Shown: positions 1 through 64,000 of the stretch, one piece after another | Position numbering within the stretch: the stretch's first letter is position 1 | How the letters are laid out: every line of letters starts with the position of its first letter | Source of the DNA: Verrucomicrobiia bacterium | GTDB taxonomy: Bacteria; Verrucomicrobiota; Verrucomicrobiia; Limisphaerales; JADLHS01 | Direction: 5' to 3' | Length of the DNA stretch: 64,000 nt | NCBI GenBank assembly: GCA_026125285.1 | Contig: JAHCLO010000014.1 | Location: forward strand, 1 to 64,000 | Position numbers and translations under genes: made by a program | Notes under the pieces: generated by a model | What the model saw: only the letters and a program-made list of their open reading frames with translations | The model's database searches: none | Told to the model about the DNA's origin: nothing

Positions 1-40
1 TCAACCCTCCTCCTCCAAATGGAGGACAGGGAGTTGGTGC

Positions 41-1339
41 GTGTGTCAAATTGCGCCCAACTTCGCTTGCAACTTTACGAATGATATTCGCGCGAATAGG
101 ATTCCGCGTCCAAACGGGCTGAATCCGGTGAACATCATCACATCCATCCTCGCTCCGGTGCGCACAGCTTATCTGCTCTACCGCTGGCGGCAGCGGCGCA
201 AGGCAGGTCGGTCCATTCGCGTTCGGGTGGCGGCGCCGGTGGATTTCTTCCAGGCTCTCGACCGGATCGGTGTGAAATACGCTGTTATGCGCTGGTGGGA
301 CGAAGTTCCGGAAAGTCCGGTCGCCTGCGCGACATTCAAGGGCGACGTGGATGTATTGGTGGAGGACCACGCGCATGTTGCGGCCGCCCGGGCGGCGGCG
401 GAGATGCATGGTCAGGTCGCGATTGAATTTCGATCCGTGACGGGCGAAATGGGTTCCTACGCCGGCTGGCCGTATTTGCCTCCTGCATTCGCAGCAGAGA
501 TCCTGGACAAGCGCGTCCGACATCCGCGAGGCTTTTTCATACCCGCGCCGGAACACCGGCTTGCGGTTGTCATGTTTCATCTTTGCTATCACAAGGCAGA
601 AGGCTCGGGAATTCCTACTGGCTGCGAGTTGCTGGATGCCAATCCGGGCCAGCCTCCGAAGTCCGACTACGCGGCAAGACTCCGCGCGCTGGCCGTCGCC
701 GAAGCGGAAACCCTGCCTGATCCGCTGACGCTGACCTCCATCCACAACAGACTCGCGCGTCGCGGTTTCGACATGCAACTCGACTTGCTCGTGCGCTGGC
801 CGCTCCAGTCGCCGTGGATAAAACATCTGACCTCGCTGGCGAAGGCGGATTACGCTGTCAACGCAGCAAAGCTCCGTGGAATCGCCGTCTTTTTTCTCCG
901 TTCGGACCTCGCCCGCGCACAATGGCCGCGCGCCGTCGCGCATTTTGCGGAATCGTTCGAGGTCGTCGAACATGGCGCTCTTGACGAGGCGCAGCGGCTG
1001 CGGTGCCGACGTCATTTGCGCGGAGGGAACTGGTTTGATCATCGTGGGTGCAGTCTGGCGGAACCGGTCTATTACATCATTTGTCTGGATCGCACCGCTT
1101 TCGTTGATCCCAAACAGGCGACGGAACGCCTGCTACGCGAGAAACGCCGTTTGCGCGAGCAGATTCGCGCGGATGCGACCGCTGCTAACATCCGCTGCCG
1201 CCACGCGATCCATAGCGCTGATGATGCCGAGGAGGCACAACACTCGATTGACGTGTTGTTCGGGGAGGAGGCGGAGTCTGCCCGGGCGCGTTTCTTCGAG
1301 GCAATCTCCCGCGCGGCGACGACCGCACCGACCACTTGA
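41..1339 (+). CDS. Putative nucleotidyltransferase-fold protein of polysaccharide cluster
   Basis: A 432-aa soluble protein. I do not recognise a close family, but residues about 101-107 read GDVDVLV. That resembles the paired-aspartate strand of the polymerase-beta type nucleotidyltransferase superfamily, which is common in capsule and LPS clusters. The region before it has a short hydrophobic and basic stretch. The GTG start is supported by a GGGAG motif about 7 bases upstream. The gene lies just before a WaaP-type kinase on the same strand, so a role in surface glycan or phospholipid decoration is plausible. This is inference from context. The C-terminal quarter is rich in Arg, Glu and Ala and probably helical. 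The function is unproven. Confidence 0.55.
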   Translation: MCQIAPNFACNFTNDIRANRIPRPNGLNPVNIITSILAPVRTAYLLYRWRQRRKAGRSIRVRVAAPVDFFQALDRIGVKYAVMRWWDEVPESPVACATFKGDVDVLVEDHAHVAAARAAAEMHGQVAIEFRSVTGEMGSYAGWPYLPPAFAAEILDKRVRHPRGFFIPAPEHRLAVVMFHLCYHKAEGSGIPTGCELLDANPGQPPKSDYAARLRALAVAEAETLPDPLTLTSIHNRLARRGFDMQLDLLVRWPLQSPWIKHLTSLAKADYAVNAAKLRGIAVFFLRSDLARAQWPRAVAHFAESFEVVEHGALDEAQRLRCRRHLRGGNWFDHRGCSLAEPVYYIICLDRTAFVDPKQATERLLREKRRLREQIRADATAANIRCRHAIHSADDAEEAQHSIDVLFGEEAESARARFFEAISRAATTAPTT

Positions 1340-1372
1340 TCCGAGCGACAAGATGGATACGGATTCCATACC

Positions 1373-2113
1373 ATGAAGGAAACGCCCCAAAAGAAAGTTT
1401 ACGCAAAACTCCGGGTGGGACGGGTGCGGCTCAATATGGTAGAGGGCGTGTCTCCGGACTGGGCGAGGAATCTGGTGGCTGCGGTTGTCGAAAAGAAGTT
1501 TGAAAACGAGAATCGCCACGAACCGCCGCCCGGCTGGAAAGGCCAGACCGCGGTCAAAGTGTATCGCCGGCGGCCAAAGCACAATGCCTTGCGGTTGTTG
1601 CGGGCCAGCCGGGCGGTGCAGGAAGCGTCGGGGTACCGGGTTTTCTTGGAGCGCGGGCTGGTGGTTCCAGAACTGGTGCTTTGGGGAGAATCACGGCGTT
1701 GGGGATTCTTTGAATTTGGTATCGTCGTGACCCGATGGGTTGACGCACCTACAGTGGCGGACGCCTACACCGTGACGCGACAAACTGAGTTGCTGCTCGC
1801 CACGGCTGAAGAATTGGCGCTGATTCACAAGGCGGGCCTGGCTCATGGCGATCCATACGCGCGAAACTTCCTAGCGACGCGCCCGCGACCGATGCCGTTG
1901 GACGTGGCGTCGTGGAGCTGGCTTGGAACAACCTCCCAGCTCAACGATTTGACGCGTTTCACCTGCTCCCTGATAAAGCTGACGGACGATTTGAATCAAG
2001 CGAAGACGACTCTTCGGCATTACGAACGTAGCGGCCAGCCGCTACCTGCTTCTGTGGACGAACTGATCCGCCGGGCCATCGCCTATGCGAGGCGGAAGAA
2101 GATCCGGGCGTGA
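1373..2113 (+). CDS. Kdo/WaaP-type lipopolysaccharide kinase family protein (1)
   Basis: A 246-aa protein with the compressed protein-kinase fold of the Kdo/WaaP (RfaP/InaA) family, which phosphorylates sugars of the LPS core on the inner face of the inner membrane. Visible landmarks are a beta-3-like lysine in TAVKVYR near residue 62, the catalytic loop HGDPYARNF at about 158-166, and a metal-binding Asp in PLDVASWSW near 176. The catalytic loop has HGD in place of HRD, as in many members of the family. The gene starts 33 bases after the nucleotidyltransferase-like gene and probably shares its transcript. It converges with the minus-strand glycosyltransferase. It is one of three such kinases in 4.5 kb. 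The exact sugar substrate cannot be told. Confidence 0.7.
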   Translation: MKETPQKKVYAKLRVGRVRLNMVEGVSPDWARNLVAAVVEKKFENENRHEPPPGWKGQTAVKVYRRRPKHNALRLLRASRAVQEASGYRVFLERGLVVPELVLWGESRRWGFFEFGIVVTRWVDAPTVADAYTVTRQTELLLATAEELALIHKAGLAHGDPYARNFLATRPRPMPLDVASWSWLGTTSQLNDLTRFTCSLIKLTDDLNQAKTTLRHYERSGQPLPASVDELIRRAIAYARRKKIRA

Positions 2114-2184
2114 GCGCCAACCGCCGGCAGGCCTGTTCACCACCACTTTCCCAGCGCGGTCAATACCCGCTTGAAAAAAGTCCA

Positions 2185-3285
2185 TCACGACGTGTGCAAC
2201 CCTGTAAACGCTTCCAGCGTCTGCTCCACGTTCCGGCTGAACGGCAGCGACTCCGCCTTGTGCCGCGCGGCCCGGGCGGCGGCCGCATAAGTCTGCGGAT
2301 TGAGAAACGGCGCGATGGCCGCCGCCAACGCGGCACTGTCAGCGGGATCATCCACCACCGCGCCATCCACGCCGGGCGTAATGACCTCGGATGCGCCGTT
2401 GATGCGCGAGGTCACCACCGGCAGGCCGCACGCCAGCGCCTCGAGACAGGCGTTGCTGAACGGTTCGTAAATCGCCGGATGCACCAGCACGTCCGCATCC
2501 GCATAAGCCGCCTCAATGCCGGCACGCCTTCCGAGAAACTCCACGCGGTCAGCCACGCCCAATTGTTGCGCGAGTCGGAGATACGGTTCGCGCCGGCCCT
2601 CGCCGGCCACGCGCAATTTCACCCGCTGGGGCAGCCGCGCCAGCGCCCGAATGGCAAAACCCACGCCTTTGCGTTCAAACCCCGACCCAACGATCAACAA
2701 CACAAATTCATCGCGCACCGGACGCGGTACGGGTTTGAACCGCTCGCAGTCCGCGCCGTTATGAACCACAATCATGCGATCCGCCGGAAAGCCATAGTGC
2801 CTTATGATCTCCTCCTTGCCGCGATGCGAATTGGCGATGACGAACCGCGTGTTGGCCGGGGAGAACGTCTGGCGCTCCAACCTCAAGAGCACGGTATGCA
2901 GCGGATTGAGCCGGAAGAAGAATCGTTTCCAAAACGGCGCGTAGCGGCTGCGTTGGATGAGCCATTCGCGGTGGCAGCCGCCGCCAGCGCGGGCGATGTC
3001 CTGCTTGAGACTGCGTTCGAGGCTGAAGACGGCGTCGCACGGAGCGCGTTCGATGGCGCGCTTGCAGTTGCGGGCGAATGACCATTGGCGCAGAAAGGAA
3101 AAGCCGCCCAGCATTGGCACGCGATGCAGCGTGACTCGGGCGGATTCCGCCGATGCGTCCCACTGCGCCGTGAAGACGTGGATTTCGTGGCCCGCCTGCT
3201 TGAGCGCCGCCACCAGTCCGGTGGTGTAACGTTCCGAGCCGCCGCTCAACTTCACGAACTTTTGTTTAATGATGCCAATTTTCAT
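2185..3285 (-). CDS. GT4 glycosyltransferase (WaaG-like)
   Basis: A retaining GT-B glycosyltransferase of family GT4, about 366 aa, resembling WaaG (LPS core glucosyltransferase I). The N-terminal domain begins MKIGIIKQKFVKLSGGSERY with the glycine-rich acceptor-side loop. The C-terminal donor domain shows a VGSGFERKG strand-loop and the EPFSNACLE motif (E-x7-E) that contacts the nucleotide sugar. The start chosen is the ATG before MKIGII. An upstream ATG at 3354 overlaps the stop of the methyltransferase gene by 4 bases (ATGA) and would add 23 unconserved residues, so coupled translation from there is possible. It is probably cytoplasmic or membrane-peripheral and acts in LPS or other glycan assembly. 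Confidence 0.85.
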   Translation of the reverse strand: MKIGIIKQKFVKLSGGSERYTTGLVAALKQAGHEIHVFTAQWDASAESARVTLHRVPMLGGFSFLRQWSFARNCKRAIERAPCDAVFSLERSLKQDIARAGGGCHREWLIQRSRYAPFWKRFFFRLNPLHTVLLRLERQTFSPANTRFVIANSHRGKEEIIRHYGFPADRMIVVHNGADCERFKPVPRPVRDEFVLLIVGSGFERKGVGFAIRALARLPQRVKLRVAGEGRREPYLRLAQQLGVADRVEFLGRRAGIEAAYADADVLVHPAIYEPFSNACLEALACGLPVVTSRINGASEVITPGVDGAVVDDPADSAALAAAIAPFLNPQTYAAAARAARHKAESLPFSRNVEQTLEAFTGLHTS

Positions 3286-3350
3286 TCGCGTCCCGGAACT
3301 GGCGTGCATCGGTTCTGCCGCGAAGACGGATTGAACCGGTGGGAAATCCA

Positions 3351-3983
3351 TCACTTCTTTTCCAACAACGCCCAGACGGTGTGGGCGTAGCGATTCAAAT
3401 AATGTTCAATGACGGGGTAGCGCAGGCGGCGGGCTGCACGGACGAGAAACGGACGCGGTTTTTCAGTGGCGAACATTTCACGGCAGACCATGGGATATTT
3501 TGCGGTCTGCGCCTGGATGAACTCCGCCGCCTCGGTGAGGCTGAAAAACCATTTGTGCCGGTCGGCCGGTTTGTCCGCCGGGAGGCCGTATTTGCCGAAC
3601 GAACCGCGCCCGCGCTCGATGGGCACGCGCGCGTTGACCCAGTTGTTAGGCAGGGAAAGAACGATGTGCCGGCGAGTGACGCGGCAGAGTTCGCCGAACA
3701 TGGCGTGCAGGTTTTCCAAGTGTTCGAGCACGTCGGTGCAGACGACGCAATCAAACGTGCCATCTGGAAACGGCAGCCGCCCGGCCTGTTCCAGATTCAC
3801 CTGGATGTCCGGCGCACCGCCGATGTCCACGCCCGTGTAGTCCGCGCCGGGCAGCAAGGTCTTCAGCACGGCCATGTCGCAGCCCACGTCGAGGATTTTG
3901 CCTTGCAGGAGCGGTTGGAATCGCCGGGAAATGTATTCCGAGCGGGCCGCGCGATTCTTGAATTCCACGAACTCGACATTCAT
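3351..3983 (-). CDS. Class I SAM-dependent methyltransferase
   Basis: About 210 aa with the Rossmann-type methyltransferase signature: motif I ILDVGCDMAV, an acidic end of strand 2 in YTGVDIGG, and the post-motif FDCVVCTDVLEHLENL typical of Methyltransf_11/UbiE-like enzymes. The next stretch, HIVLSLPNNW, is common in methyltransferases of glycan clusters. The start was taken at the ATG preceding NVEFVEFKN. A more upstream ATG at 4037 is possible. The gene is directly upstream of the GT4 gene on the same strand, with a 4-base overlap if the long GT4 start is used. It probably methylates a sugar or a lipid-linked intermediate, but the acceptor is unknown. Confidence 0.75.
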   Translation of the reverse strand: MNVEFVEFKNRAARSEYISRRFQPLLQGKILDVGCDMAVLKTLLPGADYTGVDIGGAPDIQVNLEQAGRLPFPDGTFDCVVCTDVLEHLENLHAMFGELCRVTRRHIVLSLPNNWVNARVPIERGRGSFGKYGLPADKPADRHKWFFSLTEAAEFIQAQTAKYPMVCREMFATEKPRPFLVRAARRLRYPVIEHYLNRYAHTVWALLEKK

Positions 3984-4148
3984 GATGGCTGTTGGATCGC
4001 CTATCCGGCGAAAAGCTATCAATCTCCTGCCGAACATTCAATGCATGTTTGGAAAAGTTCAGTTCTACTTTCGATCTCGCGCAATAGCTCTGCGCAATTG
4101 TTCTGCGTGACCATTCCCGCGCCGAGGCGCATAATCGGGGGGTCTCGG

Positions 4149-5012
4149 ATGACCAATGTCTCACAAATCCAGGATTGTTTGCCGGCCACAGTCCTACGCC
4201 GGCGAGCCGGTCGTTTTAATTGGCTGATTCCCGAGTCGTTCCGGGACGCCCGCTGGTTGGATCAGTTGGAACAGCCGGCGCTCTTGCTCCAACCGCCAGC
4301 CCAGCCATTGAAGCCAGCCACCATGCTTCGGCGGGAAGTGGTACGCGTGCGGCTCGATGATACAACAACTGGAGAGGTGGTGGTGAAGCGCTTTGCGCCA
4401 CATGGGTTCGTGAAGACCATCAAGTGGAGTTTGCGCGTGGCTCCGGCGCTTCGTGCCTTCCATCTCGCGCGCCAGATTGCGACGTTGGGATTTCTTACCC
4501 CGGCAACGATTGCCGCGGGCGAGCGCCGCGTTTGGGGACTGCTGCGCGAATCGTTTTTGCTGACACGCTTCATCGCAGGCGCGAACCCACTGCATCAGGT
4601 GAACGCCACTTGCACGGATCGGCAGCGGCGCGTCGGAATCGTATGCGGACTGGCACGGTTATACGCCGCGTTGCATGACGAAGGGTTTTTCCATCATGAC
4701 CCAAGCCAATCCAACTTTCTGGTCGTCCCGCAGCCGGACGGCCGCGACGCCATTGCCTTGATTGATCTGGATGGACTTCGACGACGGCGCAAAATGAATT
4801 TGTCCAATTCAGTTCGTGATCTTCAGCGGCTGCTGCGGCGGGGGCGGATTCCGCGTCGTGAGCGGGCGTGGTTCATCGTGAGCTACGCCCGATCGCGGAA
4901 GCCGACGGTCAGCGCGCGACGATTGGTGAGGCTAATCGGCCCGGCACCCGCACAAGCCACGTTTCCACACTGCGCCCTCGACGACAATAGCCTGCCGGAA
5001 ACAACCTCATGA
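4149..5012 (+). CDS. Kdo/WaaP-type lipopolysaccharide kinase family protein (2)
   Basis: A 287-aa kinase-fold protein. VVVKRFAPHG near residue 80 carries the beta-3-like lysine, HHDPSQSNF at about 181-189 is the catalytic loop, and IDLDG near 206 is the metal-binding segment. The open frame extends upstream to 3339, but that part is antisense to the methyltransferase, so the first ATG after it was chosen. The stop overlaps the start of the next kinase by 4 bases (ATGA), implying translational coupling. It sits in the middle of the polysaccharide cluster and probably phosphorylates a core sugar. Paralogous to the neighbours at 1373 and 5009, with low similarity outside the motifs. Confidence 0.7.
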   Translation: MTNVSQIQDCLPATVLRRRAGRFNWLIPESFRDARWLDQLEQPALLLQPPAQPLKPATMLRREVVRVRLDDTTTGEVVVKRFAPHGFVKTIKWSLRVAPALRAFHLARQIATLGFLTPATIAAGERRVWGLLRESFLLTRFIAGANPLHQVNATCTDRQRRVGIVCGLARLYAALHDEGFFHHDPSQSNFLVVPQPDGRDAIALIDLDGLRRRRKMNLSNSVRDLQRLLRRGRIPRRERAWFIVSYARSRKPTVSARRLVRLIGPAPAQATFPHCALDDNSLPETTS

Positions 5013-5779
5013 AGGCCGGCTTGGAAGCAATCATGCAGGTTCGAAGCCGACAGCGTAGCGGCCTTCGTTGGACCGTGCGGGCCGGTACCACAGAAAGGAT
5101 GTTGGACGCGGTTTTGGAGTCGCCGGACGTGTTTCTCGCCGACCCGAAGCAACAGTTCAAAAACAGCCGCAACGTCACCATCGCGAGGATTCCGCGCGCC
5201 GGCGAAACCGCCTGGGTGCTGCGCCGGCTCAATTACGGCAAGCGTTTGCATCGGTTGCGCGATTCGCTGAGGCCCACCCGCGCCCATCGTGCCTTTCACC
5301 ACGGCCTCCGATTGGAAGAAGCCGGCGTCGCCACCGCCCGTGTGCTTGCCGTCGGCGAAATCCGCCGGCTGGGTTGGCCGGTGTGCGCGTATCTGCTCAC
5401 TGAGGAGATCCCCGGGGCGGTCACGTTGCAGCAGTTGCTGCAAACCCGGCCGGCCACCGTTACCACCGACCTGGCCAGTCTCGCGCGGATTCTGGCGCGC
5501 CTGCACAGCGCCGGCTTTTCCCATCGCGACCTCAAGGCGGCCAACGTGTTGTTCGATGACCGAATGCGACCGCACCTGATTGACCTCGACGGCGTGCGCC
5601 GGATGCGCGGGCCGACCCAGCGCCAGTCCGTGGCCGATCTCGCACGCTTGGCGAAGGACCTGATGGCAGTACCGACGATTTCCCGGGACGACTGGGATGC
5701 TTTCTTGCAGACGTATTGCCGCCACCGGGGATTAACCGACTGGCTTTGGTGGCGAACGGAGATCGCCAAACAGCTCTGA
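5009..5779 (+). CDS. Kdo/WaaP-type lipopolysaccharide kinase family protein (3)
   Basis: A 256-aa protein of the same kinase group and the most canonical of the three. The catalytic loop at about 172-180 is HRDLKAANV, as in eukaryotic-like kinases, and IDLDGVRRMR near 193 supplies the second metal ligand. VLRRLNYGKRLHRL is the basic segment typical of lipid A/core kinases. It is translationally coupled to the preceding gene (ATGA overlap) and followed 9 bases later by a GT4 gene, so the three genes form an operon. A role in phosphorylating lipid A-core or a related glycolipid at the inner membrane is likely. No transmembrane segment is visible. Confidence 0.75.
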   Translation: MKAGLEAIMQVRSRQRSGLRWTVRAGTTERMLDAVLESPDVFLADPKQQFKNSRNVTIARIPRAGETAWVLRRLNYGKRLHRLRDSLRPTRAHRAFHHGLRLEEAGVATARVLAVGEIRRLGWPVCAYLLTEEIPGAVTLQQLLQTRPATVTTDLASLARILARLHSAGFSHRDLKAANVLFDDRMRPHLIDLDGVRRMRGPTQRQSVADLARLAKDLMAVPTISRDDWDAFLQTYCRHRGLTDWLWWRTEIAKQL

Positions 5780-5788
5780 GGGAACCCG

Positions 5789-6865
5789 GTGAATATCCTC
5801 CACCTCAACAATGAAAAGACCTGGCGCGGCGGTGAGCGTCAGACCTTGCTGCTGGCCACCGGGCTCCGGGAACTTGGGGTTTGTTCGGTGATTGGCTGTC
5901 GCCCGGACGGTTTGCTGGCGGCGCAGGCCCGCGCGGCGTCGGTGGAAACGCTGAGGATTCCCGCCAACAACTTCGGCGCCGCACTTTCGCTCCTCCGGGT
6001 CGTAAAGAATTTTGATTTGATCCACTGCCACACCGGTCGCGCTCACAGTCTGGCGGCCATCACTGCGTTGGCGCACGGCAGACCATTCCTCGCCACGCGC
6101 CGGGTGGATTTCCTGCCGCGTCGCAACGGTTTCAACCGGTACAAATTTCGCCGGGCGGAACGCGTGGCGTGCATTTCCCGGTTCATCGCGGACCAATTGG
6201 CGGACTGGGGGGTGCCGCGTGATAAACTTCCCATCATTCGCAGTGCCGTGCCGATGCCCAATCCGGAGCTGTGGTCGGCGCAACACCGGGAAACGGTCCG
6301 CGCGCGGCTCGGCGTTGCGCCCGAAATGAAACTCGTGGGCAACATCGCCGCGCTGGTTGGCCATAAGGATCATGCCACGTTGTTGCGCGCCGCCAAAATT
6401 GTCTGTGCCAGTCGGAAGGACACGCGGTTTGTGATTCTCGGCGACGGTGAACTGCGGGAGAAGGTGCTGGCCTTGCGCCACGAACTCGGTTTGGACGAAA
6501 CGGTTTTGATGCCGGGCTTTGTGCCGCGTGCGGAGGAATGTCTGTCGGGGTTCGATGTCTTTGCCATGAGTTCCTGCATGGAAGGACTGGGCAGCATCGT
6601 GCTGGATGCCTTCTCCGCGGGCACGCCCGTGGCGGCGACCGCTGGAGGCGGTTTGCCGGAGATGGTTCATGATGGCAAAACCGGCCTGCTGGTGCCGGTT
6701 GGTGACCACGCCCGGCTCGCGGAGGCCATCCAGCAATTGTTGGAGGACCGTACGCTGGCGGAGCGCTGCGTAGCCGGAGGGCGTGAATTTGTGCGGCAAC
6801 AATGTTCGGTTGAGAGGATGGCGGCGCGTTATGCGGACCTGTATCGGCAGGTATTGAAGCGGTGA
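5789..6865 (+). CDS. GT4 glycosyltransferase
   Basis: A 358-aa GT-B enzyme. The N-terminal acceptor domain begins MNILHLNNEKTWRGGERQT. The donor domain contains VILGDGELREKVLALR and the E-x7-E motif in MEGLGSIVLDAFSAGTPV. This pattern is typical of glycosyltransferases of LPS, capsule and exopolysaccharide pathways. The start codon is GTG, with GAGGGAA about 5 bases upstream. It is the last gene of the plus-strand operon that starts at 4149. A weak hairpin with 9-bp arms follows at 6919. The donor and acceptor sugars cannot be deduced. Confidence in the family is high, in the pathway moderate. Confidence 0.88.
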   Translation: MNILHLNNEKTWRGGERQTLLLATGLRELGVCSVIGCRPDGLLAAQARAASVETLRIPANNFGAALSLLRVVKNFDLIHCHTGRAHSLAAITALAHGRPFLATRRVDFLPRRNGFNRYKFRRAERVACISRFIADQLADWGVPRDKLPIIRSAVPMPNPELWSAQHRETVRARLGVAPEMKLVGNIAALVGHKDHATLLRAAKIVCASRKDTRFVILGDGELREKVLALRHELGLDETVLMPGFVPRAEECLSGFDVFAMSSCMEGLGSIVLDAFSAGTPVAATAGGGLPEMVHDGKTGLLVPVGDHARLAEAIQQLLEDRTLAERCVAGGREFVRQQCSVERMAARYADLYRQVLKR

Positions 6866-6918
6866 AGCCGGACCGTCGCCCATCCGATTCGTCCGCCTTC
6901 ACAGAGAGGCTGAGGAGC

Positions 6919-6955
6919 AGGCAACCGGCACATGGTTCGGAAGCGGTTGCCTTTC
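6919..6955 (+). terminator. Possible weak terminator hairpin after polysaccharide operon
   Basis: The arms AGGCAACCG (6919-6927) and CGGTTGCCT (6944-6952) are perfectly complementary around a 16-base loop and are followed by only two further T residues. The hairpin lies about 50 bases downstream of the last glycosyltransferase stop. The short T run makes it a weak candidate. Confidence 0.35.
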
Positions 6956-7091
6956 CTGGGCGGGCGTTGCGATGAATGGACGCGGATCAGTTTTGGACCA
7001 GATGAGGCCGGATCAGGGGCTGTGGCTTGGGATGTTTCGGGGGTTGGTTCGTGCTTGACGGAAACGGCGGATGTGGTTGCATTGGCCTGAA

Positions 7092-7487
7092 ATGAAAACA
7101 TTACTTTTTGCCGCCTTCGCCGGAATTGTCCTCGTGGTCACCGGCTGTGTCGGGACCGTCAGCGGAACCAAGGCTGGGGGCGTGCCGTTCATCCAGGATC
7201 GGATGCAGGGCAAATACAATCGCTCCGTGGACCAGGTTTATGCCGCCGCCAAAGCCGTCGTCTTGGAGAAGGGCGTGCTTTCCAATGAATACATTCCGCA
7301 CGACACCACGAACACCGTCCGGGCGTTGAGTGGAAAAGTAAACCAGCGCAACGTGTGGATCCGGGTGGAGTCGGTGGACCCAGCGATCAGCCTGGTGACC
7401 GTGCAGGCCCGCACCAAGGGCGGCGGCAGCGACCTCGTCCTGACCCACGATTTGGAGAAGTTGATCGCTTTGAAGCTGGTGCAGTAG
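7092..7487 (+). CDS. Small lipoprotein, DUF3568-like
   Basis: A 131-aa exported lipoprotein. The signal peptide MKTLLFAAFAGIVLVVTGC ends in a lipobox (VTGC), so the cysteine at about residue 19 is the expected lipidated residue. The mature part, with QVYAAAKAVVLEKG and TNTVRALSG, resembles the DUF3568 group of small envelope lipoproteins of unknown function. The start is the ATG before KTLLF. An upstream in-frame ATG at 7071 would add seven residues that spoil the signal peptide. It is a single gene, followed by a strong hairpin terminator and converging with pilT. The role is unknown. Confidence 0.75.
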   Translation: MKTLLFAAFAGIVLVVTGCVGTVSGTKAGGVPFIQDRMQGKYNRSVDQVYAAAKAVVLEKGVLSNEYIPHDTTNTVRALSGKVNQRNVWIRVESVDPAISLVTVQARTKGGGSDLVLTHDLEKLIALKLVQ

Positions 7488-7516
7488 GCTGCATCAGTCG
7501 GAGATTTCCAACCACG

Positions 7517-7551
7517 CGAGCCTGACCTCTGGGTCAGGCTCGTTTGCTTTT
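7517..7551 (+). terminator. Intrinsic terminator after lipoprotein gene
   Basis: The 11-bp arms CGAGCCTGACC and GGTCAGGCTCG (7517-7542) with a 4-base loop are followed by TTTGCTTTT. It sits 30 bases after the lipoprotein stop and between convergent genes. Confidence 0.85.
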
Positions 7552-7595
7552 GCCGGGCGTAAGATGACGGACTTGAGCGCGGTGATTCAGCAGGG

Positions 7596-8657
7596 TCAGG
7601 GAGTCTGCCGGATGATGCGATCGGGATGCCGGGCGCGGCTGACGGCGGTGTCGTAGCTGATCTGGCACTTGCAGTAGAGGTCGTAAAGGCAGTTGTCCAT
7701 CAGAACCATGCCGTCCTTCCGGCCCATTTGCAGGGTATTCTCCAATTGATGGAGTTGATTCTCGCGGACCAGATTGCGCACGGCGCCGTTCGCGATGAGC
7801 AGTTCATAGGCAAGGACCCGGCGAGTGCGATCCGTGGCCGGCAACAGATCCTGGGCAATCACGCCCTGCAAACCGTTGGACAACTGCAGGATGATCTGGC
7901 GCTGCGCGCTGCCTTCGAACACCCCGATGATCCGCTCCAGTGCCAGCGCCACGTTGGGCGAGTGCATGGTGGCCAATACCAGATGGCCGGTTTCCGCCGC
8001 CATCAGCGCGGTCGAGATGGCCTCGTAATCCCGGATTTCGCCCACCACGATCACATCCGGGTCCTGGCGCAAGACGTGAACCAAGGCCCGGTTGAACGAG
8101 CGCACGTCGGTGAGCACTTCCTGCTGGACCACGATGGCGCGCTTGTTCTGATGCACGAATTCAATCGGGTCTTCGATGGTGACGATCTTGCACCGACGCT
8201 CGCTGTTGATGAGATCCACCAGGTAATTGAGCGTGGTGGTTTTTCCCGCCCCGGTGGGGCCGGTGATCAAAACCAGACCGTTCGGCTTGCGCGCGAGTTC
8301 GTCAAGCCTGTCCGGCAAACCCAGTTCCTCCCGCGTCGCGATGCGTTCGCCGCAGAAGCGGAAACTCATTTCGGGATGGCCGTTGCGCCGGTAGAACGTG
8401 GCGCGCACCCGGCCCGCCACGCTGTGCAGCAGGGAAATGCAGAGTTCCCACTCCTGCTCGAATTTCCTTTTCTGCTGCTCGTTCAACAAGCTGTCCGTCA
8501 TGGCCGTGACTTCCGCCTCGGTGAGGGCGTCCTCATCCGCCAGAATGATCTCACCATTGACGCGAAAGGCAGGAGGCACGCCGGTTACCAGATGAAGGTC
8601 GGAAGCATCGTAATCGTTGGCCGCGGAAAGAAAGCGGTTGAGTTTTTCAGTGCTCAT
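7596..8657 (-). CDS. pilT: Type IV pilus retraction ATPase PilT family
   Basis: A 353-aa secretion-type NTPase that powers pilus retraction as a cytoplasmic hexamer. The order of motifs is as expected: an N-terminal PAS-like domain (MSTEKLNRFLSAANDYDASD), Walker A GPTGAGKTTT near residue 132, Asp box TIEDPIEFVH, Walker B VIVVGEIRD, and His box ETGHLVLATMHS. The open frame continues upstream, but homology begins at this ATG. The upstream TPR gene overlaps the start by 4 bases (ATGA), so the two are translationally coupled. The C-terminus differs from E. coli or Pseudomonas PilT in having a Cys-containing LYDLYCKCQI stretch. PilT versus a PilT-like (PilU) paralogue cannot be separated here. Confidence 0.9.
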   Translation of the reverse strand: MSTEKLNRFLSAANDYDASDLHLVTGVPPAFRVNGEIILADEDALTEAEVTAMTDSLLNEQQKRKFEQEWELCISLLHSVAGRVRATFYRRNGHPEMSFRFCGERIATREELGLPDRLDELARKPNGLVLITGPTGAGKTTTLNYLVDLINSERRCKIVTIEDPIEFVHQNKRAIVVQQEVLTDVRSFNRALVHVLRQDPDVIVVGEIRDYEAISTALMAAETGHLVLATMHSPNVALALERIIGVFEGSAQRQIILQLSNGLQGVIAQDLLPATDRTRRVLAYELLIANGAVRNLVRENQLHQLENTLQMGRKDGMVLMDNCLYDLYCKCQISYDTAVSRARHPDRIIRQTP

Positions 8658-9433
8658 GGCTTGAAGAGTTGCCGCCACCACCCGCTCAGTCGGCGCCAGC
8701 CGCCGACTTGCGCCAGGGTGGCCATTGCCGCCCGCGTCTCCGCACACTGGGGATTGAGTTGTTGTGCTTGCGTGTAGGAATTTCCGGCCGGGCCGACCAA
8801 GCCGAGCGCCTGCTGACAGCGACCGAGTTCCAGCCAGAGCAGGAAATGGCCGGCGTTCAATTCCACCGCCTGTTGAATCAGTTTCAGCGCCAGCGCAAAC
8901 TGTTCGTAATAAAACCGGATGCGCGCCGCCAGCCAGGCCACGAGCCAGTCTTGGGGGGCCAACAAGAGCGCCTTGTCGAAACAATAATCCGCGCGTGATT
9001 CCTCCCGGGCCAGAAGCACGTCCCCGCGCGCCAGCCAGATGTAGGGCGTGTCGCCTCGTTCTTCGATCGAGGCATCGGAAAAGGCGAGCGCGCCCTGGAG
9101 ATCCCCACTGCGTCCCAATGCCACGGCCTTGGCCGCCAGCAATTCCGGCTCGCTCGGAAACTTCTCCAACGCTTTGTCCGCCCAGAGCTTTGCCTCCCGG
9201 TACTCGCCCAGTTCGATCAGCATCCGCACCTGACCGGTCCAGGCGCCCGCGTTTTGCGGATTGAACTCCAGCACCTTTGAATAGTAACGCAGGGCCCGCT
9301 CGAATTGACCGTCCGCAAACGCCGCTTCGGCATCCCGGAAGTAAGTTGACCCGTCTTTGACCACTTCCTTTTGCTGGTCGTGCGCGTGGTCTCCGTGGGA
9401 GTCGCCGAACTCAAGATTGACAAACCGGCTCAT
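8654..9433 (-). CDS. Tetratricopeptide-repeat protein coupled to pilT
   Basis: A 259-aa protein built of TPR units from about residue 30 to 240, for example FRDAEAAFADGQFERALRYY and YSKVLEFNPQNAGAWTG. A His/Asp-rich segment DSHGDHAHD lies near the N-terminus. No signal peptide or membrane segment is visible, so it is probably cytoplasmic. It overlaps pilT by 4 bases, so a scaffold or assembly role in the pilus or secretion machinery is a reasonable inference. TPR proteins are not diagnostic alone. Confidence 0.7.
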   Translation of the reverse strand: MSRFVNLEFGDSHGDHAHDQQKEVVKDGSTYFRDAEAAFADGQFERALRYYSKVLEFNPQNAGAWTGQVRMLIELGEYREAKLWADKALEKFPSEPELLAAKAVALGRSGDLQGALAFSDASIEERGDTPYIWLARGDVLLAREESRADYCFDKALLLAPQDWLVAWLAARIRFYYEQFALALKLIQQAVELNAGHFLLWLELGRCQQALGLVGPAGNSYTQAQQLNPQCAETRAAMATLAQVGGWRRLSGWWRQLFKP

Positions 9434-9643
9434 GATTGTGGCATGAATTGGGTAACCGCTTTACGAACGGTGACCACGAGGCTTATAGCAGTATCCTCAT
9501 GGCAGAACCAATGATATTCCGACTCCAGAAAGAGGAAGACCTGGATGCTTCACATCTGCGGAATCCTTCTGTGCAACAATCGCGAAGACCGGCGCTCGTG
9601 TGCAGAGACTGTCGCCGCCGACAGCAAGGTGTGAACTGGCAAC

Positions 9644-11179
9644 TCAGTCTCCGGCGGAGGGAGGCGTCCGCGCCGTGCTCGCGTTGCGTGCCCGGCCTTC
9701 TGCCCAATTTCGCAGGTTACCGATCTGTTCATCCATGGTTCTAGCTAACGGCACCGTTTCCGCCAAGGAGGTGAGGATGTGTTCGGTGGTCACCTCGGTG
9801 TGCGCATAAAAGGCATCGTAGAGCGCGCTGTTGATGGCTTCCTCAATTTCTGCGCCGCTGAAATTGCTGCTGGCGACCACCAGGGCCGGCAGGTCGAACT
9901 TCGTTGCATCGCGTCCCCGTTTGATCAGGTGAATGTGGAGAATCTCCGCCCGCTCCTCGGGGCTGGGCAGGTCCACAAAAAATATTTCGTCCAACCGCCC
10001 TTTGCGCAGCAACTCGGGCGGCAGTTGCGAAATGTCATTGGCGGTGGCTACGACAAACACCGGCGCAGCTTTCTCTGAAAGCCAGGTCAGGAAGGTGCCA
10101 AACACTCGTGCGGTGGTGCCGCCGTCTGTCACGCCTGACCCCTGCGAGCCGGCGAACGCTTTGTCAATCTCATCCACCCAGAGAATGGCCGGTGCCACGG
10201 ATTCGGCCACGCAGATGGCGCGGCGTACGTTTTCTTCCGAAGACCCAATGAAGCTGCCGAACATCCGGCCCATGTCAAAGCGCAGCAGCGGCAGTTGCCA
10301 CAGGTTGGACACGGCTTTGGCGCACAGACTCTTGCCGCAACCCTGCACCCCCAACAACAGGATCCCCTTCGGCGGCGGCAATCCAAACGCCTGCGCTTCG
10401 CTGGAAAAAGCCATGGCGCGTTTCTTCAGCCAGTCCTTGAGGACTGTCAATCCGCCGACGCGGGAGAAGTCTTCGTCCGTGGCGCAATACTCCAGCAGGC
10501 CGCTCTTACGGATGATCTGCTGCTTCTCCGCAAAGACTTCACTCACGTCGTCGCCGGTGAGACGTTGGTCCTTGACGATAATCTTGGCAAATACGTTCTC
10601 CGCTTCACCCATTGTCAGGCCCAGGGCTGCCTGCAGCAGCCGTTCGCGTCCGGCGTCGTCCAAGTCAATCCTCACCTCCTTGAACTGCTGGACATCGGCA
10701 ATGATCACGTCGAGGAGTTCCGACAGTTCTTCACGCGACGGTAGCGGATAATTGAGCACCGTAATTTCCTTATCCAGTTCAATCGGGATTTCCATGGTCG
10801 GCGATATCAGCACGATCGTCTTGAAGCTGTTCTTCAAGTGCAGGGCAATTTCCTTGAGCTTCCGCACAACCGCGAAATTCGTTTTCGTGAGGAACGGATG
10901 AAGATCCTTGAAAATAAAGATGGCCGGCTCCACCTGTTCGATGACCTGATCCAGCGCTATCAGGGGATCCTTAGTGACGGCGCTACGGCTCTTTTGCGAT
11001 TGGATGGAGGTGCCGGCGGGAACGATGCCTGTGCTGTAGCTCCACTCGAACACTTTCTTCTGCCGCTTCCTCGCGATTTCCACCACAGTCTTCTGCACTC
11101 GCATCTCCTCGCTCGTGATGAGGTAGAGGATCGGGTAACGCGCGCCAATGAGGGTTTCGATCTCAGTCTTGAAATTCAT
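9644..11179 (-). CDS. AAA+ ATPase, Ycf46-like
   Basis: A 511-aa AAA+ ATPase matching the layout of the Ycf46 family of cyanobacteria and plastids. An N-terminal degenerate ATPase-like domain (about 1-200) with [15 protein letters not shown] is followed by a full AAA module. In that module are Walker [13 protein letters not shown] near residue 274, Walker [13 protein letters not shown] near 330, sensor 1 VVATANDI, an arginine finger in [11 protein letters not shown], and the small helical domain containing [10 protein letters not shown]. In cyanobacteria Ycf46 is linked to bicarbonate use, but the biochemical role is not established. It is the third gene downstream of the sigma factor on the minus strand. 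No fusion or frameshift is seen. Confidence 0.8.
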
Positions 11180-11220
11180 GTGAGACGTCTGACGTCGGCT
11201 GAGTGTTCTATTCCCACAGA

Positions 11221-11448
11221 TTATCTGTCAAGCAAGCGCCGCCACCAAGACGGGGCGGGCTTGGGCAACTCCTCGATGGAACGGGCCAGTCGTTCGGCGA
11301 TTGCCGGTGGAACAACGGTCTGGTCGGCGTCGTGTCGGATCAATTCTTCTGCCGAGGCAAATTCCTGTGCGGACGTCGTCCCGGACTTGATGTCTGAGAT
11401 TTGCTCCTGTTCCTGTTCCTGAGCGGTGTGTTTGACTTGGCGTTTCAT
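11221..11448 (-). CDS. Small hypothetical protein downstream of sigma factor
   Basis: A 75-aa soluble, acidic-then-basic protein with a Gln/Glu-rich N-terminal segment (QEQEQEQ) and a C-terminal SWWRRLLDR. It follows the sigma-factor gene by 8 bases, so the two are co-transcribed. Its position suggests a regulator of the sigma factor, for example a small anti-sigma factor, but there is no zinc-binding HxxxCxxC motif and no membrane helix. I do not recognise it. Confidence 0.55.
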   Translation of the reverse strand: MKRQVKHTAQEQEQEQISDIKSGTTSAQEFASAEELIRHDADQTVVPPAIAERLARSIEELPKPAPSWWRRLLDR

Positions 11449-11456
11449 GGTTGACC

Positions 11457-12029
11457 TCAGGCGGTTTGTTCAAAGAGAACGGCAAAAGTTTTGCGTGCGC
11501 GATGCAATTTGCCGCGGACGGCATCGGCGGTTTGTTCCGTGAGGGCGGCAACTTCGTCATAACTCATTTCCTCGTCGGCAATGAGCAGCAACAGCAGCCG
11601 ATACTCGTCGGACAGTCCGTCGAGCGCCTTTTGAATGCGCTCGCCGAGTTCCTTGGTTTCCAGGACGCGCAGGGGTGAATCGGCCCGGGAGGCAGCGTTT
11701 TCCCAGACGGCATCGTCCACATTGGTCACCAGCTTGCGGGCGTGCCAGCTTTGCTGAAGGTTGCGGCAGTGGTTGAGGGTAATGCGGTAGAGCCAGGTCC
11801 GCAGCGTGGAGTCCCCGCGAAACTCGTTGAACTTCCGGTAAACTTTCAGGAAAACATCGTGCGTCACGTCTTCCGCCTTCTGCGGGTCGCCCAAGAAGCG
11901 GAGGGCGAGATAATAGACCATGCGGCTGTGCGTTTGGTACAACTCCGCAAACTCCGCCGGTTGCAACGGGAATTTCGGCCGGCCCGGTCGTTCTGACTCA
12001 ACAATTGGCTCGCTCACGAGTGCTTCCAT
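11457..12029 (-). CDS. ECF-type RNA polymerase sigma-70 factor
   Basis: A 190-aa sigma factor of the extracytoplasmic-function type. Region 2 is seen in AEDVTHDVFLKVYRKF and RTWLYRITLNHC, and region 4 in YDEVAALTEQTADAVRGKLHRARKT with the helix-turn-helix that reads the -35 element. No region 3 or C-terminal extension is present. The ATG at 12029 was chosen over the adjoining TTG. A small protein follows within 8 bases, and the upstream TPR gene is 83 bases away. The target promoters are unknown. Confidence 0.88.
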   Translation of the reverse strand: MEALVSEPIVESERPGRPKFPLQPAEFAELYQTHSRMVYYLALRFLGDPQKAEDVTHDVFLKVYRKFNEFRGDSTLRTWLYRITLNHCRNLQQSWHARKLVTNVDDAVWENAASRADSPLRVLETKELGERIQKALDGLSDEYRLLLLLIADEEMSYDEVAALTEQTADAVRGKLHRARKTFAVLFEQTA

Positions 12030-12112
12030 CAAGGATGAGACAGTTCCGCGCAGGGTTTGTCACGCGGATAAACCGGTGGAAGTCCAATTGCTTTCCAAGG
12101 AGGGGGAAGAGG

Positions 12113-13342
12113 TCACGGACCGCGTCGTGGGCCGCGCTTCAGGCCGATGTTTTGCTCGTAGGTGCCGAGCTTGACGGTTTGGTTCTGTGTTCTGGCTTTC
12201 AATTCCAGTTTCAACAAGTCCATGCGATTGCGGGCAAGACTGGCCGCCGCCAGGTTGGGGTAACGCTCGATGATGCGTTCCAAAGTTGCGCTGGCAGCGT
12301 CGTAACCGGCGTTGTGCCGGATTTGCAGGTCCGCGAGCAGATTCAGCCAGTGGACCACCTGTCTGGCCGGTTGGTGGGGCTGCTCGATGAGTTGATTGAG
12401 CTGGTCCGCCGCCAGGTCCAGCCGTCGGTAGTGGTCGGCGTAAAGGATGGCCAGATTCTCCCGCGCTTCGGTGTCCTGGGGATGCTGGTCCAGGTGCTGG
12501 ACGTAAGCTTGTGCCTGCTTTTCGGGGTCGGTTTCTGCCGGGCGCAGATGCGCCGAGGAAGCCAGCAGGCCGATGTTCTGAACGCCTTGGGGAAGATGAA
12601 GCCGCGGACGGTCGTGGGCTTCCAGCATCTGGTCGGTATTGGCCAGGTGGGCGATGCGTTGCGCGGCAGCCAGGGCGAATTCGGAATCGGGAAGCAGTTC
12701 AATGATCTGCTCCAGATTGCGGCGCACCGCTTCGCGATCCACGGCCAGTTTCAGATGCCAGTCGGCCAGCGCGTTCAACGCGGCAGCGATGCGGGCGGGC
12801 GGATGTCCGGGTTGTGCGCAGAGGCGTTGGATGGCGATTTCGGCGCCGGGCAGATCATTCATGTTCTCCGCCAGGATTTCCGCCAGTTTGAACTGGCCTT
12901 CAAAATCCGTGGGGAACTTGTCGAGTTGTTTACGCACCTCAGCGATCGCTTCCGCATAGTGACCCTGCTTGCGCCGGGCTTCCGCGATGGAATAGAACGG
13001 GCGCGGCTCGACTTCCGCGTTCCCGCCGTCATACAGCGACACAAATGGCCTGGCCAGAAGGGAGGCGATACTGCGTCCCCAAATGATGGCCAGCGTCCAG
13101 CCGCAGGCCACGGTGAGGATAATCCCGCCGACAGCCACATAGCCGCCGGCGCCGACGATGGGCGCCACCACCCAGACAATGAAAGCGATCACCGGAATGG
13201 TGAGCAGCCATTTGAAGATCAGTTTGGGCGGGTCCTCGCTGCGCTTGAGGGCCTGGAAAAACAGCCATCCCGCAATGGCCACGAAGACCATCAGGATGAT
13301 GATCCCGCGGATTACGTGATACGTGGTGTTTTCCGGCTGCAT
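12113..13342 (-). CDS. Membrane-anchored TPR protein
   Basis: A 409-aa protein with two or three N-terminal transmembrane segments (about 11-32 GIIILMVFVAIAGWLFF, 43-62, 66-85) followed by a large TPR-rich domain from about 115. Repeats include ARRKQGHYAEAIAEVRKQL and DRREAV-type helices. A second cluster near 280-400 contains RENLAILYADHYRRLDLAADQ. It resembles tetratricopeptide membrane proteins found beside ECF sigma genes in this phylum. It probably faces the cytoplasm or periplasm as a scaffold. The function is not known. It lies between the LolA-like gene and the sigma gene on the same strand. Confidence 0.7.
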   Translation of the reverse strand: MQPENTTYHVIRGIIILMVFVAIAGWLFFQALKRSEDPPKLIFKWLLTIPVIAFIVWVVAPIVGAGGYVAVGGIILTVACGWTLAIIWGRSIASLLARPFVSLYDGGNAEVEPRPFYSIAEARRKQGHYAEAIAEVRKQLDKFPTDFEGQFKLAEILAENMNDLPGAEIAIQRLCAQPGHPPARIAAALNALADWHLKLAVDREAVRRNLEQIIELLPDSEFALAAAQRIAHLANTDQMLEAHDRPRLHLPQGVQNIGLLASSAHLRPAETDPEKQAQAYVQHLDQHPQDTEARENLAILYADHYRRLDLAADQLNQLIEQPHQPARQVVHWLNLLADLQIRHNAGYDAASATLERIIERYPNLAAASLARNRMDLLKLELKARTQNQTVKLGTYEQNIGLKRGPRRGP

Positions 13343-13450
13343 GGCAATAAAGCGTCTGTGGGCTTGGACAAAGCTGCAAGCGGAGAGTCACGGAGGCAAA
13401 CCCGTCAAGGTGGGGTCGGTCAGGGGGACTGAGGTTCGCGATCCGTTGGG

Positions 13451-14196
13451 TCAACGGTCGTCAAAATCAAACTCCAGCACGGTGCGCGAGCGGGTCTGCG
13501 CGTCGTACATTTCCATTTGCTGCACCTGATATTGGCCTGCCACTTTCTTGACCGCCTTGGGCAGGAATTCCTTCATGCGCCGGCGATTGGCGTCGAAGGC
13601 CTCGGCGTAAACGATGCCGCCGGTATCAATGTCAATCCACGACACCACCCGGGCATAAGTCCCGGGGGCAGGATTGGGATTGATGCTTTCGAGAACGTTG
13701 CAGGACTGGCTGCGGCGCAGTTCCTTTTTCAGAATCTGCTGCTCCGGCCAGTGCAAGAACTCCAATCCCAGGTCGGCCAGCCAAAAATCCGAGCCGGCAA
13801 ATGGAATCATGGCCGCGTTGCCCGCCAGACACGCGAATTGGTTGGTCGGTCCCTCCGCTGCCACCGGCTTCAACAGCCGGTATCGGTTGGGTTGATTATC
13901 CGTGCAGATGACGGTGAGCGTGGCGGCGTTGGTGTGGTTCGTGCCGGTGGTCGTGTAAATCGCCTGCCAATTGGTGGCGGTGACAACAGTTTGGAGTTGC
14001 ACCGGAATTTCTGCCCGGACTCTTCGACCATCGTAAATCTTGAGCACGCCTTTGTGGGCAGAGTCTTCCGCGGGGCGCATTTCCCTCAGTTGCCGGGCCA
14101 GCACGCGGCCCTCAATCTGGGCGGTGGAGAGTTCGTTTCCGAATACCGGGACCAGAGCCGCAAGCAGGCAGATTATCGTGGAAGCCATCCGGAGCA

Positions 14197-14200
<4 letters not shown>
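13451..14200 (-). CDS. Secreted outer-membrane lipoprotein-sorting (LolA-like) protein
   Basis: A 249-aa exported protein. The signal peptide MLRMASTIICLLAALVPVFG is followed by a region with the beta-strand pattern of the TP0789/LolA-like outer membrane lipoprotein-sorting domain. Examples are KGVLKIYDGRRVRAEIPVQL near the N-terminus and YARVVSWIDIDTGGIVYAEA and RTVLEFDFDD at the C-terminus. Such domains bind lipids or lipoproteins in the periplasm. The start overlaps the lon stop by 4 bases (ATGA), so translation is coupled. The family call rests on strand pattern and the WIDxxTGxxxxAE signature. Confidence 0.65.
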
Positions 14201-16593
<2,393 letters not shown>

Positions 16594-16654
16594 CGTCGCG
16601 TCAAGTTAGCAACTGTTAGATGCCGCCGCCCGAAAATGATTCAGAAAGGATAAG

Positions 16655-17074
16655 TTATCCTTCGGCAATGGGCACCTTGGAGCTTTTGGAGGTTGCGGGC
16701 GGGGCCAACGGCACGTCAATACGCAGGAAGCCGTTCAAATAGGCGGCCCGGGCCTGGCCGAGATCGTAGCCCGGCGGCAGTTCCAGCACACTCTCGAAAG
16801 GTCCATAGTTGATTTCCATCACCAAGAAGCTGCATTTGGGGGCGCGGCAGCCGTCCGGCCGGTTGCCGCTGATGCGCAGGCGATTGCCCTCCACGGTAAT
16901 CTCCAGGTTTTCACTGCGCATGCCGGCCAACTCCACTTTGACCACCAGACCACCGTCCGTGGCGTACACATCGGTGTTGGGGACCCAATGACCATTGGCG
17001 GCGGCTTCACGACCCCCCACGGTGGAAGCGCGCGTTACGAAGTGCGCGGCAGAACTGATTTTGGTGACGGCCAT
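16655..17074 (-). CDS. Small heat-shock protein, Hsp20/alpha-crystallin family
   Basis: A 139-aa chaperone with an alpha-crystallin core at about 30-125. Visible strand motifs are VDVYATDGGLVVKVELAG-like, YGPFESVLELPPG and the C-terminal AAYLNGFLRIDVPLAP (AxxxNGxLxIxxP). It holds unfolding proteins under stress, typically as an oligomer. It precedes lon by 61 bases on the same strand, a sensible stress-response pairing. A short perfect palindrome, AGGATAAcTTATCCT in the minus-strand reading, covers the end of the gene. Its loop is too small for a normal terminator. No CIRCE-like operator is visible. Confidence 0.9.
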   Translation of the reverse strand: MAVTKISSAAHFVTRASTVGGREAAANGHWVPNTDVYATDGGLVVKVELAGMRSENLEITVEGNRLRISGNRPDGCRAPKCSFLVMEINYGPFESVLELPPGYDLGQARAAYLNGFLRIDVPLAPPATSKSSKVPIAEG

Positions 17075-17121
17075 GACGCGGACGAAAATATGTTAATTGA
17101 TGTCCATACGCAAGCGCCGGC

Positions 17122-17328
17122 TCATCGCATCCTGACATGGATTTCGGGCGGGCGGCCCTTGCGGGCGTGGAAAATGATGGAACTCCTGTTCACCGGCCCG
17201 CTTCCGCCGGAACATCCACAGGCGGTGTCCCGCTGGAAGCCAAACTTGCGCCGGTGGAACTTGAGCCACAGCAACCCGCCAAAGGCGGCTGCTACAATAG
17301 CCAAAGAAACAAATTGCTGCCAATCCAC
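17122..17328 (-). CDS. Small Cys-containing membrane protein (FeoB-associated-like)
   Basis: A 68-aa protein with one N-terminal transmembrane helix (about 5-22, FVSLAIVAAAFGGLLWL), a basic KFHRRKFGFQR turn, and a CGCSGG cluster. The arrangement resembles the FeoB-associated Cys-rich small proteins, but no feoB is nearby. The start is GTG at 17328. It lies 47 bases upstream of the Hsp20 gene on the same strand and divergent from the thioesterase. The function is unknown. Confidence 0.5.
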   Translation of the reverse strand: MDWQQFVSLAIVAAAFGGLLWLKFHRRKFGFQRDTACGCSGGSGPVNRSSIIFHARKGRPPEIHVRMR

Positions 17329-17470
17329 GTCCGCAACATAAGCCTAAAATCCGCCCATGCAATGGAGAACTTTTTGGCGCGTTGACGGCAAAGAATGTTG
17401 TCTGAAACCGCGCGCGGCGTCCGTAGATTTCCCGTTTCCACGCGCCCGCCCGCTCGTTACGCTGGAGGGC

Positions 17471-17890
17471 GTGTTCAGGAAAGTATTCAGTCTTCAACAC
17501 CGCGTGACCTACTCCGAGTGTACCCTCGGCAACCACGTTTATTATGCCCGCTACCTTGATCTCCTGGAGATTGTCCGGGGCGAATTCTTCCGTTCGCTGG
17601 GCGCCAGCTTCCTCCATTGGCAGGAACGGGAGGTCATCTTTCCGGTTGTTGAGGCGCGGTTGCGCTACCGATCACCCGCGCGCTATGACGAGGTGTTAAC
17701 GCTGGAGGTGTGGCCCGCAAAGGTGGCCGGCGTGCGGCTGGACTTTGCCTATCGTATCTGCCACGCCAACGACGCCGCAGTGCTTGATGCCGAAACCTTC
17801 CATGTTTGCACCGGGTTGAACGAGAAGCCCCGGCGCATGCCGGAGGAACTTCAGGAAGCGCTCAAGCCGTACTTGCGAACGGTGGGCTAA
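17471..17890 (+). CDS. Acyl-CoA thioesterase, YbgC/FadM-like hotdog fold
   Basis: A 139-aa hotdog-fold thioesterase of the 4HBT/YbgC-FadM group that hydrolyses acyl-CoA in the cytoplasm. Motifs include HRVTYSECTLGNHVYYARYL (aspartate replaced by Glu at the usual DxDxxGH position, leaving an altered active loop) and the internal VFPVV-E-RLRYRSPARYDE strand. The GTG at 17471 gives the normal family length. An ATG at 17357 would add 38 residues with no similarity. The gene converges with the oxidoreductase, whose stop overlaps it by 4 bases. The replaced aspartate may alter substrate preference. Confidence 0.75.
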   Translation: MFRKVFSLQHRVTYSECTLGNHVYYARYLDLLEIVRGEFFRSLGASFLHWQEREVIFPVVEARLRYRSPARYDEVLTLEVWPAKVAGVRLDFAYRICHANDAAVLDAETFHVCTGLNEKPRRMPEELQEALKPYLRTVG

Positions 17891-19185
17891 ACAAACTTGG
17901 TGGACCCCGGCACGGCCATGACTGGGATGTCGAGTTTCATGTTCCAGTCAAGCGGCTCGGGGACGAGAATTTCCTTCGAGTTGAGGGCGTCTTCCCACGA
18001 GATTTCCTGCCCCGTGTAGGCGGCCATGCGGCCCATGATGCCCATCATGGTGCTTTGCGCCATCCATACGCCGTCGTTAATGGGTTTGCGGCTGCGAATG
18101 CTGGCGAACAACTCGTCGTGTTCCTGTTGGTACATGTCCGTCTTGGGCCCGCGATAACGCCAGGTTTGCTTGCCTTGAATCACCGGCGACTGCCAGCCGG
18201 GGATTTTGGCAAATCCCTCCGCCCCCATCAGGTAATCTGAATTCTCGTTCGCACAGTTGCTGATCTGCCGCTGGCCCATGAAGGCGCGCACGTCGTTGGC
18301 ATATTCATAAACGATGAACATGTGATCATAGATGTTGCCCTGGTTATTGGGCGTCTGGCGTCCGCCAACGGCCATGGCTTTGAGCGGCGGTTGATCTTTC
18401 ATGGCCCAGGCAATTTTGTCCACGCTATGCACGGCCTGTTCCACCAGTCCGTCGCCCGAAAGCCAGACAAAATTATACCAGTTGCGCATCTGCCATTCGA
18501 GATCCCCCATCTTCGCCGGCCGGCTGCTGGCGGGCGGCATGGGCTTGACGGGTCCCGTGTAGTAAGTGGCGTAAATGGCGCGGATATCCCCGATGGCACC
18601 GTCGTGGATGCGCTGATAGAACTCCCGTCGCGCCCCCTCATAGCGCCAGCAAAGTCCCGCCACCAGGGATAGGTCCTTCTCCTTCGCCAGCCGGGTGGAC
18701 TCAAGGACGGAGCGGACTCCGGGGGCGTCGGTGGCCACCGGCTTTTCGCAGAAGACATGCTTGCCGGCTTTGACCGCCGCCTCCAGATGCACGGGGCGGA
18801 ATCCCGGCGGTGCGGCGAGCAACACGACGTCCACGCCACTATCAATGACCTTCTGGTACGCATCCAAACCGACGAAGCATGTCTCCGGGGTGACCTTCAC
18901 CTTGTCACCGTGGGCGCGCTTCAAATTGTTCAGGCTGCTCTGCACCGGCTCCTGAAACGCATCCCCCAGGGCGGTCAGCACCACATTGGGGTCGGCCTTG
19001 AGCGCCTGATCCGCCGCTCCGCTGCCGCGACCGCCGCAACCAACCAAGCCCACGCGTAGCGTGTCACCATTGGTATTGGCAAAAAGGTTGCCTGGCAGGA
19101 TGGCCGGCGCCGCCAGCGCGCCGCCAAGTGCGGCAGAGGTTTTCAAAAACTCCCGGCGAGTGGTGAGGTTGTCTTGCGATTTCAT
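17887..19185 (-). CDS. Tat-exported Gfo/Idh/MocA family oxidoreductase
   Basis: A 432-aa NAD(P)-dependent oxidoreductase of the Gfo/Idh/MocA family. The Tat signal TRREFLKTSAALGGALAAPA near residues 9-28 marks it for folded export. The Rossmann domain has GLVGCGGRGSG, and the family signature HVFCEKPVATD is near the dinucleotide site. The C-terminal half with QAVHSVDKIAWAM holds the substrate-binding beta-sheet. Such periplasmic sugar or inositol dehydrogenases are abundant in this phylum. The start is the ATG before KSQDN. An upstream open frame adds 26 residues and hides the Tat motif. The substrate is unknown. Confidence 0.88.
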   Translation of the reverse strand: MKSQDNLTTRREFLKTSAALGGALAAPAILPGNLFANTNGDTLRVGLVGCGGRGSGAADQALKADPNVVLTALGDAFQEPVQSSLNNLKRAHGDKVKVTPETCFVGLDAYQKVIDSGVDVVLLAAPPGFRPVHLEAAVKAGKHVFCEKPVATDAPGVRSVLESTRLAKEKDLSLVAGLCWRYEGARREFYQRIHDGAIGDIRAIYATYYTGPVKPMPPASSRPAKMGDLEWQMRNWYNFVWLSGDGLVEQAVHSVDKIAWAMKDQPPLKAMAVGGRQTPNNQGNIYDHMFIVYEYANDVRAFMGQRQISNCANENSDYLMGAEGFAKIPGWQSPVIQGKQTWRYRGPKTDMYQQEHDELFASIRSRKPINDGVWMAQSTMMGIMGRMAAYTGQEISWEDALNSKEILVPEPLDWNMKLDIPVMAVPGSTKFV

Positions 19186-19480
19186 AAGCAGAAAATTTTT
19201 TGCCAGTGTTGCGCGCCAGCCAGGCGACGTCAAGGCGGCGAGTCTATTCAGACGCTCCCCCATTTTGGGGGTGCGCCCGCCCGGCGCTGGCTCCTGCTCG
19301 ACAACCCTGCCGCCTGTCGGCTGAAGCCCAGACTATGAATGCGTCGCTCGCCCGTACCCGTGCCAAACCGGACCGCTCGGCTCTCCACATCGGGTCGCAG
19401 CAAGCGCCGACATTGCCAGCGTGTCGTCAATTCATCTGACATGCGGCTGGCCTGGAATCAAGCTACTGTAGTTCATCGGC

Positions 19481-19837
19481 GTGAAAACAATACAACCAAT
19501 GATGCTGGCTTGCGTTGCCGTACTGATTGTGGGTTGCGGTCGCGAAGTCTCCTCACCGCCGCCGCTTGACGCGTCGGCGACGGCACCGGCTTCGCCCCGG
19601 GGACCGGTCGCCCTGACGGACGCGCCCCCGGTGGCAACGGTGATTCCCAACGGCGGAAACACCAGCGCGACCCTGCAACGCCTGACGCAAGCCTTGCGCG
19701 ATCACGTGGTGCGCTCCCGAAGTGTTCCGAAAGACTTTGAGGAATTCGTGGCCAAGTCCCAAGTCAGCTTCCCCCCGCCGCCCGAGGGCCAGCAGTACGC
19801 CATTCGGGGGCAGGAAGTCGTGTTGGTGAAACGTTGA
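19481..19837 (+). CDS. Small predicted lipoprotein
   Basis: A 118-aa protein with signal peptide MKTIQPMMLACVAVLIVGC and a lipobox (IVGC), then a proline/alanine-rich linker and a compact C-terminal region (LTQALRDHVVRSRSVPKDFE, GQQYAIRGQEVVLVKR). The start is GTG. It is 43 bases upstream of a pseudopilin gene, so the two could be co-expressed, for example as a pilin-associated lipoprotein. The gap upstream (19186-19480, 295 bases) shows a hairpin CCCCCATTTTGGGGG near 19257 and nothing else. I do not recognise the family. Confidence 0.55.
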   Translation: MKTIQPMMLACVAVLIVGCGREVSSPPPLDASATAPASPRGPVALTDAPPVATVIPNGGNTSATLQRLTQALRDHVVRSRSVPKDFEEFVAKSQVSFPPPPEGQQYAIRGQEVVLVKR

Positions 19838-19880
19838 TGGCGTGGCCGCCGATTGAGGCGAAAAGCGAAACCTTGAGCAC

Positions 19881-20789
19881 ATGAACCGGAACCAACGACC
19901 GTCCGAACCGCCGGCCCACCCGGCTGTGGGTTTTACCTTGATTGAATTGCTTGTGGTCATTGCCATTATCGCCATCCTGGCGTCCATGCTGTTGCCAGCG
20001 CTGGGTTCGGCCCGAAATCGCGCGTGGCGTATTCAGTGCGCTTCGCAGCAGCGCCAACTCGGACTGGGCTTTACGATGTTCGCGACCGACCGGGACGATT
20101 GCTTTTCGCCGGCCGCCTATTACGTGAGCGACACCCGGCAACTGGCGTGGGACACTTGGATTCACCGTTATATCGGCGGCACCGCGCCGGAAAACACTTT
20201 GAACACCGCGCTTGTGCCCACCGCCTACGCGCCCAAGATTGAGAAATGTCCCGCCGACCGATTGCCGACGTTGGAAAGCGATCCTCAATGGGGCTGGGTC
20301 AATTACGGCATGCGCCGCACTTACGCCATGAACAGTGTCGGCCCCACCTGGGGCAGCGAGTGGTGGGTGAACGCGAACAGTCCATTGCCGCGCCTGGACA
20401 TCTCCGGCCGGCACGGCGTTGGGATTTCGTGGGTGGGTCCGGGTGCGGATGGCTACCCGGACTGGGACGCGAAAGGCTACAAGACATCCGTGGTGAAGGA
20501 TCCCGCCGGAACGATTCTGCTGGTGGAACAGCCGAACATCCAAAACGCCGTCGGCAACGCCTGGCCCGCCTTCTGCAACGGCCCGTATGGTAACGGCGAC
20601 CTTTACCAGATGGATCCGAACTTCGCGGCCGCCAAAAATTACGGGAACAACCAGTACGGCATCCACGGCCGACGCTTCAACTACCTGTTCCACGACAACC
20701 ACGTGGAAGCCCTCAAAATCGAGCAGACGGTTGGCCGCGGCACGTTGAGCAATCCGCGCGGCGGCTGGACTGTGATGTCGGGAGACTGA
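19881..20789 (+). CDS. Type II secretion/DUF1559-type pseudopilin (1)
   Basis: A 302-aa prepilin-like protein. Positions 17-40 hold the leader [19 protein letters not shown] with the Gly-Phe cleavage site, the glutamate at +5 and the hydrophobic helix that anchors the pseudopilin in the inner membrane until processing by a PilD-type peptidase. The globular part ends with a HDNHVEAL segment, a variant of the HxxHV/DGHV motif of this phylum's H-X9-DG proteins. It is one of six such proteins in the window. The N-terminal extension of 17 residues before the leader is longer than in E. coli pseudopilins. The function in secretion or fibre formation is unproven. Confidence 0.8.
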
Positions 20790-21039
20790 GCGGGGCTCTC
20801 GCAACCTTCGCCAAGGAGCAAGGCTGGGGCGGGCGTGTTTGCCTTTGGAAGCTCCTGTTCAAAACCAGGACCAAGCTGCAGACTGGCGCAATGCCTTGCT
20901 TGCTCACCAATGCAGTTTCTCGCTTCACCCTTCAGCCTGCGTGATGTTCCAACCTCTGCGCCAGACGTTCCATTCCTTAGTGCCTTGCTCGAGAACACGC
21001 ACATGCTCAGGATTTGCCATTCGCGCCTCGCTTTTCCAG

Positions 21040-21572
21040 TTCCGACAATCCCGTCACCACCTTCATCGTCTCCAAACTCACCGTGATGACCAGGCCGAGG
21101 AGGCGGAGGATCTATTGCTCGTCGTCGAGGCGGTTGGGGTCGCTGATATGGCCGTGCTCGTCTTTGGTGACGCGGTATTGGTCAATCACCCATTAAGGGC
21201 GCTACGGCTGCCGAGGCGGTATCTGAACACTGCCGGCGGGATGCCGGACAGCGTCAGGAATTCGTTGCAGAGCAGTCTGAAGGTTGGACGCGTCACTCCG
21301 TGCGCGCCGTCCGACGATTCTGAAGATGCGGCGCGCAGAGGACTGACTCGCCCTACCAATTTCATCTTTTCGACGCGGTAGTTCAGGGGCACATCTTGGT
21401 TTTCGTTACGCTGGAGTCTGTATTCGGCGGCGGATTCGTAATTGACGTGCAGGTCGGCGAGCTTTTTACCGGCGACGGCGAAGGTGTGGAAAAGTGTGGC
21501 GCTGGCTTCTGGGTCGCGATCGGGTTGGGCGTCGCCCTGCATTTTCTCAATGGCGGAGAGGGGGAAGAACGA
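21040..21572 (-). pseudogene. Remnant of type ISP restriction-modification enzyme, C-terminal end
   Basis: Minus-strand fragments resemble the C-terminus of type ISP/Eco57I-like restriction-modification enzymes. The first piece (21572 to about 21360) reads FFPLSAIEKMQGDAQ, then ADLHVNYESAAEY and YRVEKMKL. A second piece, after the insertion at 21283-21357, reads LTLSGIPPAVFRYRLGSRSAL. A third, in another frame, reads WVIDQYRVTKDEHGHISDPN, then an in-frame TAG, then ILRLLGLVITVSLETMKVV. The 75-bp palindromic element separates VEKMKL from LTLSGIPP, which are close together in intact homologues. No N-terminal helicase or methylase part exists here. The rest of 20790-21757 shows nothing else beyond the small hairpin at 21584. 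Confidence 0.75.
21283..21357. repeat. 75-bp imperfect palindromic element, copy 1 (family A)
   Basis: Sequence starting GTTGGACGCGTC and ending CGCCCTACC, with inverted GC-rich arms (in the minus reading GGTAGGGCG, CTGCGCGCC ... GGCGCGCACGG, CGTCCAAC). Its counterpart, also 75 bp, is at 47150-47224 in the opposite orientation. It interrupts the type ISP remnant in frame on one side. Confidence 0.85.
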
Positions 21573-21583
21573 TGCACCGTAGC

Positions 21584-21608
21584 AGCCAACGTCAGTTGGC
21601 TCTGACTT
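21584..21608. repeat. Small hairpin repeat, variant copy (family C)
   Basis: The minus-strand reading AGTCAGAGCCAACTGACGTT has a GCCAAC/GTTGGC stem. The same position in the kinase copies (48506, 49061) has GCCGAC/GTCGGC, so stem pairing is kept by matched changes. It lies at the upstream edge of the type ISP remnant. Confidence 0.7.
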
Positions 21609-21757
21609 CTTGCCGGGTTCCCACCCTCCTGCACGCCCAGTCGTAACCGCTGGTACAGTGGCGCATGACTGTGATACCGAGCCGAATCCACTCCCGGCGT
21701 TGACCGGCATCCAGCGCGGAGGTAGTCTCATTCCCGGGCAAACATTTCATACGGAGA

Positions 21758-22735
21758 ATGTTTCGAGTGCTTCAGTTAATTGCGCGCGTGCGGACTCGCC
21801 TTTTGCGGATGATTCCGGGGCGAAGTTTGTCGCTGGGAATGGGTCTCACCTTGTGCGTGGGGCTCGCTTCGCAGCGGAGTTTCGCCCAGATTTATCCGAC
21901 GAATATGGTCGGCTACGCCAATGTCAGGGTTTCCGCTGGATACAACTTCCTGGTCAATCCTTTCATCACAGGATCTAACAATATCAACGCCGTGCTGTCA
22001 TCGGGTTCAAGTTTGTTGAATGGCGCTCAGGTCTGGCTTTGGAATGGAACCAATCAATCCTTTGAAGCTCCCGCCACCTATTCGCAGGGCGTGGGTTGGA
22101 ACCCGGACATTCAACTCCCGCCCGGCAGGGGTTTTGTGCTGGCGATCACCGCACCGCTGCCGCAATTCCCGATCGTCATGTTCCAAGGCGTGATTCCCAT
22201 GGGCGAATTGTCGAACTTGATCCTCGGCAGTAACAGGCTTTCACTCGTCGGCTCGCTGGTGCCGCAGTCAACTTCACTCGCGGGCCTGGAATACCCGGGT
22301 GTTGACGGGGAGCTTGCCTATCTGTGGAACCCGACCAATCAAGCCTTCATTGATGCTTCGACTTTTTTCAGTGGGTACGGATGGAGCGGTGCGGCGGGAA
22401 GCTCTGGCCCGATCCTACCAATTGCCCACGCCGTTTTTGTTCAGCGACCAGGCCCCGACACGAACTGGACGCGTCGGTTTTTCATTTCTATGGCTCGAAC
22501 TGCCGGGGCCAGTAGCCGAACTGACTCAGAGTTGGCAATCACTTCGATAGTGATCGAGAAATCGGACATCAAGCTGCTGGTGATGGTGCCTGCGGGGGCT
22601 GCTTACGACTTGTGGTTTTCCCGCGACGGCACAACCTGGAAATCGGTCGCCACCAAGCAAGCCAGTCCCGTTTGGAGGGGAACTTATCCTGGCGGAACTC
22701 ATGGCTATTACCGGGCAGTGAAGTCGGCCAGATGA
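21758..22735 (+). CDS. Secreted beta-rich protein of unknown function
   Basis: A 325-aa predicted secreted protein. The likely signal peptide is at about 20-44 (SLSLGMGLTLCVGLASQRSF). The mature part begins with IYPTNMVGYANVRVSAGYN, a motif typical of verrucomicrobial exported proteins that open with VGYxNVxxxAG. Two imperfect halves are visible: LLNGAQVWLWNGTNQSFEA and VDGELAYLWNPTNQAFID share the WNxTNQ-F pattern and probably form a repeat. No enzyme motif is seen. It is 12 bases upstream of the next secreted protein, so they form an operon. Confidence 0.65.
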   Translation: MFRVLQLIARVRTRLLRMIPGRSLSLGMGLTLCVGLASQRSFAQIYPTNMVGYANVRVSAGYNFLVNPFITGSNNINAVLSSGSSLLNGAQVWLWNGTNQSFEAPATYSQGVGWNPDIQLPPGRGFVLAITAPLPQFPIVMFQGVIPMGELSNLILGSNRLSLVGSLVPQSTSLAGLEYPGVDGELAYLWNPTNQAFIDASTFFSGYGWSGAAGSSGPILPIAHAVFVQRPGPDTNWTRRFFISMARTAGASSRTDSELAITSIVIEKSDIKLLVMVPAGAAYDLWFSRDGTTWKSVATKQASPVWRGTYPGGTHGYYRAVKSAR

Positions 22736-22747
22736 CGGAGAGCTATC

Positions 22748-23764
22748 GTGACCAGCCACAACCAGCATATTCGCTCCGCCACCCCAATGCTGGCCAGCTT
22801 GGGGTTGGCACTCTGGACATTCACTGGCGGCACCACTTTGCGGGCGCAGAGCTGGGTTCATTTTGGAAACAACAGTTCATCGTTGGTTTACAGTGGAGGG
22901 ACGGGGCTACCGGTAACCAGCGCGGATGGAGTGAAGGCCGCGCTGTATTTCGCGCCGCCATATTCTTCGGTTTACCAGATGGCCGGCGGTGCAGTGGATG
23001 TCGGAACCCCGGTTCCGGGGGCGATTACCGGTGGAACACGGGAGATTGTCTTTCAACCTGGCACGACAATTCACGTGCAGGTGCGCGCCTGGTTTGGCGG
23101 CCATGCGAGCTACGAGGCCGCCCAAGCTGCTGGAGCGTGGGTTGGACAATCCCCAACCATCGAGATGACCACGGGCGGCGGCGGCGCCCCGCCCACCATC
23201 CCAACCTCCCTCACGGCGAACGGACTTCAGAGTTTTCTCGTGCCGCATTTCCTCACACCACCTCCCTCCCTTGCCACCCTGCCGGCAACCAGTGTGACTT
23301 CGACCAGCGCGGTTTTGAATGCCACGGTGACACCACGAACCTGGGCGGTACAGGTCCAGTTCGAGTGGGGGACCACCAACTTTGACAACTCCACCCCCAT
23401 CCAGTCTTATAGCAGCAGTTTCAGCCCCGTGACGGTTCAGACCGCCATTGCGGGACTCCAAGATGGCTCGACGTATCATTTTCGCGCAAGAGTCGTTTAC
23501 AGCGGGGCGGTAATCCTTGGGGAGAACCGCAGTTTCGCCTGGCTGCCGACGGCACCGGTCATCGAACCGGAGCATGATTTCCATTTGGGCAGGTTCACAC
23601 TTCAATTCACAGGAGCAATCGGGCAGGTATATCTCGTTCAAACGTCCACCAATCTGATCGAATGGACGACCGCAGGTGACGCGCTGGATCTGCAGAACGG
23701 CGGCTTCAGGTTTGGAGAAGCGGCGACCTCGGGGCAAAGATTCTATCGAGTGCTGCTGCCGTGA
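22748..23764 (+). CDS. Secreted fibronectin-III-like protein
   Basis: A 338-aa exported protein with signal peptide at about 9-33 (SATPMLASLGLALWTFTGG). Residues about 180-265 form an FN3-like domain (ATSVTSTSAVLNATVTP, then STYHFRARVVYSG). The C-terminal module with YLVQTSTNLIEWTTAG and GQRFYRVLLP is the TSTNLxxW module common at the ends of verrucomicrobial surface proteins. An adhesive or wall-binding role is likely. No catalytic motif is seen. Confidence 0.65.
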   Translation: MTSHNQHIRSATPMLASLGLALWTFTGGTTLRAQSWVHFGNNSSSLVYSGGTGLPVTSADGVKAALYFAPPYSSVYQMAGGAVDVGTPVPGAITGGTREIVFQPGTTIHVQVRAWFGGHASYEAAQAAGAWVGQSPTIEMTTGGGGAPPTIPTSLTANGLQSFLVPHFLTPPPSLATLPATSVTSTSAVLNATVTPRTWAVQVQFEWGTTNFDNSTPIQSYSSSFSPVTVQTAIAGLQDGSTYHFRARVVYSGAVILGENRSFAWLPTAPVIEPEHDFHLGRFTLQFTGAIGQVYLVQTSTNLIEWTTAGDALDLQNGGFRFGEAATSGQRFYRVLLP

Positions 23765-24132
23765 CCGATGAGATGGCTGCATTGAATCGCTTCAGGCATT
23801 GAAGCTGACGCGCGAACCGGACACCCAGACTATTCAAGGCTATTGTCCATGTCACACCGACCGCAGCATCACCGACCCGGGTGGTTCCTGGCACAGTGCG
23901 CGGGGAGTTCGCGCCGAGGCGATGCTGTTCGGAGCCGGGCGCGTTGATTCCTTCAAGTTTGCGATTGGAACGGCCCCGTCATGGTCCGACCCGCCCGACA
24001 TTGACTATCTCTGGTCGTGAGGCAGGCCAAGTTCGACTCCAGACCCTGACGCCGGGTTGCGCGCTGGCTGTATGCTAAAAAGACAAGCGAAAGCCGCTTT
24101 TACCGGTTGTCGGCCCGACGCAAACTGACACC
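23765..24132. other. Intergenic gap without recognised gene
   Basis: About 370 bases between the FN3-like gene and the next pseudopilin. Short open frames exist but none has recognisable motifs. No hairpin, tRNA or repeat was seen. Confidence 0.5.
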
Positions 24133-24915
<783 letters not shown>

Positions 24916-24974
24916 CGCCAACCCCAATTTCATTCCGCGCAAATTTCAATCCTTAACCCCAAATCAAACCTCAC

Positions 24975-27353
24975 ATGACTAAACAAGCAAACGTTGGGAA
25001 TACTGGCATTGGCGGGTCGCTGGCGGTGGCCCTGCTGATTTTCGCGGCACTTTCGGTGCCTGGGTCCGCTCGCGGCGGGGTCAATGTTTTCTTCAACGAA
25101 ACCTTCGAGTCCTATCCGGTTTCCGCAACCCCGAACGCCTTCACCAATGGTGGTCCCTGGACCTGGATTCAGGGGGTGACCGGGGATCCGCCCACGGAGT
25201 ATAACTTCAGTATGTCCCGGATCTTCCAAGCCACCACCGGGGGCAGTGGCTTCAACTCCAAAGGCTGGATCACGCAATATACCAATCAGACGGTGCGTGC
25301 GGAGATTCCTCTGGCCAGCTTGGCGGGCACGGAGTTCGCAGATGGCGCGGGCAATCTGAAGCCCGAAAACTACTACGTGCTGCGCTTCATCACCGGGGTG
25401 GACACGGTAACCGCCGCGCGGACCAATCGCGTGGGTTTCTCGCTCGTCCCCAGCAGCGGCAGCTTGACCTACCTGGGCGGCAGCAACCTGGCCGGTAACA
25501 TCGTTTTCACCAACGCCGGCATGGTCAACTTCTCGGGCGAAATCTGGACCTACAGCACTTCGGTGGGCAAAACCGACGGTCGCAAATTCGCTGTGGTATT
25601 CACGGGTAACGGCCTCACGACCTCCAGCTCTTTGACCTTTGACTTCCGGAGCATTGGCAGCCTGGCCGATTCAGCCACCGGCACCATGCAGGCATTCCTG
25701 ATCCTCGATGACGTCACCGTCGAAGTCATTTCTGGCGCGCCGGTGGCGGTGCAGAATCCGGAATCGTCCACCAAGCTGGCGGGCGAATCCGTCACGTTCA
25801 ACGGAGACATCAGCAATGCGACCAGTTATCAATGGTTCAAGGATGGGGAACCCATCCCCGGCGCCACCGGCAACGAATACACCATCCCGTTCCTGACCGT
25901 GCCGGATGCCGGAGCTTATGTGCTGCGCGGCATCAATGCCTTGGGTTCAGCCGATACCGCGGCGGCCGTGCTGACGGTGATTGATACCAACGCACCGACG
26001 ATCTTGAGCGCCAGTGCCACGCTCGGGTTTGACCGCGTCTCGGTGATCTTCAACGAGCCGGTCACAGAAGAGAGCGCGTCCAACGTGGCGAACTATTCCT
26101 TCGAGGGCGGCAACCCCGGCGTATATGAAGTAATTCGTATCAATGCCACCACTGTGCAGTTGGTCACCAGTCCGATGGCCGCCGGCTCGACCTATGTCGT
26201 CCAGATCACCGACATCATTGACTTGGGCGGCAACGCCAGCGCGCCGGGAGCGCAGGCCAGTTTCACCGCGCCAGTTCCCGTGCCCGTGGTCTTCTACAAC
26301 GCCGGGGTGGAAGGCAATCCGCCCGTGGCACCAGACCCGGCGTCGCCAGCAGCCGGGCGCTGGACTTTCCTGCGGGGCACGAATGAGCTGCTTTCGGCGA
26401 CGGGCCTTTCGCCCGATGTCGGCACCGGCTTGAACGCGTGGAACATTACCGACAACACCCCCCAGGCTGGTCAGTTCATTGACTACCGGTGGGCCTTTCC
26501 CAAGGAATCCCACGACACCGCTCGCACCAACGGCTGGCGCTATCGAGTGCGTGCCCGGTTCGTGGACGATTTCAATACCGGCGTTTGCATCGCGGCGATC
26601 TACGGCGATGCCACGGGCCGCCGTTACGTGATGTTCTTCGATGTATCCGGTATTGACCTGGACCTGCAAGTCCAGTTGGTCGGCGGCGTCACCACCAATG
26701 TGACCTCGTTTGGAGCCGGGGCTTTTGATTACCACACGCATGAGTTGGTGTTCGATCCGCTGACGCAGCGCGTGTCCTACTACTTCGACGGAACTCTGAT
26801 CTACTCCGGCTGGAACGGCGACACCTCCACCGCTTACAACGGCCCCCTCTTTGGCGCCGGATCGAGTGCCAACATGGGCAGTGTGAACTTCAACGAGGTG
26901 GAATTCAGCGTGGCCAACGCCAATGCCGCCATCGGCATTGTGACGAACCCGGCAAGCCTCACCGTCGCCCCGGGCGAGAGCGTTACGCTGACTGGTTTCG
27001 CCAGCGGCTTCGTCGGTGGGTATCAATGGTACAAAGACGGCGAAGCCATTGCCGGGGCAACCAGCCGCAGCTACACCATTGCTGCGGTTACGGAAGCCAA
27101 CGCCGGCCAGTACACCTTCCGGGCGTTCAACTCGACGATGGAAGTGGAAAGCGAAACAGCGACGTTGACGGTGGCCGCGCAGCCGGTGGTCAGCGTGGCG
27201 ATGGATAATGGCCAGGTGGTCGTGACCTTTACCGGGGTGCTTCAATCGGCGTCCAACGCGACCGGGCCGTTCACCGACGTGTCGCCGTTACCGACAAGTC
27301 CGCTCATCCTCACTAATCCGACAGGCTCGCTGTTCTTCCGGTCCCGCAATTGA
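24975..27353 (+). CDS. Large secreted Ig-like domain protein
   Basis: A 792-aa exported protein. Signal peptide about 10-35 (GGSLAVALLIFAALSVPGSA). Ig-like domains at about 265-335 and 665-735 share the SYQWFKDGEPIPGATGNEYT and GYQWYKDGEAIAGATSRSYT patterns. A Big-type cadherin-like segment with AGSTYVVQITDIIDLGGN lies near 415, and a LamG-like region is around 500-650 (VCIAAIYGDATGRRYVMFFD). The C-terminus, with ATGPFTDVSPLP, is a TSTNLxxW-like module. It probably acts as an adhesin or matrix protein at the cell surface. No enzyme motif was seen. Confidence 0.75.
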   Translation: MTKQANVGNTGIGGSLAVALLIFAALSVPGSARGGVNVFFNETFESYPVSATPNAFTNGGPWTWIQGVTGDPPTEYNFSMSRIFQATTGGSGFNSKGWITQYTNQTVRAEIPLASLAGTEFADGAGNLKPENYYVLRFITGVDTVTAARTNRVGFSLVPSSGSLTYLGGSNLAGNIVFTNAGMVNFSGEIWTYSTSVGKTDGRKFAVVFTGNGLTTSSSLTFDFRSIGSLADSATGTMQAFLILDDVTVEVISGAPVAVQNPESSTKLAGESVTFNGDISNATSYQWFKDGEPIPGATGNEYTIPFLTVPDAGAYVLRGINALGSADTAAAVLTVIDTNAPTILSASATLGFDRVSVIFNEPVTEESASNVANYSFEGGNPGVYEVIRINATTVQLVTSPMAAGSTYVVQITDIIDLGGNASAPGAQASFTAPVPVPVVFYNAGVEGNPPVAPDPASPAAGRWTFLRGTNELLSATGLSPDVGTGLNAWNITDNTPQAGQFIDYRWAFPKESHDTARTNGWRYRVRARFVDDFNTGVCIAAIYGDATGRRYVMFFDVSGIDLDLQVQLVGGVTTNVTSFGAGAFDYHTHELVFDPLTQRVSYYFDGTLIYSGWNGDTSTAYNGPLFGAGSSANMGSVNFNEVEFSVANANAAIGIVTNPASLTVAPGESVTLTGFASGFVGGYQWYKDGEAIAGATSRSYTIAAVTEANAGQYTFRAFNSTMEVESETATLTVAAQPVVSVAMDNGQVVVTFTGVLQSASNATGPFTDVSPLPTSPLILTNPTGSLFFRSRN

Positions 27354-27390
27354 CCGGGCAGCGGACGGCTTCGCTTTCTTGAAGAGAAAA

Positions 27391-27416
27391 GGGCGGTTGG
27401 TTTGAGCCAACCGCCC
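27391..27416. terminator. Hairpin between Ig protein and R-M locus
   Basis: Perfect 10-bp arms GGGCGGTTGG and CCAACCGCCC with loop TTTGAG. No T tract follows on the plus strand. It has an A run before it, so it would terminate better on the minus strand. It separates the Ig gene from the restriction-modification locus. Confidence 0.55.
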
Positions 27417-27458
27417 TGAGATTCTCAGTTGACACCGTACTGCGATCGTGTCAGAAGG

Positions 27459-27483
27459 TGTCTTGACAAGTTCAGTCAAGACA
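27459..27483 (+). promoter_or_regulatory. Candidate C-box operator of the control protein
   Basis: The 9-bp arms TGTCTTGAC (27459-27467) and GTCAAGACA (27475-27483) are perfectly complementary around a 7-base spacer, and the right arm abuts the ATG at 27484. A second shorter inverted repeat TGACAC...GTGTCA lies just upstream at 27430-27453. A TTGACA-like element overlaps it. This is the expected layout of autoregulatory C-boxes in restriction-modification operons. Confidence 0.6.
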
Positions 27484-27795
27484 ATGCCGGACAAATCCAG
27501 CTTTGGCGAATTTATTCGCAAGATGCGGCAAGACCGCGAAGAACCGCTTCGCGTTGTTGCTGCAGCAGTGGATATTGATTCCACGTTGCTAAGCAAGCTG
27601 GAGCACGGCGATAGATTCCCGACCGAGGCGCAGATTTCCAAATTCGCCAGGTTTTTCAAAGTCTCCGAGGGAGAACTGAAGGGGCGGGTGATTGCGGACA
27701 AGGTCACGTCAGAATATGACGACGAGGAAGCGGCCTTGCACGCAGCCCAAATTCTCAAGGAACGAGCCACGCCTTACAGAACCAGCTCGAAATGA
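27484..27795 (+). CDS. HTH XRE-family control (C) protein of restriction-modification locus
   Basis: A 103-aa XRE/Cro-type regulator. The helix-turn-helix is at about 18-60 (MRQDREEPLRVVAAAVDIDS, TLLSKLEHGDRFPTEAQI). Such proteins time expression of R-M genes by binding C-boxes in front of their own gene. The ATG at 27484 was chosen over an upstream GTG/TTG-type extension because the inverted repeat lies immediately before it. It overlaps the first methyltransferase by 4 bases (ATGA), so the genes are coupled. Confidence 0.75.
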   Translation: MPDKSSFGEFIRKMRQDREEPLRVVAAAVDIDSTLLSKLEHGDRFPTEAQISKFARFFKVSEGELKGRVIADKVTSEYDDEEAALHAAQILKERATPYRTSSK

Positions 27796-28646
27796 CAAAG
27801 GGACAAATATTCACGGAACACGGCGTGCGCATGCGCCTCCAAGATTCACTTGAAGGCATGGCAGAGTTGCCCCCGCAGTCATTCGACCTGGCGATTGCCG
27901 ATCCGCCTTATGGCGCTTCCACGACGGCGACTTGGAAGATTGATCGCGGCCACGCGCTTGCCGGCATGGGCGGGGCGTGGAAGCTGGCGGCTCATTCGTG
28001 GGATCAGCTTTGCAACATCGAAGGATTCGAGGGGACGATGGCTTTTCTTTCGGAACTAAAGCGGTTGATCAAACCGACCGGCTCGATTTGGGTTCACGCT
28101 ACTTACCACAACGCCGGAGTGGTCAACGTCGCTTGCCAGATCCTCGGTCTGGAGATTATCAACGAGGTGATTTGGTTCAAACGGAACGCTTTCCCAAACC
28201 TCTCGGCGCGCCGGCTCACGGCCAGTCACGAAACCATTTTTTGGATTCATACCGGCGGCAAGCAGCGCCAATACCGCTTCAATTACGATGACGTCAAGGC
28301 GGCGCACTTCCCGGAAGACAACCTGAAGGAGCGCGGGAAACAACTGCGGACGGTTTGGGATATTCCGAACAACAAGAGTCGCGACGAACTCGAGTCCGGC
28401 TCGCATCCCACGCAGAAGCCGCTCCGGCTGACCGAGCGGTTGCTTTTGATCGCCGGTTTGCGCGGCGGAAAACTGCTCGTTCCATTTCTCGGCTCGGGCA
28501 CGGAGGTCATCGCGGGCATGAGATTCGGAATGGAATCCACGGGGTTTGAGATTGATCGCAATTATTTTGACCTCGCCTGCAAGCGAGTCCGGCAGGAAAT
28601 TGAGCAGACACAAGCCGCGCCAAAACTTGACCTCGTGCCATGCTGA
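27792..28646 (+). CDS. Site-specific DNA methyltransferase, beta-class (M1)
   Basis: A 284-aa amino-methyltransferase. The catalytic motif IV LAIADPPYGAS at about 32-42 precedes the AdoMet-binding motif I (VPFLGSGTE near 230). This order defines the beta class, which includes many type II enzymes such as DpnA. The C-terminal SHPTQKPLRLTERLL is also conserved in that class. The DPPY suggests N6-adenine methylation. It overlaps the start of the second methyltransferase by 7 bases. The specificity cannot be told from sequence. Confidence 0.9.
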   Translation: MTKGQIFTEHGVRMRLQDSLEGMAELPPQSFDLAIADPPYGASTTATWKIDRGHALAGMGGAWKLAAHSWDQLCNIEGFEGTMAFLSELKRLIKPTGSIWVHATYHNAGVVNVACQILGLEIINEVIWFKRNAFPNLSARRLTASHETIFWIHTGGKQRQYRFNYDDVKAAHFPEDNLKERGKQLRTVWDIPNNKSRDELESGSHPTQKPLRLTERLLLIAGLRGGKLLVPFLGSGTEVIAGMRFGMESTGFEIDRNYFDLACKRVRQEIEQTQAAPKLDLVPC

Positions 28647-29560
28647 TCGCCGATAATCCCTTCGAGCCGGTCATCAAATGGTCCGGCAGCAAGCGTTCGG
28701 TTGCAGCGAGCCTGCGGAATTTATTTCCGCGAGCCGCGCGATATTTCGAGCCGTTTGTCGGCGGCGGCGCGATGCTGCCGTTCCGTCCGTGCCGTGACGC
28801 GGTCGCGGGAGATGTCATTGAGGAGTTGATTGACCTTTGGGTTTGCATCCGCGACGAGCCGGACAGAACCGCGACTGAATACAAGAAGCGCTGGCACAAA
28901 CTACAAGACGAGGGGCACACCGCCTACTACGCGATCCGCGATACATTCAATCGGACGCGCAACCCGCACGATTTTCTTTTTCTCACGCGCACTTGCGTGA
29001 ACGGGCTGATTCGCTTCAACGGTGACGGCGATTTCAACAACTCGCTTCACCACACGCGCCCCGGCATCGCGCCGCAACGGCTTCGCGAAATCATCCGCAA
29101 GTGGAGCGTCGCGCTTCAAGGTGTGTCGTTCGCCAAAGCTGACTACCGCGAAACCCTGTCCCCGGTGGCGGCTGATGATCTGGTTTTTCTCGACCCGCCT
29201 TACGCCGCAACGCGCGGCAGGTATTCGCAGGAGAAATTTGACGTGGGGGGATTCTACGCCGAGTTGGGTCGTTTGAACGACGTTGGCGCAAAGTGGATCG
29301 TCACATTCGATGGCTACGCTGGGGAGCGAACCTACGAAGAATCGCTGCCGAAAGGCCTTTTCGAGATGCGGCTGGCGTTGCCTACGGGAAATTCCCCGTT
29401 CACCAAGCTCATGCGAACCGGCGTGGACGCGGTGGTCGAGTCAGTGTATTTGAACTTTGAGCCGCCCGCCAAAATTCTCCGCGGCTTCTCGGATGATCGG
29501 AACGAGAAAGCTCGCGTTGGCGTTGGTCTTGAGGTGGAGCAGGGTTGCCTTTTCGTTTGA
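28640..29560 (+). CDS. Dam-like adenine DNA methyltransferase, alpha-class (M2)
   Basis: A 306-aa D12-class enzyme. The N-terminal KWSGSKRSVAASLRNLFP and YFEPFVGGGAMLP (motifs X and I) and the catalytic VFLDPPYAAT near residue 185 follow the Dam/DpnM order. With M1 it gives the pair seen in MboI/DpnII-like systems, so one could protect each strand of an asymmetric site, or both could act on one site in different contexts. The last 120 bases are antisense to the 3' end of the endonuclease gene. The extreme C-terminus may not be conserved. Confidence 0.88.
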   Translation: MLIADNPFEPVIKWSGSKRSVAASLRNLFPRAARYFEPFVGGGAMLPFRPCRDAVAGDVIEELIDLWVCIRDEPDRTATEYKKRWHKLQDEGHTAYYAIRDTFNRTRNPHDFLFLTRTCVNGLIRFNGDGDFNNSLHHTRPGIAPQRLREIIRKWSVALQGVSFAKADYRETLSPVAADDLVFLDPPYAATRGRYSQEKFDVGGFYAELGRLNDVGAKWIVTFDGYAGERTYEESLPKGLFEMRLALPTGNSPFTKLMRTGVDAVVESVYLNFEPPAKILRGFSDDRNEKARVGVGLEVEQGCLFV

Positions 29561-31435
29561 AAAGAATTCCAGCGCGAACGCAGCGTCGAGGTTGCCGTGT
29601 TTAAGGCAGCGTTCGAGTTTCTCCTGGTTTTCCCAACAGAACGCCCCAGCGGAAATGACTTCGGAAACCAGCTTCAGCGGGTTGCCGCTGTATGGCGTCC
29701 ACTCTCTGCCGGGCGGCCTGCAAATCGTCGGAGGACTCGCCAGCAAGTCGTGCATGAACCGCTTCAGGCGTCGCCCAACAGTGTCCTCAAGTTTGCCAGC
29801 GGTGTCTTTGGATTCAATGGCCGCGAGAATGGCGGTCTTGCCTGATTGCGAAATCTGAATGACGTGGTCGGGACGTTTTCCATCCTTGCCAGAGACGCGC
29901 GGCAAAGATGTCCAACGATACTGCGTGCCAGCACACCCATCCCGCAGCGTGACGCCGCTCCAATCCCCGCCCGGCGGATTGCACATGGACTCGAAAATCT
30001 TTTCATCACCGAAACGCGAGAACAAAAGGTGGAGCACAGAATCAACATCATGCTCGCTGAATCTCTCCGGCAAGACCACCGTCGGAAACGCAACGAGCGC
30101 GTTGCGAGCCCTTGAGTCGCGATTCGTCAACACGGTCTGTGGCCCGCCGCGCAAGGTTGCACTGTCGGCCAGCACCGCATCGCTCAAGTTGATGACAGCT
30201 TCCCACAGCCCATTCTCCATCGCCAATTTAGCAGGGTTGGTTTGGAACGCTCGCCACATTTCAGCTTTCCCCGGCCCGGACACAACGGACAGGATCCGCG
30301 CTTCGTTTCCAAACAACATCCGAGCCAGCGGTACGAGTCCACGGTCGGGCCGAGAATCATCACCGCGAGGCTTGAAACCAGTGACCCAGACAACGACCAA
30401 CGGATGTTTGTTTAGTGCAAGCCATGCAACAAAATCGGCGTTGAGGCGATTGCCATAAAGTTGTTGAAGACTCTTTGCAAGTCGGGCGCACTTCGACTGC
30501 GGAATCAAGCAAATGGGAATTGCACCTGCGCCAACCGCCAGGCTTGACGCTGATTCAAGCCGTTTGACCAGCTTCGGAAAAGTTGTGGACACACGCACCT
30601 TGTCCGAGACTTTTCGAGTCCACGACAAGTTGCGGCGTTCCAGCCAATGCGCTTTTTCCAGAGCGCTTGGCTGGTTCAAGAACTCACTCCACTCATCACC
30701 GCGCAGCGTGTCCACGCGCTTTCGGCCCGCCGAAAGAATTTGAACCATCAGCAACGCGCGGGATGTCAATTCAGCCTCGGCTTGGGCGTGTGAAGCGCCT
30801 TCAATGGTGGCCCTCACCAATTGTTGCCCAATTTCCACGCCGAACGATGAGGCGAAATCCGCTCGAATCTTCGCGTCACTCGAAGGACTCGCCGCATAAA
30901 CCGGCAGGCATATGACACGATAAGCACGCGAGGCCGTGAGATAGGAAAACGGAACAATCGGATTCGGGAAACGTGATGCTTTGACCACCCGCCGCGCATC
31001 AAGCTCGACGCCGCCAACTTCGGCGAAGTAAAGATAAGGAATTCCGACCGCTGCACACGCCAACGCGCGGCCGTTGCGCTGCCAGGCGTTGTTTCCGGCT
31101 GGGAGCGCGCTGCAGAATTCCAACGCCGCCACAATCTGCTCGGTTGTTTCGTCGTTGGAAAGCTTGGTGAGAATAACATCCGTCGCCTCTCGCAATGGCG
31201 CACCGTGGTCGCGCAGCATTTGCTGAAGGTCTATTCGCCAACGCCCGTGCCCCGGAATCAAATCCACTCCGAACAAAACACTGCCGTCCTTGACGATTTC
31301 AAATGCTGGCCGAAAGGGATCGCTCGGAATGAGTCTGGCCTGCGCGGCAAAGGCTTGGGCAATTAGTTCCAAACAGCGATCACACTCGACGATGTTGTCG
31401 CCATGAATTCGGAACTTAATTTGGGATTCAATCAT
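29441..31435 (-). CDS. Candidate type II restriction endonuclease (PD-(D/E)XK)
   Basis: A 664-aa protein not recognised as a close homologue of any named restriction enzyme. Near residues 522-542 it has RPDHVIQIS followed after 16 residues by AAIESKD, which fits the PD...(D/E)xK nuclease core with P522-D523 and E540-S541-K542. The position beside a C protein and two methyltransferases makes restriction the likely role. It is transcribed against them and overlaps M2 by 120 bases. The protein is larger than most type II enzymes, so an extra N-terminal recognition or dimerisation region (about 1-480) is expected. It could instead be a type IV-like or fused nuclease. No signal peptide or membrane segment. 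Confidence 0.65.
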   Translation of the reverse strand: MIESQIKFRIHGDNIVECDRCLELIAQAFAAQARLIPSDPFRPAFEIVKDGSVLFGVDLIPGHGRWRIDLQQMLRDHGAPLREATDVILTKLSNDETTEQIVAALEFCSALPAGNNAWQRNGRALACAAVGIPYLYFAEVGGVELDARRVVKASRFPNPIVPFSYLTASRAYRVICLPVYAASPSSDAKIRADFASSFGVEIGQQLVRATIEGASHAQAEAELTSRALLMVQILSAGRKRVDTLRGDEWSEFLNQPSALEKAHWLERRNLSWTRKVSDKVRVSTTFPKLVKRLESASSLAVGAGAIPICLIPQSKCARLAKSLQQLYGNRLNADFVAWLALNKHPLVVVWVTGFKPRGDDSRPDRGLVPLARMLFGNEARILSVVSGPGKAEMWRAFQTNPAKLAMENGLWEAVINLSDAVLADSATLRGGPQTVLTNRDSRARNALVAFPTVVLPERFSEHDVDSVLHLLFSRFGDEKIFESMCNPPGGDWSGVTLRDGCAGTQYRWTSLPRVSGKDGKRPDHVIQISQSGKTAILAAIESKDTAGKLEDTVGRRLKRFMHDLLASPPTICRPPGREWTPYSGNPLKLVSEVISAGAFCWENQEKLERCLKHGNLDAAFALEFFSNEKATLLHLKTNANASFLVPIIREAAENFGGRLKVQIH

Positions 31436-31899
31436 TACGCTGGTGGCGAGACGGTATCAGCAAAACGATCCCTCCGACAAGCGCCGGGATTGTCAGCCCC
31501 ACAATCGCGTGTCAGATTCGACTGCACGACCCACGTACGTTGAATAAGGGACGCCGGCTGCAAGCTGGACGCGTGAACCGGTCTTTGATCGAACTTAGTG
31601 GCGTGTGAGATTGGAGGTGTTGTCAGTGCGGAAAGTATTCTACCAAAAAGCAAAAACTGCGTTGACCCGGCGGCATGAACATTAAGATGCTCGTGATCGC
31701 CTTGGGAGATATTGTGTCGGCTCGTTTGCGCGCCGGGTTGAGTGGTTTATCTCCCGGGTCGAGCCACGCAGTTCCGCATAGCGAGACAACTTCTGCGGGT
31801 AATCCTTGACCGTCACGCTCCTGGGCCAGAAGACGAGGTCCAAAGTCCGCAGCCAAGCGCTTCCCGGCAAGAAGGAATGGCGACAAGAAATGGCGCAGC
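31436..31899. other. Intergenic gap between R-M locus and sialic-acid cluster
   Basis: About 460 bases between the 5' end of the endonuclease gene and the 3' end of the aldolase gene. Several unconvincing frames overlap it, but none has a recognised motif. The endonuclease promoter must lie in the left part. No repeat, tRNA or strong hairpin was seen. Confidence 0.5.
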
Positions 31900-32853
31900 T
31901 TACGCCGGCCGCGATTCCAATCCGATCACGGTTTCCGTTTTCCGCTCCAGAACTCCAATGGCTTCCACCTGCCGGAGCAGACGGGAGATTTGATCCTCCG
32001 TCAGCCGTCGCAGCGGGAGACGCACCGGCCCGCAATCCACGCCCACCAGGCGCATGATTGCCTTGCCGGCGGGCAGCACGCCGAATTGCTCCAGCAACTG
32101 CACCAGCTTCACCGATTTCAATTGCAGCGCCTGCGCCGTCACGAGGTCGCCGGCTTGATGCGCGGCGATGATCTTGTGATAGAGCGGAGCGGCATAATTG
32201 TAGGTGCTGCCTACCGCACCGGGCACGCCCAGGGCCAGCCCGGCCAGCAACATTTCGTCGCAGCCAAACAGGATGTTGAACCGGCCATCTTCCGCTTCCA
32301 GGCACTCCTGCAACGACATCAGATTCGAACTGGTAAATTTGACGCCCGCCAGATTGGGAATGCGCGCGCGGCCTTTGCGCAGGAATTCCCGCATGGAAAG
32401 CTCCACCCCCGTCAATGAAGGTATGTCGTAGAAGTAGAACGGGAGGGAATCCGCCGCTGCCGCCACCGGTACACAGAAATCCAGCAAATCATCCACCGTG
32501 CCCGGTTTGAAGTAGGAGGGCGACAGAATGCTGACCGCGTCGGCGCCGATCTCCTGTGCGTGAGCGGCGAGGGCAACCGCATCGCCAAGGCTGTTATGTC
32601 CGGCATGAACCACAAGCTTCAGAGCCCCGTCGCGGATAGCCGTGCGCCAACGTTCCGCCACCTGTCGGCGCTCCACGACCGTGAGCGACAACCCTTCCCC
32701 AGTGCTGCCGCAAATAAACGCGCCCCTGACACCGTCGGCTATCAGGCGGGCTGCCTGTCGCTCAATGATGTCAAGGTTCAAGCTGCCGTCCGCGTGCATC
32801 GGGGTGTGGGGAGCGGCGACGAGTCCCGTGAGGAACTTGGAGTAGTTGCGCAT
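31900..32853 (-). CDS. nanA: N-acetylneuraminate lyase/DapA-family aldolase
   Basis: A 317-aa class I aldolase with a TIM-barrel. The pyruvate-binding GSTGEG is at residues 49-54, the catalytic Tyr is in FYFYDIPS (about 142), and the Schiff-base Lys is in AGVKFTSSN (about 172). The KFTSSN tail fits N-acetylneuraminate lyase rather than dihydrodipicolinate synthase. It cleaves sialic acid to N-acetylmannosamine and pyruvate. The long upstream frame is antisense to the regulator gene. The start is the ATG before RNYSK. It is divergent from the regulator, next to a sialidase and a mutarotase-transporter fusion, which supports a nan cluster. DapA activity is the alternative. Confidence 0.82.
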   Translation of the reverse strand: MRNYSKFLTGLVAAPHTPMHADGSLNLDIIERQAARLIADGVRGAFICGSTGEGLSLTVVERRQVAERWRTAIRDGALKLVVHAGHNSLGDAVALAAHAQEIGADAVSILSPSYFKPGTVDDLLDFCVPVAAAADSLPFYFYDIPSLTGVELSMREFLRKGRARIPNLAGVKFTSSNLMSLQECLEAEDGRFNILFGCDEMLLAGLALGVPGAVGSTYNYAAPLYHKIIAAHQAGDLVTAQALQLKSVKLVQLLEQFGVLPAGKAIMRLVGVDCGPVRLPLRRLTEDQISRLLRQVEAIGVLERKTETVIGLESRPA

Positions 32854-32971
32854 AGCGTGAGCGCAGTTTGTCCTCCTCGGCTGAGGCGGAGCGAGCAAAT
32901 ACGACTTGTCATTTATGCAGACAGCCGCATGTTTGCGTCCGCTGGCTGGGCGCACAACTTGACACAATACC

Positions 32972-34048
32972 ATGGATGCCATCCCCAAACGCTCTTCGCT
33001 GGTGGCCCAAACCGCGGCCATCTTGCGCGAGAACATTCTGGCCGGCGTGTGGGATGACTTGCTGCCGGGGGAACTGGAACTCTGTGACCGGTTGCAGGTC
33101 AGTCGCGTCACCCTGCGCGCCGCGCTGGACCAGCTTCGGCGCGAGGGTTGGTTTCGCTCCAAACAGGGAAAGCGCCGCGCGATCACACGCGATCGCGCCT
33201 TGAAATCTTCCAACAAACCCAGTGACCGGGTGGTCCTGCTCTCGCCGCTACCGCTGCAAAACATCCCGGCCAGCGCAATCTTCTGGGTGGACGCATTGCG
33301 CGATCACTTGGGCGCCGCTGGCTACCGACTGGAAGTGCAAGCCAGTCAGGCTTGTTATTCCCAGCATCCCAAGCACGCGCTCGAGGCGCTGGTTCACAAG
33401 CACCGGCCCGCTGGTTGGGTGTTGTATCTTTCCACGGCCCGAATCCAACAGTGGTTCTCCGAACGCGGCCTGCGGGGCGTGATCAGCGGCTCGCGCCATC
33501 CTAACGTGGCGCTCTCCTCGGTGGACATTGACTACGCCGCCGCCTGTCAGCATGCGGTAAGTTTGCTGGCGGGGAAAGGCCACCGGCGGCTGGCCTTGCT
33601 CATGCCGCGCAGCGACCAGGCGGGCAACCTGGAAAGCGAACGCGGGTTTACAGACGCCGGGGAAAGACTTCACAACGAGGGCTTGGAAACGCTGGTGGCT
33701 CACCATGACGGTTCGGTCGCGGCCATTTGTCGCGCCTTGGATGGCCTCGTCCGCGCCGCCCGGCCCGTGACGGGCTTCCTGGTGGCCAAGCCGGCGCACG
33801 TGGTTACGGCGGTCAGCCATTTGTTGCGTCGTGGCGTCCGGGTGCCTCAGGATGTAAGTCTGATCTCCCGCGACGACGATCCGTTGCTGGAACACTTGGT
33901 GCCAAGCGTCACCCGATATCACACGGATCCGGCGTTGTTCGCCCGCAAGATTTCCCGGATTGTCGTGGACCTGGTGCGCAACGGCGTGCGGCGACAGCAC
34001 GATTCCCGTTTGATGCCCGCGCTGATCCGCGGCGAAACGCTGGGTTGA
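32972..34048 (+). CDS. Chimeric GntR-HTH/LacI-type sugar-binding regulator
   Basis: A 358-aa regulator. The N-terminal winged helix (about 10-75) has a GntR pattern: ILAGVWDDLLPGELELCDRL and SRVTLRAALDQLRREGW. The C-terminal region (about 85-350) resembles the periplasmic-binding-protein-like domain of LacI/GalR proteins, with DYAAACQHAVSLLAGKGHRR. This mix is common in Verrucomicrobia and Planctomycetes, less so elsewhere. The divergent gap of 118 bases to the aldolase gene should hold its operator, but I could not identify a clear palindrome. It probably senses a sialic-acid-related ligand. Confidence 0.75.
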   Translation: MDAIPKRSSLVAQTAAILRENILAGVWDDLLPGELELCDRLQVSRVTLRAALDQLRREGWFRSKQGKRRAITRDRALKSSNKPSDRVVLLSPLPLQNIPASAIFWVDALRDHLGAAGYRLEVQASQACYSQHPKHALEALVHKHRPAGWVLYLSTARIQQWFSERGLRGVISGSRHPNVALSSVDIDYAAACQHAVSLLAGKGHRRLALLMPRSDQAGNLESERGFTDAGERLHNEGLETLVAHHDGSVAAICRALDGLVRAARPVTGFLVAKPAHVVTAVSHLLRRGVRVPQDVSLISRDDDPLLEHLVPSVTRYHTDPALFARKISRIVVDLVRNGVRRQHDSRLMPALIRGETLG

Positions 34049-34213
34049 AGTCCGCTTGGGCTGAGAGTTCCGCTTCGGTGATCGGCTGTCCGGGAAAAAT
34101 ACAAGCGGAACCTGCTGGAGATGCCTTCATGCTGGTTTAGGTTGTCGGCAAAAATCCGAACGGTGCGTTGGCCGGGCTTGCGCTTCCGTCGGTCGAATCA
34201 ACCTAACCCAATC

Positions 34214-35365
34214 ATGAAATTGTCACTTTACTCCGTCGTTTTGATGCTGGTTGTGCCAGGTGCGCTGGGGCAGACGCCGCGCGGTTACAGCATCCCGCTG
34301 ATTGATCTTTCAGCGGAAACGCACCGGCAAGTCATCGTGGACCGCGAGCCGGGCCAGTATCTCGGTCATCCGACCACGGTGCTGTTGGAAGACGGCAAGA
34401 CCTTGCTGTGTGTTTATCCCAAAGGGCATGGGCGCGGAGCGATTGTTTACAAACGCAGCACCGACGGCGGCCTGACGTGGAGTGAACGGTTGCCCACGCC
34501 GGAGAACTGGGCCACCAGCAAGGAAGTGCCCACCTTGCACCGCACCGTGGCGCCGGATGGAAAGAAGCGCATCATCATGTGGAGCGGATTATATCCCGCC
34601 CGGCTCGCAGTGACGGATGACGACGGCCAACACTGGAGCGACTTGCAGCCCGTAGGTAATTGGGGCGGCATCGTGGTTATGGGCTTCACCGAACCATTGA
34701 AGACCGGTGCGGGCCATTACCTCGCGATGTTTCACGACGACGGACGGTTCTTCACCGCCAAACCGCAGCAACAGAAACCGGTGGTGTTCACGCTGTTCAA
34801 AACGTTCTCGAAGGATGGCGGCCTGACGTGGTCGTTTCCCGAAGAGGTGTGGCAAGGCTCGGATGTGCATCTGTGCGAGCCGGGCCTGATCCGTTCGCCG
34901 GACGGCAAACAACTGGCCGTGTTGCTGCGGGAAAACGCTCGCCGCAGGAACTCGCACGTGATTTTCTCCAATGACGAGGCGAAAACGTGGTCCGCACCAC
35001 GCGAACTGCCCGGCGCACTCACCGGCGACCGGCACACCGGCAAATACGCTCCCGACGGACGACTGTTCATCAGCTTCCGCGACACCACTCTGGAAAGTCC
35101 GACCAAAGGCGATTGGGTCGGCTGGGTGGGCACGTATGACGACATCGTCAAGAATCGCGAAGGCCAATATCGGGTGCGCCTGATGGACAACACCAAGGGT
35201 GCGGATTGTGCCTATCCCGGCGTTGAACTGCTGCCCGATGGCACGTTTGTCGCGACCACATACGGTCACTGGACCACCAATGAGCAACCGTACATCGTGA
35301 GCATACGGTTTAAGCTGTCCGAGCTGGATGCCAAGCACCGGGCGAAACTGCCGGCTGGACGATGA
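34214..35365 (+). CDS. Exported exo-alpha-sialidase, BNR/Asp-box family
   Basis: A 383-aa exported glycoside hydrolase. Signal peptide about 1-19 (MKLSLYSVVLMLVVPGALG). Asp boxes of the type S-x-D-x-G-x-T-W are visible in STDGGLTWS, SKDGGLTWS and the weaker SNDEAKTWS, marking a six-bladed beta-propeller. The ligand arginines cannot be assigned with confidence. It would release terminal sialic acid for import by the neighbouring symporter fusion. The start is the ATG before KLSLYS. An upstream in-frame ATG adds 31 residues and hides the signal peptide. Confidence 0.75.
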   Translation: MKLSLYSVVLMLVVPGALGQTPRGYSIPLIDLSAETHRQVIVDREPGQYLGHPTTVLLEDGKTLLCVYPKGHGRGAIVYKRSTDGGLTWSERLPTPENWATSKEVPTLHRTVAPDGKKRIIMWSGLYPARLAVTDDDGQHWSDLQPVGNWGGIVVMGFTEPLKTGAGHYLAMFHDDGRFFTAKPQQQKPVVFTLFKTFSKDGGLTWSFPEEVWQGSDVHLCEPGLIRSPDGKQLAVLLRENARRRNSHVIFSNDEAKTWSAPRELPGALTGDRHTGKYAPDGRLFISFRDTTLESPTKGDWVGWVGTYDDIVKNREGQYRVRLMDNTKGADCAYPGVELLPDGTFVATTYGHWTTNEQPYIVSIRFKLSELDAKHRAKLPAGR

Positions 35366-35842
35366 TGGGTTGTCGCCGTGCGGGAGTATTCGCCGAAGTC
35401 TTCAGTCGCGGCCATGGAGTGTTGGTCAGGCGCCAATGCGAGCAGGAATCGCTGGAGGCGTTGCCGGCCATTCCCTATCGTTGGACCAACCATGATGGGC
35501 ACGCGTCCAAAAACCGCACCGCGCCGACAGATCTTCGTCAGATGTCTCCGGCTGCTTCGCGCGTTTGGATGTGATCTGCTGGCAGTGGTGCGTCCCGACA
35601 CAACCGGCGTAGAGCAGAGTTGCACTCTATCAGTATCTCTGGAAATCGCCGCAAGCCACGAAGATCTTCCCGGAGCGCGGACAGCCTTGTCCGCGGGTCG
35701 GAACTGGTCGCACTGGAACGCGCGGACAAAGCTGTCCGCGCTCCTTGGGTTGCGGTCGGGCCGCGCTACGCAGTATCGCGAATTGTCAATCCGCTGGGCG
35801 GCGTTGGGGTGGCGGCGTTTGGCTCTGCGGACAGGCTGCCGA
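35366..35842. other. Repeat-containing gap upstream of the mutarotase-symporter gene
   Basis: About 480 bases that are open in the frame of the next gene but lack recognisable protein motifs. It holds the inverted repeat at 35672-35744, a GAGTTGCACTC palindrome near 35620 and the palindrome GCCGAATGCAATTCGGC near 35839. The reading frame here is therefore probably not part of the protein. Confidence 0.55.
35672..35744. repeat. Palindromic repeat with GGAGCGCGGACAGC arms (family D)
   Basis: Arms GGAGCGCGGACAGCCTTGTC at 35672 and its complement-like partner GACAAAGCTGTCCGCGCTCC ending at 35744 face each other around a short spacer. No second complete copy was found in the window. Confidence 0.75.
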
Positions 35843-38446
35843 ATGCAATTCGGCCATGCGGGAGAATGCAAATCTGCGCCACTGGGTTCGACGAAGCGAA
35901 GACGTTCGTTGGTGGTGTCGTGTTGCGCAACGCTGGCGGTCCTCACACTGTCGGCAGGTGCTGCCGAAAACTCCTCACCATTGACTTGGCGAAAACTCCC
36001 GCCCCTGCCGGATTCGCTGGGAGTTGCCGCGCCGTTTGCCGGCGTGAGCGGCAAGACTCTGCTGGTGGCGGGCGGTGCCAATTTTCCCAACGGCTTTCCG
36101 TGGCAAGGCGGCACCAAAGTCTGGCACGACACCGTTTTTGCACTGGCCGCACCCGATGCCGCATGGAAAGCCGCCGGCAAACTCCCGCGTCTGCTGGCCT
36201 ATGGCGTTTCCGTTACCTACGGCCAGGGCGTGGTGTGTGCGGGCGGCAGCGACGCCCAACGTCATTACTCCGACGTCTTCGTGATGCGACTCGTCGGTGA
36301 GGAGCTTCAGTTTGAAAACCTGCCGCCGTTGCCCAGACCGCTGGCGAATGGCGCGGGCGCGTTGCTTGGCAACACACTGTACGTCGCCGGCGGCAGTGAA
36401 ACCCCGGAGGCAACCAACGCACTGCAAGACTTCTGGGCGCTCGATCTGGCGGCGGCACAACCGCAGTGGCGGGAATTGGCACCGTGGCCTGGCCCGGCGC
36501 GGATACTGGCGGTGGCCGCAGTGCAGGACGGCGCCTTCTTTCTCGCCAGCGGCGTGGAACTGTTCAGCGACGCGGACGGCAAGCCGGCACGCCGTTACCT
36601 CCGTGACGTTTACCGTTACAAACCTGGCGTGGGCTGGAAGCGCGTTGCTGATTTGCCGCATCCGACTGCCGCCGCGCCTTCGCCCGCGCCCGCTCTGGGA
36701 CAATCCGCATTCGTCATTCTTGGGGGCGACGACGGTTCAAAAGTCGGCTTCCAGCCAATCGCAGAGCATCCCGGATTTCCTAAAACCATTCTGGCCTATC
36801 ACACCATCACGGACACCTGGAAGCCGCTCGGTGAGGTGCCCGCCGCCCGCGTCACCACGCCGACGGTGAAATGGAACGATGACTGGGTCGTGCCCAGCGG
36901 CGAAATGCGGCCCGGCGTGCGTTCGCCGGAAGTGTGGGCGTTCAAGGCCACCGCGCGAAAGGCCGCGTTTGGCTGGATCAATTATTCGGCCGTGTTCGCC
37001 TATCTGCTCGGCATGGTGTGGATTGGATTCATCTGCTCGAAGAAAAACAAAAGCACGAACGACTTCTTCCGGGGCGGCCAGCGGATTCCCTGGTGGGCGG
37101 CGGGCTTGAGCATTTTCGCGACGATGCTCAGTTCGATCACGTTTATGGCCATCCCGGCGGCGTCCTATTTGCGCGGCTGGAATCTGTTCCTTGCCAATTC
37201 CTATATCCTGATCACGCCGCTGGTGGTGTTCGTGTTCCTGCCGTTCTATCGCAACCTGAACGTGACTTCAGCCTACGAATATCTGGAGCGACGGTTCAAC
37301 CTCGCCACGCGGCTGGCGGGCAGCGTGTTGTTTATGCTCTATCAATGCGGACGCATCGCCATCGTGCTCTATCTCCCGGCGCTGGCGCTGGCGACGGTGA
37401 GCGATTTCAACATGCAAACCTGCATCCTCATCATGGGCGTGTTGTGTATCGTCTATACCGTCGTGGGCGGAATCGAGGCGGTGATCTGGACGGACGTGGT
37501 GCAGGCGTTCCTGCTCATGGGGGGAGCGATCTTCAGTCTGGTGTTCATTCTCGTGAACGTCGAAGGCGGCATCGGCGGCGCGGTACGCATCGCGACGGAC
37601 GACGAACACTTCTTTGAAACTGTGAACTGGAGTTGGGACCTCACCGTGGCGTCGGGCTGGGTCATTGTAATCGGCAGTCTGTTTCACAATCTCTTTCCGT
37701 ACACCGCCAGCCAGGACGTGGTGCAACGTTACGTGACCACCAAGGAGCAAGCCGGCGCTGCGCGTGGCATCTGGCTCAATGCGTTGGTCTCGGTCCCGGC
37801 GCAAGCGGTGTTCTTCGCGCTCGGCACGGCCCTGTACGTCTTCTACAAACAACATCCCGTCCGGCTGGAAACCACGCTCCAGAACGACGCCATCTTCCCG
37901 TTCTTCCTCATGTCGGAACTGCCCGTGGGCGTCGCTGGACTGGTGGTGGCCGGCATTTTTGCCGCCGCGCAATCCACGCTGTCCAGCAGCCTGAACTCCA
38001 TCGCCACGGCGTACATCACGGATTTTCACCGGCGCCTCTGGCCCGCGCAGGGCGACCGCAGCTATCTGCGTGCGGCGCGGCTGGCGACGCTGGGGGTCGG
38101 CGTGGCGGGCATCGGCATCGCGCTGATCATGGCGGGCACGGATATTCGTTCCATTTACACCACGTTTCTGGAGGTGCTGGGGCTGTTGGGCGGCACGCTG
38201 TCCGGTCTGTTCCTGCTCGGCATCTTCAGCCGGCGCGCTTCCGGGCGCGGGGCGTTGATTGGCGCGGTGTTGAGTGCGGCGATTGTTTTTGCCGTGCGTT
38301 ACACCCATCCGTTGAATGTGTATGCCTACGCGCCGATTGGCCTGATGAGTTGTGTGCTGGCGGGCTGGCTGATCAGCCAATTGTTCGTGCCCGCACGGAA
38401 GGACCTCACGGGTCTCACCATCCATACCCTGAAGCGGAGTGCGTGA
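35843..38446 (+). CDS. Kelch mutarotase-sodium:solute symporter fusion (sialic-acid type)
   Basis: About 867 aa. A signal-like segment (about 26-42, VVSCCATLAVLTLSAGAA) precedes a Kelch beta-propeller at about 48-370 that matches cyclically permuted mutarotases (NanM-type N-acetylneuraminate epimerases), with repeats such as VAGGANFPNG and VAGGSETPEAT. From about 380 to the end there are thirteen or so transmembrane segments of the sodium:solute symporter family (FFRGGQRIPWWAAGLSIFAT, LSSSLNSIATAYITDF). The fusion would epimerise sialic acid and carry it in. The start is uncertain. The ATG at 35843 lies inside a palindrome, with TTG at 35909 as alternative. Confidence 0.8.
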   Translation: MQFGHAGECKSAPLGSTKRRRSLVVSCCATLAVLTLSAGAAENSSPLTWRKLPPLPDSLGVAAPFAGVSGKTLLVAGGANFPNGFPWQGGTKVWHDTVFALAAPDAAWKAAGKLPRLLAYGVSVTYGQGVVCAGGSDAQRHYSDVFVMRLVGEELQFENLPPLPRPLANGAGALLGNTLYVAGGSETPEATNALQDFWALDLAAAQPQWRELAPWPGPARILAVAAVQDGAFFLASGVELFSDADGKPARRYLRDVYRYKPGVGWKRVADLPHPTAAAPSPAPALGQSAFVILGGDDGSKVGFQPIAEHPGFPKTILAYHTITDTWKPLGEVPAARVTTPTVKWNDDWVVPSGEMRPGVRSPEVWAFKATARKAAFGWINYSAVFAYLLGMVWIGFICSKKNKSTNDFFRGGQRIPWWAAGLSIFATMLSSITFMAIPAASYLRGWNLFLANSYILITPLVVFVFLPFYRNLNVTSAYEYLERRFNLATRLAGSVLFMLYQCGRIAIVLYLPALALATVSDFNMQTCILIMGVLCIVYTVVGGIEAVIWTDVVQAFLLMGGAIFSLVFILVNVEGGIGGAVRIATDDEHFFETVNWSWDLTVASGWVIVIGSLFHNLFPYTASQDVVQRYVTTKEQAGAARGIWLNALVSVPAQAVFFALGTALYVFYKQHPVRLETTLQNDAIFPFFLMSELPVGVAGLVVAGIFAAAQSTLSSSLNSIATAYITDFHRRLWPAQGDRSYLRAARLATLGVGVAGIGIALIMAGTDIRSIYTTFLEVLGLLGGTLSGLFLLGIFSRRASGRGALIGAVLSAAIVFAVRYTHPLNVYAYAPIGLMSCVLAGWLISQLFVPARKDLTGLTIHTLKRSA

Positions 38447-38547
38447 AGTTCTTGGCATGGATGAAATACCGGGGCGTCAACCGGGATGATCACCTTGTCA
38501 CCGCCTTTTAACTTGGGAAACTTCGCCCCTGCTGTTCTAATCCGGTC

Positions 38548-39504
38548 ATGCCAACCGTGCGCCGCGCCGTCATTGATGTCGGCACCAACTCCGTAAAGCT
38601 GCTCGTTGCGGACGTTGCGGGCCATGAGGTGTCGCCAGTGTTGGAAGACAGCCGGCAAACGCGCTTGGGCAAGGGTTTCTACGAAACCCACCAGCTTCAG
38701 CCGGAACCGTTGGCCCAGACTGCACGCGCGGTGGCGGCTTTCGCCAACGCTGCCCGCAAACACGGGGCTACCAGTGTCCGTATCATCGCCACCAGCGCCG
38801 CTCGCGATGCGAAGAATCCGGGTAATCTGGCAGCGGCCATTGCCGAGGCCACGAATCTGCGGCTGGAAATCATTTCGGGCGAACAGGAGGCCGAATGGGC
38901 TTTTCGGGGCGCCACCAGTAATCCCAAACTGGCGAATGAACCGTTGTTGCTGCTGGATGCAGGCGGCGGCAGCACGGAATTCATTCTCGGTCAGGGCAAA
39001 CAGAAACATTTTCAGCAAAGTTATCCGCTGGGCGTTGTGCGGCTGCTGGAAAAAATTCCCCACAGCGATCCGCCCAAGCCGGAGGAACTCGCCGCGTGCC
39101 GTGAGTGGCTCAAGACGTTTCTGGACACCACAGTCCGCGGCGAACTCGAACCCGCGCTGAAACGTGAGGTCAAGCTCCACGAGCAACATCACGCCGTGCG
39201 ACTGGTCGGCACCGGTGGCACGGCCACCATCCTGGCCCGCATGGAACTCGGCCTGAGCGACTATGATCGCGAGCGCATCGAGGCCGTCCGGCTGTCGTTG
39301 AAACGAACCAAATTCTGGGTGGAGCGATTGTGGAGCTTGTCGCTGGCCGAGCGTAGGGAAATCCCGGGTCTGCCCAAGGAACGCGCGGACGTGATGTTGA
39401 CCGGCGTGCTGATTTATGAAGCTGTGATGGAAGCCTTCGCCGTTGGGGAACTGCGCGTGAGCACGCGCGGTCTGCGCTTTGCGGCAGTGATGGAGGAGAT
39501 TTGA
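38548..39504 (+). CDS. Ppx/GppA exopolyphosphatase family protein
   Basis: A 318-aa sugar-kinase/actin-fold phosphatase. The phosphate-1 motif is AVIDVGTNSVKLLVAD at the N-terminus. The phosphate-2-like motif is LLLLDAGGGSTEFILG near 133, and the glutamate-containing SGEQEAEWAFRG near 110 matches the catalytic Glu loop. It hydrolyses polyphosphate or pppGpp. The protein is shorter than E. coli Ppx and lacks the HD domain, as in many members. It stands alone, 101 bases after the symporter gene. Confidence 0.85.
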   Translation: MPTVRRAVIDVGTNSVKLLVADVAGHEVSPVLEDSRQTRLGKGFYETHQLQPEPLAQTARAVAAFANAARKHGATSVRIIATSAARDAKNPGNLAAAIAEATNLRLEIISGEQEAEWAFRGATSNPKLANEPLLLLDAGGGSTEFILGQGKQKHFQQSYPLGVVRLLEKIPHSDPPKPEELAACREWLKTFLDTTVRGELEPALKREVKLHEQHHAVRLVGTGGTATILARMELGLSDYDRERIEAVRLSLKRTKFWVERLWSLSLAERREIPGLPKERADVMLTGVLIYEAVMEAFAVGELRVSTRGLRFAAVMEEI

Positions 39505-39568
39505 TCCAGAAGCCGAGGACGTTGTGCCTGCCCCTCCACCCCCTTCGCCCAAAGCGGCGATGAATCAG

Positions 39569-39631
39569 CCGCACTCCAAACGCTTCGCGAGCTTGGTTGA
39601 CGCTGGGCTGTCGCGAAGCGTCTGGAGTGCG
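39569..39631. repeat. Palindromic repeat with CGCACTCCAAACGCTTCGCG arms (family E)
   Basis: Left arm at 39570-39590 and right arm TCGCGAAGCGTCTGGAGTGC at 39611-39631. The arms match at 20 of 21 positions. It lies in the 342-base gap (39505-39846) between the Ppx and radical SAM genes, which also contains the element at 39736 and nothing else recognisable. Confidence 0.85.
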
Positions 39632-39735
39632 CGCGGCTTCAGCGCCGCTTTTCGCGCGGGGCTGACGTTTCGCCGGTTCCAGGGTTCGATGCCCGAATCT
39701 GGATGTGGTGAATGCTCATCACGAACCTGCGAGTG

Positions 39736-39806
39736 GTAGCCGCCGACGTAAGGAGGCGGATCGAGCTGATTCGTGATACACCCGTCTCCTCACGTCGGCG
39801 GCTGCG
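39736..39806. repeat. Palindromic repeat with GTAGCCGCCGACGTAAGGAG arms (family F)
   Basis: The left arm at 39736-39759 and right arm CGTCTCCTCACGTCGGCGGC (39783 onward) form an inverted repeat of about 24 bases with three differences. The right arm shares CACGTCGGC with the family C hairpins in the kinase gene, so the two families may be related. Confidence 0.75.
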
Positions 39807-39846
39807 GTTCGGACATTCAACGTGCGAACTTTCGTGGGGACGATTC

Positions 39847-40974
39847 TCACCCGGCAGCCGGCTGCGCCAGCGCCGGGTGCGTGGGGGTCTCGCGCAGCCC
39901 TTCCGGCCGCAAATCCACTTCACGCCCCTTCCATGATTTCACGCCAATGTGGTTCAAGCGCCCCAGCCGATAGCGCCACGAGATGCCGTAAAAGGGATTG
40001 GCGGTGGGCCAGAAGGAAATGAAATCCAGATTTGCAACCTTCGCCATTTCAATGGCCTGCTGCAAGATTGCCGGGCGGTCATTCCAGTTAAAGAGCAGGT
40101 ATTTCCATTCCAGAATTGGAACATGCAGACCGCGCGCGTTGCGATAAGCGGCCATGTCGCGCATGGCCGCGTAGGCTTTCTCAAAACTCCCGCGATGCAT
40201 GTATTTCTCGGACATCACGTCGTTGATGCCATGCACGGAGAAAAAAATGTGGCTGAAGTTCAACGCCGCCTCGCGCTTGGCATCGGTGTTCAGCAGCACG
40301 CCGTTGGTGGAAGTGACAATCCGGCAACCCGGGTTTTTTTGCCGCAACATTCCCAGTTCCGCACCGATGTTGGGTGAAAGAAACGGTTCGCCAAGGTTCA
40401 AAAAATAAACCTGCTCCAGACCGAGCCGCTGGACGAGGTCGGTCATCTTTTCCATGTCGGCCAGCGGCATTTGCAGTTGCCGGTTCACGCGCAGATTGGC
40501 AGCCGTGCCCCGGGCGCAGCCGGTACAATCCACATTACAGCGCACGGTATTCTCGAGCAGCAATCCGCGATGCGGCAATCGGACTTCAGGAGGTTTGGCA
40601 TCGCGCGCGGCCAACCGGCGCAATTCGCCGCAGCGCGCGCAGATCGGGATCGGCATTTTGCCTTTCGCCAGTTCTTCGCGAAACCGCCGCGCCACCGGGC
40701 CGTGAAAGACTTCCTCGAAGGAGTTCTTCCGCAAATCGCCGAGATGTCCCAGGCCCTCGTAATCCTGGCAGTTGCAGGAAACCGTCAGATCGGAATTGAT
40801 GGTAATGTTGTATTCGGATTCCCCGTGCAACGCGGCGCAATAATAGCCACGTCCGCTGAACTTCGCGCGCAGTTCGTGCCAAACAACAATCGCCTTGCGG
40901 ACGACGTCGCTGACGATCCAGTTGAATCGCCGCTTCGGGTCGCGAGCGTTTGGCGTTGTTTGCGGGGTGACCAC
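39847..40974 (-). CDS. Radical SAM protein with N-terminal cysteine-rich segment
   Basis: About 375 aa. The radical SAM signature CNVDCTGC (C-x3-C-x2-C) near residue 150 binds the catalytic 4Fe-4S cluster. It is preceded by a segment with CNCQDYEGLGHLGDL and PIPICARC that looks like a SPASM-type auxiliary cluster, but placed before the radical SAM domain rather than after it. The GTG start at 40974 was chosen because the upstream part is antisense-like and overlaps the xylanase stop. Its location next to a GH10 gene suggests cell-surface or glycan modification. The product is unknown. Confidence 0.65.
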   Translation of the reverse strand: MVTPQTTPNARDPKRRFNWIVSDVVRKAIVVWHELRAKFSGRGYYCAALHGESEYNITINSDLTVSCNCQDYEGLGHLGDLRKNSFEEVFHGPVARRFREELAKGKMPIPICARCGELRRLAARDAKPPEVRLPHRGLLLENTVRCNVDCTGCARGTAANLRVNRQLQMPLADMEKMTDLVQRLGLEQVYFLNLGEPFLSPNIGAELGMLRQKNPGCRIVTSTNGVLLNTDAKREAALNFSHIFFSVHGINDVMSEKYMHRGSFEKAYAAMRDMAAYRNARGLHVPILEWKYLLFNWNDRPAILQQAIEMAKVANLDFISFWPTANPFYGISWRYRLGRLNHIGVKSWKGREVDLRPEGLRETPTHPALAQPAAG

Positions 40975-41042
40975 GATGCGAAGTTTCCCCGGAGGCAAAG
41001 TGACCGGCAAGTTTCTTTTGGCGCGAAGCCCGAGCAGGCAAC

Positions 41043-43355
41043 TTACCGTGATAATTCCCGCATCACCGCCGCAAAGGCCGGCTTGGGCTGGCCTTTGCGG
41101 TCGAACAGCAATGGGTGATTCACGCGCTGCCACGGGAAATCATTGAGCCAGCTCTGGCCATCGTGAAGATTCCAAAACGACACGCGCTCAAGGACGTCGG
41201 CATATTGGCGAAACAATCGGAACAACTGTGCGTATTGTTCCGCCTGGCGTTCGAGGATTTCCGGCGGGCAACCGTCACGGTAAGGATTCAGCCTGGCCAA
41301 CTCCTCGCGATGTTTGCCCCCGTCCGCCCACCACCGCCCGCGCGGAATCACATCAATGTCCAGTTCCGAGATCACCACCTTCATCCCCAGTTCGCGCATC
41401 GCCGCCAACGTGGTTTCGAGTTCGGCAAACGGCACGCGGTCCAGTTCGTAGTGTCCCTGCAACCCGATGGCGTGCAGCGGAACGTTCTGCGCCCGCAATG
41501 AACGAATCAGCCGGATGGTCTTCTCGCGCTTGGCCGGCAATTCATTGTTGTAATCATTGTAGATGAGCTGCGCCTGCGGATCCGCCCGGTGCGTGTATTC
41601 GAACGCTCGGGCAATGAAATCCTCGCCGCACGCCGCGCTCCAGCCGGAAGGCCGCAGGTAATTCGTCCCGTCATCCAGCGCCTCATTGACCACATCCCAC
41701 GCCGCGATGCGACCGCGATAACGCCCGACCACGGTTTCAATGTGCTGGCGCATGCGTTCCAGCAACAACTCACGACTCGCCGGTTGCTCGCCGTCGCGAT
41801 AAAACCAAGCGGGCGTGCGGTCGTCCTTGGCCCAGACCAGGCAATGGCCCACTACCGCCAGACCCTGTTGCGTGGCAAAGTTCACAAACGCATCCGCACG
41901 GTCAAAATTGAAACGCCCCGCGACCGGCTGAACCGCCATCGGCTTCATGCAATTCTCGGGTGTCACCTGACTGAACTGCGCCACCAGCAAGGGCCAGTCA
42001 TTCGTGCGCTCCGGAATGTGATCACTAATGCCCACGCCCACGTCAAAGGACCCGGCGGCGGCGTGGCGCAGAGCGACAGGTTTGGGCTGCGCTTTCGCCC
42101 ACTCCTTTGCGCTGACTTTCTTCGCTTCCTGCAGGAACACGAATGTGCCCTGCTTGTTGGCGGCAATGATATCCGGTCGTCCGTCGCCGTTGAGATCAGC
42201 CACCTCCAGTTGCACGCCCAAGCCGGCGGTGGCGTCAATGAGATGCGGAACGAACTCCACATTCCCATTGCGGCGTGTGAGCTTGAACCAATACAGCGGC
42301 GAGGGACTGCCCGGTTCCGTTTCCCGGCGATAACCCGGCAGCCAGAAACGTTTGCCGGTCACAATGTCCTTCAACCCGTCACCGTCCATGTCCACCAATG
42401 CCACAGCATGGAGCATGGAAACCTTCAAACCGTAACGGTTCTCGTGCGGGTGCTGATTCATGATGATATGCCGGCGGAAAGTGATCGTGTCTCCTTCACG
42501 CATCTGCTCGAACCACGCCAGGCCGAAACCATGCGCCACCAGACTGGTTACAATGTCATTCAATCCGTCACCGTTGACGTCGTAGGCGTGCATCTGCGCG
42601 CCACCGGGGCCGAAGTCATGCGGGTGCAACTGCCACACCGGATCGCCATCGAGCGACGCGGGTTGTTCCCACCAGCCGCCTTTCTCGATCACGTCCAGCC
42701 GGCCATCGCCATTCACATCGCCGACGCCGAGGCCGTGATTGAAATGCGTCCAGTTGCCCTTGGAGGAGATGCGATGGAAGGTCCATTTCGCTTTGGGATT
42801 CTGCCAATCCGGTCGCGCGTAGCCGAAGTAACCGTCGTGATTGCAGATCAATTCTGGCAAGCCGTCACCCGTCAGGTCCGTCCAATGCGGCGATTCGTTG
42901 TCCACCGCGTCGAATACGACGTGGCGTTTCCAATGGCCGGCCTGACCGCGCGGATTTTCAAACCACGAAGCGTCTTTACCGGGAAAGCCGATGACCAATA
43001 TGTCCGGCCAGCCGTCAGCATTGAAGTCGTGGGCGAAGGCGAAAAAGTTGTCCGAATAAACCCTGGGGCTCCAGCCGGGACGAATCTCCTCGGTGCCCAC
43101 GCTGGTCTTGTTCGTGTGTGTCTGGGTGGCGGGATAAAACTCGTAACGCTTTTGGTAATCCGGCCCGGCGTACCAGTACGGACCGGACACGACGTCCAGT
43201 TTGCCGTCGCGGTTGAAATCGCCATACCCCGCGCCCTCGCTCCAAAACTCCGTGGTGAGCGTCACGCGCTGGAATGAGTGGATCAGGTGATCGGTGGCCG
43301 ACAATGATGTTGCGGCAGTACCGCAAACCACGGCGATGAGCACGGGCTTAAGCAT
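41043..43355 (-). CDS. FG-GAP/VCBS repeat-GH10 endo-xylanase fusion
   Basis: A 770-aa exported protein. Signal peptide about 1-22 (LKPVLIAVVCGTAATSLSA). The first 390 residues hold FG-GAP/VCBS-type repeats with DxNxDGxxD calcium loops such as DFNRDGKLD, DFNADGWPD and DVNGDGRLD. The remaining part is a glycoside hydrolase family 10 domain. The acid/base E558 lies in WDVVNEAL, the nucleophile E664 in ISELDID. GH10 enzymes cut beta-1,4-xylan. The propeller-like N-terminus may bind the cell surface or the polymer. Close to the radical SAM gene, but not obviously in one pathway. Confidence 0.88.
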   Translation of the reverse strand: MLKPVLIAVVCGTAATSLSATDHLIHSFQRVTLTTEFWSEGAGYGDFNRDGKLDVVSGPYWYAGPDYQKRYEFYPATQTHTNKTSVGTEEIRPGWSPRVYSDNFFAFAHDFNADGWPDILVIGFPGKDASWFENPRGQAGHWKRHVVFDAVDNESPHWTDLTGDGLPELICNHDGYFGYARPDWQNPKAKWTFHRISSKGNWTHFNHGLGVGDVNGDGRLDVIEKGGWWEQPASLDGDPVWQLHPHDFGPGGAQMHAYDVNGDGLNDIVTSLVAHGFGLAWFEQMREGDTITFRRHIIMNQHPHENRYGLKVSMLHAVALVDMDGDGLKDIVTGKRFWLPGYRRETEPGSPSPLYWFKLTRRNGNVEFVPHLIDATAGLGVQLEVADLNGDGRPDIIAANKQGTFVFLQEAKKVSAKEWAKAQPKPVALRHAAAGSFDVGVGISDHIPERTNDWPLLVAQFSQVTPENCMKPMAVQPVAGRFNFDRADAFVNFATQQGLAVVGHCLVWAKDDRTPAWFYRDGEQPASRELLLERMRQHIETVVGRYRGRIAAWDVVNEALDDGTNYLRPSGWSAACGEDFIARAFEYTHRADPQAQLIYNDYNNELPAKREKTIRLIRSLRAQNVPLHAIGLQGHYELDRVPFAELETTLAAMRELGMKVVISELDIDVIPRGRWWADGGKHREELARLNPYRDGCPPEILERQAEQYAQLFRLFRQYADVLERVSFWNLHDGQSWLNDFPWQRVNHPLLFDRKGQPKPAFAAVMRELSR

Positions 43356-43430
43356 GCGCCACCATGGGCAGAATCAGGATCCGAAGGCAAGCCGGAGCAG
43401 GCAGACCCGTGCGGTACCCCGCTCCGGCGG

Positions 43431-43799
43431 CTAAGGAAGATCGCCTGATTTGCGACGCACCAAATAATCCAGTGCCAGACTGATCCCGGTGCGATGCGGC
43501 AAAGTGTAAATCAGCGCAAATACCAGCACCCCGCTGATCACGAAGAACCACGTCAAATTGGGAACATATAGCCGGAAATAAATCATCACGATCAACGGAA
43601 AGATGAAGAGCGCCCGATCCACGAACAGCAGATAGCCCCAAAGATCACCCTGGTTTTCCAGATATTTGAGGCCACAGACGGGGCAGTGATCGCACAATTT
43701 GATCCAACGCCTGAACAAAGCACCCCGGCCGCATTGCGGACATTGCTTGTGCATGCCCCTTCTCAGCAGGGTGCGCAACGGCGGAATCGGATCACTCAT
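43431..43799 (-). CDS. DUF983 membrane protein
   Basis: A 122-aa protein with two CxxC pairs near the N-terminus (CPQCGRGALF, CDHCPVCGLKY), then two transmembrane helices (about 60-80 and 84-103). This matches DUF983 proteins, which are common in alpha-proteobacteria and PVC bacteria and of unknown function. The zinc ribbon suggests metal or protein binding. It lies 75 bases downstream of the Kef-type antiporter on the same strand. Confidence 0.8.
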   Translation of the reverse strand: MSDPIPPLRTLLRRGMHKQCPQCGRGALFRRWIKLCDHCPVCGLKYLENQGDLWGYLLFVDRALFIFPLIVMIYFRLYVPNLTWFFVISGVLVFALIYTLPHRTGISLALDYLVRRKSGDLP

Positions 43800-43874
43800 C
43801 TAGCGACATCATGGTTGAGCGGAAGATTCTGTCCAGCGTGGCAGGTGCGCCGCCGCTTCTGTGGGTGAAGTGTT

Positions 43875-46196
43875 TCAAGATGATTCACCCGGGCCAGTGG
43901 CTTCCGCCGGCGGCGGCGACAATAACACCGCGAACGCCTTAATCTGCTCGTGGGTTCCCAGCACCAGCAATTCGTCCCCCTCCCTGAACTGATCCTGGCC
44001 GGCGGGCGAGAGTCGTCGCTGCCGTCCGCGTCGGATGCCCCCAAGTTGCACGCCGACTTTGCGGATCAGGTCCAGTTCTACGAGGGGCTTTCCCGCCAAC
44101 GGACAGCCCGGCGGCACCACCACCGACTCCATCGTCAACTCGTCAAAATCTGTGACCGTGGCGGTAGCCGTGGCCACACCGCCCAATTCGCGCGCGGCAT
44201 TGGCCAGTTGTTCGGCGTTGCCGAGGAGTAACAACTTGTCCTGCGGATACAGCACCGTGTCCGCACTGGGATTCACGATGCCATAACCCTGCCGGTCAAT
44301 TCCAACCACCGAGCAGCCGAAACGGTGGCGTACCCCAATCTGGCCCAGCGTGCGGCCGGCGTGCGCGGAATCGCTGGGCAGCGTCACCTCGTCAATGTCA
44401 AGTTGCCAGTCCGCGGTTTGCTGCGGCAGGGCGGAAGACCAGGCCGAAGCCCCGGCCGGGTGACTGGCGCTGCGATATTGCTCGAGCAGTTCAATCTCCA
44501 GCCGGCTGTGCAAGCGCACGAAGCGGCGCCAAAACACGACCGCAACCATCAACAGCAGCAACAGCACGGCCCCCGCCGCGCCGAGCAGTGACCAGCCCGC
44601 GGGCAAAAGCGCCAGTAGCCACGCGCCCAATACCAGCAGCGCCACCCCGCGCAACGCGGCTTCCAGCAACGGGCGCAACCGCGGTTGCCGCCGCACCCCC
44701 GACGTGGCGGCCTCGGCGAGAATCATGGCCAGCGCCGAAATGTTGCGCCAGATGGCGATGAGGGGGCCCAACAACAACACCCCGAATCCGCTCCAGAACA
44801 GAAACGGCAGGGCCAGCAGGAAGCGATGCTCGCCCAGCCGGGACTTGGCTTCCGTGTAGAGCGGATTGGCAAACAACAACAGCGCCGACACACACAGCAT
44901 GTGCAGCCCGACTTGGAGAAAGCGTTTGTGCGTCAGCCGCCACAAGACGCTCGCCGTCTGCCGGCTGCGCAAGCGCGCCAGCCAGTCGTGATAAAACGAT
45001 ATCCATTTGCCCACGAACGGCGGGGGCACCTGGACGATGCGTTGGCTGATCGCTTCCGCCCGCCGGGTCAGCACCGGCGCGACCAGCGAGGTCAGCAAAG
45101 ACGCACCCACGGCCACGGGGTAGGCCGATTGCGGCAACACGCCACTTTCCACGCCGAGTTGGGCAATGATGAAACTGAATTCGCCCAGGGGCGTCAGCGA
45201 CAGGCCGGCCTGGATGGAATCGCGACTTGAGTTGCCGACAGCGAGCAATCCCAGCGCACATGCCAGGGGCCGCAGCAACAACGCCACCGCCGTGACCCCG
45301 AGCACAAACGGCCACGCTTCCACAAGCACACTGAAGTCCACCAACATTCCCACCGCCACGAAGAAGACCGCCCCGAAGGTTTGGTCCAATCCCTCGAACG
45401 AGCGTTCGATGTCCGCCTTGTAGCGCGTGCTGCCGACGATCGCGCCGAACACAAACGCACCCAACGCCAGCGAATAACCCACCTTCACCGCCAGCCACGC
45501 GAGCGCCAGCAGCAGCCCGCCGACCAGCAGGGTGCGGATCTCCGGCAAGCCGCCGCGGCTCACCCGGGCCAGCAACTTCGGCATGATGAGCAGCGACATC
45601 AGCGCGATGAAAACCACAAATGCGCCCAGCGCGCCGAACGTCGGCATGAGCGGCGGCGGTTTGTCGCCACCAAATTGAATCAATGAAGTCAGCAGCGTGA
45701 GCATCAGAATGGCCACGACGTCTTCGAGCACCGTCATGCCCAGCGCGAGTTGGCCGGGCCGTTCGTGCGTGAGGTTCAGTTCATCCAACACTTTGCTGAT
45801 GATCGCCGAGCTGGACACCATCAGCATCGCCGCCAGAAACAGACTGGCCGTGACCCCCCAGCCCAGCGCCCAGCCGAACAACCGTCCGCCGTTAAGCACC
45901 AGCACGGCCCCGATGGCCGTAGCCAGAATCACCGACAAGCCGAGACGTTTCAGGCGACTCAGACTCAGGTTCAGGCCGATGGAGAAAATCAGAAACACCA
46001 AACCCAGTTGCGCGAGCGTTTGCACCCGATCCAGATCCGCCACCAACGCAAACGGTGGTGTGTGCGGGCCAATAATGGCCCCGGCCACGAGGTAACCCAC
46101 GATGGCCGAAAGCCCGAGCCGCCGGCACAGCCAGGCAGCCGCGCCCGCAATCAGCAGCACGACCGCAAGGTCGCGGATGAGCAGGATTCCAGTCAC
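43875..46196 (-). CDS. Monovalent cation:proton antiporter-2 (Kef-type) with RCK_C domains
   Basis: A 773-aa membrane protein. The first 380 residues form the twelve-helix CPA2/Kef antiporter core (GYLVAGAIIGPHTPPFAL, VFLIFSIGLNLSLSRLK). A further cluster of helices lies near 440-570. Two TrkA-C (RCK_C)-like domains follow, at about 595-690 and 695-760, with GDELLVLGTHEQIKAFAVLL at the end. It exchanges Na+ or K+ for H+ under regulation by ligand binding to the C-terminal domains. The gene is divergent from the giant kinase. Confidence 0.88.
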   Translation of the reverse strand: MTGILLIRDLAVVLLIAGAAAWLCRRLGLSAIVGYLVAGAIIGPHTPPFALVADLDRVQTLAQLGLVFLIFSIGLNLSLSRLKRLGLSVILATAIGAVLVLNGGRLFGWALGWGVTASLFLAAMLMVSSSAIISKVLDELNLTHERPGQLALGMTVLEDVVAILMLTLLTSLIQFGGDKPPPLMPTFGALGAFVVFIALMSLLIMPKLLARVSRGGLPEIRTLLVGGLLLALAWLAVKVGYSLALGAFVFGAIVGSTRYKADIERSFEGLDQTFGAVFFVAVGMLVDFSVLVEAWPFVLGVTAVALLLRPLACALGLLAVGNSSRDSIQAGLSLTPLGEFSFIIAQLGVESGVLPQSAYPVAVGASLLTSLVAPVLTRRAEAISQRIVQVPPPFVGKWISFYHDWLARLRSRQTASVLWRLTHKRFLQVGLHMLCVSALLLFANPLYTEAKSRLGEHRFLLALPFLFWSGFGVLLLGPLIAIWRNISALAMILAEAATSGVRRQPRLRPLLEAALRGVALLVLGAWLLALLPAGWSLLGAAGAVLLLLLMVAVVFWRRFVRLHSRLEIELLEQYRSASHPAGASAWSSALPQQTADWQLDIDEVTLPSDSAHAGRTLGQIGVRHRFGCSVVGIDRQGYGIVNPSADTVLYPQDKLLLLGNAEQLANAARELGGVATATATVTDFDELTMESVVVPPGCPLAGKPLVELDLIRKVGVQLGGIRRGRQRRLSPAGQDQFREGDELLVLGTHEQIKAFAVLLSPPPAEATGPGESS

Positions 46197-46393
46197 GCCT
46201 TGTTTGTACCGAAATCCAAAATGGAAGACACGCAGAACTCCGTGGGCGGGCAGACTTTTTTCCAGAAGATGGGGGGCAGAATCGGCACCGGCCCAAGGCT
46301 TGAAGCTTCATACAGTCACGGACGGACAGATTGCCCGGAAGCGGTGGCGCATTTTCCGCAACAAATTCGCGGATTTGCTTCTGAAGATTGTGT

Positions 46394-49300
46394 ATGAATG
46401 ATCGCGAAGTGAATCCGCCGGCTGAATCTCGAACCTGCCCGCAATGCGGCACGCCGCTCCCCACCGGCACACTGACCGGGCTTTGTCCTGCCTGCCTGCT
46501 GCAACAGGGCGCCGCGGCGGACACTGTCACCGAGGGCAAACAAGCGCCGTTCGAGCCGCCGCCGATTGCCGAACTCGCGCCGCTGTTTCCGCAACTGGAA
46601 ATTCTCGAACTCGTCGGCAAAGGCGGCATGGGCGCCGTCTATAAGGCGCGCCAGAAGCAACTCGACCGTCTGGTGGCGTTGAAAGTCCTTCCGCCCGGTA
46701 TCGGCAACGATCCGGCCTTCGCCGAACGCTTCGCCCGCGAGGCCAAGGCGCTCGCGAAGCTGAACCATCCCGGCATCGTGACGCTGTATGAGTTTGGGCA
46801 GGTTGGTAGTGGCACGGGCGTCCCGCCTGTTCGAACCGGGACAAGCATCGAGAACATGCCGGTCGCTGGGAGCTTGGGAGACTGCGAACAGAAACGAACG
46901 GGCGGGACGCCCGTGCCACTATTTTACTTCCTCATGGAATTCGTGGACGGCGTGAACCTGCGCCAACTGCTTCACGCGGGTCGGATTTCCGCTCGGGAGG
47001 CGCTGGCCATCGTGCCGCAGATTTGCGACGCGCTCCAATTTGCCCATGACCAGGGCATCGTCCATCGCGACATCAAGCCGGAGAACATCTTGTTGGATCG
47101 CCGGGGCCGCGTGAAGGTGGCGGATTTTGGTTTGGCGAAGATTGTTGAAGGTAGGGCGGGCAGTCCTCTGCCCGCCGCTGAATCACCCACGGAGGGCGGC
47201 GCGCACGGAGTGACGCGCCCTACCGACTCCTTCACCGACGCCGGCAAAGTCATGGGCACGCCGCAATACATGTCGCCCGAACAGCGCGAGCATCCCGCCG
47301 ACGTGGATCATCGGGCGGACATCTACGCGCTGGGCGTGGTGTTCTACCAAATGCTCACCGGTGAGTTGCCCGGCAAACCGCTCCAGCCACCTTCCAAGAA
47401 AGTTCAAATTGACGTGCGCCTCGATAAAGTGGTGTTGCGGGCGTTAGAGAAAAGTCCCGAACTCCGTTTCCAGCAAGTCAACGAAGTGAAGACCTGCGTT
47501 GAGACGATTGTGAATTCAGGGAGCGCAAGCGTCCCGCCTGCCGGATCGGGCGTTCCATCTGGTTCACCGTCCAACAAAATCAAGAAAGAGGAATCAACAT
47601 TTGACTGGATAGGATCATTCCCAAGATTCGATGCCCCGTTTGCCGTAAGGCGAGGAAGCCAGCGCGTTTTCAATTGGTCAGTCATAGGAATGAATCTCCT
47701 TTGGGGACTTGTCCTGATTTCCATTTTGGTGCCGGCCTTGCTCAAGGGGTTGTCTATCACTGACAAGAATGCGAATGTCATAATAGCTCTCTTCCTTGGG
47801 TGGGTTGTCGTCGTCTTCGCAGTTCGAGTGGTGCGCGGAATAATTTCGCCTCTCGAATCCTTGCCAGCCGAACCGGTCGTTTCGCCCAGTAACCGAAGCA
47901 CCTCGGCTGCTGCAACTCGGAAGAATCTAAGCCGGGGTGCTATCTTCGCGCGCTCGTCTCTCGTCGCGTTCATTGTCGGGCTTTTGGTTTTTGCCCTAGC
48001 TGCAAGCGTGACGAGCCTGTTGCCCCGAACATACGCCGCTCAGGCGCGAGTCACGCTCGCTGCCACTCAGAACCTCGATCCTTACGCACTGCAAACTGAG
48101 CTTGCCCGCTTCGAATCGCCGGACTTCCTCCAGCAGGTTGCGGACAAAGCCAGCCTACGGAGGATTTGGAAGGATTCATTGGTCGGAGATGACGCGGCGC
48201 AAGCCGGGCGGATTGCGTTCAGGCTTCGCAACGCGATGGAGCTTCGTCCTGTCCGCAACACCGGCCTTGTTGAAATCCGTTACCATAGCGAGTCGGCGGG
48301 TGAAGCCGCAGACATCGCCAACGCCATCGCCCGAACTTACTGCGAGCAGACGCACGCCGAGTTAATTGACCTGGCGCAACCGCCTCCTCGTCCAACACGG
48401 CCCAACCCGTTCTTGAATCTGGCGGGGGGCGTTGTTGCCGGAAGTTTGTTCGGCCTGTTCGCGGGTGGGATAACGTGGCTACTCTTTTGGCTCAGGAATC
48501 GAACTAGTCAGAGCCGACTCACGTCGGCTGGTAGGACTACAAGTCAAGACTCGCGCTTTTCACGCACCGCCATAGCGGGAGTTTGCCTGGCAGTTCTGGC
48601 GTTGGTGACATTTGCACTGGCGGGAATTGTCAGCAATCTCGCACCCGCCATTATGCTGCCGGATGGGCAGCGCCTGCCCAACAACCAAGCGACACTCGTT
48701 GTCTTGCTCCTGATTTTGGCCGGAGCACTGTGCGCATCTTTTTCTACATTGTTTGGCTGGGTGGCCGTCACTCAAATCTGCCGTTCAGCGGGGAAACGGC
48801 ACGGCCTGTGGCTGGCGGTGTTCGATGGGCTTTTCTTTCCCTTGCTCGCTTTGTCTGCATTGGTCATTTGGGCTGGAAATGTAGTTTCAACGCTGATTCC
48901 GCCCCGGCTTTCTCCACTCCTCGTCCCGGTGTTGGTAGGATTGATCGCCCTGGTGGTCTATCGCCTGACTGATTCGGTCATCCGCCGCGTCTGGCACGCG
49001 GTGAGTGCGGCTGGCAGTGGGCCTCAGTCCACTCAAGGTGATTCTCCCGCTACCCCCGCCAGTCAGAGCCGACTCACCTCGGCTGCGACCACGGATAGCC
49101 AGCCTTGGTTCGCATTTTGCACGGCGCTGACTTACACGGCGACGCTTCTCTTCGGCCTTCTATGCGCGGCGTTTTGCAGCAACCTTTCGGGAGGCTGGGT
49201 GATCGGCGTCTTCATTCTGCTGGCGCTCGCAACCCCGGCCTTGGCCTTCGTGTTGCACCGATTCGTCGGCGCGGAATCCCAACGGACCTGTTTCAAGACC

Positions 49301-52258
49301 GCCGCATGGCTGGCTTTCCTCGCCGCCGTGCCGGTTATTGGTTTCGCCGCTTTCTTTCTGTTTGCCCTGACGCAGGAACGTGGCGGTTGGAATCCCGCCC
49401 CAGACGAAGCGGTGATCGTTCCGCTGATCTGGCTGGGAGCTTTCGTACTGCCCATCTTCGGCCTGCGCTTGTGGCGGGCAGGGAAAGCATCGGCGGCAGC
49501 GGATTCTAACCGCGTCGCGCGGGACCGCACCCATCGCGTGGTATCGGTCGGTTCCCTTGCTGTGGCAATAGCAATTCTGGGTCTCGTCGCCGCTGTCTTC
49601 TTCTCCGGGCGGAATGAAACCCCCGCAAATCTGGCCACCTCGCCGCACAAACTTAAGTCGCTTCCGACTGCCACCGTGATTCAGACAGGTCTGACCGAGC
49701 CGGGCGAGCCCTGGGCCTGGCAGGAACTGAAGCGGCGTTCAGAAGCCGGTCGGCTCAACGCGGAGGAAGCCGATATGATTGTGGACGGTCTCACCACATG
49801 GATGCGGCGCGAGCATCCCCAAGGGTACGAACAACCGTTGCATTGGTTCGGTGGTTTGCTCGAGGAACTGGGCAAGCGCCGTCTGGTCACTGACGAAAAG
49901 GTGTTGGAATTTCTGGAGGTTCTTTATGGCACGCCCAAGTGCGAACCCCTTCAGCGTGTCCGGGAGAACGAACCGCATCCGGCGCTGTCCTTGACTTGTC
50001 AGTGGCGCAGCCCATGGAATAAGGAGTTGCTCGGGTTAACGCTGCTGAATGAAATGCGTTCGATCACGATTGATGGCCAGGAAGGCAAGTGGCGAAATGT
50101 CCACCCGAATTGTGAGCAGTATGAATTCTACGGGAACCTGGAATTGCCGGCGCTCGCTCCCGGCAAGTATTCGGTCAGGTTCGAAATTGAAAGCGCCCTG
50201 ATCCCGAAAGAAGCTCTGGCTGGCTTCGCGCCGGATACTCCCTCCGAAGACTGGCCCTCCGCCAAACGGCGCTGGACGCGTGTCTGCCATTCGGAGTTGG
50301 TTGTTTATCCTGAGCAGACTGCACTCGTCAGGCTGACCGAAGACCCGGCGCTGAATCCTGTGGCCAGCGGCGCACTATCGGTCAAACAAGTCATCATCAG
50401 CCTGGGCGAAACCCGCACGAAGGCGGCGGTGGCGGTGGTGGTATTGGAGAAAGACAACACCGGACAAAAGCTGCTGGTGCCAATCAGCTTCGACGTGTCA
50501 CTGCGGGTTGGCGGAGAAACGTATCCCTGCGGCCATATCTGGAGCGCAGCCAAAGGAACCGGGGCCGGATATACGCCGAACACTGGCTCGCGTTCCGAAC
50601 TGAGCGCCGACACCAACCCGTTGAGCGCGGAAGTTCGCGAGGCGGCAGTTATCCTGACGCCCAATCCAAAGGCGGTTGAGCCGATAGGATCCATTGACCA
50701 GATCTGGGGCCGCGAGATCGTCTTCCCCCGCGTCCGACTCATCCGTCAGGATTTGCGGGACGGTGCCCAACCGTATCTCGGCCCGGTGATTGAACGCACG
50801 ATTTACTCTTCATCGTCCGGTGTGGGAAAGCTCGCGTTACGGCTGCGCACGGGAGAGCTAAGTGCGCCCACCGAGCCTGACCGTGAATCCGCCAGGTTCT
50901 GGTTCAAGACCAACCAAATGGATTTGCTGGTCGAACAGATCATGGCGGGCGAAGCTCAAAGCCGATGGGGTCTGCTCTGCGTGGGTTTGAAGCTGTCCGA
51001 CTTTCCGTCGGAGAAATGGGATGCCAGCACACCCGATGACGTGGATAAATCCCTGCTCACCCCGACTAATCTGGAACGTCCCAAGAATATGGAAATGGCG
51101 GATCAATCTTATCTTTTGCCGGAGCGCCTTTACCTGCCATTCACGCTCGCTTTCGCCACGGTTGAAGGTGATCGCGGCCTCCTGCAAATCACCGGCTTCA
51201 CCGAAAATCCGCGCGGCGTGAGGATGAGATACAAGTTGGTGCAGGCAACTGGTCTGACCAGAACCGCTCGGTCGGCGTCCACCGGATCATGGCAGCCCGC
51301 GCTCGCAGCAGGTGAGAAGCCGGACCTGAACAAGGTCCTCCAGGAAGCGAAGGAGTTGATGGAGCGTGGTCGTTTTGAGGAATCATTGCAGCGCCACGTC
51401 TGGTATCACCACCACGCCCTCGAACACGACGCAGGTCACAGCGCAGTGAGGCTTTCGTCCGCGCTCGCGGATTGGCTGGAACTGGGTCGGCGTTTTCCCA
51501 AGGCAAAGCTGGCGTTGATTGCAGCGCGCGATACCAAGACGCGCGAGTTCTCCGAGGAACGCGGTTACGCAACGCTGTTTCAAGACGTGGCGAGCATTAA
51601 CAGCCATCTCCAGGACAACGAGGCCACCTTGAAGTTGTTCAAGGAGATTGAACAACGTGACCCGGCTCTGGCGCACCAATGTTATTTCTACGCCGAGAGT
51701 GTGCTGGTGGAGCACGGCGAATATGAGCTTTGCCTGAAAGTGATCGGTGATCCACAAAAAAGGTTTGAGCTGTACCGACGCGGATGGGAAATGCAAAAGG
51801 AATCTCAACGGAACCTGCCGACGCGGACTCTGCGCACACCGCCCGGAGTAGCGCCGCTGCCGGACCTGGCACAACCGGGGAACACACCAACGAACATAAC
51901 TGCACCGCCCTTGCGGTTGCCACCCGGAGTGCCCCCGCTGCTCGATCTGGGGCAACTGGCGGACAATAATTTCGTCAAGCAAGTGCGCACCCTGGTCGAA
52001 ATCCTTGTTGGAGTTGAGCGCAAGGCCGAGGCGGAGCGGATACGCGACCAAGCCCTGGCCGTGCTAGACGTGCCGGAGTTGCAGTCCGCCGTGAGTGATG
52101 CGGAACAGAGAGTTCAATCCGAACGGGAAACGGCTCGAAAGAAGGCCATCTTGCGGATGCTTAGGACAAGGCTGGCCGACCTGCGATTGAGGTTCACTGA
52201 CGAGCACCCGCAAATTCAAGCCACTCTGGAACAGATCAGAAAACTGGAACGGCAATGA
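46394..52258 (+). CDS. Giant membrane Ser/Thr protein kinase with Wzz-like domain
   Basis: About 1954 aa, far longer than usual kinases. A zinc-ribbon-like CPQCG...CPACL segment opens the protein. The kinase domain follows at about 73-360: GKGGMGAVYK loop, K97 in VALKVLPP, D226 in HRDIKPEN, DFG at D244. Three transmembrane helices lie at about 425-543. A Wzz-type chain-length-determinant-like segment (about 550-690, AARARVTLAATQNL-like) is followed by more helices to about 1090. The last 500 residues hold a TPR-like region and a coiled coil. Palindromic elements lie in frame at 46807, 47150, 48506 and 49061. The start is the ATG at 46394 after a TTG. Confidence 0.82.
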   Translation: MNDREVNPPAESRTCPQCGTPLPTGTLTGLCPACLLQQGAAADTVTEGKQAPFEPPPIAELAPLFPQLEILELVGKGGMGAVYKARQKQLDRLVALKVLPPGIGNDPAFAERFAREAKALAKLNHPGIVTLYEFGQVGSGTGVPPVRTGTSIENMPVAGSLGDCEQKRTGGTPVPLFYFLMEFVDGVNLRQLLHAGRISAREALAIVPQICDALQFAHDQGIVHRDIKPENILLDRRGRVKVADFGLAKIVEGRAGSPLPAAESPTEGGAHGVTRPTDSFTDAGKVMGTPQYMSPEQREHPADVDHRADIYALGVVFYQMLTGELPGKPLQPPSKKVQIDVRLDKVVLRALEKSPELRFQQVNEVKTCVETIVNSGSASVPPAGSGVPSGSPSNKIKKEESTFDWIGSFPRFDAPFAVRRGSQRVFNWSVIGMNLLWGLVLISILVPALLKGLSITDKNANVIIALFLGWVVVVFAVRVVRGIISPLESLPAEPVVSPSNRSTSAAATRKNLSRGAIFARSSLVAFIVGLLVFALAASVTSLLPRTYAAQARVTLAATQNLDPYALQTELARFESPDFLQQVADKASLRRIWKDSLVGDDAAQAGRIAFRLRNAMELRPVRNTGLVEIRYHSESAGEAADIANAIARTYCEQTHAELIDLAQPPPRPTRPNPFLNLAGGVVAGSLFGLFAGGITWLLFWLRNRTSQSRLTSAGRTTSQDSRFSRTAIAGVCLAVLALVTFALAGIVSNLAPAIMLPDGQRLPNNQATLVVLLLILAGALCASFSTLFGWVAVTQICRSAGKRHGLWLAVFDGLFFPLLALSALVIWAGNVVSTLIPPRLSPLLVPVLVGLIALVVYRLTDSVIRRVWHAVSAAGSGPQSTQGDSPATPASQSRLTSAATTDSQPWFAFCTALTYTATLLFGLLCAAFCSNLSGGWVIGVFILLALATPALAFVLHRFVGAESQRTCFKTAAWLAFLAAVPVIGFAAFFLFALTQERGGWNPAPDEAVIVPLIWLGAFVLPIFGLRLWRAGKASAAADSNRVARDRTHRVVSVGSLAVAIAILGLVAAVFFSGRNETPANLATSPHKLKSLPTATVIQTGLTEPGEPWAWQELKRRSEAGRLNAEEADMIVDGLTTWMRREHPQGYEQPLHWFGGLLEELGKRRLVTDEKVLEFLEVLYGTPKCEPLQRVRENEPHPALSLTCQWRSPWNKELLGLTLLNEMRSITIDGQEGKWRNVHPNCEQYEFYGNLELPALAPGKYSVRFEIESALIPKEALAGFAPDTPSEDWPSAKRRWTRVCHSELVVYPEQTALVRLTEDPALNPVASGALSVKQVIISLGETRTKAAVAVVVLEKDNTGQKLLVPISFDVSLRVGGETYPCGHIWSAAKGTGAGYTPNTGSRSELSADTNPLSAEVREAAVILTPNPKAVEPIGSIDQIWGREIVFPRVRLIRQDLRDGAQPYLGPVIERTIYSSSSGVGKLALRLRTGELSAPTEPDRESARFWFKTNQMDLLVEQIMAGEAQSRWGLLCVGLKLSDFPSEKWDASTPDDVDKSLLTPTNLERPKNMEMADQSYLLPERLYLPFTLAFATVEGDRGLLQITGFTENPRGVRMRYKLVQATGLTRTARSASTGSWQPALAAGEKPDLNKVLQEAKELMERGRFEESLQRHVWYHHHALEHDAGHSAVRLSSALADWLELGRRFPKAKLALIAARDTKTREFSEERGYATLFQDVASINSHLQDNEATLKLFKEIEQRDPALAHQCYFYAESVLVEHGEYELCLKVIGDPQKRFELYRRGWEMQKESQRNLPTRTLRTPPGVAPLPDLAQPGNTPTNITAPPLRLPPGVPPLLDLGQLADNNFVKQVRTLVEILVGVERKAEAERIRDQALAVLDVPELQSAVSDAEQRVQSERETARKKAILRMLRTRLADLRLRFTDEHPQIQATLEQIRKLERQ
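46807..46921. repeat. 115-bp palindromic element in the kinase gene (family B)
   Basis: The 25-base arms, beginning TAGTGGCACGGGCGTCCCGC and ending GGCGGGACGCCCGTGCCACT plus A, are inverted repeats identical at 24 of 25 positions. The element is translated in frame as VGSGTGVPPV ... RTGGTPVPLF between the YEFGQ and YFLMEFVDG segments of the kinase domain, which are close together in ordinary kinases. It looks like a mobile insertion tolerated by the coding frame. Confidence 0.85.
47150..47224. repeat. 75-bp palindromic element, copy 2 (family A) in the activation loop
   Basis: Begins GGTAGGGCGGGCAG and ends GACGCGCCCTACC. It is the same length as the copy at 21283 in opposite orientation, and identical over most of the outer arms. 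It lies between the DFGLAK motif and the KVMGTPQYMSPEQ motif, so it adds about 25 residues to the activation segment. Confidence 0.85.
48506..48530. repeat. Small hairpin repeat (family C), copy in kinase
   Basis: Starts AGTCAGAGCCGACTCACGTC. The stem GCCGAC/GTCGGC has a TCAC loop. It is translated as SQSRLTSAG. The same text recurs at 49061 and, changed in both arms, at 21584. Confidence 0.75.
49061..49085. repeat. Small hairpin repeat (family C), second copy in kinase
   Basis: Starts AGTCAGAGCCGACTCACCTC. Differs at one base from the copy at 48506, inside the stem. Translated as SQSRLTSAA. Confidence 0.75.
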
Positions 52259-52259
52259 T

Positions 52260-52349
52260 TTGACCTCCAAACATTCCAGCCAAACCACGACTACGCCGGG
52301 CGACATCTTCGCCACGACGCATTGGACGGTCGCGCTCGGGGGAAAGTGA
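52260..52349 (+). pseudogene. Truncated 5' remnant of a sigma-factor gene
   Basis: The frame starting TTG at 52260 reads LTSKHSSQTTTTPGDIFATT then HWTVALGGK and a stop. It matches the start of the sigma gene at 52600 (SAPGDVFATTHWTAVL), with scattered changes, and lacks the remainder of the gene. It directly follows the kinase stop, so it appears to be an eroded tandem copy. Confidence 0.6.
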
Positions 52350-52599
52350 CTCATTCGTGGGAGCAGATTAACGGTAAAAATGCTGGCGACCTATACAATT
52401 TTGCCGGGACCGTTTTGGACGGCGGCGGGAAGCGGAGCGCCACGTCGCTTTGGGTGGACGCGGAGCGCTGGACGAAAACCTCGCGGCTGGGCGCAGCCAT
52501 CCGAAAGCGCCGTCGCCGCTGTCGCTCTGCCGACGCAGTCCATAACGGTTCGCCTATCCGTATGCGCCAGTGTTCATCCGTGGTTAAAATGATTTCGCT
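52350..52599. other. Intergenic repeat-like spacer between sigma remnant and sigma gene
   Basis: GC-rich sequence with arms such as AAAGCGCCGTCGCCGCTG and a terminal TGTTCATCCGTGGTTAAAAT motif of the kind seen at the ends of repeats in this phylum. No coding motif was seen. An in-frame TAA at 52585 lies just before the sigma gene start. Confidence 0.5.
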
Positions 52600-53349
52600 C
52601 TGACCTCCGAACAATCCAACTCGTCCACGAGCGCGCCGGGCGACGTCTTCGCCACGACGCATTGGACGGCCGTACTCGCGGCGGGCAGACGCCACACGCC
52701 GCAATCGGATCACGCGCTGGAGGAATTGTGCCGCACCTACTGGTTTCCGCTCTACGCCTACGTCCGCCGGCGCGGGCACACGAAGGAGGACGCGGAGGAT
52801 TTGGTGCAGGCGTTCTTCTCGCGGTTCCTCGCCAAGAATTACCTGGAAGGCTTGAGTGCCGAGCGCGGACGATTTCGCGCCTTTCTGCTGGCGGCGTTGA
52901 AGCATTTCCTCGCGAACGAATGGGACAAGTCGCAGCGCCAGAAGCGCGGCGGCGGTGCGGCGCATCTGCCGTTGGACTGGCCGACGGCGGACACGCAATT
53001 TCAACTGGCCACCAGCGTTGAGCTTAACCCCGAGCAGGCGTTTGATCGTGAATGGGCGCTGGCTCTGCTGGCGCGCGTGGTCGAACGGTTGCACGCGGAA
53101 TGTGCGGCGCAAGACCAGGCGCGGATGTTTGAAGTGCTGAAGCCGTTTCTCACCGTTGGGAAGAGCGCGATCCCGTATCCGCAGGCCGCCGCGCAACTTG
53201 GGTTCTCGGAAAGCGCGGCACGCTCGGCGGTGCATCGTCTGCGGCGGCGTTATCGCGAAGTGTTGCGCGCGGAAATCGCGCAGACGTTGAGCGATCCGGC
53301 GAATGTGGCCGAGGAAATGCAGGCGCTCTTCAGCGCGTTTGCCCGTTGA
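52600..53349 (+). CDS. ECF-like sigma factor linked to the kinase, non-standard start
   Basis: A 249-aa sigma factor. Region 2 is in LCRTYWFPLYAYVRRRG and KEDAEDLVQAFFSRF, and region 4 in AAAQLGFSESAARSAVHRLR. The N-terminal TSEQSNSSTSAPGDVFATTH belongs to a conserved group of kinase-associated sigma factors in this phylum. No ATG, GTG or TTG precedes it in frame after the stop at 52585, except CTG at 52600. The equivalent codon in the remnant at 52260 is TTG. The alternative is the TTG at 52726, which would cut the conserved N-terminus. It converges with the next gene at 10 bases. Confidence 0.72.
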   Translation: MTSEQSNSSTSAPGDVFATTHWTAVLAAGRRHTPQSDHALEELCRTYWFPLYAYVRRRGHTKEDAEDLVQAFFSRFLAKNYLEGLSAERGRFRAFLLAALKHFLANEWDKSQRQKRGGGAAHLPLDWPTADTQFQLATSVELNPEQAFDREWALALLARVVERLHAECAAQDQARMFEVLKPFLTVGKSAIPYPQAAAQLGFSESAARSAVHRLRRRYREVLRAEIAQTLSDPANVAEEMQALFSAFAR

Positions 53350-53359
53350 ATTGGGTGGT

Positions 53360-54859
53360 TCAGCGTCCGCCCGCCTGCGGTTGCGGGACGAACTTGTGGT
53401 CCGTGCGATCCGGCACCACGCGGACATTGGTGGTGAGTTTGAGCGGCTTGCGGCCCGGCGTTTCGTAGGTCAGTTCCACCATGAACGCTGTCCAGCCGCG
53501 CGGCGGTTCGGGCACGCGCGCCACCACGCCGCCGTTCTGCAAGGTCAGCGGCGAACTGGTCCATTTGGGGCCGAGCGTGTCCAAACGGAAGTCGCGCGCG
53601 TCGGGATTGGTAGCCTGCCAGAGTTTCACCGAGTTGGGGGCGTCGGTGGCGTTTACTTTGATGCTGCCGTCTTTCTCCAACGACCACGCGTAGCGCGGCA
53701 ACGCCATACCGGTTAGGAGCGATTGATAAAACGCCTGCAAGGTTTCCCACGCATCGCTGCCTTTCATCGAGTGATCGGCATTGGGCACGTAACGCAGATA
53801 TTTTTCCCCGGGCAGATCGTCGAAGTAATACTGCGACGAATCCGGCAGGAAAAACTGGTCGCCACAGGCATTGAGAATCAACTTGGGCATCGTGAAGCGG
53901 GAGCGGTATTCGTAGGGGTCTTCGATCTTCTTCAGCGCCTCGAATTGCGGGGTGTCCATCCATTCCATGATCTTGAACCGCGTGTAATCGCCGACCGCGG
54001 GCGCCCAGAAACCGTAGGCGGCGTAGTGATGCTGCATGGACGGCTCCATGTTCAACACGTCAATCACGATGGGCGCGATGCCGATCACGCGTTTGTCCAC
54101 GGCGGCCGTGGTCCAGGTGGTCCAGCCGCGTTTCGATCCGCCGGCCACCACGAACCGCTCGATCTTGTGACCGCCGCCGTCGGGGCTGGCGCAAAAGGCC
54201 GTGAGCGTGTCCATCGCGCGGACGGCGCTCTTGGTCATGGGCAACCGCGCTGGCCAGCGCTCGTCGCCCGTGCGCAGGAACTTGTCCCACGTGTAGGCAA
54301 TCAGATCGTCCTCGACGCGCCGCTGTCCGTCATTGTTAAACACCAGCGGCTGATTGGGCACGTTGCGGAGTTCGGCAACGACGGATTTGGTTTCCACGGC
54401 GGTGCGGACGAGATCGCCGCTGGGCGCGCTGGGCGGGCCTTTTTCGTTGCTGCCACCGGTGATGAACAACAACGCCACGTCGCTGGTGATCTCGGTGGGA
54501 ATGGCGAGGGAAATCCAGTGTTTCCACACCGTGCGGTCCACTTCGTTGGTCGTGAGCCACGATTGCGAGGTCATTTCGAGCACATGCACCGTGCCCAGCG
54601 GCGTGGGGGTGGAGGTGACTTTCTGGAAACTATAGTTGGGGTCCGGCGCGGCGACATAGCGGTCGAGCGCGGTGAGCGCGGCGCCGGCACTGGCGTGCGA
54701 CTCCGGCTTCGGGCTGTCGTCCGCGGTTGGCTCCGAATTGGCGGGTTGGCAGCCCGCCAACGGTACGAGCAGCAGACCGGCGGCAGCCAGCGACGCGGCG
54801 TGGCGGAAGGAATGGGAGAGGGGTTTGCTCCAAAGCCCAGCGAAAAATCGGGTGTTCAT
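53360..54859 (-). CDS. pqaA: PhoPQ-activated pathogenicity-related hydrolase, lipoprotein
   Basis: A 499-aa alpha/beta-hydrolase-like protein of the PqaA/PhoPQ-activated pathogenicity-related family. The signal peptide ends in a lipobox LVPLAGC, so it is predicted as an outer-membrane or inner-membrane lipoprotein. The nucleophile is probably the serine in [13 protein letters not shown] near residue 240, and a DHSMKG segment near 365 could carry the catalytic His. The physiological substrate is unknown. In Salmonella the name refers to its PhoPQ regulation, which is not implied here. Confidence 0.82.
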
Positions 54860-55021
54860 TGGCGGCGAGGATGCGCGGCCCGCAGCGGCAAATCAAGCTT
54901 CGTTCCAACCAACCTGGCAATTCCACCCATGAACCTACCCCATGTAGCCGTCAGGTTGGCACCTTGCATGGGCCTAAGATTGCTGAGTAATGGGGTTGAC
55001 TCTTTGTCTTTTGGCGGGACC

Positions 55022-55993
55022 ATGTTTGTAGTTCGACGGCGATCCACAGTTGATATGCCAGCAGCACGCTTGCCCAACGCAGGCTTCCGTTCCGGGCCTC
55101 AAGGAAAAACTGTAGCTTCGATCCCTCCCCCGGTTGCGCGTCAGAGTGCCTTTACCCTGATTGAACTGCTGGTGGTGATTGCCATCATCGCGATTTTGGC
55201 GGCGCTGCTGCTGCCGACGTTGAGCCGGGCCAAAGATAAAGCTCGCGCGGTTTCCTGTTTGAACAATGAACGGCAGATTAGCCTGAGCTACCGGGAGAGC
55301 TACGAGCAGGGCAGCCAGCGTTTGGACCAGCCATCGGTGGCTGACTGGTGGCTTGTAGAAGCGGGGCGGCCAGAGCGCGCCTGGATTTGTCCGAACGCAC
55401 CAGTGGTAACACCCGGGTTGTCACCGATGGGTCCATTCAGCCAATACGACTACGGCACCGTGCGATCCGCCTGGGTTTGCCGGTCGTGGGAAGTCTGGCT
55501 GATCGGGCACACGGCCAAGCCCGAGGACACGGCGGGGCTGCCATTTCCGCGAGCGGGGAGTTATGCGTTCAACGTCTGGCTGCTGCACATGGCGTTGGAG
55601 GCGCGGTTCCCGCCAATCGGTCCCTTCAACCTGCCGAACTCCGACTTCCGGAGTGAAGCCGACATTCGGCACCCCGCCCGGACGCCGGTCCTGGCGGAAG
55701 GGGCCAGTTGGCGAGCGTTCGTGTTCGGAGATGGTGGACTCCCGGCGCGGGATCTCTTTTCGGGCTGGCAGGGCTTGGGATCAGCGGGCGGCCTTGCTGA
55801 AATGACTCTCCCGCGCCACGGGAAGCGACCACAGTCGGTCCCCCGGGACTGGCCCGTCAATCGGCCTTTGCCGGGCGGCGTGAATGTGGCGTTTTTTGAC
55901 GGGCATGTGCGGTTGGTCCCCTTGGAAGAACTCTACCAGCTTTATTGGAACAAGTCGTACCGGCCACCAGCAAGACGGCCTGGATTACAATGA
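55022..55993 (+). CDS. Tandem pseudopilin (3)
   Basis: A 323-aa protein whose leader [20 protein letters not shown] is at about 43-62, longer than the usual N-terminal distance. The C-terminal [20 protein letters not shown] has the DGHV motif. The upstream frame is antisense to pqaA, so the ATG at 55022 was chosen, with GGCGGGAC just before it. It is the first of three tandem pseudopilin genes whose C-termini are alike ([33 protein letters not shown]). Confidence 0.82.
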
Positions 55994-56006
55994 CACTCCT
56001 AAGCTT

Positions 56007-56969
56007 ATGAATCTCATGGGTGACTTTCTAGCGATCCGCACCCGGAAACCTGGGCTCCTTGATCCCCGTCCCGTGCGTTCGTCTTGGCCCACGACAACTC
56101 GCCCATCCCAACCCGCCTTGTGCCGCGTAACCGGGTTCACGCTGATCGAGTTGCTGGTGGTGATTGCCATCATCGCGATTCTGGCGGCGCTGCTGCTGCC
56201 GGCGATAAGCCGCGCCAGGCAAAAAGCGCATCAAGTGCAATGCCAGAGCAACCAACGTCAGATCCTATTCAGTTACCGCATGGCCGCGGACGATGCGGGC
56301 GACGGGAGGCTGGACGGAACAGCGGTTCACGATTGGTACTGCGAGGACCTGGGGCGGCCCGGAAGGGCGTGGATTTGCCCGGGTGCGCCGGTTGGCCAGG
56401 TCCCGGCTGCTTCGCTTCCGCCGTGGGACAAATTCGTGAGTGGTACATATCGTTCGGCCTGGGTGGAAGCAGACAAGTGGGAAGCCGATGGCGGGACGGA
56501 GCCGGTGCTGAAGCCTGACCTGCGCATGGGCAGTTATACTTTCAATCATTGGTTCGTCACGGCCGCACGCGTTCGCCGCTATCCCGCCTACGCGGTTCAG
56601 TCACAAACCCTGGTTCTTTTGGCGGAATCATTCAGCGCCGAAAGCGATATTGTGCGGCCGGCATCCACCCCCATCTCCGGCGATGGTGTCTCGCCTACCG
56701 CTGCGCCACGAGCCTGGGACACCGCGCCTGATCTCGCGCCAACGGGGCGAGTTGCCCAATTCAAGGGAATCTATAATTTTACCATTCCGCGGCACGGGCG
56801 GCGGCCCAGTTCGGTGCGCACGGATTGGCCGGTTAACCAGCCTTTCCCGGGTGCAGTGAATATGGCGATGTATGACGGCCATGTGGAATTGGTGAAGCTG
56901 GACGACCTTTGGCAACTCTACTGGCACAAGGACTACCAGCCGCCGGTGAAGCGGCCAGGATTGCAATGA
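56007..56969 (+). CDS. Tandem pseudopilin (4)
   Basis: A 320-aa protein. The leader [20 protein letters not shown] is at about 43-62, with [15 protein letters not shown] and the terminal [20 protein letters not shown] closely matching the next gene. It begins 13 bases after the preceding stop, so the genes form one operon. Function as for the others: an exported PilD-processed protein, perhaps a minor pilin or adhesin. Confidence 0.85.
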
Positions 56970-56977
56970 AAGTGGCC

Positions 56978-57070
56978 AGCTCCGTCGGAGCGGAATATTT
57001 GTAGTCATGCGAACCAAGAATGAACGAAGCCCCGTAGGGGCGAAATCTTCTGTGCCGCTCCTACGGAGCT
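56978..57070. repeat. GC-rich short repeats (family G) before the last tandem pseudopilin
   Basis: Three related palindromic pieces: AGCTCCGTCGGAGCGG at 56979, CCCCGTAGGGGCG at 57030 and CGCTCCTACGGAGC at 57056. Each is an inverted repeat with a CGTNGG-like core. They lie between the pseudopilin at 56007 and the ATG at 57103. Confidence 0.7.
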
Positions 57071-57102
57071 TGACGCACCACGGCAACGGGGCGGCTACAG
57101 AT

Positions 57103-57900
57103 ATGCCGGCCCTCCGGGCCCGCCGCCACCGCGCGTTTACCCTGATCGAGTTGCTGGTGGTGATTGCCATCATCGCGATTCTGGCGGCGCTGCTGTTGCC
57201 GGCGTTGAGCCGGGCCAAAGAGAAGGCCCACCGGGTGGTGTGCGCGAGCAACCAGCGGCAGAACGTGCTGGGTTTTCGCTTGGTGGATGATAATTCTGGA
57301 CGATATGAGCGGCCCGAGTATCACGAGTGGTTCACAAACGAGGTCGGGCGGGCGGGCCGACCGTGGCTGTGCCCCACGGCGCCAATGGCTAAGGATCCTG
57401 CGGCGTCACCCGGGCAATGGGGAACGGTGAAATCCGCCTGGGTCTTCGACTGGGGGCGGTCTTCGCGGCCAGATTGGCGGGCGGGAAGTTACGGTGTGAA
57501 CCTGCACATCGTGCCGCGCGCGTGGTCGCCAGACAGGAACTGGAACAGTTCCTCGCTTCCAGGGTATTTGAATGAGAGTCAAGTGGCGCAGCCTTTCTTC
57601 ACGCCAGTAGTGGCAGATGCGGTTCACTTTGGGCTTGTTCCCTTTGCGACCGACCCTCCAGCGGTTGACCTGGTTGCGGGTGTGACCGCTGCCAGCCACA
57701 TGAGCTTTCTATGCATCCCACGACATGGCCGGCGACCCAACCCAGTCCCGCGAAGCTGGCCGGCGAGACAGCCACTTCCTGGGGCGGTGACCGTGGGGTT
57801 TTATGACGGGCGGGTGGAATTGGTGAAACTCGACAATTTGTGGCAGTTGTACTGGCACAAAGACTACCAGCCGCCGGTGAAGCGACCAGGGTTGCCATGA
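57103..57900 (+). CDS. Tandem pseudopilin (5)
   Basis: About 265 aa. The leader [20 protein letters not shown] begins about 12 residues after the ATG at 57103. An in-frame ATG at 57007 would add 32 residues that read through the family G repeats, so the shorter start is preferred. The C-terminal [20 protein letters not shown] has DGRV in place of DGHV. Nucleotide identity with the two neighbours is very high across the leader. Confidence 0.85.
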
Positions 57901-58144
57901 AGCGCAGGGATTGCGCGGTATCTTCCTAAGTTCATCAACTCCCTTATTCCCAGCGAAAGGAGCGCCGAGGCATTGTCGGGTTTGCGGATCTGCCGCAGCC
58001 AATGCCGGTCACAGCCTCGTGCTCCCGGGTTTTTCTCTTGGTGCAGCCCCGCTCCAGTCATCAAGGATTCACATAGCCGCTACGGATGAAGTGAAGGCTC
58101 GCTGGGACATTCGCTGAAGCCGCGAAGGAGCCGTCGCCGGAAGC

Positions 58145-59365
58145 TCACACAGCGGTTTGATTATCCAGTCGCACCGCGTCGTTCAGTTCATCGAAAAAGC
58201 TGGGCGCGGCGGAATGAACGCGGTTCCAATTGGGGATTAGCGGCGTCATCAGCGGGTCGTCCAGGTAAGTTTCCACGGCGACGCGGATGCTGCGGACAAA
58301 CGTCGTCACCGCGGTTTCCTCATCGTGCCGCGGATACTTGAGGCCATTGAGCACGGCGTCGGCGGCATAGAAGCGCAGCGTGTCCTCGGCCTGGCGCATG
58401 TAGGCGCTGAGCAGCGTGCTGAACGTGCCCGCGTCGAGTTTGATGCCTTCCGCCGCCATCCGGATGAACAAGGCCCGGCTGATGTCTATGGCCATCTTGT
58501 TCAGGCCCTTTTCGCGGTCGCGCGGCGAGAGTTCCTGATGTTTGTGCTCGTAGTTGTCGCACAATTCGCTCTGGCAGATGGCGCGCGGCGCGCTGTTGCG
58601 AATGACCTCGGCCAGCAGGCCAATCTCCAGCGCCCAATCGTGCGGAATGCGCACGCGACGCACGAGGTCCACGTCCATGGCGAATTCGCCGGCCAGCGGA
58701 TAGCGGAACGTGTCGAGATACACGAGAAACGGCTGCTGGCCCACGATGCTCTTGAGGGCGCGCAACATGGGAGTGACCAGCAGGCGCATCACGCGGCCAT
58801 TGAGCTTGTCCGTGGCGCGGGCGTAGTAGCCTTTGCAGAAGTCAAAACCCAGCGAGGGATGCGCGACGGGATAGCAGAGCCGGGCCAGCAATTCGCGGTT
58901 GTAGGTGAGGATGTCGCAGTCATGCACGGCCACCATGCGCGCCTGTTCACTGGCCAGCACGTAACCGAAACACACCCAGACGTTACGACCTTTGCCGCCG
59001 GGGCCGGGGTCCAACTCCGCGTCTTCCAGTTTGTTGAACAACGCCTTCATGCGCGGACCGTCGTTCCAGAGCAGGGTGGGTTTCTGAGGCAGGCGCGCGA
59101 AGAATTTCCTGGCGCGTTGGAAATCGCGCACTTTGGTCGCCCCGTCAATGCCCACCACGATTTGCTTGATATACCGCACGCCCTTGAGTTCGCGCGCGAT
59201 CAGACTCAGTGCCGAGGTGCCCAGTTCGCGGATGTGACACGGCAGGACCAGGGCGATCGGAGTTTCCTCAGCAAACGACTCCAGATCGCGCTCCAGACGG
59301 GGCACATCGGGTTTGCCGAGACGATGCAGCGTGGCGATGGCGCCGGTTTGGAAAAAGTCTGACAT
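58145..59365 (-). CDS. Glucosyl-3-phosphoglycerate synthase-like glycosyltransferase
   Basis: A 406-aa GT-A enzyme. GPGGKGRNVWVCFGYVLAS at about 121-139 and VHDCD with the metal-binding DCD at 149-151 are typical of the GT81 group (GpgS and related mannosyl- and glucosylglycerate synthases). The product would be a compatible solute or a methylglucose polysaccharide primer. The gene follows the response regulator by 106 bases on the same strand. The donor (UDP-glucose or GDP-mannose) cannot be settled. Confidence 0.7.
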   Translation of the reverse strand: MSDFFQTGAIATLHRLGKPDVPRLERDLESFAEETPIALVLPCHIRELGTSALSLIARELKGVRYIKQIVVGIDGATKVRDFQRARKFFARLPQKPTLLWNDGPRMKALFNKLEDAELDPGPGGKGRNVWVCFGYVLASEQARMVAVHDCDILTYNRELLARLCYPVAHPSLGFDFCKGYYARATDKLNGRVMRLLVTPMLRALKSIVGQQPFLVYLDTFRYPLAGEFAMDVDLVRRVRIPHDWALEIGLLAEVIRNSAPRAICQSELCDNYEHKHQELSPRDREKGLNKMAIDISRALFIRMAAEGIKLDAGTFSTLLSAYMRQAEDTLRFYAADAVLNGLKYPRHDEETAVTTFVRSIRVAVETYLDDPLMTPLIPNWNRVHSAAPSFFDELNDAVRLDNQTAV

Positions 59366-59471
59366 AATTCAAGTCCACTATGCGCCGAAATCGCCGCGCG
59401 CCTCAAGCCTGCACAATCAGTATTTTCCTTCCAACGCGGGCCGAAGCCACGCGCCGGAATGTTCCAGTGCC

Positions 59472-60902
59472 TCAAACCGCTGGCGCGGCCTTGTCACGGC
59501 CCGGATGCAGGCCGAAGCGGATCAGTTTCTCGCGCATCGTCACGCGCGTCACGCCCAGCCAGCGCGCGGCCTTGGCCTGGTTGCCGTCCGCCAGATGAAT
59601 GGCCTGGGTAAACAGTTCGCGTTCCGCGTCCTCCAGCAGCCGCGCGTGCGCGTCAGTGATTTCGCCGCGCTGCGCCGCGCCCAGCAACACGGCGACGCAC
59701 GCGGGCAATGATTGTTCCCGCCCGGCCTCAGCCGGTTGAGCGCGAGCCAGCAACTGGCGAATGTGCTCGAGGCTGATGGTGTAACCGCGCGCCAGCACCA
59801 GTGCCTGGCGCACGACATTTTCCAACTGCCGGATATTCCCCGGCCAGGACTGTTCCTGAAGAAACGCGACCGCCTCCGGCTGGATGCTGGGCGATGGGAC
59901 GCCGAACTCGGCGGCAAATCGTTGGAGAAAGAAGCGCACCAGTTCGGGAATATCCTCCAGCCGTCGGCTCAACGGCGGAACTTGAATCGTGACCACGTTC
60001 AACCGGTAGAACAAGTCCTCCCGGAACTGCCTGGCCTGGATGGCGGATTCCAGGTCGCGATTGGTCGCCGCGAGGATGCGCACATCCACCGGAATGGTTT
60101 CCTTGCCACCCACGCGCTGGATGGATTTTTCCTGCAACGCGCGTAACAGCTTTGATTGGGTGCCCGGCGGGATGTCGCCAATCTCATCCAGAAACAACGT
60201 GCCGCCCCCGGCCTGCTCGAAGCGCCCGATGCGGCGCGCCTCGGCGCCGGTGAACGATCCGCGCTCGTGACCGAACAGTTCGCTCTCCAACAAGGTCTCG
60301 GGTACCGCGGCGCAATTGACGGCGATGAACGGTCCGTTCGCGCGGTCGCTGTGCTGCCGGATGGCGCGTGCCACCAGTTCCTTGCCCGTGCCGGTTTCGC
60401 CGCGAATCAAGACCGTGACCGGAGTGGCGGCCACGCGGCCAATTTCCTTGTAGAGTTCCTGCATGGCCCGACTCTGCCCCACGATGGCGGAGCGGCCCGT
60501 GCTGGCCTGACCGAGTTCCACCATGCCGGAAGAGAGCCGGCTGCTCGCCACCGCTCGCCCCAACAGCGCCAGCAGTTCACCCACGTCGAATGGTTTCACC
60601 ACATAATCGAACGCGCCGAGTTTGGTGGCTTCAATAGCTGTTTCCGTGGTGCCATACGCGGTCATCAAGATGATCGGCAGACGGGGTTTGACCTCGTGCA
60701 ATTGGCGCACCAACTCCAGCCCGTTCAAGCCCGGCATCTTCAGGTCGGTGAGCACGACATCAAACTCCTGCCGGCGGGCGCGGTCCAGGCCGGTGTCGCC
60801 GCGTTGCTCCACGGTTACGCCATAACCTTCATCCTGCAATTCCCGCTCAAGCGCGGGCAGGATGCCGGCATCATCTTCGATCAGTAACAGTTCAGCTTTC
60901 AT
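59472..60902 (-). CDS. NtrC-type sigma-54 dependent response regulator
   Basis: A 476-aa response regulator. Receiver domain about 1-120, with D53 in VVLTDLKMPG the phosphoacceptor. A sigma-54 interaction AAA+ domain follows with Walker A GETGTGKELVARAIRQ near 168, the GSFTGA loop (a GAFTGA variant) and Walker B TLFLDEIGDIP. The DNA-binding FIS-type helix-turn-helix is at the C-terminus (GNQAKAARWLGVTRVTMREK). It activates sigma-54 promoters. The start is the ATG before KAELLL. It overlaps the kinase by 11 bases. Confidence 0.93.
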   Translation of the reverse strand: MKAELLLIEDDAGILPALERELQDEGYGVTVEQRGDTGLDRARRQEFDVVLTDLKMPGLNGLELVRQLHEVKPRLPIILMTAYGTTETAIEATKLGAFDYVVKPFDVGELLALLGRAVASSRLSSGMVELGQASTGRSAIVGQSRAMQELYKEIGRVAATPVTVLIRGETGTGKELVARAIRQHSDRANGPFIAVNCAAVPETLLESELFGHERGSFTGAEARRIGRFEQAGGGTLFLDEIGDIPPGTQSKLLRALQEKSIQRVGGKETIPVDVRILAATNRDLESAIQARQFREDLFYRLNVVTIQVPPLSRRLEDIPELVRFFLQRFAAEFGVPSPSIQPEAVAFLQEQSWPGNIRQLENVVRQALVLARGYTISLEHIRQLLARAQPAEAGREQSLPACVAVLLGAAQRGEITDAHARLLEDAERELFTQAIHLADGNQAKAARWLGVTRVTMREKLIRFGLHPGRDKAAPAV

Positions 60903-62259
60903 CAGATTCCGCGCGGGGTAGCACGACACTGAAGGTAGTGCCACGACCGGGCTGGGTGTGACACTGCAACATGCCGCCGTGTTTTTCCACAATGCGCGCT
61001 GCAATGGAGAGACCCAGGCCGGTGCCGTGTTCCTTGGTGGTGAAGAACGGGTCGAACAAGCGCCGCCGCACTTCGGGGGTCATGCCCCTGCCGGTATCCT
61101 CCACCTCGATCACCACGGCGGGGAGTTCACGGCCATTCACCGTGGCGTTGCGCGAGCGGCTGCGCAGCGTGATAGACCCGTCCCGCTCGATGCTGTCCGC
61201 CGCATTGCGGACCAGATTGATCAGCACCTGTTTGATTTGCTGCGGGTCGAGTCGGGCGCGCGCGCTGTCCGTCGTTTCAAGCGCAAGGCGGATGACCTGC
61301 TTCTCCAGTTGCGAGGCGAGCAGGTCGTGGACTTCGCGGAGCAACGGCGCCACGGGCAGCGGGGACAATTCCGGGTCTGAAGGCCGGGCAAACTGAAGAA
61401 AATCGCGCACGATCTTCTCGAGGCGGTTGATTTCGGTCCCAATGACCTCCACATCCTCATGCAGGGACGGATCCTGGGGTAATGCTTTCTTGAGGCCGTG
61501 CAACCGGACCTTCAAAGCGGTCAATGGATTGCGGATTTCATGCGCCACACCGGCCGCCAGCACGCCGAGCGAGGAGAGCTTCTCCTGACGTTCGAGCAAC
61601 GCGCGGCTGACGATCAACTGACTGCGCAAGGGCGCAATCATGCCGCGATACACGAGGACCGCCAAGGAAGCACCCAGGGCGACCAAGAGGAACAAGGAGA
61701 GCCAGAGCAACCATTGCAGTCGGACCATGGCGCCGTGCGAATCCGCCACAAAAACACCCAACGCCGTCCGGTGCGAGGCGTCGAGTTGTTCGCACAATTC
61801 CAGCAGCCGCGCGGAACTGGCTTCCATCTGATCGAACAACCGCGCGGAGAACTGGCCGCGCTCGGCGGGTCGGGGCGCTTCCAGCAGTTGCGTCACACTC
61901 TCCAGATAGCGGTCGTACTCCTGGAGAATCTCCCCAAACAGGTTTCGCTCCGCCGTGGTGGTGAGATGTTCCTTGTTGGTCGCCATCCAGTCCTTGAGCT
62001 CGCGGCTGTCGCCCAGGAACCGTTCCCGATCCGCCGGTTCATCGTGCAGGTCGTAACGCAGCAATTTGTCGTTCAAGCCACGGATGCCGGCTTCGACATG
62101 ATCCGCAAACCGGAAGCTTTCAATCTGCAAGGCGCCAAACTGCCGACGCAATTGCCCCACCTGCTGCCAGGCGGTGTGCTCCGTCCAAAGAATCAGCGCC
62201 GCCACCGCGACGACCGCCACGGCGAAGCCGGTCAACACTAGATTGGTCCGCGTCTTCAT
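60892..62259 (-). CDS. NtrB-like sensor histidine kinase
   Basis: A 455-aa sensor. Two transmembrane segments (about 7-25 and about 180-204) flank a periplasmic region of about 150 residues of the four-helix-bundle type. Then a HisKA box AGVAHEIRNPLTALKVRL near 240 with phosphoacceptor His, and an HATPase_c domain with NLVRNAADS (N box) and DTGRGMTPEV (G1). The start is the ATG before KTRTN, as the upstream frame is unconserved. It pairs with the regulator by an 11-base overlap. The signal is unknown. Confidence 0.92.
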   Translation of the reverse strand: MKTRTNLVLTGFAVAVVAVAALILWTEHTAWQQVGQLRRQFGALQIESFRFADHVEAGIRGLNDKLLRYDLHDEPADRERFLGDSRELKDWMATNKEHLTTTAERNLFGEILQEYDRYLESVTQLLEAPRPAERGQFSARLFDQMEASSARLLELCEQLDASHRTALGVFVADSHGAMVRLQWLLWLSLFLLVALGASLAVLVYRGMIAPLRSQLIVSRALLERQEKLSSLGVLAAGVAHEIRNPLTALKVRLHGLKKALPQDPSLHEDVEVIGTEINRLEKIVRDFLQFARPSDPELSPLPVAPLLREVHDLLASQLEKQVIRLALETTDSARARLDPQQIKQVLINLVRNAADSIERDGSITLRSRSRNATVNGRELPAVVIEVEDTGRGMTPEVRRRLFDPFFTTKEHGTGLGLSIAARIVEKHGGMLQCHTQPGRGTTFSVVLPRAESDES

Positions 62260-62377
62260 GCGCTGAATACTTGCTATCCTCCGGTGGATACCTGATAGCC
62301 TGCAGGTTTGCCGCTGGCCCGCTTCCAAAAACCACAACCTGTTGCGGGAGAACGTCCCATCGGTCTCTCCCTCCATC

Positions 62378-62393
62378 TGGCACCCGAACAGCT
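62378..62393 (+). promoter_or_regulatory. Candidate sigma-54 (-24/-12) promoter
   Basis: TGGCACCCGAACAGCT has the GG at 62379-62380 and the GC at 62391-62392 separated by 10 bases, as in the -24/-12 consensus TGGCAC-N5-TTGC. The -12 part reads CAGC instead of TTGC. It faces the small gene and USP fusion, and lies in the divergent gap from the sigma-54 activator. Confidence 0.6.
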
Positions 62394-62450
62394 TTACTTG
62401 TCAGTGAAGCGCAAAGCGCAACCAGTATTCAATCTTTACGTCACAAAGTC

Positions 62451-62669
62451 ATGAAAAACCAAATCGTTCTCAAGTCCTTCGATCAACTCTCACAAATCGC
62501 CGCCCAGAATGGCCAGGTGACAACTGCGACGCAAAGCGCAACCCGACGAACGGAAGCGCAGCCCGGCGCCAATCCCGCCGCTAGTGGCCGCGCCCAGCCA
62601 GATGTCCGCCGAACCGAGCCAACCCATTGGCGGGGTTGCCCGGCAGAAGCCGAGGCGTGGAGCGGGTAA
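62451..62669 (+). CDS. Small hypothetical protein between sigma-54 promoter and USP fusion
   Basis: A 72-aa open frame, MKNQIVLKSFDQLSQIAAQN onwards, with a Thr/Ala/Arg-rich C-terminal half. No domain is recognised and no signal peptide is visible. It is 57 bases upstream of the USP fusion and about 47 bases after the predicted transcription start. A short direct repeat GCAAAGCGCAACC occurs both before it (62411) and within it (62531). It may be real or part of a leader. Confidence 0.4.
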   Translation: MKNQIVLKSFDQLSQIAAQNGQVTTATQSATRRTEAQPGANPAASGRAQPDVRRTEPTHWRGCPAEAEAWSG

Positions 62670-62726
62670 GAATGTAACTTTTCCGGCGATTCATCCCAAA
62701 CCAAACGTGATCCCAATCAGAACAAC

Positions 62727-64000
62727 ATGAAGATTCAATTCCCAACCCAACCCGAAATGGCCACGGCGTTGCCGATTCGCGGCCTGCCACCGACGAATAC
62801 TGCGACGTCAACCGGGACGAGCCGGTCGGATTCATCCGACCGAAACCAAGGACCGAGCCACATCCTCGTGCCGGTGGATTTCTCCGGCTCCTCCCGGTAT
62901 CTGGTACGCCAAGCGGCCGCGCTGGCGCGTGAAACCAATGCCCGGATGACGTTGATTTATGTGCAGACTCCGGATTGGGTGGAAGAAGACGCGAGCAATC
63001 CGCTCGTGGCGGATTCCTATCACGACTTGGGCGAAGCCGCTCTGGCGCGGTTGCGTCAGTTAGGCGAGGAGGAAGTCGAAGGCGCCGTCGAAGTCAGCAC
63101 CCTTTTTCGGGTGGGCAAATGGGTGCGCATCCTGCTCGAAGTCGCGCGGGCGGAACAACCCGACCTCATCGTCGCGGCCAGTGAAGAACGCAGCGGCCTG
63201 TTGAGCTGGCTTCGCACCAGCCCACTCGAACAACTTATCCGACAGGCATCGTGTCCGGTCGTTGTCCTCCCGGAACGCCTGTTGCTCCCCAGTCGCGGGA
63301 GTTCGCCGCCCGCTTTGCGTCAGGTGGTCGTGGCCGCCGGGGTTTCCGAAGACTCCCGGCGCGCGGTGAAGCACGCGGCCGCTCTGGCGCGGCAAATGAA
63401 CGGACGGCTGCTGTTGCTGCACGTCACGACGATTCAGAATCTAGGCACCCGTCTGAATCTCGCCAACGGACTGAAACTGCAAAAGGAAATCGGCAGCCAG
63501 GCCCGCCAAAAACTGCTCGACTGGCTCGCACCGGAGATCGCAGCCGGACTCCCGGTCAAGGTGCTGGTCCGCAGCGGTGCGCGGGCGGCGCAGACCTTGA
63601 GCCGTCATTTGCGGCTGCTGAATCCGCAATTGGTCGTTGTAGGTGCCGAAGAGCACACCAAGCTGGGCCGACGTTTCGCCGGTGCCGTGTTGCGCGCCAC
63701 CAGCGCACCCGTCGTGGTCGTGGGACCGCTTGCGTCGCCCGTAGCCCGCGTGATTCGTGAGGATCAGCCCGCACCCCTGGCCAGCACTTTGGGAGCGAGA
63801 GTTGTGGAATCGGGTTCGGTGCAACCATCCAGTTTTGCACCCGTTGCGGCCACGGCGAATTCACGCGGGCGGGTGCTCGTGGTGGACGACGATCCGTCCG
63901 TTCGTGAGTCACTGCACAAGCTGCTCACCAGCGAGCAGTATCACGTCACCGTCGCCGGCAATGGCAACGAAGTCATCGGCAAGGTGGATCCTGCGCACGT
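62727..64000 (+). CDS. USP-USP-receiver fusion protein, 3' end outside window
   Basis: A 425-codon open frame continuing past the window edge with no stop. After a variable N-terminal segment (about 1-45) there are two universal-stress-protein domains, at about 45-180 (HILVPVDFSGSSRYLVRQ) and 190-330 (VVVAAGVSEDSRRAVKHAA, ending VVGAEEHTKLGRRFAGAVL). Then a receiver domain begins near 378 (RVLVVDDDPSVRESLHKLL) with the acidic pair DD. The probable role is stress signalling in the same regulon as the adjacent sigma-54 activator. The missing end may hold an output domain. Confidence 0.75.
   Translation, partial: MKIQFPTQPEMATALPIRGLPPTNTATSTGTSRSDSSDRNQGPSHILVPVDFSGSSRYLVRQAAALARETNARMTLIYVQTPDWVEEDASNPLVADSYHDLGEAALARLRQLGEEEVEGAVEVSTLFRVGKWVRILLEVARAEQPDLIVAASEERSGLLSWLRTSPLEQLIRQASCPVVVLPERLLLPSRGSSPPALRQVVVAAGVSEDSRRAVKHAAALARQMNGRLLLLHVTTIQNLGTRLNLANGLKLQKEIGSQARQKLLDWLAPEIAAGLPVKVLVRSGARAAQTLSRHLRLLNPQLVVVGAEEHTKLGRRFAGAVLRATSAPVVVVGPLASPVARVIREDQPAPLASTLGARVVESGSVQPSSFAPVAATANSRGRVLVVDDDPSVRESLHKLLTSEQYHVTVAGNGNEVIGKVDPAH

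What the first reader, a model, noticed from the sequence alone, without database searches (positions are those of the whole stretch)
21040..21572. Decayed type ISP restriction-modification gene split by the same 75-bp element
Recognisable C-terminal pieces (VEKMKL, LTLSGIPP, WVIDQYRV, VITVSLETMKVV) appear in order, with an in-frame TAG and a frame change. The element lies exactly between two pieces that are adjacent in intact enzymes, so it inserted into a once-functional gene.
Basis: partly seen in the sequence, partly recalled or inferred. Interest (0 to 1): 0.65.

Follow-up and report, generated by a model that had tools for sequence, protein, structure and literature searches.

The report
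Restriction-enzyme remnant with in-frame REP insertion
A dead leftover of a bacterial DNA-cutting defence gene carries a short palindromic repeat that sits, without breaking the reading frame, at the tip of a protein hairpin where unrelated repeats have landed again and again in relatives; the pieces are of known kinds, but the repeated use of one spot is unusual.

Summary
Window 21034-21563 (minus strand) is the C-terminal end of a single-chain restriction-modification enzyme (Pfam Type_ISP_C, E 1.6e-12), broken by a frameshift and an internal TAG; the N-terminal ~85% is absent. The '75-bp element' (21282-21357) is one of ~65+ copies found of a GTAG-tagged REP dimer in this genome.

Two parts of the interpretation change. 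(1) The closest full-length relatives (~1020 aa) lack the helicase that defines type ISP; their architecture is DrdV-like (Type IIG/IIL). (2) The REP did not split the gene: it is in frame and replaces four residues at the turn of the guide-subdomain beta-hairpin. The gene died by other lesions. The same REP family sits in frame in LeuRS, MutY and other conserved genes of this genome.

Beyond the finding: the same hairpin carries REPs in a second, phylogenetically distinct remnant in this genome, in two other verrucomicrobial genomes (a different REP family), in a full-length Ktedonobacterales enzyme (third family) and in a long open verrucomicrobial enzyme (fourth family). One origin is rejected (AU p 0.00016), so this loop was hit repeatedly. 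Intragenic REPs, and roughly same-site REPs in Xanthomonas recB, are known. I rate it a new member of a known kind, with an interesting hotspot.

The parts
21034..21563 (-). C-terminal remnant (guide part of the specificity domain) of a single-chain DrdV/type-ISP-like restriction-modification enzyme; pseudogene
   Evidence: PF18135 E 1.6e-12; own-genome profile hit 21156-21503 with an internal stop; tblastn to a 1020-aa relative, aa 889-1020
21282..21357 (.). GTAG-tagged REP dimer ('REP1'), here partly degenerate, encoding VGRVSPLRAASSESSDGAHGVTRPT in frame on the minus strand; occupies the turn of the guide beta-hairpin
   Evidence: turn position from AlphaFold models
21193..21194 (-). Frameshift (codon one base short) between ...RSAL and WVIDQYRV
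   Evidence: Adjacent tblastn blocks end at 21195 and begin at 21192; sequence
21112..21114 (-). Nonsense TAG inside the last helix region (DEQ*ILRLL; relatives have Y)
21579..21611 (+). Half of a second GTAG-tagged REP family ('REP2', GTAGCAGCCAACGTCAGTTGGCTCTGACTTCTT) at the N-terminal boundary of the remnant
   Evidence: Matched by the REP2 pattern in the window; REP2 has 97+100 hits in this genome against 0 for the control; relatives carry REPs in the same linker
47150..47224 (.). Second REP1 copy in the window, in frame inside a Ser/Thr protein kinase, between DFG and the GTPQYMSPEQ segment

Best explanation
This is a pseudogene of a single-chain, DrdV-like (helicase-less, type-ISP-related) restriction-modification enzyme. 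While its reading frame was still intact, it received an in-frame REP dimer of a family abundant in this genome. The REP landed at the turn of the beta-hairpin in the 'guide' subdomain of the specificity domain, replacing about four residues (SKDK) with about 25. The guide steers DNA but does not read bases, so the insertion was probably tolerated. The gene later decayed by N-terminal loss (whose boundary coincides with a second REP family), a frameshift and a nonsense codon. The hairpin is a recurrent REP landing spot: at least three and probably five or six independent insertions, by four GTAG-REP families, are seen at the same turn in relatives. Shown: homology, lesions, REP copy number, frame, hairpin position, more than one origin. 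Inferred: tolerance in the living enzyme, mobilisation in trans by a RAYT-type Y1 transposase, and structural tolerance rather than target choice as the cause of recurrence.
For: Homology and lesions. REP family. Same-turn insertions in other copies: own contig C14, G144, G102 x2; Ktedonobacterales L119, a 1097-aa open frame; G009 L015, no stop in a 912-aa frame, REP at the same columns by HMM alignment. Most relatives have the 8-residue turn segment and no insert. AlphaFold: the turn lies between strands 114-116 and 122-125 of the uninserted relative (pLDDT 87.8); in the REP-bearing copy both strands are kept and the REP peptide has pLDDT <50. One clade of the five verrucomicrobial REP-bearing copies is rejected, AU p 0.00016; the two own copies fall in different parts of the tree, and their REPs are not each other's nearest copies. 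In-frame REP1 in LeuRS, RACo, a radical SAM enzyme, MutY, a glycosyltransferase, GtrA and a kinase, and in DHFR of G009. The window copy has dN/dS 0.34-0.39 against 0.20-0.22 between intact relatives, as expected of long constraint then decay.
Against: All five same-turn copies in the three verrucomicrobial genomes G000, G144 and G102 are C-terminal remnants; the long enzymes with a REP there (L119, L015) are from other lineages, so tolerance in this exact subfamily is not directly shown. Independence of the window copy and the C14 copy alone is only borderline (AU p 0.056, lnL 26 lower; a larger alignment gave p 0.155), and one origin for the four verrucomicrobial-clade copies is not rejected (p 0.25). 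No RAYT gene in the genome is flanked by REP1. Activity was not tested.
Confidence: 0.8

Rival explanations
1. The REP insertion itself inactivated the gene, and the decay followed.
For: All five verrucomicrobial copies with a REP at this turn in G000, G144 and G102 are truncated remnants. The turn replaced includes the equivalent of LlaGI K1479, a DNA-backbone contact (PMC4872093; my alignment offset).
Against: The frame is preserved through the REP in every copy. L119 and L015 are long open enzymes with REPs at the same turn. The same REP sits in frame in LeuRS and other conserved genes. The visible lesions are elsewhere.
Confidence: 0.15
2. One ancestral insertion inherited by all copies, with later replacement of one REP family by another and gene conversion within this genome.
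For: REP boundaries are nearly identical in all copies (same distance to the YN codons). One clade for the four verrucomicrobial-lineage copies is not rejected (p 0.25).
Against: A clade including the C14 copy is rejected (p 0.00016). Uninserted relatives interleave with inserted ones. The window and C14 REPs are not nearest copies. L119 and L015 belong to other subfamilies or phyla.
Confidence: 0.12
3. A DNA target motif at this place attracts REP transposition (site-specific insertion) rather than a tolerant loop surviving selection.
For: Boundaries coincide within 4 nt on one side and exactly on the other for two REP families.
Against: Flanks of 64 REP1 dimers show no shared motif beyond the first base (information <=0.21 bit per position). 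A second loop of the same domain, the linker after RIP, also carries varied inserts, which fits loop tolerance.
Confidence: 0.15
4. The short C-terminal ORFs are a functional stand-alone small protein.
For: The C14 and G144 copies are open over ~190-230 aa and show low dN/dS against intact relatives (0.12-0.29).
Against: C14 shows a probable N-terminal vestige (ELKPSHKLVRAYYA) out of frame and directly joined to aa ~869, i.e. an internal deletion. The window copy has a frameshift and stops. Start points differ between copies.
Confidence: 0.04

Closest known systems
GTAG-tagged REP dimers inside genes (PMC3733652; Opitutus terrae, Thioalkalivibrio, Xanthomonas)
   Same: GTAG tag, inverted-repeat dimer, high copy number, 20-30 in-frame amino acids in conserved genes; O. 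terrae (Verrucomicrobia) had the most intragenic GTAG repeats; different REPs lie at about the same site in recB of two Xanthomonas species
   Different: Here several different REP families share one exactly defined hairpin turn of a restriction-modification enzyme family across phyla; REP1 is not adjacent to a RAYT gene in this genome
Rickettsia palindromic elements (RPE)
   Same: Palindromic repeats inserted in frame in protein-coding genes
   Different: Unrelated sequence and host group; compared through PMC3733652 and from general knowledge, not by alignment here
DrdV (PDB 7lo5/7lvv), Type IIG/IIL restriction-modification enzyme
   Same: Full-length alignment with the intact relative L047 (aa 13-1018, E 1e-193)
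   Different: The window copy is a C-terminal remnant with a REP insertion. The PDB record names it only as a DNA-methyltransferase; its identity as DrdV is from my own knowledge
Type ISP enzymes LlaGI (5ffj) and LlaBIII (4xqk)
   Same: Coupler, methyltransferase and Type_ISP_C specificity domain
   Different: The relatives of this remnant lack the nuclease-helicase part: the alignment covers only aa 161-1018 of the relative

Membership tests
Type ISP restriction-modification enzyme | C-terminal Type_ISP_C specificity domain | tested here: met
   PF18135 E 1.6e-12, above the cut-off
Type ISP restriction-modification enzyme | SF2 helicase-like ATPase in the same chain | tested here: not met
   The closest full-length relative (1020 aa) has coupler, methylase and specificity domains but no helicase; LlaGI/LlaBIII align only from aa 161. 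The remnant itself lacks this region.
Type IIG/IIL (DrdV-like) restriction-modification enzyme | Full-length collinearity with DrdV, nuclease and methylase in one ~1000-aa chain | tested here: inconclusive
   Met for relative L047 (PADLOC PDLC03621 13-1016 of 1024); the remnant keeps only the C-terminus
Functional restriction-modification gene | Uninterrupted reading frame with catalytic domains | tested here: not met
   Frameshift, internal TAG, no N-terminal parts in the window or elsewhere in the genome apart from the second remnant
GTAG-tagged REP | GTAG at the end of a short palindromic stem, in dimers, dispersed at high copy | tested here: met
   GGTAGGGCGCGTCAC...GTGACGCGCCCTACC; 65 distinct dimers in the regions examined
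GTAG-tagged REP | Association with a RAYT (Y1 transposase) gene | tested here: not met
   11 PF01797 hits in the genome; none within 1.5 kb of a REP1 arm; two are flanked by other GTAG hairpins. Not essential to every REP family.
In-frame intragenic REP (RPE-like behaviour) | Repeat translated within an intact conserved gene | tested here: met
   LeuRS, RACo, MutY, radical SAM, GT4, GtrA, kinase and DHFR ORFs with Pfam domains around the REP; translation itself not tested

The most novel reading that the evidence does not exclude
The guide hairpin of DrdV/type-ISP-like enzymes is a recurrent landing pad where REP elements of unrelated families are not merely tolerated but selected, for example because they weaken DNA steering and tame or tune the restriction activity before the system is lost.
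Probability: 0.1. Interest if true: 0.7.

Novelty: new member of a known kind. Interest (0 to 1): 0.42.

Why it matters
It shows that 'the repeat broke the gene' can be wrong: REPs can enter genes in frame at structurally tolerant turns and be carried by working enzymes. Repeated hits on one hairpin by different REP families give a natural insertion experiment. It separates loop tolerance from target choice, and it marks the guide hairpin as a site where restriction enzymes may accept foreign peptides.

Tried and rejected
Missing N-terminal parts: tblastn of a 1020-aa relative against the whole window and the own genome found only the two C-terminal remnants. RAYT next to REP1: none. A target motif in REP1 flanks: none. 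NCBIfam on the remnant: no hit. A phylum-wide DNA pattern for MKL[VI]G: only the two own copies plus two unrelated hits whose translations are not this enzyme. Gene conversion between the two own copies: disfavoured, since their REPs are not nearest neighbours. Helper errors were corrected and repeated.

Full report
What is there. On the minus strand of 21034-21563 lies the C-terminal end of a restriction-modification enzyme. The ORF 21186-21731(-) matches Pfam PF18135 (Type_ISP_C) at E 1.6e-12, and the own-genome profile search finds the same stretch (21156-21503) with an internal stop. A 1020-aa relative (L047) aligns over its aa 889-966 and then, after a one-base frame change, 968-1020. A TAG lies at 21112-21114. 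Nothing of aa 1-888 is found in the window, nor elsewhere in the genome apart from a second remnant.

Which enzyme. The nearest full-length relatives are about 1020-1130 aa, with a coupler, an N6 methylase and the Type_ISP_C domain. [quoted passage not shown] PADLOC calls it Type IIG. PMC4872093 states that type ISP enzymes resemble Type IIL apart from an inserted helicase-like domain. The remnant is therefore best described as DrdV-like (IIG/IIL) with a type-ISP-related specificity domain.

The element. 21282-21357 is a dimer of GTAG-tagged palindromes (REP1). Arm-pattern hits in the genome are 98 forward and 103 reverse against 6 and 9 for the control, and 65 distinct complete dimers were found in the stretches examined. 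It fits the GTAG REP class of PMC3733652, which reported the verrucomicrobium Opitutus terrae as richest in intragenic GTAG repeats. REP1 is in frame in ORFs with clear Pfam domains: leucyl-tRNA synthetase, RACo, a radical SAM enzyme, MutY with its NUDIX domain, a GT4 glycosyltransferase, GtrA, and the window's kinase at 47150; DHFR in genome G009 is another. An in-frame REP in LeuRS argues that such insertions can be tolerated.

The exact place. In uninserted relatives MKL is followed by an 8-residue stretch ([ST]KDKTxLx) and then YND. In the REP-bearing copies the REP peptide replaces about four of these residues, a net gain of 21 residues (63 nt) in the window, C14 and G144 copies. An AlphaFold model of the uninserted domain (pLDDT 87.8) puts this segment at the turn between strands 114-116 and 122-125. 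In the C14 copy both strands persist (72-75, 100-104) and the REP peptide is unstructured, pLDDT <50 at 79-95. In LlaGI this is the guide subdomain, which steers DNA without reading bases (PMC4872093). With an offset of 164, which makes K1473, K1479 and R1508 all fall on the right residue types, the turn contains K1479, a backbone contact; this mapping is my inference.

Recurrence. The same turn carries a REP in (i) the window copy and (ii) a second remnant on contig C14, both REP1; (iii) genome G144 and (iv) two copies in G102, with a second family, REP2; (v) a 1097-aa open enzyme of a Ktedonobacterales bacterium, with a third GTAG repeat; and (vi) a long open enzyme of G009, with a fourth (GTAGGCCGCGTGCCCTCACGCGGC...), placed at the same columns by HMM alignment. 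REP2 is abundant in G144 and G102, and REP1 is at or below background in G144. Trees place the window copy among verrucomicrobial relatives and C14 with UASB270/Desulfomonile/Acidobacteria-type sequences. A single clade of the five verrucomicrobial copies is rejected (AU p 0.00016). The window plus C14 pair alone is borderline (p 0.056; 0.155 in the larger alignment), and the four verrucomicrobial-lineage copies as one clade are not rejected (p 0.25). The window and C14 REPs are not each other's nearest copies. A conservative count is three origins; five or six is likely. No target motif is seen in REP1 flanks, and a second loop of the domain (the linker after RIP) also holds varied inserts, so tolerance of loops is the simplest cause. 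PMC3733652 already noted different REPs at about the same site in recB of two Xanthomonas species.

How it decayed. C14 appears to retain an N-terminal vestige (ELKPSHKLVRAYYA; weak on its own, E 0.097) directly upstream of aa ~869, pointing to an internal deletion. G144's remnant begins at a REP2 in the linker, and the window copy has a REP2 half at 21579-21611 at the same boundary. dN/dS of the window copy against relatives is 0.34-0.39, against 0.20-0.22 between intact relatives, as expected from long constraint followed by decay. The REP at the hairpin is thus a passenger in frame, and the lesions lie elsewhere.

Verdict.

Noticed in passing
window 27448-31435: An apparently complete type II R-M locus 6 kb from the remnant: HTH regulator (27448-27795), N6/N4 methylase (27792-28646), D12 methylase (28640-29560) and, on the minus strand, a 664-aa protein matching a PADLOC type II restriction enzyme at E 8e-115.
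   Followed up: partly
window 46385-47800: Ser/Thr kinase ORF carrying two different repeat families in frame: an inverted repeat (GGCACGGGCGTCCCGCC) at 46811-46917 and REP1 at 47150-47224 between DFG and the activation-segment end.
   Followed up: partly
L207:6163-8400 (G000 C40): Leucyl-tRNA synthetase ORF with an in-frame REP1 peptide (QVGRVTPCVPLSESTERRARSDAPYQ), an apparent case of a REP in an essential gene.
   Followed up: partly
L016:189-794 (G009): Dihydrofolate reductase ORF with an in-frame REP1 peptide; DHFR_1 matches in two stretches, the best of them before the REP.
   Followed up: partly
L143 (G204): A long open enzyme of the same family with two other repeat-like inserts (PHPGPLPLGEGE...SLSQRERAGVRE and LTPSLSPPRGEGARRAGEGS), the second at the guide region.
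   Followed up: no
L164 and L165 (G000 C34, C2): Y1 transposase (RAYT-like) genes flanked by other GTAG hairpins (GTAGCGCCGG..., GTAGCGCAGAGTT...), candidate REPtrons of other REP families.
   Followed up: no
window 39736-39805 and 48515-49089: REP2-like matches: a pair in opposite orientation at 39736 (GTAGCCGCCGACGTAAGGAG) and 39786, and two weaker minus-strand matches at 48515 and 49070.
   Followed up: no
window 55147-57901: Three tandem, 70-79% alike stretches about 1 kb apart that begin with a prepilin-like [16 protein letters not shown] signal (direct repeats D1-D3), likely a gene triplication.
   Followed up: no

Follow-up and report, generated by a model that had tools for sequence, protein, structure and literature searches.

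The four-gene cassette described here (Table 1), situated in a stretch of 64,000 bp from a Verrucomicrobiia bacterium (in the following, the window), is an ordinary, intact type IIS restriction-modification (R-M) system of the BsmI type. Its 664-aa nuclease is almost certainly a member of the BsmI family, and the full description, i.e., a two-site ('IIT'-like) type IIS system of the same kind as BsmI and Mva1269I with specificity for GAATGC, is given a probability of roughly 0.8. An earlier note on this DNA had reported an R-M locus composed of a C protein, a beta-class and an alpha-class methyltransferase, and a convergent 664-aa protein, and all of these open reading frames were found in place. 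The same gene order and orientation exists in around 30 genomes from several phyla, such that the locus is not a product of chance.

Table 1. Features of the R-M cassette and its upstream flank; positions refer to the window.
Feature	Position	Strand	Details
GC-rich hairpin between the 792-aa upstream gene and the cassette	27390-27417		11-bp arms AGGGCGGTTGG/CCAACCGCCCT, 6-base loop
Perfect 9-7-9 inverted repeat, putative operator	27459-27483		TGTCTTGAC-AAGTTCA-GTCAAGACA
Helix-turn-helix (HTH) regulator (controller-like C protein)	27484-27795	+	103 aa, ATG at 27484
M1, beta-class N6-adenine DNA methyltransferase, CcrM-like	27792-28646	+	284 aa
M2, alpha-class Dam-family adenine DNA methyltransferase	28640-29560	+	306 aa
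Stretch in which M2 and the nuclease gene overlap antisense at their 3' ends	29441-29560		120 bp
BsmI-type restriction endonuclease	29441-31435	-	664 aa, convergent with M2

Concerning the nuclease, profile searches in Pfam, NCBIfam, and PHROGs yielded no family for the 664-aa protein; a Pfam match to YceD (E = 0.15) lies far below the cut-off and is attributed to chance. Residues 7-645 match the PADLOC model PDLC03434 for type II restriction endonucleases (713 positions) with E = 8e-115, and a search of all PDB sequences matched nothing but four BsmI chains (residues 8-633, E = 6e-82; 32.6% identity over 625 positions). An AlphaFold model, computed from the window protein together with 28 homologues (mean pLDDT 87.6, pTM 0.89), matched four BsmI-DNA crystal structures in the PDB over the whole chain with TM scores of 0.85-0.88 (E down to 1.6e-57), whereas the first match to a structure other than BsmI was non-significant (E = 0.015, probability 0.05). 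Structure modelling had been proposed in the earlier note, and its suspicion that the protein is a nuclease agrees with the BsmI match in sequence as well as in fold; its statement that the protein is not recognised as any named enzyme, however, does not hold, as both the PADLOC model and the BsmI crystal chains recognise it. BsmI is of nearly the same length (676 aa versus 664 aa), has the same fold (TM 0.87) and both catalytic glutamates, and has an N-terminal EFC/AGNxAWQRxGR stretch and a central KPRGDDxRPDRG stretch in common with the window nuclease. Despite this general similarity, the two enzymes share only 33% identity and belong to different clades.

The large size of the nuclease is accounted for by a single chain that harbours two active sites of the PD-(D/E)XK type, as reviewed for Mva1269I (PMC4081073). 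BsmI is available in the PDB in wild-type, bottom-nicking, top-nicking, and inactive forms (entries 9f38, 9ezd, 9ez5, and 9ez7). In the alignment of these chains to the window protein, the top-nicking chain exhibits E109V (AIEFC to AIVFC) and the bottom-nicking chain E546V (SIESK to SIVSK), while both exchanges are present in the inactive chain; E109 and E546 correspond to E106 and E541 in the window nuclease. Therefore, PD(523)...E541-S-K543 is equivalent to the top-strand site of BsmI, and D86...E106-x-C108 in the N-terminal part is, as judged from the alignment, equivalent to its bottom-strand site. The PD...ESK core had already been named as an active site in the earlier note, correctly so, and its key residues D523, E541, and K543 are kept across the homologues; the N-terminal site with D86 and E106, however, had been missed. 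All five residues are invariant in 29 nuclease sequences, as are AGNNAWQRNGR, which follows the N-terminal site, and the block DSRPDRG. Position 108 is Cys (or Ser) among these sequences and Cys in BsmI, whereas the equivalent position is a lysine in EcoRI-type sites. Presumably, AGNNAWQRNGR recalls the recognition segment AGNAIER of EcoRI, which we take as a lead only.

Both methyltransferases can be assigned to families. M1 matches N6_N4_Mtase (PF01555, E = 2e-37) and has DPPY before FLGSGT, i.e., the beta order, whereas M2 matches MethyltransfD12 (PF02086, E = 5e-28) in alpha order and reaches 137.7 bits with TIGR00571 (Dam; cut-off 114.85). The best model for both proteins is one and the same fused type II methyltransferase of 626 aa (PADLOC PDLC03302), to which M1 aligns at positions 11-261 (2.5e-78) and M2 at positions 361-626 (1e-60). 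MboI/DpnII systems likewise combine an alpha-class Dam-like methyltransferase with a second adenine methyltransferase; their nucleases cut palindromic GATC and have less than half the size of the 664-aa nuclease. The resemblance to MboI/DpnII loci claimed earlier thus applies to the methyltransferase classes and does not extend to the nuclease, for which PADLOC, Pfam, NCBIfam, and PDB contained no MboI/DpnII-type match and only BsmI-type ones. Single-chain enzymes with two catalytic domains come with two methyltransferases, either separate or fused, and an asymmetric site needs one methyltransferase per strand (PMC4081073); the match of M1 and M2 to the two halves of a fused model fits this rule. 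Mva1269I, a monomeric isoschizomer of BsmI, belongs to these enzymes (PMC4081073, reference 127 therein), its two catalytic domains being EcoRI-like and FokI-like; by description, it resembles the window nuclease in that the same polypeptide carries two distinct catalytic sites, one per strand. The source genome contains 15 matches to PF01555 overall; at G000:C4:85850-88350, two near-adjacent methyltransferase genes exhibit equal PF01555 scores.

The recognition sequence of BsmI is GAATGC (PMC7653180). With a maximal-order Markov model as the expectation, this word was observed 242 times versus 432 expected in 864 kb sampled from the source genome (C1-C3 and the window), i.e., at an observed-to-expected ratio (O/E) of 0.56 with z = -12.7, a z-score that is inflated roughly √2-fold because both strands were counted. 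GAATGC is the fourth most depleted of 2016 non-palindromic pairs in the source genome. Among other carriers of the nuclease, the ratios are 0.50, 0.60, 0.60, 0.75, and 0.84, the last being nearly undepleted, and in three relatives without the nuclease gene they amount to 0.83, 0.74, and 0.92, two of these relatives thus being mildly depleted. As the genomes are few, the stretches sampled, and the non-carriers partly depleted as well, the depletion is to be taken as support and not as proof; it favours a nuclease that would read GAATGC like BsmI does.

It is unlikely that the same BsmI-family architecture serves a different asymmetric recognition sequence. Specificity can shift at a distance of only 33% identity, in the tree a clear separation exists between BsmI and the clade of the window nuclease, and the depletion of GAATGC is moderate and weakly present even in relatives without the gene. 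It is, however, GAATGC itself that is depleted and not the non-palindromic words that differ from it by one base (mean O/E 1.07), and the EcoRI-like stretch AGNxAWQRxGRA is common to BsmI and nearly all of the 29 sequences. Far less probable is decay or repurposing of the locus, such that the nuclease would no longer cut and the methyltransferases would serve as epigenetic or anti-restriction enzymes: at least one relative carries an in-frame stop in the nuclease gene, but the window nuclease is intact with all invariant residues present, and the expected site is underrepresented in the source genome. The new type II subclass suggested in the earlier note, for which the absence of a Pfam, NCBIfam, or PHROGs family could be cited, is scarcely tenable, being refuted by the full-length BsmI match in sequence (residues 8-633) and fold, unless the biochemistry differs from that of BsmI, and being further opposed by the PADLOC type II match and by a methyltransferase pairing identical to that given for such enzymes (PMC4081073).

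Further words are extremely depleted in the same 864 kb of the source genome, i.e., GTGCAC (O/E 0.02), GTCGAC (0.03), GTAGAC (0.07), ATCGAT (0.07), CAGCTG (0.10), ATCGAC (0.16), and GAGCCC (0.39). Several of them are found again in relatives and Chloroflexota, which points to additional type II specificities, e.g., GTMKAC and RTCGAY.

Concerning the organization of the cassette, the start of M1 overlaps the stop of the regulator by 4 bases and the start of M2 overlaps M1 by 7 bases, which suggests that C, M1, and M2 form one coupled operon. The upstream hairpin is probably the terminator of the 792-aa gene. The regulator is an XRE-type HTH protein (HTH_31, 29.6 bits versus a Pfam cut-off of 27), and homologues with 30-54% identity are located at the same position before M1 in 13 fetched loci. 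The inverted repeat stops at the ATG of the regulator, such that a small HTH gene has a predicted palindromic operator directly upstream of it, as is characteristic of C-regulated R-M systems. A GACAAG-type box (G[AT]CAAGNC) lies no more than 70 bases ahead of the regulator gene in 12 of 14 loci, which are related and hence not independent, with 0.045 expected after shuffling, whereas none of the 14 upstream regions of the nuclease gene contained it; this contrast is somewhat flattering, since the pattern was chosen after viewing these very sequences. Additional action of the controller on the nuclease promoter was considered as well and is not supported by this motif test. The simplest reading is that of an autoregulated controller that would work on the methyltransferase operon without acting directly on the nuclease. 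A similar regulatory logic is described for Kpn2I, where the controller acts on the methyltransferase side and the nuclease gene is controller-independent (PMC6237814). The gene arrangement differs, however: the controller gene of Kpn2I is divergent from the methyltransferase gene and harbours the operator inside it (PMC6237814).

Under the BsmI-type reading preferred here, the nuclease would bind GAATGC as a monomer. Its N-terminal EcoRI-like site (D86, E106) would cut the bottom strand inside the recognition site, and its C-terminal PD-(D/E)XK site (D523, E541, K543) the top strand just outside of it, both cut positions being extrapolated. M1 and M2 would each methylate an adenine in one of the two strands of this asymmetric sequence and thereby protect the host, whichever of the two may serve which strand. 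The HTH protein would bind the inverted repeat before its own C-M1-M2 operon and set the level of the operon, in whichever direction, whereas the nuclease would be expressed separately from the opposite side.

Relatives of the nuclease were found at 37 loci in genome contigs and at 8 loci in viral contigs; a search of deposited phage genomes yielded none. Around 30 complete loci keep the order of M1 and M2 convergent with the nuclease. In the tree, the window nuclease groups with sequences from Chloroflexota (support 99/100), whereas BsmI is found at the opposite end together with a protein encoded on a Leptotrichia shahii plasmid (WP_018450723.1), which exhibits 45% identity to BsmI versus 32% to the window nuclease. 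None of 95 related genomes searched carries a relative of the nuclease, and the GC content of the cassette is lower than that of the window (56.9% versus 60.5%), so that acquisition from elsewhere is likely. An Anaerolineales homologue of the nuclease (L002:5974-7974) contains one in-frame stop, yet the GAATGC ratio in the sample of its genome is the lowest (0.40). Between the nuclease gene and a DHDPS-family gene, positions 31508-31900 of the window show 74-78% matches to several sites in the genome as well as to a sister genome; this stretch is possibly a dispersed intergenic element.

The M2 and nuclease genes of the window overlap tail to tail, and the TGA stop of the nuclease faces the codon for Ser in the ESVYLNF motif of M2. 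In 32 other loci, the overlap ranges from 36 to 132 bp, and its length is a multiple of three in all 33 loci. The nuclease stop lies opposite the Ser codon of ESVY[LFVM]N[FY] in 28 of these 33 loci and is displaced by two codons in the other five. On the Leptotrichia plasmid, a convergent Dam-like methyltransferase gene, which extends over the start of the record, likewise adjoins the nuclease gene, but the two genes abut without antisense overlap, and in the distant relatives L040, L042, L043, L045, and L046 the genes also abut, with an overlap of a few bases at most. The overlap thus probably arose once in the clade of the window nuclease, which has members in several phyla. In the open literature, no paper was found that deals directly with overlapping R/M tails or with the structure of BsmI. 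Whether the overlap is functional, in that tail-to-tail pairing of the transcripts would tie the output of the nuclease to that of the methyltransferase, is rather doubtful, albeit conceivable.

With the present results, the candidate for a new subclass is removed, and around 30 uncharacterised large nucleases from Bacteroidota, Chloroflexota, and other phyla are placed with BsmI. From this placement, the sequence that they recognise and the location of both active sites can be predicted, such that strand-specific nicking variants may be possible. With the conserved overlap, the physical locking of a nuclease gene to a methyltransferase gene can be put to the test: if it is functional, the nuclease and M2 genes would be inseparable, neither of them could be truncated there independently of the other, and their outputs would be coupled while the controller acts solely on the methyltransferase operon.
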